From Muribaculaceae bacterium (GTDB lineage: Bacteria > Bacteroidota > Bacteroidia > Bacteroidales > Muribaculaceae), in NCBI GenBank assembly GCA_029061225.1, contig JAIDSM010000123.1, positions 44,147 to 108,146 of the forward strand: 64,000 bases of DNA, written 5' to 3'. The translations under genes were made by a program, and so were the position numbers. Positions 1-64,000 of this stretch are shown in pieces (position 1 is the stretch's first letter; the number at the start of each line of letters is the position of its first letter). The notes beneath the pieces were generated by a model. The model had not been told where the DNA came from. It did not search any database and saw only the letters and a list, made by a program, of their open reading frames with translations.

Positions 1-1414
1 ATAGATGACGGTAGACCTCGTTACGGTTGTCATCGTAGCGGAGCCATGTCTGAATGGGCTTGCGGCCGGGTGGGAGTTCGTCGATCACACTGACGTCAAG
101 ATCTCCATAGACAGTCATGGCGAGGGTACGGGGAATTGGGGTCGCCGTCATCACCAGGACATGCGGCGGGACGACCCCCTTCTTCCACAGGCGAGCACGC
201 TGCGCGACGCCGAAGCGGTGCTGCTCATCAATCACCGCAACCCCAAGATCGCGAAACTCGACATTATCCTCGATAAGGGCGTGGGTACCGACAAGCATAT
301 GGATGGAGCCATCGGCGAGTCCTTCCGCAATTCGGCGGCGCTCCTTCGTACGGGTGCTGCCGGTCAGCAACGCAGTGCCGATACCGAGGGGCTCCGCCCA
401 CTTAGCCAATGCCTCGGCATGCTGAGAGGCGAGAATCTCCGTGGGAGCCATCAATGCGGCCTGCTTTCCATTGTCGACGGCGAGAAGCATAGTCATAAAC
501 GCAACCAATGTCTTTCCGCTGCCCACGTCGCCCTGCAGCAGACGGTTCATCTGCCGACCGGTGCGCATATCCTCACGTATCTCCTTGAGGACACGCTTCT
601 GCGCACCCGTCAAGGGGAAAGGCACGACTTCAGAATAGAACTTATTGAAAAGGGGACCGACTTTCGTAAAGACATGGCCCTGCAACTGAAGATTTCTCCT
701 GCGCGAGAACTCAAGGATATGCAGCTCAAGATAGAACAGTTCCTCAAACTTCATACGCTCAGTAGCCTTCTGAAGCGCCTGCATAGACACAGGACGATGC
801 ATGTTGCGCATCGCCTCATCGAGCGGCATCAACGAACGCTCGCGCATCACCTCAACGGGCAATGTCTCAGGGATGGAGCCTACAGGCATCGAATCGAGAA
901 GATTGGCGGTGAGCGTCTGCATAAGGCGCGTGGTGAAGCCACGCTTTCGGAGGGTATCGGTGAGACCATAGACACCGCGCAGTCCCTGCGGAGGAAATTC
1001 GGGATCGAAGACCTCAATCTCGGGGTGCACGAACTGCCAAGCATTGTATTTGAAGGCCGGTTTTCCGAATAGGACATAGACAACTCCGGGACGATACATG
1101 CCGGCGATAGTCTGGATTTTGGAAAACCAAGTGACCTGACAGAGGCGGTCGCCATCGGTAAAAGTAGCGGTCAGACGCTGCTTACGACCCTCACCCTCCT
1201 TGGTAAAGTTGACGAACTGACCTTTAATCTGAATATAGGGCATCTCTGTGCCGTAAAGGTCACGGATACGGTAGAATCGGGATCGGTCTACGTGGCGGGT
1301 AGGGAAATAATGGAGGAGATCGGCGCAAGTGTGTATGTCGAGTTCGGAGGCAAGGAGCTTCGCCCTTGCCTCGCCGACACCCTTCAAATATTTAATGCTT
1401 AATTCATAATTCAT
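1..1414 (-). CDS. recG: ATP-dependent DNA helicase RecG (C-terminus runs off the window start)
   Basis: Minus-strand translation MNYELSIKYLKGVGEARAKLL...LLQGDVGSGKTLVAFM...IDEQHRFGVAQR...MTATPIPRTLAMTVYGDLDVSVIDELPPGR: RecG wedge and helicase motifs. No stop in window, so absent from the ORF track. Confidence 0.93.
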   Translation of the reverse strand, partial: MNYELSIKYLKGVGEARAKLLASELDIHTCADLLHYFPTRHVDRSRFYRIRDLYGTEMPYIQIKGQFVNFTKEGEGRKQRLTATFTDGDRLCQVTWFSKIQTIAGMYRPGVVYVLFGKPAFKYNAWQFVHPEIEVFDPEFPPQGLRGVYGLTDTLRKRGFTTRLMQTLTANLLDSMPVGSIPETLPVEVMRERSLMPLDEAMRNMHRPVSMQALQKATERMKFEELFYLELHILEFSRRRNLQLQGHVFTKVGPLFNKFYSEVVPFPLTGAQKRVLKEIREDMRTGRQMNRLLQGDVGSGKTLVAFMTMLLAVDNGKQAALMAPTEILASQHAEALAKWAEPLGIGTALLTGSTRTKERRRIAEGLADGSIHMLVGTHALIEDNVEFRDLGVAVIDEQHRFGVAQRARLWKKGVVPPHVLVMTATPIPRTLAMTVYGDLDVSVIDELPPGRKPIQTWLRYDDNRNEVYRHL

Positions 1415-1556
1415 AATCTTCACCAATTCATAATGCTTAATTCACAATTCATAATGATCTACAGCGGCAATAAATTTCAATCCTGAGAAATTCTGCATTA
1501 TGACTTGCTTTATCTTGGGCAAAGCCAATTATGCATTGTGCATTATGAATTATGAA

Positions 1557-3803
1557 TTATCTGCACAGGTAGTCGAGGACTTCGAGGGAGATGGCTACTG
1601 GATCGCCTTCGGGGGCTGAGGAGTAGCCACCGGTCTGCGTAGTCCAGGGTTCCTCCATGGCATACCAGTCGATCACAGGCGCAGAGGGGAGCGCCATGGC
1701 AAAGAGTTCGGAAGAGGTCTTGTTGGCGTTGGGACCGGCACCAAGCGCGTCAGGACGCGGTCCGGCATCCTCGGCCATCTGAGCGGCAAGCGCATCCATC
1801 CATGCCTTCCAACGGGGATAATAAAAATCCTTCAGAAGGCCTTGCCACTCCTTGTTGGCGTAGTCGCGTAGACCACCATTGTCGGCACATTCGCGGTTGC
1901 CCCATGTAGTAATCTGGGTGCGGGCGTTCCATTCATACTGATCCTTCTCGGCTGGAGTCGTGCCGCGTTTGCGGGCTGCTTCCGTCCATGAGCCGAGGCG
2001 GAACTCGGGACGTGTGCCGAGCAAACGGTCCTGCAACAGGAGCATATCGAGAAACTTCTTAGAAGACTCGTCGAAATCCTTGCGTGAGAAAGTGCGATAG
2101 TCAGACATCGCGCGCTGATACTGCCTGCGCCCCTGATCGGCAAGAGCCTGACGGGTGAAGTCTACGAGATCGTACTCGTAGTTGTTGTTGCCTCTCATAC
2201 GGTCGGCAGCCTTCGCCATCAGGCGTGCAGCCTCGAGGGTAGTAGCGGGATCATAATAGTTTCGCATCTTCGACCATGACTTCACCTGGAAATTATTGAG
2301 CGAAGGGCGACCGCAGAAGATACTCTCATGAGGACCCTGCTGATTGTTGCCGAGGGGACAGTTGTAGATTCCATCAGCGAGGATCTTCCAGGCAGCCCGG
2401 ATATCAGGGTCATCGACACCATAGCGAGCCTTTACATAACCATCGAGCCATTCCTCCTTAGTCGGAACATTGTCACCGAGCCAAGGAAGCTCACACATAA
2501 GCTCGAACATCACGGGGTTGTTGCCGGAACCTTCCATAGTAAGCCCCATACCTTTCATGTTGCGGGCGAGCGGGTTAGTCTTAGTCTCGCGGAAATTATT
2601 AAGGAGCTGATCCATACGCCCATGAAGCCCGACGTTAGCGCCGAAATTTTCCAACATGCAGAAGAGCCATGTATGGTCGTCATAGCCGTTGTCACGTTTC
2701 CAGACGGAGGGGATGCCCCACATGGGACGACATTCCGAGAAGAGATCGAGAATGATCAGTTCACCGGGCTGCAGTGCCTCAAGCATCTGAGGACGGGGGT
2801 TCTCCGTCCAGCCCTGTATCACCCACTTCGCATCGGGATTGCAACGTTTCATAGCCTTCATCAGTTTAGCACCGGCCTCACCGTAGTCGACATCAACGTC
2901 GTTCATCTCATGGAAGGGATCCATGGAGTAGTATTTCGCCTTGCCGTAGAGTTTTGTAAGCTCATCATAGTAAATATCCGCGATTTCATCAAACTTCGGA
3001 TCGGTCGGCAGGAGATTGGATGGGCGGACATAACCGTTCCAGGGGTTACCCTCTATCACGTCGAGACCAAGACGCGAGGCCGCATCGTGGGGCATCATGC
3101 CGCAGTAGCCGGGAAGTACCGGAGTCATACCGAGTGAGTTCATGCGGGCAAGAATCTTCTTCTGCAGCTTCTCCTGATCCTTATACCAGGATTCCGGGAG
3201 AGGACCTCCCCACCCTTCGAGATTGTTCATCGCCCACCATGCAAGGAAAGCGGGACCGGCGATGAACTCCCCTACCTCCTTGTCGGAATAGCCGAGGCGG
3301 AGAAGCATGTTGCGCCACGCCGACTCCATACCTACGATGGCAAGAGGCATGTTGATGCCATGAAGCGCCATCCAGTCGATTTCTTTCTCCCATCGCTCCC
3401 AATCCCAGAAGGGCATGGAGTAGGAGAATGTGCAATAGTTGAAATCATAGCGCATCGTCAACGGGGTTTCCTTGCGTACGGGGTCCGTAACTGAGGGAAG
3501 CACATCGGGGAGGGAAGCCTGCATATTGTTCCATGTCAGGTTGATTCCACAGAAATGCTTCAGATACCAGTTGAGGCCTGTAGCCACCGACACAGAAGTG
3601 TTGCCGACGATATGTGGACGGCCGTCCTTCATCGTTATCTCGAAGAAGTCGGTATCTGGCGTGGCAGACTTCTGCAGTTCGAAGGATATACGACCTTTCG
3701 AACCTGGAGCAATTCTCTCAAGGAGCGCCTCGGAGGCCTTGTCGCGCGCGGCAAGGGCCAGCATCGGAAATAGTAAAAGCAGATATATCAGTATTTTTTT
3801 CAT
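1557..3803 (-). CDS. Alpha-N-acetylglucosaminidase, GH89 (NAGLU) family, secreted
   Basis: Signal peptide MKKILIYLLLLFPMLALAA; RYDFNYCTFSYSMPFWDWERWEKEIDWMALHGINMPLA is characteristic of GH89. Start moved to the internal Met before the signal peptide. Confidence 0.9.
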   Translation of the reverse strand: MKKILIYLLLLFPMLALAARDKASEALLERIAPGSKGRISFELQKSATPDTDFFEITMKDGRPHIVGNTSVSVATGLNWYLKHFCGINLTWNNMQASLPDVLPSVTDPVRKETPLTMRYDFNYCTFSYSMPFWDWERWEKEIDWMALHGINMPLAIVGMESAWRNMLLRLGYSDKEVGEFIAGPAFLAWWAMNNLEGWGGPLPESWYKDQEKLQKKILARMNSLGMTPVLPGYCGMMPHDAASRLGLDVIEGNPWNGYVRPSNLLPTDPKFDEIADIYYDELTKLYGKAKYYSMDPFHEMNDVDVDYGEAGAKLMKAMKRCNPDAKWVIQGWTENPRPQMLEALQPGELIILDLFSECRPMWGIPSVWKRDNGYDDHTWLFCMLENFGANVGLHGRMDQLLNNFRETKTNPLARNMKGMGLTMEGSGNNPVMFELMCELPWLGDNVPTKEEWLDGYVKARYGVDDPDIRAAWKILADGIYNCPLGNNQQGPHESIFCGRPSLNNFQVKSWSKMRNYYDPATTLEAARLMAKAADRMRGNNNYEYDLVDFTRQALADQGRRQYQRAMSDYRTFSRKDFDESSKKFLDMLLLQDRLLGTRPEFRLGSWTEAARKRGTTPAEKDQYEWNARTQITTWGNRECADNGGLRDYANKEWQGLLKDFYYPRWKAWMDALAAQMAEDAGPRPDALGAGPNANKTSSELFAMALPSAPVIDWYAMEEPWTTQTGGYSSAPEGDPVAISLEVLDYLCR

Positions 3804-3902
3804 TATAAGCTTGATGAATATCGGGATTTTTTGCAAAGATAATAAAAAAGATGGGATTTTTTGTGTATCTTTGTGAATTAATACCAAAAATTGACCAAAG
3901 AT

Positions 3903-4883
3903 ATGAAGATAATACTTCTTTCAGGAGGCTCGGGCAAGAGACTTTTGCCCCTCTACAACGATGTTAGATCGAAACATTTCCTGCAGGTGCTTGATACACC
4001 CGACGGGAGGAAGGAGTCTATGATCCAGCGCGTAGTGCGCCAGATTGAGGCAACCGGAAACGCCGACGGCATCGTCGTGGCTACCGGTGAGGCCCAAGCC
4101 AGCTATGTCAAAGACCAGCTCGGACGCAGCATAGGGATTGTGACCGAACCATGCCGCCGCGACACATTCCCCGCGATAGCCCTCTCCTGCTCCTATCTCG
4201 CATCCGAAGGCACCGACTATGATGAACCTGTAATCGTCATGCCCTGCGACACCTATGCAGACGACTCCTATTTCGAGACTGTCTGCCACATGGCTGAGGC
4301 AGTCAAAAGGGGCGACGCAGAACTGATACTGATGGGTATCACGCCTACTTATCCCTCCGAGAAATTCGGATACATCGTACCTGTGAAAGGAGCGAAGGAT
4401 GACGGCAAGGCAATGCCGGTAGAACGATTTACCGAAAAGCCCAACGTAGCTACAGCGGAAAAGCTTCTTGAGGAGGGTGCCTTATGGAACGGCGGCGTAT
4501 TCGCGTTCCGCCTCGGATACCTGATGAAGATAGTGGAGAAATACATGCCGGGCAAAGACTTCAAACAGATTCATGCAGACTACGAGCAATTCCCGAAGAT
4601 CAGTTTCGACTACGAGGTAGTGGAGAAAGCGAAGTCCGTAGGAGTACTACCCTATGCCGGCGAATGGCGCGACTTGGGAACATGGAACACACTGACCGAG
4701 AAGCTTCCGTCAGAGACAGAAGGAGCGGCACGGCTTCATGACTGCGAGAACACACATGTGGTCAATGAGCTCGGGATACCGGTGCTGGGACTTGGACTGA
4801 AGGATATAGTGGTAGTAGTGTCGCCGGAGGGAATCCTCGTGTCTAAGAAATCGGATTCGGAGAAGCTTAAGAGCTTACTTTAA
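3903..4883 (+). CDS. Sugar nucleotidyltransferase, mannose-1-phosphate guanylyltransferase-like
   Basis: MKIILLSGGSGKRLLPLYNDVRSKHFLQV; FTEKPNVATAEKLLEEGALWNGGVFAFRLG. Confidence 0.82.
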   Translation: MKIILLSGGSGKRLLPLYNDVRSKHFLQVLDTPDGRKESMIQRVVRQIEATGNADGIVVATGEAQASYVKDQLGRSIGIVTEPCRRDTFPAIALSCSYLASEGTDYDEPVIVMPCDTYADDSYFETVCHMAEAVKRGDAELILMGITPTYPSEKFGYIVPVKGAKDDGKAMPVERFTEKPNVATAEKLLEEGALWNGGVFAFRLGYLMKIVEKYMPGKDFKQIHADYEQFPKISFDYEVVEKAKSVGVLPYAGEWRDLGTWNTLTEKLPSETEGAARLHDCENTHVVNELGIPVLGLGLKDIVVVVSPEGILVSKKSDSEKLKSLL

Positions 4884-4941
4884 TTCATAATGCATAATTC
4901 ATAATGCATAATTATAGCCTATGCGATTATCTGGTGATAGG

Positions 4942-4967
4942 CGGACGCACGGGGCGTACGTCCCTAC
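4942..4967 (+). repeat. Dispersed palindromic repeat, copy 1
   Basis: CGGACGCACGGGGCGTACGTCCCTAC; matches the reverse complement of 48316-48341 with 2 mismatches. Confidence 0.85.
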
Positions 4968-4989
4968 CTGTTGTATGCGGAGCTAATTC

Positions 4990-6297
4990 TCAATCACCGT
5001 TGTAGTGGCGGAGGATGCGGACGCGGAGCTGGCGTTCGTAGGAGGCCTGAAGACGGTCGGCGACCGCGTTGATGTAGTCGGCCTTCGCCTTTTCATATTC
5101 GGTGGCATTCGCGCGCCCGTTGTCGTACTTCACGGTCATGGCGTCGAATGCCGCTTTTGTATTCTCCATGGCTGCCTGGGCGGCGCGTTGCTTGCTTTCA
5201 GCGGCTATCGCCTGCGCATGGGCGGTAGAGACTGTCTTATAGAGCTGCTGTCGGGTATTCTCAAGGTCAAGTTCGGAATTAAGCTGCTCGAGCCGGGCCC
5301 GGCTTATTGAGTTGCGTGTGGAGAAGCCATCGAAGATTGGGATATTTAGGGAAAATCCTAAAGATTTGGCGAAATTATGGCGCATCTGAGCCGCAAAACC
5401 TTCGTTAGCAAAGCCGGAAGTCTTATAGTAGTTGGTGCCGAGGCCTGCATTGAATGAAAGCGTAGGGAGGTAGCCTGACTTAGCCACTTCCACACTCTCT
5501 CCGGCAGCCTGCCTCCGGATTGCGGCAGCGCGGAGAGTATGGTTTGCCATCTGCATGTTGGTCCAGACCTCGTCGAGCGATGGCATCGGCAGGTCTTCAT
5601 GCGAAAGGGGAAGAATGTCGAACGAGCCGTCGCTTTCAAGATCGAGCAGATTGGCGAGATCGAGGAGTGCCATCACACTGTCGTTCTGAGCGTTGACAAC
5701 AGTCAATTCGTCGCGGCTCACCTGCGCACGGGCCTCGAAAAGGTCAAGCTCCGGAATCTTACCGGCGTCAAGAAGTATCTCCCGCCTTTTCAGCTCATCC
5801 TTCGCCACCTCAAGACTCATGCGAGCCACTCCGAGGGCCTCGCGGGAATATAGAGCCTGCAGATAAGCGGCCATAACATTGATCGTCACATCATCCTTGG
5901 TAGCCTCCGACTGCTCTACGAGAGCCTTGAGTGAAGTCTCGGAATACTTCACCGAACGCACTACACGCAGCCCCTGAAAGAGAGGCAGGGAAAGCTGGGC
6001 GCCAACAGAAAAGGAATTTGTATTGCGGTTGGCATAGGTATTGTCGGCAGTGAGACCACGACCGAAGCTGAAGTTTTCAGATCCGTAGCCACTGACATTT
6101 GGCAGGACACGGTCTTTAGCCTCGCGCACCGCCAGCTCGCCCTGACGGGCGGCATTGATGCGCTGACGGATCTCGACATTGTGTGTCAGCGCATAGCTGA
6201 TGCAGGAATCGAGCGACCAGGCCCGTTGGGCATGAAGCGGAGAGTGGAGAGCGGAGAGAAAAGCGAGGAGGAGAAAAGATAAGAGATAGTTTTTCAT
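4990..6297 (-). CDS. TolC family outer membrane efflux protein
   Basis: MKNYLLSFLLLAFLSALHSPLHAQRAWSLDSCISYALTHNVEIRQR... plus coiled-coil repeats. Start moved to the signal-peptide Met at 6297. Confidence 0.9.
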   Translation of the reverse strand: MKNYLLSFLLLAFLSALHSPLHAQRAWSLDSCISYALTHNVEIRQRINAARQGELAVREAKDRVLPNVSGYGSENFSFGRGLTADNTYANRNTNSFSVGAQLSLPLFQGLRVVRSVKYSETSLKALVEQSEATKDDVTINVMAAYLQALYSREALGVARMSLEVAKDELKRREILLDAGKIPELDLFEARAQVSRDELTVVNAQNDSVMALLDLANLLDLESDGSFDILPLSHEDLPMPSLDEVWTNMQMANHTLRAAAIRRQAAGESVEVAKSGYLPTLSFNAGLGTNYYKTSGFANEGFAAQMRHNFAKSLGFSLNIPIFDGFSTRNSISRARLEQLNSELDLENTRQQLYKTVSTAHAQAIAAESKQRAAQAAMENTKAAFDAMTVKYDNGRANATEYEKAKADYINAVADRLQASYERQLRVRILRHYNGD

Positions 6298-6316
6298 ATT
6301 TGCATGGAAGAAGTTA

Positions 6317-7408
6317 CTAAAGTTTCTCGGCACGGATGACGTCTGACTTCTTGACGCCTTTCTTAATCTCAACATTGATGCCATCGGAAAGGCCGGTCTC
6401 AACAGCTCGACGTTTGAACTTAGGCCGGGGTACAGTATCGGTGCGGACGTAGACGAAAGTGCTGTCGCGCTCGAATACCACCACGCTTTCAGGGAGTCCA
6501 ATCACATCCTTGGCCTCAGAGAGGAGAATAGAAGCGTTAGCGCTATAGCCGGAGCGGAGCGAGGATACATCATCGACGGTGAGGGCGGCTTTGATCTCGA
6601 ACGTATTAGCTCCATTGTTTTCAGTTCCTTTCGGAGATATATACTCGAGCACAGCGGATGGATGCACGTCCGGAACGGCACCGATAGTGATTTCCATAGG
6701 CATACCGGGCTTAAGGAGTCCGACTTCCGTCTCATCTACATTGCCGCGGAAGATGAGGTTGGTCATGTCGGCGATGGTGGCTACAGTAGTACCGTCGTTC
6801 ATGGTATTGGCCTGGATTACGGAAGACCCGACCTTCACGGGAACGTCAAGCACAAGGCCGGTGATTGTGGCTCTGACAAGCGTGTTGCTTTCCTGTGCGT
6901 TGAACTGAGAGACACCCTCCTTCACGATGCGGTAGGCATCCTTGGCATAGCTGAGGTCCTGACGGGCCTTGACCAATGTCTTCTCTGCATTCTCGTACTC
7001 CTCACGGGAGATAACCTTCTTATCATACAGATCCTTAGAACGATTGAACTTCACCTGAGCGTCGTCCACCTCCACCTGAGCGGCATCGATGCGAGACTGA
7101 GCATTGGAGAGCTGGGAAGCCTCGGGAATTACCTTGATGCGAGCTATAACGTCGCCTTCATGCACGAAGTCGCCGGCCTCAACATCGATCTGGGTTATGA
7201 TACCCGAGATCTGCGGCTTGATCTGAATCTCGTCGCGAGGTTCTATCTTGCCGTTCAATACGGTGGTATGCCGGATGTCGGTGATCTCGGGGGTCACGGT
7301 GGCGTAATGCTCCTCTTTGGGCTGAGAATTACGGTAGAGGAAATAGAATGTGCCTGCGATGATGGCGGCTACGATGATCCATAGGATGATCTTAAGGGCT
7401 TTTTTCAT
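6317..7408 (-). CDS. Efflux periplasmic adaptor (HlyD/MacA-like)
   Basis: N-terminal TM; IKPQISGIITQIDVEAGDFVHEGDVIARIKV lipoyl/barrel-sandwich motif; in series with ABC permeases. Confidence 0.9.
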   Translation of the reverse strand: MKKALKIILWIIVAAIIAGTFYFLYRNSQPKEEHYATVTPEITDIRHTTVLNGKIEPRDEIQIKPQISGIITQIDVEAGDFVHEGDVIARIKVIPEASQLSNAQSRIDAAQVEVDDAQVKFNRSKDLYDKKVISREEYENAEKTLVKARQDLSYAKDAYRIVKEGVSQFNAQESNTLVRATITGLVLDVPVKVGSSVIQANTMNDGTTVATIADMTNLIFRGNVDETEVGLLKPGMPMEITIGAVPDVHPSAVLEYISPKGTENNGANTFEIKAALTVDDVSSLRSGYSANASILLSEAKDVIGLPESVVVFERDSTFVYVRTDTVPRPKFKRRAVETGLSDGINVEIKKGVKKSDVIRAEKL

Positions 7409-7540
7409 ATTGTTGGTTTAGGGAGTTTAGAAAGTTTAGATGGGTTGGAATATTCAGATCGGAAACCGAGCCTAAGGCTCAGACACCGAAACAAACAGGG
7501 GTTGGAAAATAATTCTCAATTCTACATTCACAATTCTCAA

Positions 7541-8788
7541 TTATTTATCGTTGAGGGCTTCGATGGGTTTTATCTTCATGGCGCGCAGGGCGGGGATGGT
7601 GCCGGCGAGGGAGCCGAGGATAAAGAAGAGGAGCACTATTATGACCGCGACGCGGAATGAGAGTTCGAATCCGGCGTGGCCGAGGAGAGGATCGTATGTA
7701 AGCTTATCCGCGATGCCGAGCACCAAGGCTCCGAAACAGACACCGAGCGATCCGGCCACAAGAGTGAGCATGATGCTTTCGGAGAGCACCTGAACGGTAA
7801 TGTCGAGGGGTTTGGCACCGATGGCACGGCGGATTCCGAACTCCTGAGTACGCTCCTTCACCACAATCCACATGATATTGCCGACACCGATGACACCGGC
7901 CATAAGAGAACCGAAGCCGACGAAAAGCGCGAGGATAGAAATACCGAGAAAGAGATTGTCGATCATCTCGAACTGCTCGGAAATGTCGACGAACTCTATG
8001 GCCTTCCTGTCGTCGGGACTGATGGAATGGGCAGACGACAAGACGCGCCGGATGACGGCTTCGTTTTCAGCCGGAGAATGACCCTGGGGAGCGGTATATA
8101 CAAAGAAACCTACATTCTCGCCAAGATTATATGCACGCTTCATCGTCGACGAAGGGAGCACGACTCCGTCGTCGATCCTCATTCCTATGGAAGCATCGGA
8201 GAGCTGTGTAGCCACACCAACCACGAGGAAGTAAATGCCATCGACACTGACGTACTTACCGACTGCAGGATCAGATCCGAAAAGCGATGTCGCCACATTC
8301 TTGCCGATCACAGCCACCTTCCTTTCAGAAGACACATCGGAATGATTCAGGAAGCGGCCTTCCATCATCACGGGAATCATGATATTGCCGTAGTCCCCCT
8401 CAACTCCGGCAATTGAAGCAGCCTTTGTCTTGGAACCGAACGCAACGGTTCCGGACCGCTGATTCATCTCCGTGCTGTATTCCATAGCGGGGGCCATCTG
8501 CCTGATGAGAGCTATGTCGCGGGTGGTCATCTGCCAATATGTCCCTTTGTTGAAGCCCTTGTAAGGTTCAGTACGTTGATTGGCGATAGCGGCACCGAGG
8601 TTGGTGGAGAATCCTGCGAAATTGCGTCGCATCACTCCCTCGAATCCCTGAGCTCCACCGAAAAGCATGGCGAGCATTGCCGTGCCCCAGAAGATACCGA
8701 AGGCAGTCAGGAAGGTACGTGTCTTGTTGCGTGCCAACGTCGCGCCTATCTCACGCCAGTTCTCAATGTCGAAAAAGGAAGTTTTCAT
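7541..8788 (-). CDS. ABC transporter permease (MacB/FtsX family)
   Basis: NKTRTFLTAFGIFWGTAML...; VKERTQEFGIRRAIGAKP motif. Confidence 0.92.
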   Translation of the reverse strand: MKTSFFDIENWREIGATLARNKTRTFLTAFGIFWGTAMLAMLFGGAQGFEGVMRRNFAGFSTNLGAAIANQRTEPYKGFNKGTYWQMTTRDIALIRQMAPAMEYSTEMNQRSGTVAFGSKTKAASIAGVEGDYGNIMIPVMMEGRFLNHSDVSSERKVAVIGKNVATSLFGSDPAVGKYVSVDGIYFLVVGVATQLSDASIGMRIDDGVVLPSSTMKRAYNLGENVGFFVYTAPQGHSPAENEAVIRRVLSSAHSISPDDRKAIEFVDISEQFEMIDNLFLGISILALFVGFGSLMAGVIGVGNIMWIVVKERTQEFGIRRAIGAKPLDITVQVLSESIMLTLVAGSLGVCFGALVLGIADKLTYDPLLGHAGFELSFRVAVIIVLLFFILGSLAGTIPALRAMKIKPIEALNDK

Positions 8789-10002
8789 TCGTCGCGTAGT
8801 GCTTCTACGGGTTTAACTTTAGTAGCCTTTATAGCCGGGAAGAGTCCGGCGATGGCTCCGGCCACAATTAGAGCCACCGTCACCTGAACCGCAATGGAGA
8901 TATCGACCGTCGGGTTGGAGAATCCCTGAGCGTCACCCAGAAATAGGTTGAGCACCTGAAGGACGGCCATCCCGGCAACGAGTCCGATATATCCGAACAG
9001 GGCCGTGATAGCCACGCTCTCAGCGAGAATCTGAATTATTATACTCTTCGGCTTAGCCCCGATCGCGCGGCGGATGCCTATCTCATGTATGCGCTCGCGG
9101 ACAGAAACGAACATGATGTTGCTAACGCCAACAATACCGGTCAGCAGGGTAAGGATGCCGATCACCCAGACAGCGAGGTTAAGATAGACCATAGCCTGCC
9201 CCTGCCTGAGATAATTGGCAAACTGATTCCAGATCCAGACGGCATTAGGGTCGGTGGGATCGAACTCATGTCGACGGGCAAGCACCGAGCGTATCTGCTC
9301 TTCGGCCGCCTCGGCCTCTGTCTCTGAGGCTATGCCGTCAACACGCACTGTCATCTCATCGACATATCCGTCGACACCGGAAATGGCCTTATATGTAGTG
9401 TAGGGGACAAAGGTACCCTTACGCCAGCGGTGTTCGTAGACACCTACCACCTTCCAAGAGAGATTAGCCACCTTGACCTCCTGACCGAGGGCCTTGTCGG
9501 CATCGCCGAAGAGCAACGCTGCATTCTCACGGTGAAGCACGATGGTGCGACGCAGGTCTGAAATGTCTTTTTGATTTATGAAGCGACCCTTGATATCGGT
9601 GATGCGCTGCGATCGGGCCACATCGGGATAGACGGCATCAATACCGGCAGTGATGAAATCTTTAGGACCTACGATGCTATGTCCGGAGACGGTAGTGGAA
9701 ATCGCAACCTCCTTTGCAGCACCCACTTCCTTCTCTATTGCACCCATATCCTTCTGATGCAAGCGGATCCAACGTCCGTCCCGATAGCCTTTGTAAGGCA
9801 TGGAGGTGGTACCGCTCCAGAGGCGTATGGAATTGACGCTGGAAGTGGAAGCCTGGTCCTGAAAACTATTGACCACTCCCCTCGCGGCACCCAGAAGGAC
9901 TATGAGCATGAATATGCCCCATGCCACCGCGAGGCCCGTGAGGGCTGTGCGGAGCTTATTGTTTTTTATTGTCTGGGAGATTTCCCGAATGAGGTCGAAC
10001 AT
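8785..10002 (-). CDS. ABC transporter permease (MacB/FtsX family)
   Basis: NNKLRTALTGLAVAWGIFMLIVLLG; VRERIHEIGIRRAIGAKP; overlaps the next permease by 4 nt. Confidence 0.92.
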   Translation of the reverse strand: MFDLIREISQTIKNNKLRTALTGLAVAWGIFMLIVLLGAARGVVNSFQDQASTSSVNSIRLWSGTTSMPYKGYRDGRWIRLHQKDMGAIEKEVGAAKEVAISTTVSGHSIVGPKDFITAGIDAVYPDVARSQRITDIKGRFINQKDISDLRRTIVLHRENAALLFGDADKALGQEVKVANLSWKVVGVYEHRWRKGTFVPYTTYKAISGVDGYVDEMTVRVDGIASETEAEAAEEQIRSVLARRHEFDPTDPNAVWIWNQFANYLRQGQAMVYLNLAVWVIGILTLLTGIVGVSNIMFVSVRERIHEIGIRRAIGAKPKSIIIQILAESVAITALFGYIGLVAGMAVLQVLNLFLGDAQGFSNPTVDISIAVQVTVALIVAGAIAGLFPAIKATKVKPVEALRDE

Positions 10003-10090
10003 TTCTTATAATGCATAATTCACAATGCACAATTCATAATCAATAGTCAGCCGGGTGATTGACTTTCATATGAATAATTCATTATGACAA

Positions 10091-10801
10091 TTAATCATTG
10101 ATAATTGATAATTGATCATTATTCTCGATGCGACCGTCTACGATCCGGATGATGCGGTCGGTGGCAGCTCCTACACCAGGGTCGTGGGTGACGATTACGA
10201 TTGTCATTCCGGTGTCGTTGAGGTCGCGGAACACCTGCATGACTTCCTTTGAAGTCTTGGAGTCGAGGGCTCCCGTCGGTTCGTCGGCGAGTATTAGTGA
10301 TGGTTTCGTGACGAGGGCCCGTGCTATGGCTACACGCTGCTTCTGACCTCCGGAGAGCTCGCCGGGAAGATGGTGGGCGCGGTCGGCGAGTCCCATGCGC
10401 TCAAGCTGCTCCATGGCGAGCGCATTTCGTTTTCTGCGGCCTACGCCTTGATAGAAAAGAGGAAGGGCTACGTTTTCGAGAGCGTTCTTATAGTTTATGA
10501 GGTTGAACGACTGGAATACGAATCCTATCATACGGTTTCGAAGTTCTGCGGCCCTGTTCTCGGATAGATCCTTGATAAGGACACCGTCGAGAGTGTAGCT
10601 GCCGGAATCGTAGTTGTCGAGTATTCCCAGTATGTTTAGGAGGGTAGACTTTCCTGAACCGGACGCACCCATGATCGAGACCAGCTCACCCTTCCGGATG
10701 TCGAGGGATATGTCCTTAAGTACGTGGAGCGGAACGACCCCCGGGTACGTTTTGTTTATGTCGCGGAGGGAGATTACCGCTTCGTCTAATTCATAATTCA
10801 T
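10091..10801 (-). CDS. ABC transporter ATP-binding protein (MacB/LolD-like)
   Basis: GASGSGKSTLLNILG Walker A, LSGGQKQRVAIARAL signature, LILADEPTGALD Walker B. Confidence 0.95.
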   Translation of the reverse strand: MNYELDEAVISLRDINKTYPGVVPLHVLKDISLDIRKGELVSIMGASGSGKSTLLNILGILDNYDSGSYTLDGVLIKDLSENRAAELRNRMIGFVFQSFNLINYKNALENVALPLFYQGVGRRKRNALAMEQLERMGLADRAHHLPGELSGGQKQRVAIARALVTKPSLILADEPTGALDSKTSKEVMQVFRDLNDTGMTIVIVTHDPGVGAATDRIIRIVDGRIENNDQLSIIND

Positions 10802-10905
10802 AATGCAGGATGCATAATTAAATTGTCACGTTTGTTATATACTATGTGTATTAGACGCAAGATACAGCTGAATTGTAACAGAGAAATAAAAGAAATTTCC
10901 CATAT

Positions 10906-10931
10906 CAGTGTATTAGCGTACTAACACACTG
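10906..10931. promoter_or_regulatory. 26-bp near-perfect palindrome, candidate operator upstream of the exporter operon
   Basis: CAGTGTATTAG-CGTA-CTAACACACTG, 10/11 arm pairs; GTGTATTAG half-site repeated at 10846-10854. Confidence 0.6.
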
Positions 10932-11100
10932 CAAAGGTAATGTATTTTTTTTAACTGACAAAATATTTACATTATAAATTTCAATTTTTTTGAAAATTGG
11001 AATTTATAGGGTTAAGAGGTTACGGGGGTAAAGGGTTAAATGGTATGTAAAATTGGGAAGGAAAATAAACTGAAGTTAAGAACAATAGATAAAAAATAAT

Positions 11101-11976
11101 ATGTGGATAATATTTGCATTAGTATCGGCGGTGGGTCTTGGATTCTACGACGTGATGAAGAAGATCTCGTTGAAAGACAACAACGTGCCGCTCGTGCTAT
11201 GGTTTAATACCCTTTTCGGAACCTTGCTTATGAGTCCTGTGCTTGTGGAATGCTTCGCGCATGGCGGCACAGGGCCCGGCGAGGGACTGACAGGACATCT
11301 TCTTATAGCGACCAAGTCTGTGATAGTGTTATCGTCATGGATATTAGGATACTTCGCCATCAAGCATCTGCCGCTTACCATTCAGGGACCAATCAACGCA
11401 TCGCGACCTGTTATGGTGCTTGTCGGCGCATTACTGATATTCGGGGAGCAACTGAACTTCATCCAGTGGTGCGGTATCCTGTTGGGTTTCGCGTCGCTTT
11501 TCATGATAGGACGGGTAGGATCGAAGGAAGGTTTTTCGTTTAAGCACAGCAAGTGGCTGTGGATGTCGGTGGGTGCGACAGCCTTGGGAGCAGTCAGCGC
11601 GCTCTACGACAAGTATCTGATGACGCGGTTTGAGCCGTTGATGGTGCAGAGCTGGTATTCGCTCTATCAGTTGGCTATGATGAGCGTGGCGGTGCTTATA
11701 CTGCGACGGCTGCATAAACAGAGCTCCACTCCCTTCCATTGGAAATGGGCTATCGTAGGAATATCGGTGTTCCTGACAGGAGCGGACTTAGCTTACTTCT
11801 ACTCGCTGTCTGAGGCCGGATCAATGATCTCGATCGTGTCGATGATACGCCGAGGAAGCGTGCTGATACCGTTCTTCTACGGAGTACTGGTACTGCACGA
11901 GAAGAACATCAAGACGAAGCTTGTCGACCTCGGAATCCTGCTTGTCAGCTTAGCGCTCCTTGTAATCGGATCTTAA
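11101..11976 (+). CDS. EamA/DMT family transporter
   Basis: Ten-TM-like hydrophobic protein, two-repeat DMT architecture, GPINASRPVMVLVGALLIFGEQL. Confidence 0.8.
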   Translation: MWIIFALVSAVGLGFYDVMKKISLKDNNVPLVLWFNTLFGTLLMSPVLVECFAHGGTGPGEGLTGHLLIATKSVIVLSSWILGYFAIKHLPLTIQGPINASRPVMVLVGALLIFGEQLNFIQWCGILLGFASLFMIGRVGSKEGFSFKHSKWLWMSVGATALGAVSALYDKYLMTRFEPLMVQSWYSLYQLAMMSVAVLILRRLHKQSSTPFHWKWAIVGISVFLTGADLAYFYSLSEAGSMISIVSMIRRGSVLIPFFYGVLVLHEKNIKTKLVDLGILLVSLALLVIGS

Positions 11977-12584
11977 TGCATGAGGCGGTGCCATTTGCGG
12001 TAGCCGAAGAAGGCTATGACTGTATATAGGGCGTAGAGGATGCCGTAGAGGGGAATGCCTTTATACCAATACAGGCAGGCACATACGGCATCGACCAGTA
12101 TCCAAGCTATCCACTGCTGGAGGTATTTGCGGGCCAGCATCCACATGCCTACTATGCTCAAGGCCGTTGTGAAGGCATCGGGGATTGGGACGGTACTGTC
12201 GGTGAGATAGTTCAGGATCAAGTACAGGCCTATCCACAGGATGAGGAAGACTCCGATGCACGCAGCCAGCATTTTTCCCGATATATTCGTGATGGGAAGT
12301 TGCTTCACTCTGTCGGAGTTGTCTGAGTGATCTGAGATCTCTGAACCAGCAGATTTATTGCGGTGGCCACGGGTCCAGACTATGTAGCCGTAGACTGCAA
12401 TCACCAGATAGTAGATGTTGATGGCGAAGTCGGCGTATATTCCTTTGCTAAAGTAGATCCACATAGATATGGCGGGCATAACCATGGAGGCGTACCATAG
12501 TCGCCAGTCGGCGTGATATTCCCACCAGAGGTAGAGGAGGCCTACCGTGAAGCCGAGGATTTCGAGGATTTTTGCAACATCCAT
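11973..12584 (-). CDS. pnuT: PnuC-family transporter, probably thiamine (PnuT) given the riboswitch context
   Basis: PnuC-like membrane protein (VGLLYLWWEYHADWRLWYASMVMPAISMWIYFSKGIYADFAINIYYLVIAVYGYIVW) downstream of a TPP-riboswitch-controlled TonB receptor. Confidence 0.8.
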   Translation of the reverse strand: MDVAKILEILGFTVGLLYLWWEYHADWRLWYASMVMPAISMWIYFSKGIYADFAINIYYLVIAVYGYIVWTRGHRNKSAGSEISDHSDNSDRVKQLPITNISGKMLAACIGVFLILWIGLYLILNYLTDSTVPIPDAFTTALSIVGMWMLARKYLQQWIAWILVDAVCACLYWYKGIPLYGILYALYTVIAFFGYRKWHRLMH

Positions 12585-12657
12585 AATTATTTATGATTCA
12601 TTGAAGTTACCTTTAGACTACACAAGGCGATTAGGAAACCGCCTACCCATAAGAGAG

Positions 12658-14907
12658 TTAGAAGGAGAGAGTTACGGTGGCGAGTACGTTGGTGGTGGCC
12701 TGGGCGGCAAAACCAGCGTAGCGGTAGATCACGGGTTTGCCATCTTCAAGATAATAGCCGGCTCCTGCATAGCCGTTGTTGCAGTATTTCTCGTTGAAAA
12801 GGTTGTATACTGTCACTCCTACACGTAGATCCTTCATGCCTGATATCTTCTTGAACGTATAGGCCAGCGCAAGATCGGAAACAAAATAGGAGTCGAGCTT
12901 TGCCTCAGACGAACGGGCATTGTTCATGTATTGGCTGGATACGTAACGGCTCATAAGCGAGGCTTCGAAACCCTTGACGTTGAAGTTGAAGGAATTGTGG
13001 AGGATGAAGTCAGGAGAGAAAGCTATCGGAGTATCGCCGCAGTCGATTGCAATTGGATTGGTCCACTCATCTTCATAAATGTATTCTGTGAAGTTCTTGA
13101 TGCGGTTGCGGGAGACAGTAGCGTTGATCTGCCAGTCAAACCAGCTGACAGGGCGCAGCGCACCCTGCAGCTCGATACCCATGCGATAAGATTTCGGGAC
13201 ATTTACGCTTATGGCGTTGCCGGTATCCGAAAGTTCGCCGGTCACGACAAGCTGATCCTTATAATCCATATAATAGAGTCCGGCACCGACATTGAAGAGA
13301 GATGTGCCGTAGGAATAACCAGCCTCATAGTCGAACATACGCTCCGCCACCGGATAATGCGCCGGGTCACTGTCGGTGAAGTTGTCTCGGGTCGGTTCCT
13401 TATGAGCCACACTCCACGATGCGTATGCGCGATGACCTCCGTCATTGTAAGATACACCGAGTTTCGGATTGAAGAAATCCCACTTACGCTTAAGGTCTAA
13501 GATTCCCATACCATCAATGTTCCAGTCATAGTTGTCGCTCACGCCTCGTATGGAGTAGTCGATGTGGCGGTATTGAAGGTCGGCATATGCCGAGAAGCCG
13601 GATCCGAAGGAGTAGTCGCCGCGTATGAACACGTTGGAGTCAAACTTACGGCCCGTATTGCTATAGTATTCCTGCAATGGGTCGATTGCACCCATGAAAT
13701 TACGAACCCACTTCACCTTTCCGAAATGGTTGCCGCGGTGCCAGTTTACTGCGCCACCTCCTACGAGAATCAACGCGTCCTTCTGATAACGGACATTAAC
13801 CATACCTCCACCGAAATCGTTGTCATTAAATTTCAGACGAATCAGGTCAGACTTTTTCACGAGGTTTCCGTCTGCATCAAGGAAAGGCTCAAGACCGTAT
13901 TCGGCGAGGGTACGCTTTGTCTTGTATTGGTCGTAATAGCCGTCACCTTTCGTATAATGGAGTGTGGCATTCAGTGTCACATATTCACCGATATACTGAT
14001 TGAGAAGCAGTTGGAAATGATGCTGAGTGAAGTTGTCGCACTGGTCAGGATAGTAGGCTACAGAGCCGTCGGAAGCCGTATATTCGCCACAGGGATTGTA
14101 TCGGCGTCCGTATTTCTCCATCTGTTCCTTAGAGGCATAGTCCCATGCCATGTAGGTACGTTCCTTACCGCCGAAAGCGAGCAGTCGCAGGGTAGTGTTA
14201 TCCGAACGGTAGGCAAGTTGCCCCATATAGCTCCAAAGCTGTGAGAAAGCACGGTCTATGTATCCATCAGAACCGATGTGGCTGAAACGAGCATCGACGC
14301 TCCAATGGTCGCCGAAAAGGCCGGAAGACACCTTGACAGTCTCCCGGTTGGAGTTGAAAGAGCCATATGAGGCCGAGACCATTGCTGAACGCTCGGAAGA
14401 AGGATAATCGGTCAGCATATTGATGGATGCTCCGAAAGCACCCGCTCCGTTAGTGGAAGTACCGGCACCACGCTGGATCTGGATATCGTTGAGGGAGGAA
14501 GCGAGGTCGGGCAAGTTGACCCAATAGACATTATGGCTCTCGCTGTCATTGATGGGAACGCCGTTGGCCGTAATATTGATGCGGGAGCCATCGGTTCCGC
14601 GCACACGGAGACTGCTGTAGCCTATTCCTGCACCGGCATCGCCTGTGGAGATGATGGAGGGAGTCATTTCAAGAAGGGAGGGAATGTCACGCCCGTCGTT
14701 GCCTTTAGCTATTTCCTTGGCGTTAACGTTTGTGTAAGCCACAGGAGTCTTCACTCCGGCACGGTTTGCCGTGACTTCTACTGCGTCAAGGGCGGTGTAC
14801 ACACTGTCGAGGCTCTCTACGAGCGACGAGGCTCCGGCATTATCAGCCGAAGCATGGAGTGTCGAGGCGCACATAAGGGCCACACCCCATGAAAAGGTCT
14901 TTTTCAT
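12658..14907 (-). CDS. TonB-dependent outer membrane receptor, putative thiamine receptor
   Basis: Plug domain (GDAGAGIGYSSLRVRGTDGSRINITANGVPINDSESHNVYWVNLPDLASSLNDIQIQRGAGTS...), barrel ending in F; preceded by a TPP riboswitch. Confidence 0.9.
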   Translation of the reverse strand: MKKTFSWGVALMCASTLHASADNAGASSLVESLDSVYTALDAVEVTANRAGVKTPVAYTNVNAKEIAKGNDGRDIPSLLEMTPSIISTGDAGAGIGYSSLRVRGTDGSRINITANGVPINDSESHNVYWVNLPDLASSLNDIQIQRGAGTSTNGAGAFGASINMLTDYPSSERSAMVSASYGSFNSNRETVKVSSGLFGDHWSVDARFSHIGSDGYIDRAFSQLWSYMGQLAYRSDNTTLRLLAFGGKERTYMAWDYASKEQMEKYGRRYNPCGEYTASDGSVAYYPDQCDNFTQHHFQLLLNQYIGEYVTLNATLHYTKGDGYYDQYKTKRTLAEYGLEPFLDADGNLVKKSDLIRLKFNDNDFGGGMVNVRYQKDALILVGGGAVNWHRGNHFGKVKWVRNFMGAIDPLQEYYSNTGRKFDSNVFIRGDYSFGSGFSAYADLQYRHIDYSIRGVSDNYDWNIDGMGILDLKRKWDFFNPKLGVSYNDGGHRAYASWSVAHKEPTRDNFTDSDPAHYPVAERMFDYEAGYSYGTSLFNVGAGLYYMDYKDQLVVTGELSDTGNAISVNVPKSYRMGIELQGALRPVSWFDWQINATVSRNRIKNFTEYIYEDEWTNPIAIDCGDTPIAFSPDFILHNSFNFNVKGFEASLMSRYVSSQYMNNARSSEAKLDSYFVSDLALAYTFKKISGMKDLRVGVTVYNLFNEKYCNNGYAGAGYYLEDGKPVIYRYAGFAAQATTNVLATVTLSF

Positions 14908-14920
14908 GTCTTCAAATTTT

Positions 14921-14988
14921 TCTTACGCCGGAATTACCCGGGTCAAGTTCAGAGGGTTTGTTCTCAGCCTTTCGGCACCCCTAAATTG
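14921..14988 (-). promoter_or_regulatory. TPP (THI-box) riboswitch
   Basis: Minus strand: CAATTTAGGGGTGCCGAAAGGCTGAGAACAAACCCTCTGAACTTGACCCGGGTAATTCCGGCGTAAG; contains conserved GGCTGAGA and the CCGGGTAATNCCGGCG block. Confidence 0.95.
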
Positions 14989-15140
14989 AATATATTTTGC
15001 ATCGAGCGTCCTAAAACGCGATTACGGGTGCAAAATTAATAAAAAAAGTTGAGACATAAAAAAAATCATGCAATTATGATCAATCATGATTCAGCTTCAT
15101 TTATCATGATGTATCATGAAGGATTGCATAAATCAGGATA

Positions 15141-18100
15141 CTAAGGCGTCATAATCGTATGGTTGCGGGAATCGGGAGAGAGGGCGGATCGGCGCCAGGC
15201 TGGGAGAGCCTGACGGTAACGGCGGAAGGCTACGGTGCGGAGGGAGTCTTCCTTTTCGATTTCATCTGCAAGGGAGAGGGCCATACTATCGCCTACGGCC
15301 TGGCCGGAGCGACGCAACACCATAGCGATCTGACGCGCCTCGAAATACGCGCTGTCAGCATGGTAACGAATGGAGAAGGGGATAAGGCCGGAGGGATAGC
15401 GCACCCAGGCCGACTTCGCTACATGCAGAGCCTGATCATGACGACCGTCGGCACCCAACGACTCGGCAAGCCTTATAAGGGAGGCACGCTGTCTGGCTGC
15501 CTGAGACGATACATCAGGCCCGGGATAAGGAGCCATATCGAGTCCACCCCACTTCAACTTAGGAAGAGCGCCAAGAGCTTCGTCGAGGAGCACTGCGGAG
15601 TCAAGTAGCTGAGGCATAAGCCGACGTGTGAACAGAGCCTGCCGGGTGTGTGGATAGAAACCGATGGACTTAGCGTTCGAAAGGTCCTGATGCCAGTAGA
15701 CGGGGCGTGGATAACGGGATACGGCATTAGTGGCAACGATGTCTATCGCCGCCACTTCACGAAGACCAGCGAGCGATCCGGCAGGTTTCCCGGGGATAGA
15801 AAGGATATCGAATACCCAGCTATCGGTCGAGTCCTTACCCATCCTGAGCCAACGCGACCTGAAGGAGGGTGTGGCAGATCTATCGGCATAAAGAGCCCTG
15901 AGAGCTTCAATAGCTTCTACCGTGTCAGTCTCAGACGCGGGGAAACGCACCATATTGAAGTTGCCAAGTGCTATATCTCCTTCCGTGCCGGTCATCTTCA
16001 ACCCGTCGTAGCCATAACGGGGAGTCATCAACTGGCATACATACCAGTCGCAACCGAGGTAAGGATTGCAGATCACGGTCACATCCCGGCGTAGGCCCAT
16101 CACTTCCTGAGCGAACCAAAGGGGAAAGATATAATTGTCGCCCTCAACAAACAGGATGGCATCCTCATCGAGAGACTCAAGAAGATTGGAGGCATAGTCG
16201 AGAGTAGCCGAACGGCAGCTTCGATCATGGTCTCGCCAGTTCTGCGCAAGCATCCAGAACGGTACAGCGCAGACGAGAGCCACCGCCACTCCCCTCGCCC
16301 AACGGCGACGCACGGAGTGCAGAAGAAGAAGCATTCCAAATGCAATCCATAGCGCAAAAGTCCAGAAGCTTCCCATAAACGAGTAGTCGCGTTCGCGTGG
16401 TTCGCCGGGCGACTGGTTAAGATAGAATACAATAGCTATTCCTGTCATGAAGAACAGCACGAGAGATACCCAAGCTGTGCGCCTCATACGGAGGGAAAGA
16501 AGACCTTTACGCGAACCACGGAAAAGCCAAACAATACCTACCATCCCTAAAAGAAAAGGGATACACCAATAGACATTCCGGCCGTCGTTTTCCTTCCCAA
16601 GCTCGGGAGGAAGACTCGACTGAGATCCGAGCATAAGGTCATCGAAAGTGGGAACACCGGTGATGAAGTTGCCGTGGTCGATCTCGCCGGTAGAAGGGAC
16701 ATCGTTCTGACGTCCTGAATAGTTCCACATGAGATAGCGGAAATACATGTAGCCTATCTGATAGACCGCCATATAGGCAAGCGAATGCAGATATGTGGGA
16801 CGTAATCCGTATTTGACGATGGGTTTTCCATCCGCATCGCGCATAGGGACCGGATGACCGAGCGAATCAAAAGCTTCCGATACGCGCACGCGCACCATAC
16901 TTGCAGAATCCATACCCGTCCAATCGCGATAGGCAGCCAGGTCGCCGGGAGAAGAGGCATAGATGCGAGGGAGCCACATATTTAGTTCGGGAGTCATACG
17001 AGCTTCTGAACGTATACCGGCGACCACATATCCGATAGCGGAATCTTTGGAGGAAATTCTCTCATTGAGCTTGCGGTCATCCTCGGTAAGGAATATGGAG
17101 CGAGCTGGGATATGTCCTCCCCTTACCATCGGACGCATGTCGCGACCCTTGACGTCAAGAGCGTTCCAAGAGTAATCGTAGACAGTATCTCCATCCTCAC
17201 CCACCGAAACATGCTCCTGACGCATCACCCTGCTATAGGGAGTCTGACCATAAAAGAGAGGCGACTTGCCATACTGCCTGCGGTCGAGATAGTCGGCCAT
17301 CCGAAACACATCAGACGGATTTCCTTCGTTGACCGGAGGATTCGCCCATGCACGAAGGGGAATAAGGATATAGACCGAGAAGCCAAGCATAACAGCAGCC
17401 GTACACCAGAAGGCGGTCGAGAGATTGCGGTGACGTTTTCCAGCCACAAAAGACGCCGCGACGACGATGGCAAGAGAAACGCCCCAAAACATAATTGCAC
17501 CTGACCAATATGGAAGACCGAAAGAATTGACCGCTATAAGATCGGCCCATCCTGCCAAGGCCAACGATCCCGGCATCAAGCCTTTCAGAATCAAAGCAAC
17601 AACGGAGCATCCTATCAGGAAGGCAAACACCACCCGGAAGAATCCTGACTTTTTCCTTTCCCTGATACTTAACGCCATCACCATTGCAATGGCCGGAAGG
17701 ACAAGAAGATTCAGCTGATGCACACCCAAAGACAAACCAATTACATACATAAGAGCCACGAGCCAGCGGGCGCGTGCGCCCCGGCCGAACTGAAAAGCCC
17801 ATCTGAGCGACATCCAGACTGTAAGGGCTGAAAGGAAAAGCGACATAGCGTAGACCTCGGCCTCCACCGCGCTATACCAAGCCGAGTCTGACCACGCGAA
17901 GCATAGTGAACCAGCCAGCGACGCCACTGAAATGGAAGCACATCGCCATCCCCGCTGCCTCCCCGGCGACCAGATCCAACGCATCACTGATAAGGATATC
18001 GAGCATAGGATCATGACAGCGAGAGACGTAAAGAGGCCTGCCATCATATTGACGACCTGCACCTGAATAGCAGGGTCATTAAAGAAACAGGATACGAACC

Positions 18101-18326
18101 GATGTGTCAGGCTCCAGCCGGGATTGCCGGGAGGATGCCCTACTTCAAGTCGCAGCGCGGTGAGTAGATATTCAGGACAGTCCCAGTAAGAGGCCCCCGG
18201 ATCGACCGTAAGCCAATAGACCAAAAGAGAACCCAGAAAGGCAAGCCAGGGCACCACCTTGAATGCATAATGCATAATGCATAACGCATAATTAGCCGGA
18301 TTATCCTTATTCGCAGCCATTGACAA
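15141..18326 (-). CDS. DUF2723 family membrane protein (protein O-mannosyltransferase-like fold)
   Basis: YWLTVDPGASYWDCPEYLLTALRLEVGHPPGNPGWSLTHR; multiple TMs and a large C-terminal domain. Exact start uncertain because a dispersed repeat encodes part of the N-terminus. Confidence 0.85.
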   Translation of the reverse strand: MSMAANKDNPANYALCIMHYAFKVVPWLAFLGSLLVYWLTVDPGASYWDCPEYLLTALRLEVGHPPGNPGWSLTHRFVSCFFNDPAIQVQVVNMMAGLFTSLAVMILCSISLSVMRWIWSPGRQRGWRCASISVASLAGSLCFAWSDSAWYSAVEAEVYAMSLFLSALTVWMSLRWAFQFGRGARARWLVALMYVIGLSLGVHQLNLLVLPAIAMVMALSIRERKKSGFFRVVFAFLIGCSVVALILKGLMPGSLALAGWADLIAVNSFGLPYWSGAIMFWGVSLAIVVAASFVAGKRHRNLSTAFWCTAAVMLGFSVYILIPLRAWANPPVNEGNPSDVFRMADYLDRRQYGKSPLFYGQTPYSRVMRQEHVSVGEDGDTVYDYSWNALDVKGRDMRPMVRGGHIPARSIFLTEDDRKLNERISSKDSAIGYVVAGIRSEARMTPELNMWLPRIYASSPGDLAAYRDWTGMDSASMVRVRVSEAFDSLGHPVPMRDADGKPIVKYGLRPTYLHSLAYMAVYQIGYMYFRYLMWNYSGRQNDVPSTGEIDHGNFITGVPTFDDLMLGSQSSLPPELGKENDGRNVYWCIPFLLGMVGIVWLFRGSRKGLLSLRMRRTAWVSLVLFFMTGIAIVFYLNQSPGEPRERDYSFMGSFWTFALWIAFGMLLLLHSVRRRWARGVAVALVCAVPFWMLAQNWRDHDRSCRSATLDYASNLLESLDEDAILFVEGDNYIFPLWFAQEVMGLRRDVTVICNPYLGCDWYVCQLMTPRYGYDGLKMTGTEGDIALGNFNMVRFPASETDTVEAIEALRALYADRSATPSFRSRWLRMGKDSTDSWVFDILSIPGKPAGSLAGLREVAAIDIVATNAVSRYPRPVYWHQDLSNAKSIGFYPHTRQALFTRRLMPQLLDSAVLLDEALGALPKLKWGGLDMAPYPGPDVSSQAARQRASLIRLAESLGADGRHDQALHVAKSAWVRYPSGLIPFSIRYHADSAYFEARQIAMVLRRSGQAVGDSMALSLADEIEKEDSLRTVAFRRYRQALPAWRRSALSPDSRNHTIMTP

Positions 18327-18354
18327 CTCTCAATTCTAAATTCACAATTCTCAA

Positions 18355-19158
18355 TTATTTCACTATGCCCTTGTCGAGAAGGCGGCGTTTCACCTGCATG
18401 CGGAGCCAAGTGGGGGTTATCCCGATGAAGAAAATCGCAAGGCGGTTGATGAAGCCGTTGATGTACTGTTTCTTTCCCTTGAGCATAGCTTTTACCGCCT
18501 TCTCTGCGAATCGGTCGGGCTTCTCAACGGCTCCGACCGCTACAGCGAGACGCATTAGATTGTCGGGCAGACCAAACAGGGAAGTAGCTATACCGCCGGG
18601 GGCAGCCACAGTAGCCGATGCTCCGTAATCCTTAAGCTCATAATGGAGAGAGCGGGTGAAGACGCGTATGTATGCTTTTGTGGACGCATACATAGCAAGT
18701 CCGGGCATCGGCATCCAGCATGACATCGACGACATGTTAAGGATCCGGCCACTACCGCGAGCCTTAAACCTGCGGGCGAAGAAGAGCGACAGCATCGTGG
18801 TGGCACGCACATGAAGGTCGATGAAACAGTTTATTTTAGCTTCCGGGGTCTCTGCAAGTTCACGGAAACTGAAAATACCGGCATTGTTGATCACGAAATC
18901 CGGCTCAATCCCTCTGGTGGAAAGGAATGCCCCAAGCATCGACACGGATGAGGAATCAGTGAGATCAAGCGTGAAGGGAATGGCCTTGACCCCATATTCC
19001 TTCTCTATGGAGGCAGCGGCCTGGCGCAACGGATCTACAGTCACGCTCACCATCAACAACGAACAGCACCGCCTTGCAAGGGCTCGACAGAACTCAATGC
19101 CGATACCTCCGTCAGCACCCGTGACGACAGCCCACTTTCCTTCTAATTCATAATTCAT
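18355..19158 (-). CDS. Short-chain dehydrogenase/reductase, hydroxysteroid dehydrogenase candidate
   Basis: VVTGADGGIG cofactor motif, NNAG, YASTKAY active site. Confidence 0.88.
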   Translation of the reverse strand: MNYELEGKWAVVTGADGGIGIEFCRALARRCCSLLMVSVTVDPLRQAAASIEKEYGVKAIPFTLDLTDSSSVSMLGAFLSTRGIEPDFVINNAGIFSFRELAETPEAKINCFIDLHVRATTMLSLFFARRFKARGSGRILNMSSMSCWMPMPGLAMYASTKAYIRVFTRSLHYELKDYGASATVAAPGGIATSLFGLPDNLMRLAVAVGAVEKPDRFAEKAVKAMLKGKKQYINGFINRLAIFFIGITPTWLRMQVKRRLLDKGIVK

Positions 19159-19262
19159 AATTCATAATGCATAATGCATAATTGGCAAGTCATAATCAGC
19201 TATTGCTAAACCTTAGCTTTAAAGCATTATGAAAAATCATGCATTAGATTAACTCCAATTGA

Positions 19263-20492
19263 TCAATTTCTACTTTTAATATTCTCTATCTCTTTGCGTA
19301 TCTTAGGAGGGAGATCGGAAAGCGTGCAGTGACAGGCCATCTCGCGGCTATACATCCGTGCGATGCAATAGTTGACATGCTCGCATCCGCAATGATGCGA
19401 CACCTCGCGTGCAAGCCGATTGATAAAATCCGGCTCGCGAAGCAACGCACGCCCCATCTGCACGAACTCAAAACCTTCTGAAAGAGCCTTATCCATACTC
19501 TCGCCATCCACTACTCCTCCGACATAGATGAGCGGAAGCTTAAGTTCCGCACGGAAACGCTTTGCATCCTCCAGAAAGTAAAGGGGCTTGAACGGCTCTT
19601 TAGGAATCATGTATTTCCCGACCATGCGCACTCCGTATTTAAGCCACCACTGCTTCATATAGTAGGTCATGCTGTAGATAGGCATCTCTCCGCGCATCAC
19701 ATACATCGGGGCCTTGCTTACGAAACCGCCGCTGAGCACTATGGCGTGCGCACCGAGGCGTTCTATCTCCTTAGCTACGGTAAGGCAGTCGTCGATCTCG
19801 AGGCCACCCTTGAAACCATCGCGCATATTGGTCTTTACGATGACACCCATATCGCTTCCGGCTGCCTTCATCACCTCTTCAAGACACATACGCATGAAAC
19901 GCATACGGGAATCCAGGCCGCCTCCGAACTCATCCCGACGTCGGTTGGTATAGGGTGAAAGGAACTGGGAGATAAGGTAGCCGTGTCCGGCATGCACCTC
20001 CACGCAGTCGAATCCTGCGTCGCGTGCCGTGCGCACGGCGTCTCCGAAGTCTTTTGCCATCTGCAGAAGCTCATCCTTACGCAGACCGCGCACGATAGTA
20101 GGGGAATAAAGGTTGAAACCTGTCGAAGCGCCTACAGGAATACCGCCTGCGGTCTTGATATGGGTCATGTTGCCGCAATGGCCTATCTGGATCGAGGCCT
20201 TTGCACCGCGCTCGTGGATACCGTCGGTAATTTCGCGCAGGGATCCCACTATTTCAGGACGCAGCCACAGCTGAGTCTCAAACGAGAGAGCCGACCTGTT
20301 GATGCCCGCATAGGCGAGAGTAGTCATGCCGACTCCCCCTTCAGCGACGCTCCAGTGATAGTCGCGGAGCATTTCCGTAGGATTATTGTCTTTTCCCATT
20401 CCCTCGAAGGCCGCGCTCCGGATGGAACGGTTGCGCAGTTCCACAGGTCCTATCTTTCCGGGAGTAAAGAGTCTGTCGAGCGAGTTCACCAT
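19263..20492 (-). CDS. NADH:flavin oxidoreductase, Old Yellow Enzyme family, 5-beta-reductase/BaiCD-like candidate
   Basis: LFTPGKIGPVELRNRSIRSA..., DCVEVHAGHGYLISQFLSPYTNRRRDEFGG; C-terminal Cys-rich CGCEHVNYCIARMYSREMACHC. Confidence 0.88.
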   Translation of the reverse strand: MVNSLDRLFTPGKIGPVELRNRSIRSAAFEGMGKDNNPTEMLRDYHWSVAEGGVGMTTLAYAGINRSALSFETQLWLRPEIVGSLREITDGIHERGAKASIQIGHCGNMTHIKTAGGIPVGASTGFNLYSPTIVRGLRKDELLQMAKDFGDAVRTARDAGFDCVEVHAGHGYLISQFLSPYTNRRRDEFGGGLDSRMRFMRMCLEEVMKAAGSDMGVIVKTNMRDGFKGGLEIDDCLTVAKEIERLGAHAIVLSGGFVSKAPMYVMRGEMPIYSMTYYMKQWWLKYGVRMVGKYMIPKEPFKPLYFLEDAKRFRAELKLPLIYVGGVVDGESMDKALSEGFEFVQMGRALLREPDFINRLAREVSHHCGCEHVNYCIARMYSREMACHCTLSDLPPKIRKEIENIKSRN

Positions 20493-21268
20493 ATGAAAGG
20501 GATTATGTATTTTCTATTCAGTTTCCTGTATTCATCACCGAACTCCTCCATATAACGGCCATGGAGCGAACGAGCACGGGGAGCGAGGTTGGCGAATGTC
20601 CAGAGTGCGAAAATCACCCCCGGGAGCGACCATGTCAGGACAGCATACCCTACCCATTCGGTAAACTCGCCGAAATAGTTGGCAGACGTCACATAGCGGA
20701 ACATACCTCCTTTCGGGATGTAGTGGCGACGGTCGCCGGGCTTACGCAGATGGCGTATTATATGGTCGGAATGAAGATTGACCAGCATGCCGACAAAGAA
20801 GATGACCGTACCGAGCAGAAACTTTACGCTATAGAGCCATGAGGCAGGATAAGAATCGGCCGGCGACACATAGAAGAGCCAGCCTCCGATGAGATAAGCG
20901 TTGACTATGTTGAAGACACACCCCATAAGGATTATGACGAGGGGCATGCGGCTATTTCCCTTGATAAGAAGAGGGAATACAAAGGAACGCTGGAAATAAT
21001 GGAGCATGAAAATGGAAGCCATGGCAATAAGAGCCGCCTCTCCACGGCGTTCTGACAAAGCCCAGAGCAAGGCCATGCAGATGAAGACAGGAGCCTCCAT
21101 CAAGACCCATCCGAGGCGGTTGCCAACCGAGGGTCCCCATTTAGGAGTATAGAAGATGCCGTAGCCCGGCGTTATGAATCTAAGTCCCGCAAAGACCATG
21201 ACGGCGAGCGCTATCATGACATATTCTACCGTGCGGAACACTATAGGGTCGAAAATCGCGTTCATCAA
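20486..21268 (-). CDS. 3-oxo-5-alpha-steroid 4-dehydrogenase (SRD5A) family protein
   Basis: LVNLHSDHIIRHLRKPGDRRHYIPKGGMFRYVTSANYFGEFTEWVGYAVLTWSLPGVIFALWTFANLAPRA; overlaps the OYE gene by 7 nt. Confidence 0.9.
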   Translation of the reverse strand: MMNAIFDPIVFRTVEYVMIALAVMVFAGLRFITPGYGIFYTPKWGPSVGNRLGWVLMEAPVFICMALLWALSERRGEAALIAMASIFMLHYFQRSFVFPLLIKGNSRMPLVIILMGCVFNIVNAYLIGGWLFYVSPADSYPASWLYSVKFLLGTVIFFVGMLVNLHSDHIIRHLRKPGDRRHYIPKGGMFRYVTSANYFGEFTEWVGYAVLTWSLPGVIFALWTFANLAPRARSLHGRYMEEFGDEYRKLNRKYIIPFIW

Positions 21269-21363
21269 TATATAGACTTATAGTGGGGCGTATTCTCTGC
21301 CGAGAAGAACGCTTCAGTCAATAATCAGGTGCAAATTTACTAAATTAAAGCGACATTTGCAAA

Positions 21364-21993
21364 ATGCAGGCCCATAAACTGACAAACAGACTATTAATTG
21401 GCAGAAACGTCAGCTTCATCAGCCGACTTACAAGATTCGCCATGACTCTGATTCTCTTACTGGCAATCACTTTGCCGGGGATGGCGGAAGATCAGGTCTT
21501 CACACCTACGCGAGCCCAGAAAGGGGTGAGGACTTCGACCGATGTGATTGCGGTGACTCTTCCGGCTACAGCCCTGGCCGTCACCCTGATAGAGCGAGAC
21601 TGGGAAGGGCTGAAAGAGGGTGCCCTCTCCGCGGCAGTGACCACAGGCGTCACTCTCGGACTGAAATATCTGGTGAAGGAACAGCGACCCGACTTCAGCA
21701 ACAGGCATTCCTTTCCTTCTGGCCACTCGGCAGTGACATTCGCATCCGCGACCTATATAGGGCGACGATATGGATGGAAGTGGAGTATCCCGGCCTACGC
21801 TCTGTCAACCTATACGGCCTGGGGAAGGGTGTACGGGAGGAAACACCATTGGTGGGATGTAGCAGCCGGAGCGGCAATCGGAGCGGCGAGCACGATGCTC
21901 TTCACTCACCCATACATGCAGAAACATGAAGCGGTACTCGTGCCTGCCGTAACGGACACGAGCGCCGGGGTTATCATGAGTTTTACGTTTTGA
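21364..21993 (+). CDS. PAP2-family phosphatase
   Basis: KYLVKEQRPDFSN, SFPSGHSAVTFA, AWGRVYGRKHHWWDVAAGA phosphatase motifs. Confidence 0.9.
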   Translation: MQAHKLTNRLLIGRNVSFISRLTRFAMTLILLLAITLPGMAEDQVFTPTRAQKGVRTSTDVIAVTLPATALAVTLIERDWEGLKEGALSAAVTTGVTLGLKYLVKEQRPDFSNRHSFPSGHSAVTFASATYIGRRYGWKWSIPAYALSTYTAWGRVYGRKHHWWDVAAGAAIGAASTMLFTHPYMQKHEAVLVPAVTDTSAGVIMSFTF

Positions 21994-22071
21994 GTTTTAC
22001 GTTGTACGTTTGACGTAAATGGTATTTCGTAAAACTTACAACGTACAACTTACAACGTACAACGTAAAGCT

Positions 22072-22617
22072 TCAGTCCTCGGAGGTGATGGCGCGGTAGT
22101 CGGCTAGGAAAGCGAGCAGCTGACGAATCCCTATGGCAACTCCGGCAATAAATCCGACAACGATACCGAGACGGAAATATAGATTATCCATAGACCATGC
22201 CATGACGGCGATGATGGCCAATACAATCGGGAGGAGGACTACTATAAACTGCAGATGTCGCTTACGATAGAAAAGAGCCTTTCGAACTACTTCCGATACA
22301 GGCATCACAACGATGTCAATACTTTGGATTCCCTTATAAAGCCAGCGATCCATAATGGATGCCATCAAAGCATAGACAGCGAACGACACACCTACAGCAA
22401 TCCTGAGGCCATGATTGCCGGGAAACATGTCGGGATTGAATATCCATGAAAAACTCAATAAAATGAGCACCAAAGCCAGGTTTGAAAACCGGCGATAGCG
22501 TTCGGCAAGGTTCTGAAGGGCGGTTTTCCTTTTGCCGTTGATGATGGAGGCGTATGACTCAGAGTCGCGTCGGATGGATACGCTTGTATCCTGCCAGTCT
22601 TTTCTTAGATTATCCAT
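22072..22617 (-). CDS. Membrane protein paired with an ECF sigma factor, putative anti-sigma
   Basis: Four predicted TM segments; co-oriented directly downstream of the sigma gene; same architecture as 40828-41373. Confidence 0.6.
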   Translation of the reverse strand: MDNLRKDWQDTSVSIRRDSESYASIINGKRKTALQNLAERYRRFSNLALVLILLSFSWIFNPDMFPGNHGLRIAVGVSFAVYALMASIMDRWLYKGIQSIDIVVMPVSEVVRKALFYRKRHLQFIVVLLPIVLAIIAVMAWSMDNLYFRLGIVVGFIAGVAIGIRQLLAFLADYRAITSED

Positions 22618-22649
22618 TTTTCTAAAGTTTAATTATTAAAGATTAAAGA

Positions 22650-23237
22650 TTAATATTTTATCTTTGACTTGAGTTTCTCCTTGGCGCGGTGAAGGCGGGT
22701 GGCGACGTTGTTGCGTTTGATGCCGATGGTGTCGGCAATCTCTTCGTAGGAGTATTCGTCAAGCCACATCATGACGATTGCCTTGTCGATAGGGCCGAGA
22801 GTCGCGATACATTCATACAGTTCCTTTACGGTCTCCTTCTTTTCCAGAGATTTGTCCGGAACGAGGATGACCTCGTCGAGTGAAGTCATCGCAGGCTGAC
22901 GGCTCCGGCTGCGGAGAGTGGAAACGCAGGTGTTGAGGGCAATGCGGTAGACCCAGGTGCGTATGGATGAGTCTTCCCTGAAGGATGGCAAGCCACGCCA
23001 AATATTGACAAGGACATCCTGATACAAGTCTTCGAGATCCTGCGACGTGCGGGCATAGCCAAGACATATGCGGCGTATCATGGCGTCATGGTCGGCTACG
23101 GTGCAATCGAATAGCCGGTGGAGACGCGTTGACTCCGGAGCAATCCCGAGAGTGGCTGCGAACCTGAGGATGATGTTTTTCATCGTTGTCAACGTTGTCG
23201 TCGTTGTCATGTATGGCAATGCTATAGAAAGATTCAT
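22650..23237 (-). CDS. ECF RNA polymerase sigma factor
   Basis: TSQDLEDLYQDVLVNIWRGLPSFREDSSIRTWVYRIALNTCVS...; YSYEEIADTIGIKRNNVATRLHRAKEKLK region 4. Alternative start at 23183. Confidence 0.9.
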   Translation of the reverse strand: MNLSIALPYMTTTTTLTTMKNIILRFAATLGIAPESTRLHRLFDCTVADHDAMIRRICLGYARTSQDLEDLYQDVLVNIWRGLPSFREDSSIRTWVYRIALNTCVSTLRSRSRQPAMTSLDEVILVPDKSLEKKETVKELYECIATLGPIDKAIVMMWLDEYSYEEIADTIGIKRNNVATRLHRAKEKLKSKIKY

Positions 23238-23364
23238 TGTTGTTCGTCTTTGTTTTGTAATGTTAGTCGCGGAAAATGGAATAATAGTTACACGAGGCAC
23301 GGAAAAAAAACGGACCCCCGAAGGAGTCCGCAAAAAATAGAGAATTAATGAATGAATGACGAGG

Positions 23365-23447
23365 TGGGCGAAGATGGATTCGAACCACCGAAGGTATAAA
23401 CCAGCAGATTTACAGTCTGCCCCATTTGGCCACTCTGGTATTCGCCC
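23365..23447 (-). tRNA. tRNA-Tyr (GTA)
   Basis: Minus strand GGGCGAATACCAGAGTGGCCAAATGGGGCAGACTGTAAATCTGCTGGTTTATACCTTCGGTGGTTCGAATCCATCTTCGCCCA; long variable arm, GTA anticodon. Confidence 0.95.
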
Positions 23448-23715
23448 GATGAATGACCCACATCGCGTGGGATTCACGATGCAAAATTACGAATAAATTC
23501 CGAATCCACCAAATATTTCTCAAAAAATTTCTTTACATTCTTACGCGGTGGTCACGATGCTGATGACTATGTCGGGTTCAACACTGGCTACCGCAATTAT
23601 CAGGAATCTTCAGAAGTAAATATCCTCATGCGAAGGCAGATGATTGTCAAGAAACATCACGTAATAGATCGGCATATAAGTCACTTTTGTACTGTCCTAC
23701 GAAAAGCAGACACAT

Positions 23716-23762
23716 ATTATGCAAGTTGCATTATGCTTTTCGCATAATGCAACTTGCATAAT
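23716..23762. repeat. 21-bp perfect inverted repeat with 5-nt loop
   Basis: ATTATGCAAGTTGCATTATGC-TTTTC-GCATAATGCAACTTGCATAAT; each arm contains ATGCAAGTTGCAT, itself palindromic around a central base. Confidence 0.95.
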
Positions 23763-23815
23763 TAAGAAAATTTAATTAATTTTGCATCAAATACAAATCA
23801 TCAAAGCTTTTTCAA

Positions 23816-24967
23816 ATGGCAGAACCGCGCAATCCCTTCATACTCGGACATCGAATCAGCCGGCCATATTTCTGCGACCGAACAGATGAAGAAAGAATTC
23901 TCCTCAACTCAATAATGAATGGTAGGAACACCGTTCTTATGTCGCCGCGCCGAATGGGAAAGACATCACTCGTATATGTGGCGCTACATGAGTCTCCGGA
24001 AATAGAAAAGGACTATATCACTTTCTTCTTCGATATACTCCAGACCAATTCCCTCGCTGAATTTACGTTCCTTCTCGGCAAGGCCATATTCGAGCGTCTG
24101 CGGAAAAAAAGCGAGTCGGGACTGCGCAGATTTCTCTCCACCCTGAAATCTCTGAAAGGGACCTTCGGGTTTGATCCCTTTACCGGAACCCCGACATTCA
24201 ACCTCCAACTCGGCGACATCCAGAATCCTGAATTCACCCTCGAAGAGATATTCGACTTCCTTGACAAGAGCGAGAAGCATGCGATTGTCGTTATCGACGA
24301 ATTTCAACAGATATCCAAATATTCCGAAAAGAACATCGAGGCCATGCTGCGTACACACATCCAACGGATGACAAACGCCACATTCGTTTTCTCTGGAAGT
24401 GAACAGTCGATACTGAAGGAAATGTTCACATCATCCAAACGACCTTTCTACAATAGTTCGGAGATTATGCATCTCGGACCGATTCCCCAAGACATCTATG
24501 TCGATTTCGCAAAGGATCTCTTCAAGCAACGCAACAAGAGTCTTGACGAGCAACCCGTAAGATGGGTCCTCAACCTCTTCGACGGCAATACATTCTACGT
24601 TCAGCGTTCCATGAACGGAGCTTTCGCCGACACACGTGAAGGAGATGTCTGCGGGGAGATGGAAATCCGTAGGTCAGTGAAAGGTATGCTGGCAGCAAAC
24701 GAAGTGATTTATCGGGAGATACTGTCTAATATAAGTGTGAGCCAAAAAGCATTGCTTATCGCAGTGGCCAAAGACAGGGTCGTGACCAGTCCTACAAGCG
24801 GATTATTCATCAAAAAGCATTCGCTGCCCTCGGCCAGTTCGGTGCAGAGCGCGCTTGGTATCCTTCTGAAAAACGGTCTCATCGTAAAGGAAGAACCAGG
24901 CTACCGCCTTAACGACCCCCTGCTTCGAATCTTCATCAACAGCCTTTACTCGATTCCTGAAGTCTGA
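23816..24967 (+). CDS. AAA+ ATPase (ATPase_2/archaeal-type family)
   Basis: NPFILGHRISRPYFCDRTDE, VLMSPRRMGKTSLV Walker A, AIVVIDEFQQI Walker B, C-terminal winged helix-like segment. Confidence 0.85.
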   Translation: MAEPRNPFILGHRISRPYFCDRTDEERILLNSIMNGRNTVLMSPRRMGKTSLVYVALHESPEIEKDYITFFFDILQTNSLAEFTFLLGKAIFERLRKKSESGLRRFLSTLKSLKGTFGFDPFTGTPTFNLQLGDIQNPEFTLEEIFDFLDKSEKHAIVVIDEFQQISKYSEKNIEAMLRTHIQRMTNATFVFSGSEQSILKEMFTSSKRPFYNSSEIMHLGPIPQDIYVDFAKDLFKQRNKSLDEQPVRWVLNLFDGNTFYVQRSMNGAFADTREGDVCGEMEIRRSVKGMLAANEVIYREILSNISVSQKALLIAVAKDRVVTSPTSGLFIKKHSLPSASSVQSALGILLKNGLIVKEEPGYRLNDPLLRIFINSLYSIPEV

Positions 24968-25122
24968 TATACCTTACAGGCGTCTTTGGATTCAAAATTC
25001 TCAGGCTAAGATTTTTTCAAAAAAATGTGATTCCGGATAGGGGTATTTGGGGAAGAAGCACTCTATAGGTTGTAATCGCGATCGCACAGACAGCATCAAG
25101 CAACTTTAAACTACTTGTGATT

Positions 25123-25584
25123 ATGACTGAAAAGATGAAAAAATCGTTGCAGTTCGTGACGAGATTCTATAGTCCGGGAGCCTTACGCCCCGACGACTCT
25201 TTCATTACCGAGGGGCTTTCTTTTTGGAAGCGCCATGCCGTGGCTGCATCCATAATCGGCGCAACCCTTCTCGCTGCGGCAGCGGTATCCACATATCTTG
25301 CCCTGAACACCTCGCGACCACAGGTGGAAACCGGAGCGCCGGAAACAGAAGTCACGGCCTCTCCTACCGATGAAACGCCGGATACAGATACTGTGAAGGA
25401 GATGAAGTTTGAAGACGCGTCGCTTCCCGAAGTGGTCAAAGCGATTGAAGAGGCCTACGGAGTGAAAGTAGCAGGCACGACAGAAGGACAGCCCAGCCTG
25501 ACACTCAGCTATAAAGGCACGGCAGAAGATCTCGTAGCGGCCATCAACGACCTTCTCGGCACTAACCTAAGCATAGAGAAATGA
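25123..25584 (+). CDS. Short DUF4974/STN-like single-TM protein, putative minimal anti-sigma
   Basis: N-terminal cytosolic ~40 aa, TM (HAVAASIIGATLLAAAAVSTYLAL), C-terminal FEDASLPEVVKAIEEAYGVKV...LVAAINDLLGTNLSIEK. Confidence 0.7.
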   Translation: MTEKMKKSLQFVTRFYSPGALRPDDSFITEGLSFWKRHAVAASIIGATLLAAAAVSTYLALNTSRPQVETGAPETEVTASPTDETPDTDTVKEMKFEDASLPEVVKAIEEAYGVKVAGTTEGQPSLTLSYKGTAEDLVAAINDLLGTNLSIEK

Positions 25585-28226
25585 AAAGGACCAAGATCAT
25601 CGCTCTCTCTGCGCTATTAACCGCATCGATGACGATGCAGGCTCAAAAGGTGAGTGTAAAAGCCAACAACATGCCTGCCGATAAGGTATTCGCTGAACTG
25701 ATGGAGCAAAGCGGAAAGAACTTCATATATCAAGCGGATTTGCTGAAATCATTGAAGGTAAACGTCTCAGCCAACAATGAACCTCTTGAACGTGTGCTCG
25801 ACAGGATGCTGGCCGGAAGCGGCATCAGCTTCCGAATACGAGGCAACAACGTCCTGCTTTTCCGCAAACAACAACCTAAACCATCGAAAGCGACCATAAG
25901 CGGTTTCGTAAGGGAAGAAGGGACCGGAGAGGCTATTCCTGGAGTGACGGTCTGCGTATATCCTTCCGGAATACGCACAGCTACCAATGCCCAGGGTTTC
26001 TATTCCCTGACAGTTCCTGCAGGAGAAGTGACAGTATCCTTCACCGGAGCAGGATATGACGAATACCATACCGGCGACATTAAACTGGCATCTTCGCGCA
26101 AGCTGGACGTAAGCCTTACGGAAAATGCCACAATGCTCGAGGGAGTGACCGTCATCGGCAACCTCAACAGCGACCGAGCCGTGAACTCCGCGGAGATAGG
26201 CTCCATGAACGTCAGCCGAAGCTCCATCCTCACCACCCCGGTGATATTCGGAGAAAGTGACCTTGTCAAGACCATTCAGCTTGAGCCAGGCGTATCTGCC
26301 GGAGTAGAGGGAATGGCCGGCATGTATGTACATGGAGGAAGTTCCGATGAGAACCTCTATATGCTCGACAACATACCGCTCTATCAGGTGAACCATTTCG
26401 GTGGCCTCTTCTCCGCATTCAATACCGAGGCCCTTCGCAACGTGGATTTCTACAAAAGCTCCTTCCCGGCCAAATACGACGGACGACTCTCCTCCTATAT
26501 CGACGTCAACACCAAAGACGGAAACATGGAGGAACATCACGGCAGCGTGAAATTAGGACTCACATCAGCTGCAGTAAACGTGGACGGCCCCATCTGGAAA
26601 GGCAGGACATCCTATTCCGTAGCCGCTCGCCGCTCATGGTATGACGTGCTCTCGCTCCCGGCAAGCGCGATAATCAGCAGCTTTAAGGATGATGAGAAAC
26701 TACGGTTCGGATATGCCTTCTCCGACATCAACGCCAAAATCAACCACCGCTTCTCAGACCGCAGCCGCGCTTATGCGATGTTCTACTACGGAGAAGACTA
26801 TCTGCATCTTAAGCAGGACTACTATTGGGAGGACGAACGCGATACCGATAAGTCCAACCTTCGCTGGGGCAACATCGTGGCATCTGCCGGATGGAACTAT
26901 GTGCTGACACCAAACTTATTCGGAGAAATAACCGGTGCATTCACACGCTATTCATCCCACCTCTCGCACTCTGAAGAATCGAAACTCATAGAAGACGGGG
27001 AACACCTGCCGGTAACCATAGACAAGGTCAGTTCACGGAACTACATACATGACTGGATTCTGAAATGCGACTTCGACTGGCGTCCGCATCCCTCACATCA
27101 CATCTCCTTCGGCGGAGGCTATACAAGACATTCATTCCTTCCATCCCTGACGAAACGCTATCTCCATAACGGAGACATAACAGCTACCGGCCAAGACCGG
27201 GTGCATTCCTACGGAGCCAATGAAATGAACCTCTACGCCGGAGCTGATTGGTCACCTTTCCAACAACTTCGCATCAACTACGGTCTGCACTACTCGCTCT
27301 TCAATATAGACGGCAAGACACACGACGCAGTGTCGCCAAGGGTATCGTTCAGATTCCACACAGGAGGCGACTGGGCCATAAAGGGAGGATACTCACGCAC
27401 GGTGCAATACGTGCATCAGCTTATGCAAAGCTCCATCTCCCTTCCTACCGACCAATGGGTGCCGATCGTAGGGGAACAGAAACCACAGACAGCCGACAAG
27501 ATCGCCATAGGAGGATACTATACACTCAAGAACCAGTATACCTTCTCAGCGGAAGCCTACTATAAATGGATGGACAACCTTCTGGAATATGCCGATGAGT
27601 ATTATCTTCTTCCTCCCGATACAGAATGGAGCGGAAAACTCACAGCCGGAAAAGGGACAGCAAAAGGCATCGACTTCAAGGTGAGCAAAGACTACGGAAA
27701 GGTCACCGGCCACATTGCCTATTCCCTCCTTTGGGCCGACCGACAGTATCCTGACAAGAACGGGGGCAAGAGATTTCCCGCCCGCTTTGACAACAGACAC
27801 AAGATAAACGTGCTTCTGAATTGGAAGATATCTCCCAAATGGGAAGTCTCTGCATCATGGACAGGAATGAGCGGCAACCGCATCACGCTACCGACCCAGA
27901 TGTGGCAGGATCCACTTATCGGGCCATGGCATTACGACATGACGCTCCCCGCGGAGGAAAACAATTTCCGTCTTCCTTTCTACCATCGTATGGACCTCAA
28001 CCTGCGCCGCAACACACGGCACGGCTACTGGAACTTCTCGCTCTACAACGCTTACTGCAACATGAACACAATAGCCGTAATCCGCGACATCAATACCACT
28101 TATATTCCAAACGGCAGTGCTCCGAACTATGGTCCCTCCTACGGACAATGGGACTCAAAGCCCGTATTTAAGAAACTTAAACTCATTCCTATAATCCCAT
28201 CAGTATCCTACACATGGCTATTCTAA
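25581..28226 (+). CDS. TonB-dependent receptor with N-terminal STN and carboxypeptidase-regulatory-like domains
   Basis: VSVKANNMPADKVFAELMEQSGKNFIYQADLLKSLKVNVS STN; FVREEGTGEAIPGVTVCVYPSG; MYVHGGSSDENLYMLDNIPLYQVNHFGG plug; C-terminal SYTWLF. Confidence 0.92.
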   Translation: MKRTKIIALSALLTASMTMQAQKVSVKANNMPADKVFAELMEQSGKNFIYQADLLKSLKVNVSANNEPLERVLDRMLAGSGISFRIRGNNVLLFRKQQPKPSKATISGFVREEGTGEAIPGVTVCVYPSGIRTATNAQGFYSLTVPAGEVTVSFTGAGYDEYHTGDIKLASSRKLDVSLTENATMLEGVTVIGNLNSDRAVNSAEIGSMNVSRSSILTTPVIFGESDLVKTIQLEPGVSAGVEGMAGMYVHGGSSDENLYMLDNIPLYQVNHFGGLFSAFNTEALRNVDFYKSSFPAKYDGRLSSYIDVNTKDGNMEEHHGSVKLGLTSAAVNVDGPIWKGRTSYSVAARRSWYDVLSLPASAIISSFKDDEKLRFGYAFSDINAKINHRFSDRSRAYAMFYYGEDYLHLKQDYYWEDERDTDKSNLRWGNIVASAGWNYVLTPNLFGEITGAFTRYSSHLSHSEESKLIEDGEHLPVTIDKVSSRNYIHDWILKCDFDWRPHPSHHISFGGGYTRHSFLPSLTKRYLHNGDITATGQDRVHSYGANEMNLYAGADWSPFQQLRINYGLHYSLFNIDGKTHDAVSPRVSFRFHTGGDWAIKGGYSRTVQYVHQLMQSSISLPTDQWVPIVGEQKPQTADKIAIGGYYTLKNQYTFSAEAYYKWMDNLLEYADEYYLLPPDTEWSGKLTAGKGTAKGIDFKVSKDYGKVTGHIAYSLLWADRQYPDKNGGKRFPARFDNRHKINVLLNWKISPKWEVSASWTGMSGNRITLPTQMWQDPLIGPWHYDMTLPAEENNFRLPFYHRMDLNLRRNTRHGYWNFSLYNAYCNMNTIAVIRDINTTYIPNGSAPNYGPSYGQWDSKPVFKKLKLIPIIPSVSYTWLF

Positions 28227-29299
28227 AAAAAACATACTTTCTACCTCTCCTCATGGCGATGGCCATGGGGATGACATCCTGCTACTCGGAGTTTGACCCC
28301 AAAATCGACTCTACTCCTGTGCTATGCATGAATTCAACTATAACACCTGGTGAACCGGTGACACTATTCCTAACACGCACATGGTCTTGGACTGAGGGAT
28401 ACGAGCAAGATCTTGATCTTAACGTAAGGGATGCGGAAGTACTTCTTATAGTGAACGGAGAATACAAGGAAACACTAAAACAGACTGTCATTCACAATCC
28501 TGATTATCCATATGATCCATATCCGGAAAAACGTGAATGCTATCAGAGTGAATACCACCCTAAAAGCGGCGACGTAATCCGACTGGAAGCGACCTCGGCT
28601 CAATACGGAGAGGCTACCGCTGATGTAGAAGTGCCGTATCCTGTGCCGATTGACAGGATCGAAGTGCGAGATATACACTGCAAGACTTATGGAGATATCT
28701 CCGGATTCCCGGCAGTCAGAGACAGGTGTGAATTCGCACTTGATTTCAATGTCTTAGCCTATTTCACCGATCCGAATGGGCCATCGAATTACTACGAATT
28801 AAAATCCGGGACATCAGGCTACCGTAACTATGACGGAGAAGCGGAAGCGGAGTTTATAGACTACCCATGGATAGATTACTCCGGAGAACCCCTGCTGACT
28901 GAACATGTGTCGGAACTCGATTCGACGATAGCCGACACAAGCGGTTATACCATTTTTTCCGACCGTCAGATCAACGGGCGAACATATCCACTGCGTATAG
29001 GATTCAGGCAGAGTGTATTCCTATACCAAAACCCCTTGAACCTTCCCGGTCCTAAGGAAACCGGAATAACTGTTGTATTACGTCATTTAGATTCCACTTA
29101 CTATAAACACGTCATGTCGGTCTGGGAAGGTAATGACGGGATCGTCGGCGCATTGGGAGGCATAGGTCTGGCAAGCGCAGTCTACCCCTACAGCAACGTT
29201 TCCACCCGAGCCGGAGTCGTAGTTGCTTTCGCGGAAGCGAGCCTTACGATTCCTGTATTGGATGTAATCGCCCTTGCAGAAGAGGGGAATTTTAAGTAA
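28214..29299 (+). CDS. DUF4249-family lipoprotein
   Basis: Lipobox MTSCYSEFDPKID; position after an STN-TonB receptor; overall DUF4249-like. Confidence 0.75.
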   Translation: MAILKKTYFLPLLMAMAMGMTSCYSEFDPKIDSTPVLCMNSTITPGEPVTLFLTRTWSWTEGYEQDLDLNVRDAEVLLIVNGEYKETLKQTVIHNPDYPYDPYPEKRECYQSEYHPKSGDVIRLEATSAQYGEATADVEVPYPVPIDRIEVRDIHCKTYGDISGFPAVRDRCEFALDFNVLAYFTDPNGPSNYYELKSGTSGYRNYDGEAEAEFIDYPWIDYSGEPLLTEHVSELDSTIADTSGYTIFSDRQINGRTYPLRIGFRQSVFLYQNPLNLPGPKETGITVVLRHLDSTYYKHVMSVWEGNDGIVGALGGIGLASAVYPYSNVSTRAGVVVAFAEASLTIPVLDVIALAEEGNFK

Positions 29300-29313
29300 C
29301 TTCGCATTCCGAA

Positions 29314-29811
29314 ATGACAGCACGAGAATTTACCCGGATATACAATAAACTCTACATGCCGCTCTGCATGTATGCGCTACGCATCACGGAGAACACGGCC
29401 CTTGCACACGACACGGTGCAGGGGTCGTTCATGCGCATATGGGGCATGATACGCGAAGGTCATGAGATCAATTCAATTGAAAGGTATCTGTATAGGGCTG
29501 TACGGAACGCCGCCATTGAACAAATACGTAATGAAGACCGCTATACTTCGCTACCGGAAAATATGGATGAAGTCTCGGAGGAAGACATAGATACTGCGGA
29601 GCGCGACGCAAGACTCTGGCAGGCAATCGACTCTATGCCTCCACGACGCCGGGAAATCTTCCTGATGAGCAGACGCGACGGTCTGACCTACGCCGAGATC
29701 GCGGATGAACTCGGACTGTCTGTAAAGACCGTCGAGAACCAGATCGCAAAGGCCACAGCTTCTCTCCGTGGCAATACAAGGATCAATTACTTCGTCCTGA
29801 CCTTTTTATAG
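29314..29811 (+). CDS. ECF RNA polymerase sigma-70 factor (Bacteroidetes FecI-type)
   Basis: LYMPLCMYALRITENTALAHDTVQGSFMRIW; MPPRRREIFLMSRRDGLTYAEIADELGLSVKTVENQIAKA. Confidence 0.92.
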   Translation: MTAREFTRIYNKLYMPLCMYALRITENTALAHDTVQGSFMRIWGMIREGHEINSIERYLYRAVRNAAIEQIRNEDRYTSLPENMDEVSEEDIDTAERDARLWQAIDSMPPRRREIFLMSRRDGLTYAEIADELGLSVKTVENQIAKATASLRGNTRINYFVLTFL

Positions 29812-29861
29812 ACCATGCCGAAAACGGCCGCACGAGCTGTGCGCCACTCCCCGATGCCGAC

Positions 29862-31265
29862 TCAATCCCGAGGAGGAAGGGGATTCGGAGTGCGCCAACC
29901 GCCGCCGAGAGCCTTATAGATGTTGACAAGGGCTGTATATTGGTCGCGGACAGCGTTGGAGAAGGCTATCTGGGCATCGAAATAGCTACGCTGCGCATCA
30001 AGCACATCGATATAGTTGATCATACCGGCACGGAACTGAAGCTGCGCGAGCTGCATATACTCTGCGGAGGCATCTCGCAGTTCCTTGGTACGGTAGAAGG
30101 ATTCCTGCACATGATAATAAGTGTGGAGAATGGTGTTGACCTCGGTGAATGCCTTCAAGACAACATCCTCATAGTCGAGCCGGGCTTCTTCGTAGGCCGC
30201 CACCGCAGCCTTGTATTTCTTCTTGCGGCGGTTGAAGTCGATGAGCGGTCCGGCCAAGGACCCCACTATGTCATTGTAAGGGGATTTCAGGAAGTTTGCG
30301 AGCGCATCATTCTCCAATCCGGGACGCAGACTGATGCTGAATGACGGGAACCGGTCGGCATACGTCATGCCTACTTTCGCCCTCGCAGCATTAAGCCGCT
30401 GCTCGGCAGCCCTGATGTCGGGTCGACGCTTCAAGAGATCGGAAGGCATACCGGCAGGAAGCTGCTCCGGACCTATGAAGGTCTGCGGAAGCTTGCCTAT
30501 CCGATCTATATCCTGCGGCACCTCCCCCATAAGCAGAGTAAGCTTATTGCGTGTCTCATACCACTTCTGCTCAAGCTTGGGAACGAGGGCTGCCGCCGAG
30601 GAATACTCCACCAACGTCTGATTGTAGAGCATCTCCGAAGTCAAGCCACCCTCGTAGCGCAGTTTTGCGATGCGCACGGATTCCTCACGAGTGTCCATAG
30701 TCCGGCGCACGATGGTAAGCTCGTTTTCCAACGCCATCATAGTATAGTAAGCCTCTGCGGTCTCAGCTATCAACTCCATCTTTATGGCACGGCTGTCTTC
30801 CTCTGAAGCACGGTATTCGGCCTCAGCCTCACGCCGAGCCCATATCTGCGAGCCCCAGAGGTTGATCTCCCACGATATGGGTATCTTGACGCTGTAGGTA
30901 GGACTTGTAGAAGCTCCCTTTCCTCCATAGTCGGCAGTCTCATATTCGGCAGACACGTCAATACCCACCTCCGGCAGAAGATTGGTCTTGGATATGCCGT
31001 AGAGCTCACGCAGCTGATCCATGCGGGCCTGCGACTTGAGAAGGTCGCGGTTGTTGCTGACAACCCTCTCAAGCAGCGAGCAAAGCGTAGAATCGGAATA
31101 AAATTTCCACCATTCAAGATCCGCAAGACAAAGGGAATCGACATAGTCAATCTTGGAGAAATCGCCGAAATGATGCACATACGGCTCCTTAAGGCCCTTC
31201 ACGCCGGAACAAGCTGACAGCAACAAGAGCGTCGCCGTCACTACAGCAAATGCACTCCCTCTCAT
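29862..31265 (-). CDS. RND-type efflux outer membrane lipoprotein (NodT/OprM family)
   Basis: Lipobox LLLLSACSG; LLKRRPDIRAAEQRLNAARAKVGMTYADRFPSFSIS. Confidence 0.92.
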   Translation of the reverse strand: MRGSAFAVVTATLLLLSACSGVKGLKEPYVHHFGDFSKIDYVDSLCLADLEWWKFYSDSTLCSLLERVVSNNRDLLKSQARMDQLRELYGISKTNLLPEVGIDVSAEYETADYGGKGASTSPTYSVKIPISWEINLWGSQIWARREAEAEYRASEEDSRAIKMELIAETAEAYYTMMALENELTIVRRTMDTREESVRIAKLRYEGGLTSEMLYNQTLVEYSSAAALVPKLEQKWYETRNKLTLLMGEVPQDIDRIGKLPQTFIGPEQLPAGMPSDLLKRRPDIRAAEQRLNAARAKVGMTYADRFPSFSISLRPGLENDALANFLKSPYNDIVGSLAGPLIDFNRRKKKYKAAVAAYEEARLDYEDVVLKAFTEVNTILHTYYHVQESFYRTKELRDASAEYMQLAQLQFRAGMINYIDVLDAQRSYFDAQIAFSNAVRDQYTALVNIYKALGGGWRTPNPLPPRD

Positions 31266-32500
31266 CTCTTTGCCTCCGCCGGCACGGCCGACTTTTTAAG
31301 ATTATGCTTATCCGACAGGCCTACCGGCTTCACCACCACGGCTTCAAAGAGAAGCTCAAACCGGTCTGTGGCTACCATCTCACCGGGCGCAAGCCCGCTC
31401 TTCACTACGATTCGCTTTCCGGCCTTAGTCCCTACCTTAACGGGACGAGCCTCCACCGATCCATCTGCCGACACGACGTAGACGAACGTCTCCCCTTCTT
31501 CTTCACGCACAGCCTCGGCAGGGACCGTCATGGCACCTTGAAGCACATCAAGAAGCACCTTGACCTTGGTCTTCTCTCCGGGGAGAAGGCAGCCGTCGGG
31601 ATTAGGCATCTCGGCGCGAACGGATATAGTACCGCTATCGGTATCGACCACGGGATCCGCGAAATCCACGACACCCCGATAGGGATACTCGCTGCCGTCT
31701 GCGAGGGTTATTGTCACGTAGGAGGGAAGCCTGTCAAGACACTCCCCGTCGTCGCAACGAACATTCACATCGCGGTCCTTTCCCTGAAAATATTGAAGCG
31801 ATGTCATCGAGAAATCGATCATCACAGTATCGCTTCTGACAATCGTCGCGAGCAGGGATTTTCCTCCGGGGCCGACAAGCGCACCCACATCGACCATGCG
31901 CTCGGAAATGTATCCGGAGATCGGAGCCACAACGCGGGTATAGCCGAGTGTGACCTGAGCCTCAAGGAGATCGACCCTTGCTATCTCCACATCGGCCTGA
32001 GCGCATTCGACGGCAGCCTCTGCATTGTCAAGGTCGAGCTGCGAGGCCGCCTTCTGATTGTAAAGGGGACGGATGCGGTTGAGGTCGCGGTCAGCCTTAT
32101 CCTTCAGAGCCTTAGCGCGGTCAAGCTGAGCCAGGGCACGGTCTACCTGGGCCTGATACAGTCTTGGGTCGATGACGAACAGCGTCTGACCTTTCTTTAC
32201 ATAGGAACCCTCCCTGAACAGCATCTTCTCAAGCACGCCCTCCACACGTGCGGTAACCTCCACTGACCGAATGGCCCTTATACTGCCGTCAAACTCTTCG
32301 TACACTTCCAGACGCGCCGTGTCTACCAAAGCCACCCTGACCTCCGGAAGGAGTCCGGAATCAGAAGCGGGCCTGCGCAGCAACAGCCACACCGAGAGAA
32401 GCACCACAACAAGCACTCCGATGAGCAGAAACGCCCATCTGGGGAAACCACCCTTATGTCCGGACCGAGCCGAGTCAGCCCCTTCTTTATGATCGCTCAT
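31262..32500 (-). CDS. RND-type efflux periplasmic adaptor (AcrA/MexA-like)
   Basis: VEVTARVEGVLEKMLFREGSYVKKGQTLFVIDPRLYQAQVDRALAQL; overlaps the OMF gene by 4 nt. Confidence 0.92.
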   Translation of the reverse strand: MSDHKEGADSARSGHKGGFPRWAFLLIGVLVVVLLSVWLLLRRPASDSGLLPEVRVALVDTARLEVYEEFDGSIRAIRSVEVTARVEGVLEKMLFREGSYVKKGQTLFVIDPRLYQAQVDRALAQLDRAKALKDKADRDLNRIRPLYNQKAASQLDLDNAEAAVECAQADVEIARVDLLEAQVTLGYTRVVAPISGYISERMVDVGALVGPGGKSLLATIVRSDTVMIDFSMTSLQYFQGKDRDVNVRCDDGECLDRLPSYVTITLADGSEYPYRGVVDFADPVVDTDSGTISVRAEMPNPDGCLLPGEKTKVKVLLDVLQGAMTVPAEAVREEEGETFVYVVSADGSVEARPVKVGTKAGKRIVVKSGLAPGEMVATDRFELLFEAVVVKPVGLSDKHNLKKSAVPAEAKR

Positions 32501-32510
32501 ATTACTTTAA

Positions 32511-32885
32511 TTAAACAAGATTACGCACTATCCACCAACATAACACCGAACCCGCCAGCATACAGATCAAGACAGGAGAATGAACCTTAAGATAGAGCCG
32601 CGGATATCTCTCCCTGAAACATTCCAGCAAGAGCAAAAAAGCTATAACCGGAAGCATACACATGGCAAAGGCATTGGCCTGCCAGGCCTCACGGAATTCA
32701 CCATGCACCAATGCATGCGCCATCCTCTGCGACCCGCATCCCGGACAGTCAGTCCCGGTAGTCAACTTCCACAGGCACTTCGGCATCCAGACCGCGTCCA
32801 TAGGGTCGAAGAAGTAGTAGACCACGGCCAGCACCGCGAAAAGCACCGCCATGCCTACGGCCATATAGAAACGCCTATCCCGCAT
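32511..32885 (-). CDS. DUF2752 membrane protein
   Basis: PKCLWKLTTGTDCPGCGSQRMAHALVHGEFREAWQANAFA is typical of DUF2752. Confidence 0.85.
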   Translation of the reverse strand: MRDRRFYMAVGMAVLFAVLAVVYYFFDPMDAVWMPKCLWKLTTGTDCPGCGSQRMAHALVHGEFREAWQANAFAMCMLPVIAFLLLLECFRERYPRLYLKVHSPVLICMLAGSVLCWWIVRNLV

Positions 32886-34083
32886 CGCTTATCCGAAGGC
32901 CCCATGCAGATTTTATCTTGCGGCCGACGGCCACTATATTGACAAGAACAACGCCGAGCGCAAGAAGCGTACCGACACCGATACCCCACATCAGACCTCC
33001 TGTCCCTACCCCAAGGCCCTCAAGCGCACCGGCATAGAGCGAACGCAAAGCAACGAGTGCTCCTACTGACAACAGCCACGCCGCTCCGCATCCCACAACT
33101 ATCATGGAGCAATAGGGAGCTCCTACCTTACGCAGAGGCGCACCAAGCATCAGAAGACGATGGATCACCTGACGGTTCTTCTCCATCAGCAACGAAACAG
33201 ACAGCATGAGCACAAACAGGGACAGAAGGGTTATCACGGCACCGACCGCCATCACTATTCCCACCACCACCTTCAGCAGATAGGCGGCTGAACTGCCGGA
33301 CTTATCGCCGGCCACCTCCCAACCATGGGAAGAGAGATATTCGGATATCGCAACGTCGCCGGGAGACGACACATCGATTATGAGGCGCGATGGAGCGGAG
33401 GAGCCGCTGTCGCCCAGACGCGAATTAGCATATTGCATGAAGCCGTCGGGCACCAGGACTGTATTGAGGCGGTTGCTGAATCCTGCGATGCGCCCTTCCA
33501 TCTGCATGGAGCGGGAACCATCCTCACTACGCATATAGAGTTTCAAGGGAATTCCGGAGATAAGCTGCTCGCTGAGCTGCGGGAGTCCGGCTGATCCGGC
33601 GAATCCGAAATTATAGAGGGCAAGATAGTCTTTAGGTATCATCACGGGGACTACGGGCTGTCCCGGTTCGAAACGCCAGTCGGCAGCCGGGAGGTCGACA
33701 AATGAATCCGGCACGGACTCGAAGAAAAGAGCTGTCTCCAACCCGCGTCCTCCCTGACTCACTGAGGCATACACCCGAAAGTCGGAAGAACTGAACTCCC
33801 CTACCCTCCTGACCCAAGGCTGCGCCTTGAGGTCGGCAAGATCAGCCGCCGAAAAACGAGTGGCACCACCATCGCCAAGCGTACTGGCGGATGTCACTTT
33901 CTTGTTGACCACCAGATAATCCGTATTGATCACACTCTCGTCATCATCCCAGATACCCCTGGAATCCACATAAAACATCACGGCACCGCCGATGATCAGC
34001 AGACCGATGAAGTTGGAGAGCGCGAAACCCGCGATGCGCGCAGGCGATGTATTCTTTCTTAAAAGTTTAGAAATAAGACCCAT
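32875..34083 (-). CDS. ABC-type permease, FtsX-like
   Basis: N-terminal TM, large extracytoplasmic domain, three C-terminal TMs; overlaps an ABC ATPase gene. Confidence 0.65.
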   Translation of the reverse strand: MGLISKLLRKNTSPARIAGFALSNFIGLLIIGGAVMFYVDSRGIWDDDESVINTDYLVVNKKVTSASTLGDGGATRFSAADLADLKAQPWVRRVGEFSSSDFRVYASVSQGGRGLETALFFESVPDSFVDLPAADWRFEPGQPVVPVMIPKDYLALYNFGFAGSAGLPQLSEQLISGIPLKLYMRSEDGSRSMQMEGRIAGFSNRLNTVLVPDGFMQYANSRLGDSGSSAPSRLIIDVSSPGDVAISEYLSSHGWEVAGDKSGSSAAYLLKVVVGIVMAVGAVITLLSLFVLMLSVSLLMEKNRQVIHRLLMLGAPLRKVGAPYCSMIVVGCGAAWLLSVGALVALRSLYAGALEGLGVGTGGLMWGIGVGTLLALGVVLVNIVAVGRKIKSAWGLRISDAG

Positions 34084-34742
34084 CAGAGATTCATTTTAAC
34101 CGGATTTTCTATCAACAAAGGATTACCGACAGAGAAAGTGATTACAGCGGCACCCTGACGCCCGGCCTCTTCCTCCACAATCCCGGCCGCAAGGCGGTTG
34201 TTTGCCTCGTCGAGATGGCTAACCGGCTCATCAAGGAGAATGAAATCGAAGGGCTGGCAAAGACTGCGTATCAACGCCACACGCTGCTGCTGACCTATCG
34301 AAAGGCGACCGGCGGGATAGTCGCGGCGGGCGGTGATTCCAAGACGCTCCATCCAGCCTTCCACCCGCTGCATATCGACGCCACCGCAAATCTCGCCCTT
34401 AAGAAGGATATTGTCGATGGCCGAGAGTTCGGGAAAGAGAGCGAGTTCCTGCGGCAGGTAGGCTATACGGGCACGTCTGATTTCCTGCCAGTCGGTAATG
34501 CCGAGTGAGGAAGCGTCACGACCGTCGAAAAGAAGTCTTCCCTCATAGTCACGCCTTGCCCCCATGATGAAGGCGGCCAGACTCGATTTTCCTCCGCCAC
34601 TGGCCGACTCCACAAGATAACGTCCGCCACGCCGGAAAACGACCGTACGGCGCCACACCTCAGAATACGGCAACTCCTCCCGCGCAAAGACGCGCGGGAG
34701 GAGACCCTGGAGTTCAATCTCTTCTATATGGTCGGGAATCAT
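34083..34742 (-). CDS. ABC transporter ATP-binding protein
   Basis: SASGGGKSSLAAFIMG Walker A, RLSIGQQQRVALIRSL signature, FILLDEPVSHLD Walker B. Confidence 0.88.
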   Translation of the reverse strand: MIPDHIEEIELQGLLPRVFAREELPYSEVWRRTVVFRRGGRYLVESASGGGKSSLAAFIMGARRDYEGRLLFDGRDASSLGITDWQEIRRARIAYLPQELALFPELSAIDNILLKGEICGGVDMQRVEGWMERLGITARRDYPAGRLSIGQQQRVALIRSLCQPFDFILLDEPVSHLDEANNRLAAGIVEEEAGRQGAAVITFSVGNPLLIENPVKMNL

Positions 34743-36034
34743 TTCGTAATCGCTTCAATGAGAGCGTCGACACCTCCCTTTGCCTCGAAATCGAGACGAA
34801 GGCTCTTATTATCGACGCTGAGTTTGGTGACGGATGTAACGTCGCGGGCCGGAAAACCTTTGGTCACCACACCTATCCATGAGCCCTTAAGCATGTCGGC
34901 CGCTTCAGATGGAGTGATGGATCCGGAGAAGTCCTTGCTGCCGTAGACCGCTGTGATCATATCGCCATCGCGGGTGACGGTCACTCCGAAAGCACTCTGC
35001 AAAAGATTGGAAAAATCAGCGAAGTCCTTTCCCGTGGTCTGTATACGGGCCTCACCATCGTTGGCTCCTGAATTAGTACGGACAGCGATGGTGCCGTCGA
35101 TGGCCTCAAGCATTCCCAAAGCCTGACCTTGACTTCCTCCCATCATGGAACCGGCGAGGTCTGTGATCTTCTTTATGAGTTTCTTAGGGACTCCGGCTGC
35201 AATAAACACATCGGCATTCTTATCAAACGACTTTACCACAGAAGCGTCGATCTTCTCTACCGGAAGAAGCAGCTCTGCGGGCTTCATATCGGAATTTAGC
35301 ACGGATGCGTTGGCGATAAAACTCTTTTTCTTAATGTCTGCGCTGCCGGCTACATAAGCCATATCGTTGAAGACAAGCGACGAAGCCATCTTCATATAGG
35401 TGCCGTTGGGGACAAGCGACATACTGCGGTTGACATCAGCCACATACGTCATGACCTTATCAGCCTCGAGCAGAAGCTTAGAAGCATCAACCGAGACGTA
35501 GCTCTGCTTATCGCCGAGCTCCTGATAATACTTCAGCTGCTCCACGTCGGGGCGTCCGGTGGTGCATACCCAGAACTGGTTGCCAAGCACGGCGACATTA
35601 TCGATTGTACGCGCATCTCCCTCCACGACAGCTTTGGATCCGGACTCCTTCTCGACATACGCAACGAACTTATCGGGATCGTTGAGCAGACCGGTGACAT
35701 AGCTGCGGGCAGCGGAGAAAAAGACGATGCTACTCATAGCCACACCGGTCTCACCGTCGCAGATTTCCTTAATCTGCTTCTTATCCTCTGACTTGATGGC
35801 CTGACTTTGATCAATAGTCTTCTGAAGGTCGTCGGAAAGCTTTACAGTGGATCCATCCGTGCTTCCGCCAAGGGATTCCACTGTGTGCGCGATATTGACC
35901 ACCACCACGCTCGACGCATCGGCCGGCACGGTGCGGAGGAGAGACGCGGAGTCATCGTTTCCAGTCTTCGAGCATCCTACCGCTACAAAAACGAGGGTCA
36001 GGAGCGCGAGGAGGCTATAGCTCAGTTTCTTCAT
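34739..36034 (-). CDS. DUF4836-like lipoprotein
   Basis: MKKLSYSLLALLTLVFVAVGCSK lipobox; LLRTVPADASSVVVVNIAHTVESLG. Confidence 0.6.
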   Translation of the reverse strand: MKKLSYSLLALLTLVFVAVGCSKTGNDDSASLLRTVPADASSVVVVNIAHTVESLGGSTDGSTVKLSDDLQKTIDQSQAIKSEDKKQIKEICDGETGVAMSSIVFFSAARSYVTGLLNDPDKFVAYVEKESGSKAVVEGDARTIDNVAVLGNQFWVCTTGRPDVEQLKYYQELGDKQSYVSVDASKLLLEADKVMTYVADVNRSMSLVPNGTYMKMASSLVFNDMAYVAGSADIKKKSFIANASVLNSDMKPAELLLPVEKIDASVVKSFDKNADVFIAAGVPKKLIKKITDLAGSMMGGSQGQALGMLEAIDGTIAVRTNSGANDGEARIQTTGKDFADFSNLLQSAFGVTVTRDGDMITAVYGSKDFSGSITPSEAADMLKGSWIGVVTKGFPARDVTSVTKLSVDNKSLRLDFEAKGGVDALIEAITK

Positions 36035-36069
36035 GATTTCAAGTTGTTTTAATGGTTTGAAAATATTAT

Positions 36070-36561
36070 TCAGATTCGCAGGAAGCTTCCCATCCTGAGG
36101 GCTGCCACAGCTGCTTCCGCACCTTTATTGCCGAGCTTGCCTCCGGCTCGGTCGAGAGCCTCCTGAAGGTTGTTGACGGTCAGCACCCCGAAGATCACAG
36201 GCACCTCACCCATACAGTTGAGTCGGCATATACCGTCGGCAGTCTGTGAACATACATAGTCGAAGTGAGGTGTATCCCCTCGGATGACGGTGCCTATGGC
36301 CACGACAGCGTTGTATTTCTTAGGGCTCTTGATGATTCGGGCCGCAGCATATACAAGCTCCACTGCGCCGGGCACACGGTATTTCTCTACCATAGACTCA
36401 TGGAGGCCGGCCTTTTCAAATACTTCGAGAGCTCCTGCGAGGAGCCGGTCGTTGACTTGGCTGTTCCAGTCGGCAGTCACTATGGCCACACGGAATTTTT
36501 CCTTATCGCGGAGTTCGGGTATCTCAAGAAGAGATCCTTCTGTATTAAGTATTGTCGACAT
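36070..36561 (-). CDS. ribH: 6,7-dimethyl-8-ribityllumazine synthase
   Basis: RVAIVTADWNSQVNDRLLAGAL; VPGAVELVYAA; AIGTVIRGDTPHFDYVC. Confidence 0.95.
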   Translation of the reverse strand: MSTILNTEGSLLEIPELRDKEKFRVAIVTADWNSQVNDRLLAGALEVFEKAGLHESMVEKYRVPGAVELVYAAARIIKSPKKYNAVVAIGTVIRGDTPHFDYVCSQTADGICRLNCMGEVPVIFGVLTVNNLQEALDRAGGKLGNKGAEAAVAALRMGSFLRI

Positions 36562-36619
36562 TTCCTAAAACTTAACCCTTAACCTTATTGTTTATTGTTT
36601 ATTACTCAATACTTTACCC

Positions 36620-37447
36620 TCAACCCTTCTTAGTGCGGAACGCACTAAGCCATGACACTTTCATGTTTTCCTGCAGCTTTATCATCTCCTTAAGCGTATG
36701 TATCTGCTGCTCGAGGTCGGCCTCGCCCTGCGCTATAGCATGAGGAAGCACTGCATCGAGAAGACGCTCGGCGCGCGGACGCATGGATTTTACGCGGATC
36801 ATGATCTCGGCCATCTCGGCCGTCATCTTGATCTCCTTCTTGTTCACCTTACCTGTACGCTTCTTCGAGATGCGGATCGCCTCCGAGAAGAACTTCATGG
36901 CTTCGCGGTAATCGCCGGAAGACGCAAGCAGGCGCCCTACGTTGCAGAGAGAATCCACAAGGCGATCGGTAGCGCTGTTGATTCCGGCGTTCACTTTCTC
37001 TGTAAGTGCATCGACATTGAGCTGCTGACGTGCAAGCATATCGATGGTCTTTTTCTTCGAACGCAGGATACGGGTGGAAAGCTCCATAGCGAGGATGTGC
37101 AGACGCCCGAAGCGGTCGGGATTCTTCACCAAAAGCGGATCGAGCACCTTGAACAGGGCATCCAGCTCCTTCTCGCTGCGCTTGAAGTCCTTGAGTTCGT
37201 AGTGTATTTCAGCAAGGTCGAATATTAAAGCCACGAGAATAGCCTTGAACTCCTCATTCTCATGGTCGGGAAAGTCTTTGAGACGCTGCAATGCAGTGAT
37301 GGTGCGCTCAAGAGCCTCCATATATTTCTCGGCTTCTATAAGCCGGCTGATCTCCAGACGGGCGGCGACTACATTGGCAAGCACTTCCGCCTCCAGGCTA
37401 TCCTTGCCGAAGGCCTCCATCCGGATATGGACATCTATCTGATTCAT
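36620..37447 (-). CDS. Tetratricopeptide-repeat-like helical protein
   Basis: Amphipathic helical repeats (KYMEALERTITALQRLKDFP..., LASSGDYREAMKFFSEAIRISKK). Confidence 0.6.
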   Translation of the reverse strand: MNQIDVHIRMEAFGKDSLEAEVLANVVAARLEISRLIEAEKYMEALERTITALQRLKDFPDHENEEFKAILVALIFDLAEIHYELKDFKRSEKELDALFKVLDPLLVKNPDRFGRLHILAMELSTRILRSKKKTIDMLARQQLNVDALTEKVNAGINSATDRLVDSLCNVGRLLASSGDYREAMKFFSEAIRISKKRTGKVNKKEIKMTAEMAEIMIRVKSMRPRAERLLDAVLPHAIAQGEADLEQQIHTLKEMIKLQENMKVSWLSAFRTKKG

Positions 37448-37535
37448 CGTATATTACCGTTAAATAACGTTGTTTTTATAAGTATTGCTATAAGTTATAA
37501 CAAACGAAACGCGGAATCGTATCAAACCACCGAAT

Positions 37536-37979
37536 TCATTGCCATCTCGCCAGCCCCTCAGCAATATTCTCAGGAATCGGCTTGGATGTCTTGGTAGCGT
37601 AGTCCACGCTTACCATCACGGACTCGCACATGGAGCAGATCTGTCCTGTGGCTGTATTGCGAAGTATCTGCTGGAGGGTGAAGCTTTTTTCACCGATCTT
37701 CTTGACGCGGGTACGCACCTCCATAGGGTCGGTGAAACGTATCTGCTCCATAAACGTACAGTTGATATTGACTATGACAGCCTCCACGCGGCTCCAGTCG
37801 GCGAGCTGACCGCGGAGCGCGTTGTAGAACTCCGTCTTGCCTACGTCGAAGAGAGCAAGCTGGGCATTGTTGTTGACGTGGCCGAGCACATCTATATCGT
37901 TGAATCTCAACTGTAGGGGCACTGCATGTCGGAATCCTTCCGCATCAAGGTGCTCCAGTTTTTCGTTTTTCTCACTCAT
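37536..37979 (-). CDS. Acyl-CoA thioesterase, 4HBT hotdog family
   Basis: LQLRFNDIDVLGHVNNNAQLALFDVGKTEFYNAL. Confidence 0.88.
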   Translation of the reverse strand: MSEKNEKLEHLDAEGFRHAVPLQLRFNDIDVLGHVNNNAQLALFDVGKTEFYNALRGQLADWSRVEAVIVNINCTFMEQIRFTDPMEVRTRVKKIGEKSFTLQQILRNTATGQICSMCESVMVSVDYATKTSKPIPENIAEGLARWQ

Positions 37980-38004
37980 GTTACGTATTTCTTCTATTTA
38001 TGCG

Positions 38005-38298
38005 TCAGTTTCTGAACATCACTTCCCTTACAACATCCTTTCCCAATATCTCGTTGATACCCCTTACTATCCTTCCTCGGCTCATGTTGAGTTCGGAACG
38101 CAGGGAGGCGTTGGGGGTTCCGATGGTCATAACGCCGTTTTTTATCCACGGGCGAGCGCACATGGAGGCTATATGCTTTCCCACCACAAGGGGAAAGGCC
38201 TCGCAGGCACGCACCTCATCGAGCCTCCCCTGCATGCTGCTCTTCTCAAGGCATTCACGCAGCACGTCTCCCACTGTCACAGCATCCCGTCGCTCCAC
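38005..38298 (-). CDS. DUF721/DciA-like protein
   Basis: Small basic protein with DUF721 pattern (VGDVLRECLEKSSMQGRLDEVRACEAFPLVVGKHIA) next to recF. Confidence 0.75.
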   Translation of the reverse strand: MERRDAVTVGDVLRECLEKSSMQGRLDEVRACEAFPLVVGKHIASMCARPWIKNGVMTIGTPNASLRSELNMSRGRIVRGINEILGKDVVREVMFRN

Positions 38299-38316
38299 TT
38301 ATATAATTATTAATGA

Positions 38317-39420
38317 TTAATGATCAATGATCTCAAATTTACCATCTGTCACAGTAAACAGTTTGCTTTCGCCGTGAATGGCGCCAAGTATCTCGTCGAG
38401 ATGCTCGCGGTTGGTGTCGGTGATGAAAATCTGTCCGAAGCTCTCGTCACCGCTGACCATCTCCATTATCCGGCCCACACGGCTTGAGTCGAGCTTGTCG
38501 AATATGTCGTCAAGAAGCAATATGGGTGTGAGGCCCGACACCTTACGCAGGTATTCGAATATAGCGAGCCTAAGTGCGATTGTGAAGGTCTTCACCTGTC
38601 CCTGACTGCCTAATCGACGCATGGAGTATTCGCCCAATCCGGTCAGAAGGTCGTCGCGGTGCACACCTTTGGATGTATAGCCAAGCACCTGGTCTTTAGC
38701 TCTGGTGCTGTCAAGAACCTCTCGGAGGGTCTGATCGTTAAGTACGCTCGAATACCTTATCGAAGCCTTCTCAGCGTCGCCGGAAATCTCGCTGTAGCGG
38801 GAGCGGAATGTAGGAAGTATCTCTTCCACCCACGCCTTACGAGTAGCGTGGATTACTCCTGCGGATTCCTCCATGGCTGACTCAACCGACTCATAGAGGA
38901 GCTTGTCCTTGACTCCGGCGCGCAGCATACGGTTGCGGCTGTCGATGCTGCGGTTGTAGCGGATGAGATGGGATAGATAGGTCTTATCGGCCTGAGAAAT
39001 CACCATATCCATCAGCTTGCGGCGCTCCTCCGCCGATCCGCTCACGATGACATGGTCGGCGGGAGTGACGGTGACTATCGGGAATCTCCCGATATGCTCC
39101 GATATGCGCTGGTATTCCTTGCCGTTGCATTTAAGGGTCTTTCCCTTTCCCTTCACTATGCCGCAGCTTACGAGCTCGTTGGTGCCTGAGTCCATGACGA
39201 AGCTGCCCTTCACCATCATCATCTCCGAACCATGACGCGGAAGCGCGGACTCCGGGAGCGACTGCATGGGGCGGGCGAGGCAAAGGAAATGGATAGCCTC
39301 TAAAAGGTTGCTCTTACCCATGCCGTTCATGCCCAGCAGGCAGTTGACTCCACCGGAAAACTCCAGGGAGGCCTCTTCAATATTCTTGAAGTTCAGTATG
39401 TCGAGCTTCTCGATCTTCAT
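38317..39420 (-). CDS. recF: DNA replication/repair protein RecF
   Basis: MKIEKLDILNFKNIEEASLEFSGGVNCLLGMNGMGKSNLLEAIHFL; LTPILLLDDIFDKLD. Start reassigned to 39420, overlapping the upp stop. Confidence 0.93.
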   Translation of the reverse strand: MKIEKLDILNFKNIEEASLEFSGGVNCLLGMNGMGKSNLLEAIHFLCLARPMQSLPESALPRHGSEMMMVKGSFVMDSGTNELVSCGIVKGKGKTLKCNGKEYQRISEHIGRFPIVTVTPADHVIVSGSAEERRKLMDMVISQADKTYLSHLIRYNRSIDSRNRMLRAGVKDKLLYESVESAMEESAGVIHATRKAWVEEILPTFRSRYSEISGDAEKASIRYSSVLNDQTLREVLDSTRAKDQVLGYTSKGVHRDDLLTGLGEYSMRRLGSQGQVKTFTIALRLAIFEYLRKVSGLTPILLLDDIFDKLDSSRVGRIMEMVSGDESFGQIFITDTNREHLDEILGAIHGESKLFTVTDGKFEIIDH

Positions 39421-40082
39421 GCGTTGTCTTCCTTCTCTCCGTAGGCAAGGTCGCCGGCATCGCCGAGCCCCGGCACTATGTAGCTGTGGGCGTTGACTTC
39501 GGGATCTATGGCCGCACACCATACGGTAGTCTTATCATCAGGGAAACGCTCCTTAATGAATTCCACAGCGCGTTCGGACGCTATTACTGAAGCCACATGC
39601 ACCTTTGCGGGATGCCCCTTGCGTAGAAGAGCACGGTAGCCGAGCTCCATCGACGTTCCGGTGGCGAGCATCGGGTCCACGAGTATGAGTGTCTTCCCTT
39701 CGATGGAGGGAGCGGCCATATACTCGACGAGGACATCGAAAGTATCGCCGGTCTCGTGATACTTTCTATAGGCACTTACGAAGGCATTCTCCGCCATATC
39801 GAAGATCTGAAGGAAGCCGTGATGGAACGGCAGGCCGGCACGAAGGATGGTAGCGATGACCACCTTCTCGGCAGGCTCCTTGCATATGCACTCCGCAAGC
39901 GGAGTCTGGACGCGCACGTCGTCATAGGCTATGCGCTTAGATATCTCATAGGCCATCAGCTGGCCGATACGGTCGATATTGGCGCGGAAACGCATGCGGT
40001 CGCCCTGGATATTGATGTCGCGGAGCTCACGCATATATCTGCTCATCACCGACGGCTGGTCGGCAAAATTAATAACTTCCAT
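39417..40082 (-). CDS. upp: Uracil phosphoribosyltransferase
   Basis: ATILRAGLPFHHGFLQIF; LILVDPMLATGTSMELGYRALL; C-terminal VPGLGDAGDLAYG. Confidence 0.93.
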   Translation of the reverse strand: MEVINFADQPSVMSRYMRELRDINIQGDRMRFRANIDRIGQLMAYEISKRIAYDDVRVQTPLAECICKEPAEKVVIATILRAGLPFHHGFLQIFDMAENAFVSAYRKYHETGDTFDVLVEYMAAPSIEGKTLILVDPMLATGTSMELGYRALLRKGHPAKVHVASVIASERAVEFIKERFPDDKTTVWCAAIDPEVNAHSYIVPGLGDAGDLAYGEKEDNA

Positions 40083-40219
40083 TTGTTTAAATTTTTGGTC
40101 TACAAATTTAATACTTTAAATTGAAAAAATGAAATAATCACTATTATTTTTTCTACGATTTGAAACTATACGGGATATAATGGAGTCTAATAAGCAGAAT
40201 CAAATAATCAACATATAAA

Positions 40220-40831
40220 ATGGTTTCGACAGCCCTTACCTATCCCCCCGCTACACTGCCTCTGAAGCTTCGGATGAGATTTCTTTGGAATCGGATGTTG
40301 CGATTCGCAGCATTATCCAAAGATGAGGAAGCCACTTCGAGTTATGCCCTCGAACACGAGTTCAAGGAGCTGATCGATATAGAGAATGCCACCATATCAA
40401 GGATTTGTTTCTCTTATTCGAATACGGTAGATGAATTTGAGGATCTACGTCAGGACGCCATAATAAACATATGGAGAGGGATGAGTGGCTTTCGAGGGGA
40501 ATCTTCTTCGAAAACATGGATATACCGCGTGACTGTCAATTCATGCCTATCGACTATCCGGAAACAATCCCGCCATAAACACGAATCGCTTGATGGCCTT
40601 TACGAATTGATAGACAGTGATGATTCCGATAAAGAGGCAATCGAAGAGTTGCATCGCGTGATCAATACGCTTGACCCGGAAGAGAAAGCGATAATAATGA
40701 TGTGGCTCGATGAATTGAGTTATGATGAGATCGGGACGGCCATGGGACTGAACAGGAATACTATAGCGACAAGAATCAGAAGGATCAAAGAGAAAATCAC
40801 CAAAGCATATAAGAAGGAGGAGATCATATGA
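40220..40831 (+). CDS. ECF RNA polymerase sigma factor
   Basis: VDEFEDLRQDAIINIWRGMSGFRGESSSKTWIYRVTVNSCLS; LSYDEIGTAMGLNRNTIATRIRRIKEK. Confidence 0.92.
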   Translation: MVSTALTYPPATLPLKLRMRFLWNRMLRFAALSKDEEATSSYALEHEFKELIDIENATISRICFSYSNTVDEFEDLRQDAIINIWRGMSGFRGESSSKTWIYRVTVNSCLSTIRKQSRHKHESLDGLYELIDSDDSDKEAIEELHRVINTLDPEEKAIIMMWLDELSYDEIGTAMGLNRNTIATRIRRIKEKITKAYKKEEII

Positions 40832-41373
40832 ATTCACAGAATTTTGACGTTGAGCAGATGAGAAAGGTATGGTTAGAGATGGGCAAGGTGCTTGGCATGG
40901 AGATGCACCCTAAGGATCCGGACAATCTGAATAAGATGAGAACGTCGCTCGACAGAATACGAGATCGATATAGGCTGGGGTGTGACTGGTCGATAGTAGG
41001 CGCAATCGTATTTGCTGCATTCTTTTTCTTCATGCCCTCATTAAAAGACGAGTATAGAATACCGTTGGCGATAACATATGTGATGGTGATGTTGGCCAAC
41101 GCATATGCACTGTATTGGCTATGGAGAGGAACAGGGAAAATCAATCCGCTAACCATGTCGATAACCCGGGTTTCGTCGATGGCAAAGTACTATAAGAAGT
41201 GTCACCTGTTATATATCATGATAGGATTCCCCGTGGCGGCCCTATGGATTGTATTCTTCATGTACGCCACTGACCGCTCTGAAAGCATTATCATCGGCTC
41301 TATCATGGGAGGCATATTCGGCCTTTACGGACTCCGTCAATATCTGAACGACTACCGCAACCTGTCGGAATAG
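40828..41373 (+). CDS. Membrane protein paired with an ECF sigma factor, putative anti-sigma
   Basis: Overlaps the sigma gene by 4 nt; about four TM segments; C-terminal GLRQYLNDYRNL resembles GIRQLLAFLADYRAI of 22072-22617. Confidence 0.6.
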   Translation: MNSQNFDVEQMRKVWLEMGKVLGMEMHPKDPDNLNKMRTSLDRIRDRYRLGCDWSIVGAIVFAAFFFFMPSLKDEYRIPLAITYVMVMLANAYALYWLWRGTGKINPLTMSITRVSSMAKYYKKCHLLYIMIGFPVAALWIVFFMYATDRSESIIIGSIMGGIFGLYGLRQYLNDYRNLSE

Positions 41374-41382
41374 AGGAGAGCA

Positions 41383-42606
41383 TCAGCGGCCACAGCAATG
41401 CTTGTATTTCTTGCCGCTGCCACATGGACAAGGATCATTACGCCCTACCTTTTTGCTTGAAGCAAAAGGTTGTTCAGGGAAAGATGGAAAGTCTTGTCCA
41501 TTCCGGGCCATTTCCTGCAATTGCTCAAATGATTCAATGCCCATAGCCCGCATATTGGGACCGATGGAAATTTTTGGTTGCTGTCCACTCCGACGCATAT
41601 TCTCCAACTCTTTTTTACCTATTTCTTCAGAGGAATTGCCTCTTAATCTCCAATAGGGTATGGAATTGAGAAAATCCATAACAGCCCCCATGCAATCTTG
41701 TATCTGGGAGATATCGTGAAACAGGAAAAATCGATTTATGTCAGGCACATGAAGATTTTTAGTCTCATCTTGTTTGTCTATCCATAAGTTGCGGATCATA
41801 TCTTCTGATGTCTCATCAGACTTACCATATTTCTTAAAGACCTCATGCATTTTTTCTACGGCTCTTCCCTTGATGGTAGGATAAGGCATTTCGCCGTAGC
41901 CGACTATGGTGTCAAAATCAAATGTCTTTGGCTCTATGTGTATATCAACATGATACTCGTCAATTTCAAAACCATTGAAGACTGAGAATGGAGAAAGGAA
42001 TGGCCTGTCCTTTCTGGGAATGCCATATCGCATTGCTCTTAGAACCGGATAGAACAGGTCTGTAAGATTGTCGTCGCTCAAATAGCAACCCAGCCTTTTA
42101 TCCATATCCGGAATCAACTTATTGATATAATACATATCAGTATATCCATACAGATTGGCACATCCAATAGCTACTTTCTCAGCCAAGAGTGCACCGTTTT
42201 TCTCTCTGCGTTCAAGTTCTGCGGGCACGAGTCTTGAAAATTCATCAGTAAGTTCTTTACAGAAGCGAAGATCGCAATGACCCGTGCTTTTCTGCTCCGT
42301 GGAGTATATGAGGCCGAAGCGGTTTAATTCAAAAAGCAAGCCGGATTTTTCAGCGTAATCGAGCGTCATCCGTTCCTCTATTACATCAAGACAAGCTTTC
42401 AGTTCATAATGGAACATATTTTTGACAACCAACTTAGGATCATCAAGCATAATCTTAGCTATGGTCTTTACAATACCTTGTTTTTTCGGACTCCCCCTAA
42501 ATTTTACACCTAAGTCAAAGGCAAGTTCCTTGAGTTGAGGTATTGTCTTGAAATCGAGTAATTCTTCGAGGGAGAATTCTCCGGTAAATGTAACGTTGGT
42601 AGCCAT
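41383..42606 (-). CDS. SEC-C metal-binding motif protein
   Basis: C-terminal [23 protein letters not shown]. Confidence 0.88.
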
Positions 42607-42725
42607 ATTGATACTGTCTTGATTTTAGACTACAAATTTAAGCAAAATAATCGGAAAATCCTATTTTTTAAGAAAAAGATACATTAAAATATGGCACATT
42701 ACATCAAAAAATTCCATTGCGCTTC

Positions 42726-44027
42726 CTATTTACCGGCAACTCCAATCATTAGGTCGGTCAGGTAGGCTTTATAGTCAGACCACGGTACTATCATTGTGCC
42801 GGACATGGGGGCCACGAAATGGCCGTTAAGGCGCACCGCCGCATAGGTATTTCCTCTCGACGACTCGAGAAAGATTATGTCGAGGTTGGCGCCGAGTGGC
42901 ACTACATCATAGTCGCGCCAGCGTTCATAAAGCGTATAGTAGTCGGAGGAATCACTGTAGCATCCGGGCAGACGCATAAGGGATAGCAATGGCATGAGGG
43001 TCTCGGCATGCCCGAAATAGAAATTCGCGTCATAGCCTTCTGTCTTAACAGGAGGCATTCCCGCCTGCTTCCTCAGATTGGCCTCCATGCGCGCGTCTAA
43101 GGCGGCATCGGCATCCGACAGTATACGGGCGAGCAAAGGAGCGGTAGCCTCTCCAGCGTAGCTTGAAAGTGGAGAAATTGTGTTGCGGAGATAATGCTCG
43201 AGGTTGTCGACCTCCCAGCAGGCGCGGTATTCGACTTCCGACATGAACTCATCGGTAGGAGCAGGCAGTCCGAATGCGGTCAGTGACTGAAGCACGTCAT
43301 ACATGTCGAGAGTGAGTTTCTTTAGGTGTTTATCGGACAATCCAGATGACTTACCGAGAATACGCCGTGCCGGTTCCGGCGAGACTATCGAATCCATCAG
43401 ACTGTCAGATACGCTTTTCCAGTCGCCGTTGTCGCGATAGGCGGCATAGGCCGAATCAGCAGTAAAGCAACGAAGAAGCGGGCTGAAATCACGGCCTTCG
43501 GATGCGCATATGGAAATATAGGATGATTTCACCGTGAGGGCATGGTTGAATTCATACATAGTCATCACTACTCGTGGCACGTAGGTAGAGATGGCATTGA
43601 CACGCGCCTTCTTCAACAAGCCGGGGAGCAGCGTGTAGAGGTCGGAGGCAAGGCGACGCTCCTCTTCGGCTCCTACCGTTGAGAGCAAACCCCACTGATC
43701 ACCCGTAGCTTTCATAACGCTTTTGAGAAGGGTATCAAACCTGCGTCCCTCTTTGGTGAGTGTTCCCTCGGAGACGGCTTTTGAGATGGCATCCTGAAGT
43801 TTATCGAGTTTCTTGGCCGTGGAGATATAACGGGCGCCATGACGGGCTACGTGAGCCACATAGACAGGCTTCAGCGAATCGGGCCATATGGGAGAAATCT
43901 CAGAGCCACTGAAGTCATAAGGCATCATAGACCCGGCATAGCGGGCAGGCAACTCGGCGTAAGGCTTCGCGGCCCAAAGAGGGAGCGAAAGGACAACTGC
44001 CATTACAAAAAGAATACGACGCATCAT
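42726..44027 (-). CDS. Histidine-type phosphatase, multiple inositol polyphosphate phosphatase/phytase-like, secreted
   Basis: Signal peptide MMRRILFVMAVVLSLPLWA; VAHVARHGARYISTAKKL (RHGxR); FYFGHAETLMPLL (HAE). Confidence 0.85.
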   Translation of the reverse strand: MMRRILFVMAVVLSLPLWAAKPYAELPARYAGSMMPYDFSGSEISPIWPDSLKPVYVAHVARHGARYISTAKKLDKLQDAISKAVSEGTLTKEGRRFDTLLKSVMKATGDQWGLLSTVGAEEERRLASDLYTLLPGLLKKARVNAISTYVPRVVMTMYEFNHALTVKSSYISICASEGRDFSPLLRCFTADSAYAAYRDNGDWKSVSDSLMDSIVSPEPARRILGKSSGLSDKHLKKLTLDMYDVLQSLTAFGLPAPTDEFMSEVEYRACWEVDNLEHYLRNTISPLSSYAGEATAPLLARILSDADAALDARMEANLRKQAGMPPVKTEGYDANFYFGHAETLMPLLSLMRLPGCYSDSSDYYTLYERWRDYDVVPLGANLDIIFLESSRGNTYAAVRLNGHFVAPMSGTMIVPWSDYKAYLTDLMIGVAGK

Positions 44028-44091
44028 AGAGGTTGGGGTATTAATGTAGTGTATATAAGTTTGCAACAACCCCACGATTCATAATGTTCAT

Positions 44092-44119
44092 AAAAAAAGC
44101 TTCCCGCGAAGCAGGAAGC
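44092..44119 (-). terminator. Rho-independent terminator
   Basis: Minus strand GCTTCCTGC-TTC-GCGGGAAGC-TTTTTTT. Confidence 0.8.
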
Positions 44120-44166
44120 CAGTACCCTGAGCCGGGGTCGAACCGGCACGGATTGCTCCACTGGTG
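44118..44166 (-). pseudogene. Duplicated 3' half of tRNA-Leu
   Basis: 49 nt identical to 44231-44279 of the intact gene; lacks a tRNA 5' half. Confidence 0.9.
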
Positions 44167-44193
44167 CCTTTTGACAGATAAGCCCAGCGCGTC

Positions 44194-44232
44194 AAAACGA
44201 AAGCCGCAGAACCGAATTGTCGATTCTGCGGC
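44194..44232 (-). terminator. Rho-independent terminator of tRNA-Leu
   Basis: Minus strand GCCGCAGAA-TCGACAATTCGG-TTCTGCGGC-TTTCGTTTT. Confidence 0.85.
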
Positions 44233-44235
44233 CAG

Positions 44236-44317
44236 TACCCTGAGCCGGGGTCGAACCGGCACGGATTGCTCCACTGGTGTTTGAGACCAGCGCGTCTACC
44301 GATTCCGCCATCAGGGC
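44236..44317 (-). tRNA. tRNA-Leu (CAA)
   Basis: Minus strand GCCCTGATGGCGGAATCGGTAGACGCGCTGGTCTCAAACACCAGTGGAGCAATCCGTGCCGGTTCGACCCCGGCTCAGGGTA. Confidence 0.93.
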
Positions 44318-44411
44318 TTATGTCACCTGAGCCTACTATAATTCGCCATCAGGGCTTACCGTCTTTGGCCTTGAAAGCCTTTGACGATGCAAAGTTAATC
44401 GGAATTTTCCA

Positions 44412-45269
44412 TTATTCCAAATTTTTCAGCATTTTAGTTTGCTTTTTTATGTCTTTCGCCACAGAATCCTCACTATTGGGACCTATCACACGCCCCGCAG
44501 CGAGCCTTGCAGCCTCCACGGCGTTCTCCACCACGACAGCATCATCCGCCACCTCAAGGATAGGGATATCATTCACATTGTCTCCGTAAGCCACTATCCT
44601 ATCGGCTCCCACCATATCGGCAAGGCGACGCACGGCATTCGCCTTCGAAGCCTCCGGACCGAACACCTCCATCAGGGCTATATCATCGCCATACATATCA
44701 TGGTAGAAAACAGCACGAAGGTCATCGGAATCCCGGATCTCATCATATACCCGAGCCACTTCCCCGGTAGGACGCATGCTGTAGAAAAGAAGCACCCTGT
44801 CAAGACGTTTCGGCAATTCGCCTTCCTCCTTGTCAAGAATATGAAAATCCTTGTAGGGAGTATGAAGACGCTCCTCCATAAACTCATGCTCCAAATCGCT
44901 CATATCCCCTATATGATAGATATGAATCACATTGTCTTCGCCAAGAATATATACGAACGCACTCAGGCCATGCCTACGGTAAAGTTCAGCAAGCCTTTGG
45001 GCTGTCGCTTCACTATGAAATGCCGCATGCACGTAGCGGTTATCCTCACGGTTCCAGATAGCAGCTCCGGTCATGACTATAAACGGCAGCGGACTCTTCA
45101 CGTCGGCGAGCAGAGGACCGACTGTAGCAGGGGTGCGAGCCGTAGCCACACTGAACATCGCGCCGTCATCCACGGCCTCATTGATGAGGCGCGAGCTTTC
45201 GGCACTCACCTTACGGTCGGGTCCGAGAAGGGTTCCGTCGAGATCAGATACAAACAGAGTCCTCATCAT
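44412..45269 (-). CDS. HAD superfamily hydrolase (Cof subfamily)
   Basis: LFVSDLDGTLLGPDRKVSAES; GADRIVAYGDNVNDIPILEVADDAVVVENA. Confidence 0.9.
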   Translation of the reverse strand: MMRTLFVSDLDGTLLGPDRKVSAESSRLINEAVDDGAMFSVATARTPATVGPLLADVKSPLPFIVMTGAAIWNREDNRYVHAAFHSEATAQRLAELYRRHGLSAFVYILGEDNVIHIYHIGDMSDLEHEFMEERLHTPYKDFHILDKEEGELPKRLDRVLLFYSMRPTGEVARVYDEIRDSDDLRAVFYHDMYGDDIALMEVFGPEASKANAVRRLADMVGADRIVAYGDNVNDIPILEVADDAVVVENAVEAARLAAGRVIGPNSEDSVAKDIKKQTKMLKNLE

Positions 45270-45683
45270 CTATCTCTCCTTCTTTATCTCGATTATCTCG
45301 GCGTCGCTCACCTGCGACTCTACGGTAAAGCGGACGGTGCTGCCGTCGGAAGCAATGGTTTCCTCTGATGAATAGGAGCGAATCTCCGTATATTCCACAT
45401 CCACAGCATATTCCTTCGGAATCAACGGACCGGAGGAATATCCGCGTCTGCTGCGCCTTCCTCCGTAGGAATCGGAGGAATATCCACCTGAGGAAGCATA
45501 CGACTCCCTACGGCTTTCGCGCTCCTTCTTCCTGTCGCGCGGAGGCATGCCCATCTGGCGACGCAGATAGTCTTCCGTGCGGTGCTGGGCCCAACGGAAG
45601 AAATATGGCTTGAGCCACCTCCAGAGAAGCGGCACACCGATGAAAATCAATATCAATATAAGCAATCCGGACATTGCGATCAA
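45270..45683 (-). CDS. DUF4834-like small membrane protein
   Basis: N-terminal TM and Ser/Arg/Tyr-rich tail; context next to pssA. Confidence 0.6.
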   Translation of the reverse strand: MIAMSGLLILILIFIGVPLLWRWLKPYFFRWAQHRTEDYLRRQMGMPPRDRKKERESRRESYASSGGYSSDSYGGRRSRRGYSSGPLIPKEYAVDVEYTEIRSYSSEETIASDGSTVRFTVESQVSDAEIIEIKKER

Positions 45684-45686
45684 GTT

Positions 45687-46409
45687 TTAATGTGTTGATG
45701 ACTGTCGGCGCGCAAACAGAAGCGACATGACGACATAGAAGACTATGGCCCAAAGCATGCCCCTCAACTGAAAGCAGACCAAAAGGATCACCGACCCTAT
45801 TATCAACAAATACCGCGCCAGATTGGATTTAAAACCCCACGTCTTGAATTTCAGAGACAGCATCGGGACTTCGGAAACCATCAGCCAGCTGACGAACAAC
45901 AGTGCCGGAAGAAGCACCCAAGGCTCAGACAGCCAGTAGGCGCCATCCTGATAGCTCGCCACGTAGCCGATCCAGAAAACGGCGTTGGCGGGCACGGGCA
46001 TTCCAAGAAAACCGGTGGTCTGGCGTGTATCCACATTGAATTTGGCGAGCCTCAATGCCGTGGCTACGGGGATGATCGCCGGGGCGAAGGCAAGCCAGAG
46101 AGGGACGTTGCCCCATAGGTTGAAAGCCATCAGCACCGCCGGAGCCACGCCGAAGCTGACCTGATCAGACAATGAATCGAGATCGGCACCAATAGGATGA
46201 TGCTCGTGAAGCATGCGCGCGGCAAAACCGTCGAAAAAGTCTGCAACTGCCGCGAGCACGATAAAAAGTGACGCCCACTTCCAAGACATCATGCCCATGT
46301 ATGAGAGATGAGGATGGGCGGCCACAAGTATGGCTATAGTGCCGCAGAGGACGTTGAGGCATGTGATGCCGTTGGGTATGTTGTGTCTTATAGTCTTAAG
46401 GATACTCAT
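45687..46409 (-). CDS. pssA: CDP-diacylglycerol-serine O-phosphatidyltransferase
   Basis: NIPNGITCLNVLCGTIAIL; DFFDGFAARMLHEHHPIGADLDSLSDQVSFGVAPA (CDP-alcohol phosphatidyltransferase signature). Confidence 0.93.
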   Translation of the reverse strand: MSILKTIRHNIPNGITCLNVLCGTIAILVAAHPHLSYMGMMSWKWASLFIVLAAVADFFDGFAARMLHEHHPIGADLDSLSDQVSFGVAPAVLMAFNLWGNVPLWLAFAPAIIPVATALRLAKFNVDTRQTTGFLGMPVPANAVFWIGYVASYQDGAYWLSEPWVLLPALLFVSWLMVSEVPMLSLKFKTWGFKSNLARYLLIIGSVILLVCFQLRGMLWAIVFYVVMSLLFARRQSSTH

Positions 46410-46449
46410 AGGTTATTTCTATATGTTCATAGGGATATACCCCGAAGGC

Positions 46450-47148
46450 TCACTGTTTGTTCACTTGTTGAGCCGCTTTATAGCCTGGAAGGGTAGCGAT
46501 CTGCGTGAGGTCGCCCACCACGCGCTGCCCTATCCTGACGAGGGGAACCGACTCAACGGGGAGATAGATGTCGACACGCGAGCCGAACTTTATGAAGCCA
46601 AGGTGCTCGTCAAACTCAGCCTCCTCGCCAACCCTGGCGTAGGTCACAATACGGCGAGCCATCGCTCCGGCAACCTGACGTACCGTCACCCGATGTCCTT
46701 CAGGAGTGACGATACCGATTGTGGAACGTTCGTTCTCAGTGCTTGCCTTCGGAAGCCACGCCGAATAGAAGCGTCCCGCATGATGCCGCACGTAGGCCAC
46801 GCGGCCTTCTACCGGAAACCAGTTGGCGTGCACGTTGAGAGGCGACATGAATACTGAGATCTGGAGGGCCTCACCCTTGATGAACTCACGCTCCATGGTC
46901 CGCTCTATGACCACCACGCTTCCATCGACCGAGCTTATGACCATGTCCTTGCGTGGACCTTTGTAACGACGTGCGGGACAACGGAAAAAGTTGAACACGA
47001 ACGAATACACAAGCACGGACAGCGCGGACAGCACTGACGGAAGAATCCATGGCGGCAGGAAAAGCCATACCGGTATGTTGAGAGCCAGCAGCACTACCGC
47101 CAGCATTATGAGGATATTGGTACCTTCTCGGTGAATCTTGTATTTCAA
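46450..47148 (-). CDS. psd: Phosphatidylserine decarboxylase (archaeal-type/short form)
   Basis: FMSPLNVHANWFPVEGRV; EHLGFIKFGSRVDIYLP; next to pssA. Confidence 0.92.
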   Translation of the reverse strand: MKYKIHREGTNILIMLAVVLLALNIPVWLFLPPWILPSVLSALSVLVYSFVFNFFRCPARRYKGPRKDMVISSVDGSVVVIERTMEREFIKGEALQISVFMSPLNVHANWFPVEGRVAYVRHHAGRFYSAWLPKASTENERSTIGIVTPEGHRVTVRQVAGAMARRIVTYARVGEEAEFDEHLGFIKFGSRVDIYLPVESVPLVRIGQRVVGDLTQIATLPGYKAAQQVNKQ

Positions 47149-47286
47149 GGCCTTTCAATCACGCATCGGGCGTGACAACGTGCAAATTTATAAAAAATCC
47201 GCCAAACAGGCAAATCTTTCGGATTTTTTTGCTAAATTTGCGCTCCAAAACAACGACAGAACCCGTAAAATAGAAAGCTACAAGTC

Positions 47287-48249
47287 ATGCCCTCCGCCCT
47301 TATGCTCATCAATCCCATCTCAGGGACCCGCGACAAGAACGGAATATGCGACCTGACCGCCTCGCGGCTCAAGGCCGCAGGAATCGACCTCGACATTGTG
47401 CAGACCCAATATAAAGGGCATGGCGCGGAGCTCGCACGCAGCGCGGCGGAATGCGGCACCGACATTGTGGTGGCGGCGGGTGGCGACGGCACAGTCAATG
47501 AAATAGCCTCGACACTCATGCATACAGACACCGCCCTCGGCATCATACCATGCGGAAGCGGCAACGGACTCGCGCGTTCTCTCGGCCTTCCCATGGACTT
47601 CGACGGAGCCATAGACATAATAGCCCGCAATCGTCCTTGCGCCGTAGACTGCGGAGTGGCAGACGACCGACCATTCTTCTGCACCTTCGGTATGGGATTT
47701 GACGCGGTAGTGACAGAAAAATTCGCATCGGGCGACAGGCGGGGCAAAATGCAATACGTAAGAAGCGCACTTCTCGAATATATCAATTTCACACCGGATT
47801 GCTACGCATTGGAGATTGACGGCGAGATCTATACGGAGGAGGCTCTGCTGATCGCGGTATGCAATACCCCGCAATACGGCAACAATGCCTACATAGCACC
47901 CCGAGCTTCGCTTACGGATGGATTTCTTGATGTGACGGTAGTACGAAACGGCCCCATTTTCCAACAGGCGATGGCGGGCCTCGGTCTGCTTAGCGGACAG
48001 ATCGACCGCAACCGATATGTAGATACATTCAAGGCGAGGAATGTGAAGATATTGCGTCTAAAAGACGGTCCGGCCCAAATCGACGGAGAACCTCTAACGC
48101 TTGGAAGGAAGGTGACTATCCATTGCGAACATGCGTGCCTGAAAGTGCTCGGCAACGGCAGCGAACCGGAGTTCCGCCCAATCATAACCCCGGTGCAGGC
48201 TTTCTTCGCAGATATGATATCCGACCTTCGGTATCTGACGAGGCAGTAA
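47287..48249 (+). CDS. Diacylglycerol kinase family lipid kinase (YegS/DagK-like)
   Basis: LMLINPISGTRDKNGI; VVAAGGDGTVNEIASTLMHTDTALGIIPCGSGNGLARSLGLP. Confidence 0.92.
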   Translation: MPSALMLINPISGTRDKNGICDLTASRLKAAGIDLDIVQTQYKGHGAELARSAAECGTDIVVAAGGDGTVNEIASTLMHTDTALGIIPCGSGNGLARSLGLPMDFDGAIDIIARNRPCAVDCGVADDRPFFCTFGMGFDAVVTEKFASGDRRGKMQYVRSALLEYINFTPDCYALEIDGEIYTEEALLIAVCNTPQYGNNAYIAPRASLTDGFLDVTVVRNGPIFQQAMAGLGLLSGQIDRNRYVDTFKARNVKILRLKDGPAQIDGEPLTLGRKVTIHCEHACLKVLGNGSEPEFRPIITPVQAFFADMISDLRYLTRQ

Positions 48250-48315
48250 GTTGGTCGTCAGTCGTTGGTCGTAATAAATTGGCCGAGATAGGCTGCAAGT
48301 GGATTTACCGACATT

Positions 48316-48341
48316 GTAGGGACGTACGGCTCGTGCGTCCG
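48316..48341 (-). repeat. Dispersed palindromic repeat, copy 2
   Basis: Reverse complement CGGACGCACGAGCCGTACGTCCCTAC. Confidence 0.85.
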
Positions 48342-48503
48342 GCGGCAGCCCGACACGCGACATGGCCAATGGAGGAAGTGGAGTAAAATTGAAGCAATGT
48401 TAGCAAGCTCACGGCACAAATATAATATACTATTAATTTTAAGGCAATTAACCTCTACTCTTCTTTTATTAGAAAAACTTTTTCAAAAAAAGTTGCTGAA
48501 AAA

Positions 48504-48535
48504 TTTGCACAATTCAAAAAAAGGCAGTAACTTTG
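48504..48535 (+). promoter_or_regulatory. Bacteroidetes-type promoter for tRNA-Phe
   Basis: TTTG (48504-48507), 20 nt, TAACTTTG (48528-48535) matching the TTTG-N19/20-TAnnTTTG consensus. Confidence 0.75.
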
Positions 48536-48577
48536 CACTCGCAAACGGGAAACAACCCCCGAAAGCAACCACACGAT

Positions 48578-48650
48578 GGTGTCATAGCTCAGTTGGTAGA
48601 GCAAAGGACTGAAAATCCTTGTGTCCCCGGTTCGATTCCTGGTGACACCA
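48578..48650 (+). tRNA. tRNA-Phe (GAA)
   Basis: GGTGTCATAGCTCAGTTGGTAGAGCAAAGGACTGAAAATCCTTGTGTCCCCGGTTCGATTCCTGGTGACACCA. Confidence 0.96.
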
Positions 48651-48657
48651 CCCAAGA

Positions 48658-48687
48658 CCGCTAATTCTCAATGAGTTAGCGGTTTTT
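48658..48687 (+). terminator. Rho-independent terminator after tRNA-Phe
   Basis: CCGCTAA-TTCTCAATGAG-TTAGCGG-TTTTT. Confidence 0.8.
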
Positions 48688-48994
48688 CTTTCATCCACAC
48701 CCCTCCAAGTCACCACATTAGTCACCACACCCACAATAATTCACTGAATTACTGCGTGTTATGCGTGTTGTGGGATACACATATCTATAGTGTTGATATT
48801 GTAATATGCTGATTATCAGTATTAAATACACCATCATTCATCATCATTCACAGCCATTCACCACACTTATCTTCTCCAAGAATGGCAAACTTTAACAGAT
48901 TTTAACTATAATCGCCATGTAAAAATGTGGTGACTTCAGTCAAAATTGCTACTAGGTCACCACGCAAGATAGTTAAAAACTCAAAATTTTTTCG

Positions 48995-49190
48995 TATCTT
49001 TGCACTCGGATTGGTGTATGCCATTCCACGACATATTGAAATAAGGAAGCGTTATGCTCATCTTGTAGTTTGAGAACCTGAGAAATTCATAAAACAGAGC
49101 AAGAGATAGCATAGTGGTTCTCACGCGTATAGCGTGAGCTGCTATTGTTACATCTGCTCACAGGTTTTCTCAGGACCTTCAAATAAAAGT
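48995..49190 (+). ncRNA. Candidate structured rod-like non-coding RNA
   Basis: TATCTTTG -7-like box at 48995-49002. Five nested stems: 49069-49073/49179-49183, 49077-49085/49166-49174 (CCTGAGAAA/TTTCTCAGG), 49097-49101/49155-49159, 49106-49111/49140-49145, 49120-49126/49132-49138 (CTCACGC/GCGTGAG). Confidence 0.65.
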
Positions 49191-49637
49191 ATAGGGAAAA
49201 TATAGTTTGTGGATTTTGGCGGTGTATATAAGTGATTATATGGCAGTTATATGGGCTGATTTGGAGATTTTAGAGCGTTTTTCAAATTAGGGGTAATTTG
49301 AATGATTTTAGAGGGCGTTCAATGGCGATTAATGCCTAATGAAATGCTATTAGGTTGTAATAGACGTTGAACGGCATTAGGGAGTGTTGTTGAATGATGA
49401 CACCTCCATAAAAGACTATATCGTTGAACAGCGTTAGGGGCATTAGAGAGGTCAATATCGGTTAGTGGTGTTTAATGATGGTTCCCATATTACCCTCATA
49501 CTGTCATCAATGCCTATAATCCACCTCCAAATTAGGCTAATCTCTTTACAAATTACGCTAATTCATTGTAGTATATTAGATTATGGCAATCATTGGTGCT
49601 TATAGGTGGTCTTATAGGATGGCAACGGCTTTTCTTT

Positions 49638-50160
49638 TATATATAAATTCTAATGGGGATTGCCTCTACTAATACCTATCGTCCTTTTAATTTACCATAA
49701 ATCATTGATAATGTTTAGCGTATCGCATTTAATGATGCGAATAGGTCTATCCCTATGGATTGAAGAGGCAATAATACTATATATAAAGATTAGCAGCAAC
49801 TCTCCCTATTGCAATCTATTTCCATTATAAATAACTATAATCGCCACTATATTACCGCCTTATCGGTATTAATGATTGGATTAGGTCAATCCAATGGAAT
49901 TGCCATCGTTTTATTTCTATATATAAAGATTGAATCCAATTGCCCTTTCAAATACCTATTTTTAACATCAATAACCATAACCGCCACTATATTACTGCCT
50001 TATTGCATTTAATGAGTGTATTAGGTCTTATAAAGGGAATGAAACCTCCTTTTCTCTTATATATAAATACTGATGGCATCTCCTCCGCTCATTACCTACT
50101 AATCGACTTTTTTACTTACTTATCACTATATTACATATATAGCCTATAAATTCCGCTCAT
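49638..50160 (+). repeat. Left array of diverged 140-bp repeats
   Basis: TATATATAAA at 49638, 49778, 49918 and 50058 (spacing 140, 140, 140); shared blocks such as ATAACCATAACCGCCACTATATTACTGCCTTATT and ATTAGGTC. Confidence 0.85.
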
Positions 50161-50566
50161 TAGCCTACATAAGTGTTAAAATAGTGTTAAAATCCAAACG
50201 CCATCTAAATATCGCTCCTATTCCTATATATTGGAGTGTTACCTTTCAATGACGATTGGAGGTAACGATAAGAGAACATTGAAATAGTGGAACGGATTTT
50301 TAGGGTGATCTATTCAACAGCCATCCCCTTTTTCCTATTCATCTATATATAAGGAGGTGTATTGATGAAGTGGAGGGAGGGAAAGGGAGGGAAAGGGAGA
50401 GATAGACCCTTAAATCAGTCTAAATAAGGAGAAGTGTTAAAATTGTGTTAAAAATAGGATAACCACTAAAGATTGGAGGGTCTTTTAGTATATATCTTAT
50501 TTAGGTCTGAAATAAAGTAGGTTGCGAATTTGGAATGTTCGGATTTTTTTATTACATTTTGGCGTT

Positions 50567-50602
50567 TTTGTTTGGAGAGGTGGAGAATTTTGTGTAATTT
50601 TG
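50567..50602 (+). promoter_or_regulatory. Bacteroidetes-type promoter driving the element's small-protein operon
   Basis: TTTG at 50571-50574 and TAATTTTG at 50595-50602, 20-nt spacer. Confidence 0.55.
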
Positions 50603-50926
50603 CATTATGGATAACCACCTAAAACAGTAAACGAACGAAACAGACATAAAAAATAACGACATACAACAAAACGACTTTAGACAAGTTATTTGGCGTGGAT
50701 AAATCTGGAAAATTTTGAACGCAGTCCAAATGATAAGTCGAAAGTGGGATTGTACCCCTCACAGGGCGCAACCTACTTTTTCCTTATTGTGACTGCAAAG
50801 GCAATTTCCAGAGCCTATCCACCCAATGAGAGAAAAGTTAAAGGATGTGACCCTTTTTCTTTTCTACCCTATTGGGGATTTGTCATAAGTCTGAACCAAT
50901 ACGTTAACCCTTAAAAACAAAAGACT

Positions 50927-51133
50927 ATGGCAATTTTTCAAGTTACATCTAAAATGTCTCTCGGCGGTTCTAACGGAATACCCAAAGGCACAACAGTTCA
51001 GGTAATAACTCCTAATGGAGTAAACAGTGTGGATGCCAATAAAATTCAAGCGGCTATTAAACAGCAGCTTGGCAAAGACCTCCAAACCTCTGTATGTGTC
51101 GCTGCCCACTTTGAGGTAGTAAGACTGAAATAA
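50927..51133 (+). CDS. Small hypothetical protein (68 aa)
   Basis: MAIFQVTSKMSLGGSNGIPKGTTVQVITPNGVNS...; first gene of a tightly spaced operon. Confidence 0.7.
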   Translation: MAIFQVTSKMSLGGSNGIPKGTTVQVITPNGVNSVDANKIQAAIKQQLGKDLQTSVCVAAHFEVVRLK

Positions 51134-51450
51134 TGGCTTATATCTATAAGGTTCAAAATGGCGCAGTCTGCACCCTTGATAAATACGGAGGACAGGTAAG
51201 AGCACCCTTTCATCCTGCAATGGGTGGTAACGCCATCTTTGTGGACTATAATTCCAACTTAGAAAGATTGATGGTGACTACTGACAGAGGTGCTATCATT
51301 TTTTACAATAATTATGGCGGTGCTATATCCCATTTTACTGTAAAGGATGTAGCTATGGCTCGATGGCAAGGTGATGACATACTTGTTCAGCTCAAAAGCG
51401 GTAAATGCACCCTCTTCAATAAGTATGGAGGTATGATCAAACATTTATAA
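51133..51450 (+). CDS. Small protein with repeated YGG motifs (105 aa)
   Basis: LDKYGGQVRA, FYNNYGGAISH, LFNKYGGMIKH; start overlaps the previous gene by one nucleotide. Confidence 0.7.
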   Translation: MAYIYKVQNGAVCTLDKYGGQVRAPFHPAMGGNAIFVDYNSNLERLMVTTDRGAIIFYNNYGGAISHFTVKDVAMARWQGDDILVQLKSGKCTLFNKYGGMIKHL

Positions 51451-51462
51451 ATAGATTGCGCT

Positions 51463-51861
51463 ATGGCAAAGAAATCTGAAATCATAGGCGAATTTATAGT
51501 AACGATAGACGACAACAATTCAGTGTCGGTAAGCCGTATCTATAAAAGCACCAAAGAGGCACTTAGAAAAATATGGGAGGACAGCGGAAAAGGCGTTGCT
51601 CCCGAAAAATGGACTACCCAGGATTTAGGGCGTCATATACTCAATGAGCTGTGCGATGGTGCTAAGGAGGCTACATTAGGAGATTACACCATTGAAAGAG
51701 AGGCTAACAACCGTATCAACGTACTCCGTACTTATAAGGTGGCAAAAGAGGGTCTGAGAGATTGTGCAGAAAGCATCGGTTTTCCCTACGAAAAGGAATG
51801 GGACACACAAAATTTCGGTCGTAGGCTTGTTATTTATGCTCAAACTTTAAATACCAAATAA
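51463..51861 (+). CDS. Two-repeat hypothetical protein (132 aa)
   Basis: Internal duplication: IGEFIVTIDDNNSVSVSRIYKSTKEALRKIW...WTTQDLGRHIL versus LGDYTIEREANNRINVLRTYKVAKEGLRDCA...WDTQNFGRRLV. Confidence 0.75.
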   Translation: MAKKSEIIGEFIVTIDDNNSVSVSRIYKSTKEALRKIWEDSGKGVAPEKWTTQDLGRHILNELCDGAKEATLGDYTIEREANNRINVLRTYKVAKEGLRDCAESIGFPYEKEWDTQNFGRRLVIYAQTLNTK

Positions 51862-51863
51862 TT

Positions 51864-52364
51864 ATGGGCGTATTAAACTCCACCGGCTATTTCAACGGCG
51901 ATAAGGACAAATGGATTGAGAAACGACACCTAATGCTGGAGTTTTTCAAAGGGAAAGTATTGTCCGTTCTGATAGTTGACCCTAACAATGAAATGCCGTT
52001 GGAGGAGATTGAGAAAGCCTTACCCGATTTATTTCTGAAATCCTTTGATTTAGCCGATTGTAAAGATGGCGATTTCAACCGAATAGGTCAGCATTTAGGG
52101 AAATATATCAATGATGGAAAGTGCGCTTATGATGGACTGCTGTTTGATAACGTCGATTGCATCAATGCAGGTAAAGACACCGAAGATTTACAGACGATGG
52201 TGTGGCAATCACTGAAAAGAGATGACTCTGAAACGTGTGGTTATCAGATACTACCATTTGGCGATGCTATCCCATTCGATAAAATGATGATAGCCGCAAG
52301 GTGTAAGGAAATTCCCGACTATCTAAAGGATAAATCACTGCAAAGGTATATTATCGAAGTATAA
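51864..52364 (+). CDS. Hypothetical protein (166 aa)
   Basis: ORF in the same operon, 2-nt gap from the previous gene. Confidence 0.65.
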   Translation: MGVLNSTGYFNGDKDKWIEKRHLMLEFFKGKVLSVLIVDPNNEMPLEEIEKALPDLFLKSFDLADCKDGDFNRIGQHLGKYINDGKCAYDGLLFDNVDCINAGKDTEDLQTMVWQSLKRDDSETCGYQILPFGDAIPFDKMMIAARCKEIPDYLKDKSLQRYIIEV

Positions 52365-52424
52365 GGCAATTATACTTCTACTTCGATGAAACCATTATAT
52401 GAAACCATTTTAATAACGCTATAT

Positions 52425-53360
52425 ATGGCAAAATTCAAAATCACCCCAACAACAACCGTTGCCGAACTCAAAGAGCAGTTCCGCAATGAAATCGGCGGTG
52501 TTCTGCGTGTCTATGAGGGACGTAGCCAAGCACCAGCCGATGCGACCTTGGTGTCGCTCGGAGCAAAGGAGGGCGAATTGGAATGCCGAACCAGCCGAAC
52601 AGTCGGCAAGTTCGAGGAGGCATTTCAGAAAGACCTCAATCTCAAAGTGAAAGTCTATACCAAAGACGAAAACGTATCTGTACTTGATGGCATTACCCTT
52701 GCGACAGTAAAGGAAATCCCCAATATGTCCACTCACGCAAAGATGGAAAAGTACCTTGCTTATCAGAAGGAGGGAAAAGAGGAAGAAAACGCTGAGGTAG
52801 TGAACGAAGAAACAACTGAAAGCGAAGATGTTGAATTATTCAAAGGGGTGATACCCAAATTGGTATTTAGCCCTAATGAGAAGCGCTATGCTGTAGAACA
52901 TGGAGAGGGTATAGTTTTAATGGCGAGAGAACTTAAAGATTTCTCAAATTTGGACATCCTTGTAGATGAATATGCACGTGAGGAGGAGCCAATGGTTTTG
53001 ATAGCCATTAATAAAAATAACTCGGAAGACTGTGCGGCTGTTGACATTTACTGTGTAGGTGTAGAATATGTTGAGAGGGAACTTAAGAAACATGGTATAA
53101 CTTCATACGATGATTATAAGTTCTACTATACGTATGTGGATCCATATGATGAAACAGAGGAGGAATTTATAGAGAACACTTACCATTGTATGTACCTAAA
53201 TAAAGACCGAGCAGGTCTTTATGAAGACCAAGAATTTGATAGGAAAGAACTTATTAAGACTATCAATAAGGAATATAGGCACTGTTCGGATGCACATTTG
53301 GATATATTCAATGGAAAAAAATGCATCTACTCATGTGATGGTGTAGTTGTTAGTGATTAA
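52425..53360 (+). CDS. Protein with ubiquitin-like/beta-grasp-like N-terminal segment plus unknown C-terminal domain
   Basis: MAKFKITPTTTVAELKEQFRNEIGGVLRVYEGRSQAPADATLVSLGAKEGELECRTSRTVG; start moved to 52425. Confidence 0.65.
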   Translation: MAKFKITPTTTVAELKEQFRNEIGGVLRVYEGRSQAPADATLVSLGAKEGELECRTSRTVGKFEEAFQKDLNLKVKVYTKDENVSVLDGITLATVKEIPNMSTHAKMEKYLAYQKEGKEEENAEVVNEETTESEDVELFKGVIPKLVFSPNEKRYAVEHGEGIVLMARELKDFSNLDILVDEYAREEEPMVLIAINKNNSEDCAAVDIYCVGVEYVERELKKHGITSYDDYKFYYTYVDPYDETEEEFIENTYHCMYLNKDRAGLYEDQEFDRKELIKTINKEYRHCSDAHLDIFNGKKCIYSCDGVVVSD

Positions 53361-53459
53361 AAAACATCTGAAAATTACCGAGTGTCCCAATCCCATTTTT
53401 CAGTGGGATTGGGATATTTGTGCCATAATGACTATATTTGCATTTATATAAAAATTGAT

Positions 53460-54065
53460 ATGAGTGCATTTAAGTATAGAAGTCTAACAGACTTAAAAAG
53501 AGTTCTTGATATAATTGTAAACAAGCGATTGTATGGAGCAAAATACCTTTCATTGAATGACCCAATGGAAGGTCAATTTCAATTTAACCTCAACGAAGAT
53601 TTTACTCAAGAAAATCTTCAAAAATTATTTGACGCAAGAGCAAAAGCCCGTATTTGCTCTTTATCAAGGAAGTTAGATGATAATGAAATTCCTAATAATG
53701 GTATTCTTTGGTCAATGTACGCTGATGAACACAGAGGGTGTTGTATCGAAGTTATTGCGGATGATTCTAATTGGCACAAAGAAGATGTATACTATTCCAA
53801 ATTTCCACCGATTGTAAATAATACCAGTGTAAAACTTAGTGATATACTATCCATTAAGTTTAACCAATGGGACTACGAAAAAGAAGTTAGGTACATTAAC
53901 ACTGACCCGAAAACGCCTTATATGAAAGTTAAGATAAAGGCGGTCTATTTGGGATGCAGAGTTGATAAGGAAGATGTAGAGTTTTACACTTCGCTAATAA
54001 AATCAATTGACAAAAAAATCACTGTCCGTCAGATAAAACGAGACGAACTCAATTGGATACGATAA
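53460..54065 (+). CDS. DUF2971 family protein
   Basis: MSAFKYRSLTDLKRVLDIIVNKRLYGAKYLSLNDPMEGQF; ARICSLSRK; GILWSMYADEHRGCCIEV. Confidence 0.82.
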   Translation: MSAFKYRSLTDLKRVLDIIVNKRLYGAKYLSLNDPMEGQFQFNLNEDFTQENLQKLFDARAKARICSLSRKLDDNEIPNNGILWSMYADEHRGCCIEVIADDSNWHKEDVYYSKFPPIVNNTSVKLSDILSIKFNQWDYEKEVRYINTDPKTPYMKVKIKAVYLGCRVDKEDVEFYTSLIKSIDKKITVRQIKRDELNWIR

Positions 54066-54071
54066 GATTTT

Positions 54072-54106
54072 GAGAACACCGCCACAAAACGGTGTTCTCT
54101 TTTTTT
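54072..54106 (+). terminator. Rho-independent terminator
   Basis: GAGAACACCG-CCACAAAA-CGGTGTTCTC-TTTTTTT. Confidence 0.9.
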
Positions 54107-54109
54107 CGT

Positions 54110-54913
54110 TTAGAAAATCTTATCTCTATATAAGGGCAACAACTCCATTCCCTTATGATATGCCCATTCCACTAATTCTTCTTCTGAAATATTAGGATTG
54201 TTTTTCTTATATTCTTCAAGTTCTTTTATAGCCTCACTGTAAGCTCTTCTTGTTCCATATGAATATTTAAGAAAGTATTGTAAAGCATAATGATCCATTG
54301 GTTCAAATCCACGTCCCGTGTTAGGGTTCATCCTGATAATAAGAGTATCTGTTGAAAACATTGGGCAACATCTATATGGTATCTCGAAATCATCATCTTC
54401 ATCATTTCCATACATAGTATATCTCTTTCCATCATTAAAATACTTCAATCTTTTTCTATCATCCCAAGATTGACGATACATCCCCTCCCAAGTAGATGCA
54501 ATGTCCTCTGCCGTTTTCTTAATCGTTTCGTACTTGAATTTTTCTCTTTCATTCCAATTCTGATTAGACACTGCCTTTGCAGCTTTCTCTTTCTCAATAT
54601 ATTTCTCTGATAGTATTTTGTATTGTTCTTCCTTTTGCTCAATTGCTCTTTCTTTATCAGCGATAATCGCTTTAAGTTCCTCATTCTTTTTCTCTGTCTC
54701 CACCACTTGGTCGGAGTACTCGGATATAAGGTTTATGGCACTATGAGGTAGAGTATTAAGTGCCTTTGCCTTTTCTCTTTCCAATCGTCCAACGGCATAA
54801 TTCAACCGTTTTCGGTCTTTTTTGACTTGGGAGAGTTCAGCCTCTTTTTCAGCGAGTTTTGCCTCTAATCTCTCAATCTTCCTTTGGTCTTTGGTTTTGT
54901 ATTTTCTGTCCAT
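54110..54913 (-). CDS. Coiled-coil hypothetical protein
   Basis: Long heptad-rich N-terminus (RKIERLEAKLAEKEAELSQVKKDRKRLN...), no recognised catalytic motif. Confidence 0.65.
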   Translation of the reverse strand: MDRKYKTKDQRKIERLEAKLAEKEAELSQVKKDRKRLNYAVGRLEREKAKALNTLPHSAINLISEYSDQVVETEKKNEELKAIIADKERAIEQKEEQYKILSEKYIEKEKAAKAVSNQNWNEREKFKYETIKKTAEDIASTWEGMYRQSWDDRKRLKYFNDGKRYTMYGNDEDDDFEIPYRCCPMFSTDTLIIRMNPNTGRGFEPMDHYALQYFLKYSYGTRRAYSEAIKELEEYKKNNPNISEEELVEWAYHKGMELLPLYRDKIF

Positions 54914-54986
54914 ATTTGAATTATCTTTATCTGACTAAACATAACGAAAGGAGGGTCGAAGTTTAGTCTGAAAGGGTTAATAAATG

Positions 54987-55502
54987 TTATCGGTTAGACA
55001 TAATCTGCATTGCCTCAAATACCATTGCAATATCTACTCCGTTGCATAGATCCAACTTATCGTCCGTAAGGGCGTAATGAGTATAAGGATAGACCTTTTC
55101 ATAAAGATGGGCGTTCTTTATGCTCCTTTCATCACCTCCAAAAAGACAGATGGTGTTTTCTTCATCATATTCATCTATCTCATTAGACTCATCGAAACTA
55201 TCAGTATAGACCGATGGAGAAATTAGATATTTTCGTTTGAAGTTTTTGATTGGCTCAATGTAGTTAGCACCGTCTCTATAGCCTATCAATATCGGCAATC
55301 TGACCTCTTTCCATATCTGCTCAAAGTTATAGAAACAACGGCATTTTGGATAGTCGATGATATGAACATCAAACTTATCGGAATTGAACCACTTATTTAC
55401 CACTTCCATAAGTTTATTTTCATCATAGTAGCCGTTAGGAGCGGTCTTATCTATGGGCTTAAAGTGATGTTTGCCTGTGAAGATTATTACAGTCTGTTTC
55501 AT
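54987..55502 (-). CDS. Hypothetical, alpha/beta-hydrolase-like topology with degenerate nucleophile elbow
   Basis: TVIIFTGKHH ... LPILIGYRDGANYIEPIKNFKRKYLISPSV. Confidence 0.55.
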   Translation of the reverse strand: MKQTVIIFTGKHHFKPIDKTAPNGYYDENKLMEVVNKWFNSDKFDVHIIDYPKCRCFYNFEQIWKEVRLPILIGYRDGANYIEPIKNFKRKYLISPSVYTDSFDESNEIDEYDEENTICLFGGDERSIKNAHLYEKVYPYTHYALTDDKLDLCNGVDIAMVFEAMQIMSNR

Positions 55503-55565
55503 TGCTTTTTCTTTTTAGGGTGATGGAGAAGGGGCATTTGCCCCATTCTCCGATACTGTTACTTA

Positions 55566-56153
55566 TTAGAGTTTGTATTTTGCTGATGAATAGTCCTTTT
55601 TCCATTCGCTTTTCCAATTACATCCTATCATTCCGTTGAAGTCGTTGGGAAGAAAGATTTTATCGTATTTGGTTTCACCTAATATCGCATTCAGTTCGGC
55701 TTTCAGGTTGGTACTGTCTTTCAGTGCCTTAATCAGTCCTCTAATGAGCGTTGTTTGTTGTTTCATACGGATTTTGAGATAATCGGGTGCATCACTGCCG
55801 ATTTTGAAATTTACGTTTTGAGTGAGCATTTTGTCGATGTCCTCCACCTCCTTATATGAGGGAATGACCTCCGTAAGATAGCGTTTGATTGAGTGGCGCA
55901 TAAGTTCGTCCATACGGAACTTATAGCCGTTGATGTAGAAGTGCTGTTCGGTGGTGTAGTCCTTATTGGTGAAGATGGTAATTACATTCATCATCTTAAT
56001 ATTGGGTGAACCATAGTTGACACCGTTTTCAACTATCATTTCAACCACTTCCTCTACGTCATTGGCAGTGGTTTTAGGTGCAACGTTCTTAACTGTTGCG
56101 TTCTTTGCGTTGTTGGTGTTGTTGCGTTTGGCTGATTTAGTTTTCTTATCCAT
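55566..56153 (-). CDS. Hypothetical protein (195 aa)
   Basis: Basic N-terminus and helical core; divergent from 56373. Confidence 0.6.
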   Translation of the reverse strand: MDKKTKSAKRNNTNNAKNATVKNVAPKTTANDVEEVVEMIVENGVNYGSPNIKMMNVITIFTNKDYTTEQHFYINGYKFRMDELMRHSIKRYLTEVIPSYKEVEDIDKMLTQNVNFKIGSDAPDYLKIRMKQQTTLIRGLIKALKDSTNLKAELNAILGETKYDKIFLPNDFNGMIGCNWKSEWKKDYSSAKYKL

Positions 56154-56372
56154 TGTTCTTTGTATTAATTGTTAATATTCTGTTTTAGTGTGGGTTATTG
56201 CCGTTGGTGGCTCTTTTTCCCTTTCGCACATATATATACTAAATGAGGGTCGAAAATTTAGTTCCAATCATCATTTTAACACTTATTTAACATTTGAAGA
56301 AATATGGGGTAAATCATTTGGCTATCAGAGGATTTTTTATTAACTTTACATTCTCTAAAGCGCACAACATCA

Positions 56373-56855
56373 ATGGATAAGAAAGCAACCGACATAATAT
56401 TCTTTCTCCCTTATTGGGATAAGAAAAATCCTACATTGGAAGACCAAACTGGCTTTATGCTCTCTGAAATGTTTGAGGAAGATGAATGTTTGAAGATTGG
56501 CGATAAGGTCTATTCAAGCAATGATTACTATATGAAAGACCCAAAGGAATTTATAAGGGAGGCAATAAGAAAAGACCGTCCCAAATGGGTAATCGGCATA
56601 GAGAACACCGCCACTATCCTTATTTCATACAAACGGCAAATGAAAATACTCATAAATCCGACTGTCACCCTCAACGACCTAAATTGGGTTACACCAGAAA
56701 CGATAAGGGATACATACGCCTTTTTCAGTGCCGATTATGAAAAGGATTATGAGATATATTCTAAGGTGTATCGTAATGTCGCTTTCTTCCCTACTCAGAA
56801 AACGCTGTTTATAGGCGATTTAAGTGCGGCTATAAGGGGGATAGTATCTGAGTGA
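56373..56855 (+). CDS. Hypothetical, alpha/beta-hydrolase-like topology with degenerate nucleophile elbow
   Basis: DIIFFLPYWDKKNP ... PKWVIGIENTATILISYKRQMKILINPTV. Confidence 0.55.
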   Translation: MDKKATDIIFFLPYWDKKNPTLEDQTGFMLSEMFEEDECLKIGDKVYSSNDYYMKDPKEFIREAIRKDRPKWVIGIENTATILISYKRQMKILINPTVTLNDLNWVTPETIRDTYAFFSADYEKDYEIYSKVYRNVAFFPTQKTLFIGDLSAAIRGIVSE

Positions 56856-56908
56856 CATATATTATTGGTTTGAGAGGCGTAATTGCCTTATACGTCATAT
56901 ATACCGTT

Positions 56909-56951
56909 AGAACCCTCCAATCCTTTGCAGTGCTGTTGATTGGAGGGTTCT
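56909..56951. terminator. 14-bp perfect inverted repeat between convergent genes, probable bidirectional transcription barrier
   Basis: AGAACCCTCCAATC / GATTGGAGGGTTCT with 15-nt loop. Confidence 0.65.
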
Positions 56952-56960
56952 ATATAGCGA

Positions 56961-57596
56961 TTATAGTGCTGTATCCCTTATTTTCCGTATGGTGTTTATG
57001 GAAGTGCCGGTGATGGCTGATATATTCTTTAGGGATAAGCCTTTGCGGAGTAGTGATATTTCCTTTGGGTACTGCTCTTTGTAGGTTTCAACGCTCTTTC
57101 TATAAGTGGAGGGGCGACCCATTTTTATACCCTCTTTTCGGCAACGGTCTATATACTGGTTTCTTCCGCTCTCCATCCTCTCCCTTATGGTTAACCGTTC
57201 CATAGACGCTATCTCTAAAAGGATAGTGCAGATAAGGGAGGTAATCGGATTGGGTTTGCCGTTTTCGTCCAACGTCTCCAAATTATAGTTCTTCACATAT
57301 AGGCTGACACCATTTTCAGTGAGGAACTGAATTACCTTTAGAGCCTCCAACGTATTGCGTCCAACTCTGCTAATCTCCAAACATACGACCCTCTTTATCT
57401 GATGTGCCTTAACGTATTCCACCAACGACACAATTTCCTCCCTTTCCTCAATGCGTTTCGCTCCGCTTACCTTATTGGCGAAGATTTCCTCCACCGTCCA
57501 TTGACGGCTGTAGCAATAGGCTGACAGTTCGTTTATCTGCCTTTGGTATTCCTGGCGGTCGGTGCTGACCCGTGCTAATATAACTACCTTATCCAT
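56961..57596 (-). CDS. Small serine recombinase (resolvase/invertase family)
   Basis: MDKVVILARVSTDRQEYQRQINELSAYC; ISRVGRNTLEAL; C-terminal HTH GLSLKNISAITGTSINTIRKI. Confidence 0.93.
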   Translation of the reverse strand: MDKVVILARVSTDRQEYQRQINELSAYCYSRQWTVEEIFANKVSGAKRIEEREEIVSLVEYVKAHQIKRVVCLEISRVGRNTLEALKVIQFLTENGVSLYVKNYNLETLDENGKPNPITSLICTILLEIASMERLTIRERMESGRNQYIDRCRKEGIKMGRPSTYRKSVETYKEQYPKEISLLRKGLSLKNISAITGTSINTIRKIRDTAL

Positions 57597-57740
57597 ATCG
57601 TTTTGCGTTTTTGTCTGATACGGATATATATAACAAAGAAACCCTATTAATTTAATATAAAACATTAAACTAATAGGATTTTCAGTGTCTTTTTTACCGC
57701 TTTTCAATATTAAATTAATACGGTTGCGGTTTTAATACGG

Positions 57741-59219
57741 TTAGGAGGTCTGTTTCTCCTTTAGGCGGTATTCATCAACTTTCCTAACACCAACCTCCTT
57801 TGACTGTTTGTTACTGTTCGCCTCATATACGGTGACGGTATTGTTTAAGTGGTTGAATACACTTATCTGTGCAATATATTTGGATAGGCGGATTACCGAT
57901 ACTTTCTTAACCACTTTTCTAATGATGGCTATCTTATCGTCAATCGTCATTGTGTCTTCGTTTAAACCACCTAAAAAGTCGGCTTCCACCATTTGCTGTT
58001 GCTTATATGCCGTTTCATTGGTCAGTTCCAACAACCGCCGTTCCTTATCGGATAGTTGTTCCTTTTGTTGTTCCATCAGTTCCTCTCCTCTTTCTGTAGA
58101 TAGGTTGCCGAAAATCATTCTCTCCTCAACCTTATCAATCCTATCCTTTATGGTTTTTATTTCCGTCCTAATGGTATCGGCCTTTTTACAGATGATGGCT
58201 AACTCCTTTTGAATTTGACGTTTCATAATCGTTGGGTTCATAAGGTGTTTACGGTACATCTCTTTTGCATACTCCCATACTATCGGATCAATGACTTTCC
58301 GTTTTATCATCAGTCCTCCATAATGGGAAATATAGTAACTGTCCTGTGATGCCCAACCACATAGGGAACGACCGCTGTTTCCATCATAAACCAACCCCTT
58401 TAGTAAGAGAAGATTTTTTGATTTCTTCTTAGGTGCTTTCCTTCTTTTCTTTCGCATCGACTGCACCTTATCATAAAGCGATGGAGATATGATTGGGGGA
58501 TAAGGCGGTTTCCCTACATAGAAACTTCTCTCCAACCAATCACTCATCTTCTTTTGGAGGGTGAAGAATGATGTTTTGGGAAACAATCCCTCCTCCTTAA
58601 ATTCCTTTGCTATATCGGCTATCGATACATCACCTTTGGAATACCTCAAATAGAAACGTTCCACTATTTTGGAGGCGATTGGGTCAACGATATAATACTT
58701 TTCCTTATTTACGGAGTAGCCGAAAGGAGGGAAACCTCCCCCTATTTTACCGATGGAGACATTGTGTCTTCTTCCCCTCATCATCCTTTCCTTTTTTACC
58801 GCCATTTCGGTTTCTGAAAAGGAAGAAAAGATTGAGAACATAAGGGAGGCGGTCTGTGACATTTCCCCCTTATCATCCAATAGGCGCATAAAGGGTTGTA
58901 GGCAGATAAGTTGGATTTTGCGTTCAATAAGGAAATCCCTTATGCTGAACAGCACCAACTGACGACGGCTTAAACGGCTTAATTCGTAAAGGTAAACCGC
59001 ATTGATGGAGGGGTCGTTGTTGATGTGCTCTTTCATTCGGTTAAGTCCGTTCCTTTCCTCTTCACTCAACTTTATAGCCGACTCCTTATCTTCAATAATG
59101 ATGATGTTGTCATCGGTGTAGCCGTCCTTTTTTACCTCTTTTAAGACGGCTTCCGTTTGTTGTTCCAACGTCTGATGATTGGAGCTAACCCTACTTAAAA
59201 TGATTGCCTTATTTATCAT
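57741..59219 (-). CDS. Large serine recombinase
   Basis: AIILSRVSSNHQTLEQQ; YELSRLSRRQLVLF; SIFSSFSETEMAVKKERMMRGR; Recombinase domain and coiled-coil C-terminus (492 aa). Confidence 0.92.
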   Translation of the reverse strand: MINKAIILSRVSSNHQTLEQQTEAVLKEVKKDGYTDDNIIIIEDKESAIKLSEEERNGLNRMKEHINNDPSINAVYLYELSRLSRRQLVLFSIRDFLIERKIQLICLQPFMRLLDDKGEMSQTASLMFSIFSSFSETEMAVKKERMMRGRRHNVSIGKIGGGFPPFGYSVNKEKYYIVDPIASKIVERFYLRYSKGDVSIADIAKEFKEEGLFPKTSFFTLQKKMSDWLERSFYVGKPPYPPIISPSLYDKVQSMRKKRRKAPKKKSKNLLLLKGLVYDGNSGRSLCGWASQDSYYISHYGGLMIKRKVIDPIVWEYAKEMYRKHLMNPTIMKRQIQKELAIICKKADTIRTEIKTIKDRIDKVEERMIFGNLSTERGEELMEQQKEQLSDKERRLLELTNETAYKQQQMVEADFLGGLNEDTMTIDDKIAIIRKVVKKVSVIRLSKYIAQISVFNHLNNTVTVYEANSNKQSKEVGVRKVDEYRLKEKQTS

Positions 59220-59499
59220 ATAACCGATTTTTTCGTTCCACTATATATCCCAAAAAGAGGTCAAAAATTTAGTCCTATACCCAATTATTTTCCATCATTT
59301 TTCAAAAAAATCCATAATCCCTTAATGGAGGTGATTTTGGAGGTTATAGGAGGTATGGGGTAACGGATGAAAGAAAAATGAGGGATAGTATTAGGTAGCA
59401 ATGGAGGTGAAAAAGCCACTGATATATTCCTTTCAAAATTTCAATGTGCTCTTTTCCATTACCCTTTAATCGTCATTAAAAGGTAACACTCCAATATAT

Positions 59500-60100
59500 A
59501 GGAAATGGTGAGGTGTTTAGTAGAGAATACCGTTTTAACACTTCTTAATATCAGAAGTGGCTGATGGGTGGTAGATATGGATTATACAGGTGATATAGTG
59601 GTGGTTATGAGAATTAAAAGTGATAGTAGGTAAAGATTGGAGTAATCGCCATTAATCTTTATATATAGAAACAAAAGGGATGTAATGCTGATGGATTGAC
59701 CTATTCCAATCAATAAATGAGATAATAAGGGAATATAGTGGAAGTTATAGTATTTTATGGTAAAATTAGGTTACAGTAGGACGATTTTCCACTAATCTTT
59801 ATATATAGAAATAAAGCCTCTCCAATCCGATGTTATAGACCTAATCGCATTATTAATGCTTATATCTATAACATTACCAGTAATTTATAGCACTTTATGA
59901 GTGAATTAGGTATGTTTGGGAGTAACATCCATCAATATTTATATATAAAAGAAAAAGGAGGCGATAACCTACCATTGAACCTAATGTCAATATTCTTTGG
60001 GGTAAAGAAGTAATATATTGGTGGTTATAGCGTTCTATAATGAAAGTAGGTATTGACAAAGGTAGTCGCCATTAGATTTTTATATATAAAGTAATTCTAT
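59500..60100 (-). repeat. Right array of the same repeat family in inverted orientation
   Basis: TTTATATATA at 59658, 59798, 59938, 60079 (spacing 140, 140, 141); the reverse complement matches the left-array blocks. Confidence 0.85.
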
Positions 60101-60338
60101 GGAAATACAACGGTTGCCACCTACCTATCTTTTTATCTTCACTAACCTCTTACAACATACGATATTATGCAATACAACGACATAACAGCCAATAAATTAA
60201 CTATATAGCGGTAGATTTCTTTGCCGATTTGACAAACTATAGTTTTCATATAGTCTTATAAACTAGAACGTGGCATAGTTGGCTCACGTTTTCTTAATTA
60301 TAATTATATCTTTAGAGTCAGAAGATAGAACCAATAAT

Positions 60339-61073
60339 ATGAAACGTCATTTCATAAATATTGTCTTGTTATGTTCAATTTTGTTACTAATACAATCATG
60401 CAGTAACAATAATCCACCAGACCTATCTTTTAGTGGAATAGAAATTGGTCGCCAATTCCCGGATAGCCTTCTTAGTTCCGGTGGTTTCAAATTAAATGGA
60501 AATCAAAGACTGGTAAATAATTTTTTGCCAGAATATGAAGGGCAATTGACATTTAACCTGCCTAGTCATAAAGACATTCCATTAAATGTAAAAGCTTATG
60601 GAGACCATGAATCGGGTCATATATTTGAGATCAATATTAACGGCATGACTCTTTCTCAAATGGAAGAGTTCTATGATATGTTAATTGCCAAATATGGAGA
60701 CCCGCAAACGGTTTTTAACGAAACAGAAAACACGAATAAGAGATTTGGATCTATAATCTTAGACGTCTACAGAAGGGTTATAGAAGATGAAAAGAATAAT
60801 ATCTATAGTTATAAGCCTATTAAAATTGCAGAATGGGAGCCTATAGGTTATGAGTCAAAAATTCAAATCTCATGCTATTCCTATGTTTTTACAAAAGACG
60901 CATGGTCAGATATACAGATTACATATTACAACGAGGCAAATCGACTAATGAATCTAAAAAAATATGAAGACGAACTAAAAAGAGAAGAATCACACGAAAA
61001 ATGGAAGCAAAAGCATAAAGCACAAGAAGAATATAAGAAGAAAAACAAAGAAACTATGGATCAAGATTTCTAA
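60339..61073 (+). CDS. Hypothetical lipoprotein
   Basis: MKRHFINIVLLCSILLLIQSCSNN lipobox; start moved to 60339. Confidence 0.7.
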   Translation: MKRHFINIVLLCSILLLIQSCSNNNPPDLSFSGIEIGRQFPDSLLSSGGFKLNGNQRLVNNFLPEYEGQLTFNLPSHKDIPLNVKAYGDHESGHIFEININGMTLSQMEEFYDMLIAKYGDPQTVFNETENTNKRFGSIILDVYRRVIEDEKNNIYSYKPIKIAEWEPIGYESKIQISCYSYVFTKDAWSDIQITYYNEANRLMNLKKYEDELKREESHEKWKQKHKAQEEYKKKNKETMDQDF

Positions 61074-61125
61074 TAATATAGTATCTACTATATAGTGTAG
61101 AATCTTTACCAGGAAGTAGTGTTTT

Positions 61126-63222
61126 ATGAAATTAAGCAACCTACCGGAACTTATATCCCAATGGGATATAGATAGAAATGTTGCCTCCTATCTAACCCTT
61201 AGTATCGGATCTCATTATGTTGCATGGTGGCATTGTGACATCTGTGGCTACTCATATGATCGAGAAGTTCAGAATCAAGTAAAAATATATAGACAGAGAG
61301 GTCTCAAAAATATTTGTCCTATTTGTCGTGGCAAGAGAATTGTACCAGAATATAACAGTCTTAAAGCTCGCCATCCAGATATTGTAAAAGCGGAATGGGA
61401 CTATGAAAAGAATAGTGTAGCACCGGATAGAATTGCACCTCATACCAATAAAAAGGGTTGGTGGATATGTCCTAATGGACATTCTTATCCAAGTTCGCCC
61501 AACAACAAACTTAATGGAGGGGGCGATTGCCCTTTCTGTAGTCACCAAAAGGTCTCACCCGAGACTTCACTGTTAGCGACCTATCCAGAGATTGCAAAAG
61601 AATGGCATCCCATTCTGAATAATTGTGGGCCTGAAGATATCCTTCCCCAAAGCAACGTAGAAGTATGGTGGAAATGTTCTGTCTGTGGAAACGAATTTAA
61701 GAAAAAAGTTTATCAACGGATTCAATCTCCATTTGGATGTAGAGAGTGCAACAAAGGTAGACAGACCTCTATTTCAGAACAGCTTGTATATAATTTCTTG
61801 ACACAATATTTCCCTGATGCAATTAACATATATAAGATTGATAGAAGAACTGATATAGATATATTCTTGCCCTCAACAAATGTAGGTATTGAATATGATG
61901 GTGCAAGATATCACAAGTGTAAATTAGATAAAGATATTGCAAAAACAAAAAGGATTATATCTCATGGTATCAATCTAATTAGAATAAGAGAAAAGGGATG
62001 TCCCAAATTATCTGTAGATGGATGTGTTTGCATTGAAACTGATGATACACCGGTTTCTTTAGAATTTAAGTTACCCATCCTTCTTAATACTATTGGTAAA
62101 CTTGTTAATAAACAATTCGTATTAAAGAATTTTGATTTCCAGACCATTTTTCGTGAGTTAAAGGCTGAATTCTCGACAGTTCCTTATGATAAAAGTTTAG
62201 AAGCGTATATTGAAAAACTCAAGTTTGAAGGTAAGTCTTTAGTCGCTTTATGGGATAAGGATAAGAATGGCGTTCTAACACCGCGACACGTTACCCCAAA
62301 ATCCGCTATTGAAGTGAACTGGCTATGTCCTAATGACACTTCACATAAGGGGTGGCTTGCACCTATTCATTCAGTCGTAAATGGTTATGGATGTAAAATA
62401 TGTTCTAAACGTCAAAGATATACTACCGAAGATTGGATAATAGAGGCGAGAAAAATACATGGGGATAAGTATGATTATTCCCAATCACAATATGTCGATG
62501 CTTCAACTCCAATCGATATAATTTGTTCAGTACATGGAATTTTTTCACCACCTGCGGGTCAACATCTGGCGGGAAGAGGATGTCCTTATTGTGCTGGACA
62601 AGCATTTCACCCAAAGGATGCTGTTACCGAAGTTTATCCTGAATTAGCCAAGGAATGGGACTATGAGAAGAATTTTTCTGAGTTCAATGTCACCCCTGAT
62701 AAAGTTAGCTTTCATGATACCCGCGAATTTTTTTGGCACTGTAACTTTGGCAAATCGCATAGCTATAAAGCGACTTTGTGGAGTAGAATTAAAAAAAATT
62801 CAAAATGTGCAGTTTGTCATGGTAAGCAAATATCGCATGACACCAGTTTAGCATATTTAGATCCCAAGCTTGCCTCTGAATGGTGCATAGAGAATGATAA
62901 AACTCCTGAAGAAGTTACCCCTAAGTCAGATTACCTAGCTCTTTGGAAGTGCCCAAACCCCAATCATCCACCCTATAAACAAAAGGTGGAAGTAAGATCT
63001 AGAGGAACTGGGTGTGTTTATTGTTCAAGGCGTGGTAAAAAACACCCAAAAGATTATGAAGACGAACTAAGAGCAACTCATCCACAGATAAAGTTATTAA
63101 AACCATACGTTAGAACTCAAGAACGGGTTACATGCAAGTGTGAAGTATGTGGACATATTTGGTCTCCATATCCATACAACCTTTTAAAGAGTAAAGGATG
63201 CCCAAAATGCTCCAATGAGTAA
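61126..63222 (+). CDS. Multi-zinc-ribbon protein with embedded Vsr/PD-(D/E)XK-like nuclease segment
   Basis: About eight CxxC/CxxH-type ribbons (e.g. WWHCDICGYSYD...CPICRGK, WWKCSVCGNEFK...CRECNKG) and DIDIFLPSTNVGIEYDGARYH; DUF723-like IHGDKYDYSQSQYVDASTPIDIICSVHG. Confidence 0.82.
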   Translation: MKLSNLPELISQWDIDRNVASYLTLSIGSHYVAWWHCDICGYSYDREVQNQVKIYRQRGLKNICPICRGKRIVPEYNSLKARHPDIVKAEWDYEKNSVAPDRIAPHTNKKGWWICPNGHSYPSSPNNKLNGGGDCPFCSHQKVSPETSLLATYPEIAKEWHPILNNCGPEDILPQSNVEVWWKCSVCGNEFKKKVYQRIQSPFGCRECNKGRQTSISEQLVYNFLTQYFPDAINIYKIDRRTDIDIFLPSTNVGIEYDGARYHKCKLDKDIAKTKRIISHGINLIRIREKGCPKLSVDGCVCIETDDTPVSLEFKLPILLNTIGKLVNKQFVLKNFDFQTIFRELKAEFSTVPYDKSLEAYIEKLKFEGKSLVALWDKDKNGVLTPRHVTPKSAIEVNWLCPNDTSHKGWLAPIHSVVNGYGCKICSKRQRYTTEDWIIEARKIHGDKYDYSQSQYVDASTPIDIICSVHGIFSPPAGQHLAGRGCPYCAGQAFHPKDAVTEVYPELAKEWDYEKNFSEFNVTPDKVSFHDTREFFWHCNFGKSHSYKATLWSRIKKNSKCAVCHGKQISHDTSLAYLDPKLASEWCIENDKTPEEVTPKSDYLALWKCPNPNHPPYKQKVEVRSRGTGCVYCSRRGKKHPKDYEDELRATHPQIKLLKPYVRTQERVTCKCEVCGHIWSPYPYNLLKSKGCPKCSNE

Positions 63223-63255
63223 CAATCTAATAATATGATAATTACTAATTATTAT

Positions 63256-63293
63256 CACTCCGAAAGAAATGCAAAAATATTTCTTTCGGAGTG
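63256..63293. terminator. 15-bp perfect hairpin, probable terminator
   Basis: CACTCCGAAAGAAAT-GCAAAAAT-ATTTCTTTCGGAGTG. Confidence 0.8.
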
Positions 63294-63298
63294 TATAG

Positions 63299-63730
63299 TT
63301 AAAGTTTTGGACCCTTACGACGTTGCTTGGCTTTTTGTTCATCGCGGTAGCGGTAGAGGGCTTCGTCAATGCTGAGACCGGGATGACGGCTCAACCACAG
63401 TTTGAAATCATCCGATATGCCGTCTCCAGAGGCGAAACCTTGATCGTCTTGTACTCCGGCTCTGAAAGAAGGCGATGACAGAGTTATTCCTGCTCCTTGT
63501 GATTGGGAGTTTGAGGCCACTTTAGATGAAGCGGTATGCTGGCGGAATACATCGGGTATATAACGGTCAGCGGGTGGCGGTGTTAGTTCACATCGGGGTT
63601 GACCAGTCTTGAAGTCATACCATATCCAATGATGCTTGCCGACAATCTCATCGGGATTGCAGATATAGGCACATATAGTCTCCCCTCTCTGATAGCGGTC
63701 AAGGTCGTGGGGTGCTATCCTTGCTCCCAT
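63299..63730 (-). CDS. Hypothetical protein; reading frame stays open upstream to about 63867
   Basis: MGARIAPHDLDRYQRGETICAYICNPDEIVGKHHW...; upstream in-frame LPWKLNGYAPEYVVIPPLPDGF suggests a longer or truncated gene. Confidence 0.5.
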   Translation of the reverse strand: MGARIAPHDLDRYQRGETICAYICNPDEIVGKHHWIWYDFKTGQPRCELTPPPADRYIPDVFRQHTASSKVASNSQSQGAGITLSSPSFRAGVQDDQGFASGDGISDDFKLWLSRHPGLSIDEALYRYRDEQKAKQRRKGPKL

Positions 63731-63763
63731 GAATCCATCGGGTAATGGTGGTATGACTACGTA

Positions 63764-64000
63764 TTCCGGAGCATACCCGTTCAGTTTCCATGGGAGGAAT
63801 TTCGAGGGAGATAAATGAAATTCGAGCCCTGACTCTGAATATTTTGCGGTATTACTACCAATAATACGGCAAAATAGCCTGTTTCAGTCCCGGATTCCGG
63901 AGCATATCCGTTCATCGGCCTCTTTTTCCGGAGCATATCCGTTCAGTGTGCGACCGTCATCGTGGCTGTCGGCCGCAGGAGCTCCCATTCCGGAGCATAT
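63764..64000 (-). repeat. Cluster of 20-bp direct repeats TTCCGGAGCATAYCCGTTCA
   Basis: Copies at 63764-63783, 63895-63914, 63926-63945 and a truncated one at 63988-64000. Confidence 0.9.

Follow-up and report, generated by a model that had tools for sequence, protein, structure and literature searches.

Why do tandem DNA units that differ strongly in their letters keep their spacing almost to the base? The question arises in a 64-kb stretch of Muribaculaceae DNA (the window), where TATATATAAA recurs on the forward strand at 49638, 49778, 49918 and 50058, with spacings of 140, 140 and 140 bp. An earlier note, made from the letters alone, had read this phasing as selection on spacing.

The recurrence at exact 140-bp steps in diverged units, only 32–65% alike, is confirmed for this left array. 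The same motif is mirrored on the reverse strand at 60088, 59947, 59807 and 59667, with spacings of 141, 140 and 140 bp, the first being longer by the single additional base of unit R1. With both strands counted, the window holds 11 matches where 0.22 would be expected, and none of 100 shuffles gives as many. The phase thus holds to the base in the left array, as the note had it, but not in R1 or in homologous arrays, where spacings run from 137 to 142 bp. The eight units that the note had counted do exist, but as two inverted sets of four with about 9.4 kb between the sets, not as one run. What escaped the note is the mobile element, of which the array forms one of two inverted ends.

In-register identity among the units is 32–72% (mean 50%), as compared with 29% (maximum 45%) out of register, and unit 4 of either arm has partial homology only to the other units. 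The note was right that the array is not protein-coding, since no consistent ORF crosses the units, and that it is not CRISPR-like, as the units diverge along their whole length and there are no short identical repeats with unique spacers. The small inverted repeat that it pointed out in L2, ATTGGATT-AGGTC-AATCCAAT, is real, and recurs in good form in R3 only. What looked to the eye like complementary arms in L1, L3, R1 and R2 was dropped, as the registers appear to differ.

The element was delimited by comparison with relatives and with empty sites. In two other genomes, the left-end homology of relatives starts exactly at 49183. When the left and right flanks are joined, they align over their full length with target copies that carry no insertion, at a minimum of 10 loci of the genus. 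The empty site reads CCTTC-AA-ACTAG; the uninterrupted copy in L066 reads CCTTCAAACTAGAACG, and the window has CCTTCAA, the element and then AAACTAGAACG. The uninterrupted target copies and the precise junctions therefore define an 11,077-bp insertion with AA at both junctions (Table 1). The G+C content is 37.7% inside the element and 50.4% outside. The two arms are inverted repeats of each other and flank the recombinase genes, and the left terminal sequence ATAAAAGTATAGGGAAAATATAGTTTGT is also found in the elements of G378, G196 and Bacteroides faecichinchillae. Most simply, the junction AA would be the 2-bp core of a serine integrase. Elsewhere, the junctions are AA/AA in B. faecichinchillae and TA in G378, both read without an empty-site comparison.

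Table 1. Features of the mobile element and its arrays (positions in the window)
Feature	Position	Strand	Remarks
Whole mobile element	49183-60259		11,077 bp; AA flanks both junctions
AA, left junction	49181-49182		presumed recombination core; empty-site comparison
Left terminal inverted repeat ATAAAAGTATAGGGAAAATATAGTTTGT	49183-49210	+	82% complementary to 60232-60259
Degenerate part-unit outside L1	49528-49636	+	profile match, positions 30-139, 17.8 bits
L1	49638-49777	+	140 bp, left array unit; motif and profile matches
L2	49778-49917	+	140 bp, left array unit; hairpin at 49875-49895 inside
L3	49918-50057	+	140 bp, left array unit
L4	50058-50197	+	left array unit; divergent second half, terminates in GTGTTAAAAT repeats
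Inner edge of left arm, conserved	50205-50262	+	84% complementary to 59463-59520
Left operon	50927-54065	+	68, 105, 132, 166 and 324 aa proteins without known family, plus DUF2971 protein
Other cargo	54110-56855		267-aa coiled-coil (-), 171 aa (-) and 160 aa (+) proteins
195-aa protein, Lys/Asn-rich tail	55566-56153	-	no family; candidate array binder
Small serine recombinase, resolvase/invertase type	56961-57707	-	248 aa; Pfam Resolvase 4.6e-26
Large serine recombinase, presumed integrase	57741-59219	-	492 aa; Pfam Resolvase 7.6e-19, Recombinase PF07508 1.1e-5
Inner edge of right arm, conserved	59463-59520	-	counterpart of 50205-50262
R4	59528-59667	-	right array unit, divergent in part
R3	59668-59807	-	140 bp, right array unit
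R2	59808-59947	-	140 bp, right array unit
R1	59948-60088	-	141 bp, one extra base, right array unit
Right terminal inverted repeat ATAAGACTATATGAAAACTATAGTTTGT	60232-60259	-	pairs with 49183-49210
AA, right junction	60260-60261		empty-site comparison

The target belongs to a dispersed repeat of the genus, about 200 nt long, which occupies 48981-49182 in the window and resumes at 60260-60300; intact copies are L065-L074 and L076. It folds as a long hairpin (L066:240-490, −82.9 kcal/mol, z −5.9), matches nothing in Rfam and, by eye, has a possible gene start downstream of several copies. It is possibly an unnamed RNA or leader family. The G378 element (L045 and L046 flanks) also lies inside a palindrome, TTTGACTCGTC...GACGAGTCAAA, a second case hinting that the element may prefer hairpin-like targets.

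The element fits the large-serine-recombinase integrative class, with a recombinase gene inside, precise insertion at a short core and presumed integrase activity. The large recombinase has relatives of 62–75% identity in three other elements. No solved relative was found for it at the thresholds used with a three-row profile, an unexpected outcome for a serine recombinase that is probably due to that profile. The small recombinase is better conserved than the large one, with 81–90% identity in the G132 and G378 elements. The 195-aa protein is 61–77% identical in two other elements, matches no family or solved relative at the thresholds used, and gave an unusable structure model (pLDDT 47). 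The left-operon genes have syntenic counterparts in B. faecichinchillae. No recognisable structural, replication or mobilisation genes of the kind that mark a phage, prophage or plasmid were found in the element.

With 199 bits, the DUF2971 protein (53382-54065) matches PDC-S31, a candidate defence family of PADLOC, so the element may carry defence cargo. Just outside the element, the product of 61126-63222 has seven DUF4379 zinc-finger repeats along with a sub-threshold match to the MTES_1575 nuclease. Intergenic 7-bp repeats, TAATTCA/AATGCAT, recur in the window at 1400-1456, 4881-4913, 18262-18292 and 19144-19183.

Relatives are few. A search with the unit profile over 397 genomes of the family detects arrays in four besides the host, one of them weakly, and a close recombinase is present in 2 of 297 family genomes, host included, and in 1 of 394 genomes of the order, the host itself. 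When genome contigs were scanned with the large recombinase, three loci were found, in a Bacteroidales MAG, a MAG labelled Porphyromonadaceae and B. faecichinchillae JCM 17102. The last, a member of another family, carries a complete element in which gene content and gene order are the same and each end bears an array. Its large recombinase (L052:9953-11487) is split in two frames with a stop, and this copy is probably inactive. Arrays or element relatives occur in five further genomes besides B. faecichinchillae. Phage collections, plasmid collections and IMG/VR yielded no relative of the element; a scan of IMG/VR with the terminal-repeat pattern gave 23 matches, probably by chance.

Beneath the 140-bp period lies a shorter one. 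Over 560 bp, the G+C power at 10.0 bp is 23.3 in the left arm and 24.4 in the right, while it is at most 13.1 elsewhere in the 64 kb, and the ten strongest 400-bp segments all fall inside the two arrays. Single 140-bp segments of the arrays already reach a power of 8–12, so this phasing is more than a harmonic of the repeat. Averaged over 28 units, the profile has its peak at 10.10 bp and a power of 17.9, against a maximum of 10.6 in 5000 permutations. Each of five elements peaks at 10.0–10.2 bp; phase agreement between elements is partly due to common descent. At lags of 10–80, agreement in S/W class is above expectation and agreement of letters inside a class is not. The phasing is therefore compositional rather than a worn 10-bp repeat, and a decayed 10-bp minisatellite is ruled out by the absence of letter identity at lag 10. 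Substitutions that conserve the S/W class make up 37% in the arrays versus 32% (p = 0.087), so selection on AT/GC class is only suggestive from substitution counts.

A weak dyad axis lies at unit position 73 (z 4.4), at the centre of the unit, and TATATATA marks a weaker one. At 10.5 bp, static curvature calculated from a table of roll values is ordinary (67th–78th percentile). By its sequence, a unit of 14 × 10 bp with a weak dyad would be suited to wrapping. The phasing is the pattern of DNA wrapped with its AT-rich grooves inward, and we infer that wrapping is its purpose. The earlier note had offered regular protein binding or a nucleoprotein wrap; the 10.0-bp phasing supports the wrap, the binder being conjectural.

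We therefore put forward, at roughly even confidence, that the arrays are subterminal nucleoprotein regions that help the serine recombinase system to pair or control the ends, where the binder and the function are what we infer. The 11-kb integrative element would insert via its serine recombinase or recombinases, with the array as its left subterminal part and the inverted array at the other end. The 10.0-bp phasing would put AT-rich minor grooves on one face at each helical turn, and either arm could then wind around a protein core or filament that recognises shape, not sequence. This protein could be a host nucleoid protein such as HU, or one encoded by the element. Naming the 195-aa protein, which is conserved in those elements in which it could be looked for, would be a guess. 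The wrapped arms might help to join the two ends for the serine recombinases, or keep the ends in a regulated state. Since 140 is 14 × 10.0, gain or loss of whole units would preserve the helical phase, which would explain how spacing is kept while letters change. Known large serine integrases need short att sites only; a synapsis that used about 560 bp of array at either end would be out of the ordinary.

Helical periods below 10.5 suit left-handed wraps, for example those of nucleosomes (~10.2), and periods above 10.5 suit the right-handed wrap of gyrase. It is conceivable, though doubtful, that both ends are nucleosome-like wrapping DNA, in which units of 14 × 10.0 bp would be wound left-handed on a non-histone protein into a toroidal synaptic or silencing complex. 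As to a histone, the host genome (86% complete) gives no PF00808 match.

The arrays could instead be strong DNA gyrase sites like the SGS of phage Mu, with gyrase wrapping each unit of about 140 bp and supercoiling the element, which we consider unlikely. The unit length, the dyad and the periodic G+C do resemble the E. coli gyrase motif from Topo-Seq, which is 130 bp long and symmetric with phased G+C at a 10.75-bp period (PMC6379681). The setting in a mobile element is also shared, and the Mu SGS aids the pairing of Mu ends (PMC10052514). However, the power here is 1.7 at 10.75 bp versus 17.3 at 10.0 bp, and either half alone also favours 9.75–10.05 bp. Moreover, the Mu SGS is one central site that works best in the centre and not at the ends (PMC10052514), whereas here arrays occupy both ends. 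A gyrase site of the E. coli type was rejected on the G+C period of the arms, 9.75–10.1 and not 10.75 bp, the motif being from E. coli while the gyrase of Bacteroidales may differ.

Just as unlikely by itself is upstream regulation, in which a repressor or activator bound to the arrays would control the recombinase and the left operon. Both arms do lie upstream of inward-facing operons, their inner edges are conserved, and promoter-like TTTG..TAnnTTTG matches, counted with one mismatch allowed and without a shuffle control, are found nearby. Regulation alone leaves the 10-bp phasing unexplained, but it could hold together with the wrapped arms proposed above.

Relative to its genes, the B. faecichinchillae element has its two outer end types swapped, and the switch point falls within the arrays. 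This shows that, in the family's history, the arms recombined at least once or an exchange of ends took place. The arms might thus be an inversion substrate, the interior being flipped between them by the small serine recombinase or by homologous recombination. Of the two recombinases the small one is better conserved, and among curated NCBIfam families it matches the Mpi invertase best, although far below the cut-off. Nonetheless, there is only one swap, seen between elements that are distant; units 50% alike would serve homologous recombination poorly, no crossover site was identified, and inversion explains neither period. We find this reading improbable.

The spacing itself bears on whether the arrays need any function at all. 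The earlier note had named variable periods in homologous arrays of other genomes as evidence against selection on spacing. Instead, 23 intervals from six genomes (seven if G039 is counted separately on its weak scores) run from 137 to 142 bp, with a mean of 140.26 and an SD of 1.26. The net length change of 140-bp blocks averages 0.70 bp in the arrays versus 6.30 bp in the other non-coding DNA of the element, with a p-value of 1e-5 that is optimistic as the blocks overlap. On the other hand, when indel events are counted per substitution, the arrays show no deficit relative to that other non-coding DNA (p = 0.38). Copying of whole units, which the note had also suggested, is borne out: the left arm of G378 has one unit more than that of the window, and in G284 a pair of adjacent units is identical across the last ~80 bp. 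The right arm of G378 has lost part of one unit by deletion. Thus, the steadier net block length speaks for selection on spacing, but the undepleted indel events and the whole-unit copying do not allow it to be the sole cause; in-register copying and length constraint seem to act together.

The same copying and undepleted indel events would fit arrays that are neutral leftovers, duplicated as whole units by unequal crossing over and then drifting, with in-register copying keeping the spacing constant. This also appears improbable to us: the spacing is maintained over two bacterial families and among units about 50% alike, the net block length varies far less than it does in non-coding DNA elsewhere in the element, and duplication does not yield 10.0-bp phasing. 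Structured RNA or single-strand attC-like hairpins in each unit are highly implausible, for in spite of an ACCTA/TAGGT pair across the centre of all units and a perfect 8-bp hairpin in L2, the covariance check with RNAalifold gives five consensus pairs at −0.75 kcal/mol, none with a compensatory change, the fold z-scores are inconsistent (−2.9 to +1.15), and Rfam has no match.

How does the element compare with known systems? SCC/Ccr and Tn4451/TnpX are integrative elements mobilised by large serine recombinases. The present element shares with them the Resolvase and Recombinase domains, precise insertion, a 2-bp core and att-like inverted ends, and differs in its inverted subterminal arrays of 140-bp units, the 10.0-bp phasing and the second, small recombinase. 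Assignment as an SCC element (CcrA/B) was rejected, the recombinase matching CcrB at 42 bits against a curated cut-off of 900. Foldback-type Galileo and Tetris of Drosophila have long terminal inverted repeats of internal tandem repeats in common with it, but they are eukaryotic, with P-superfamily/DDE enzymes and no serine recombinase, and the abstracts on them report no phasing. The ends of Tn7, Mu and IS607 likewise have multiple protein sites near them that assemble a synaptic complex; those sites are short specific motifs, whereas the units here are long and shape-like. IS607 itself has a serine transposase and no terminal inverted repeats (PMC6188088).

The mobility and anatomy of the element are well supported. 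No description of such arrays was found in the open-access literature searched, and the element apparently represents a rare and so far undescribed family, in which serine recombinases go with subterminal arrays that are inverted and helically phased. It adds a new integrase, of presumed activity, with a mapped target site. The arrays provide a natural case for how bacteria select DNA shape over sequence, and hundreds of bases of phased DNA kept at both ends across two Bacteroidales families suggest a layer of DNA architecture in serine recombination that, within the literature searched, is undescribed.
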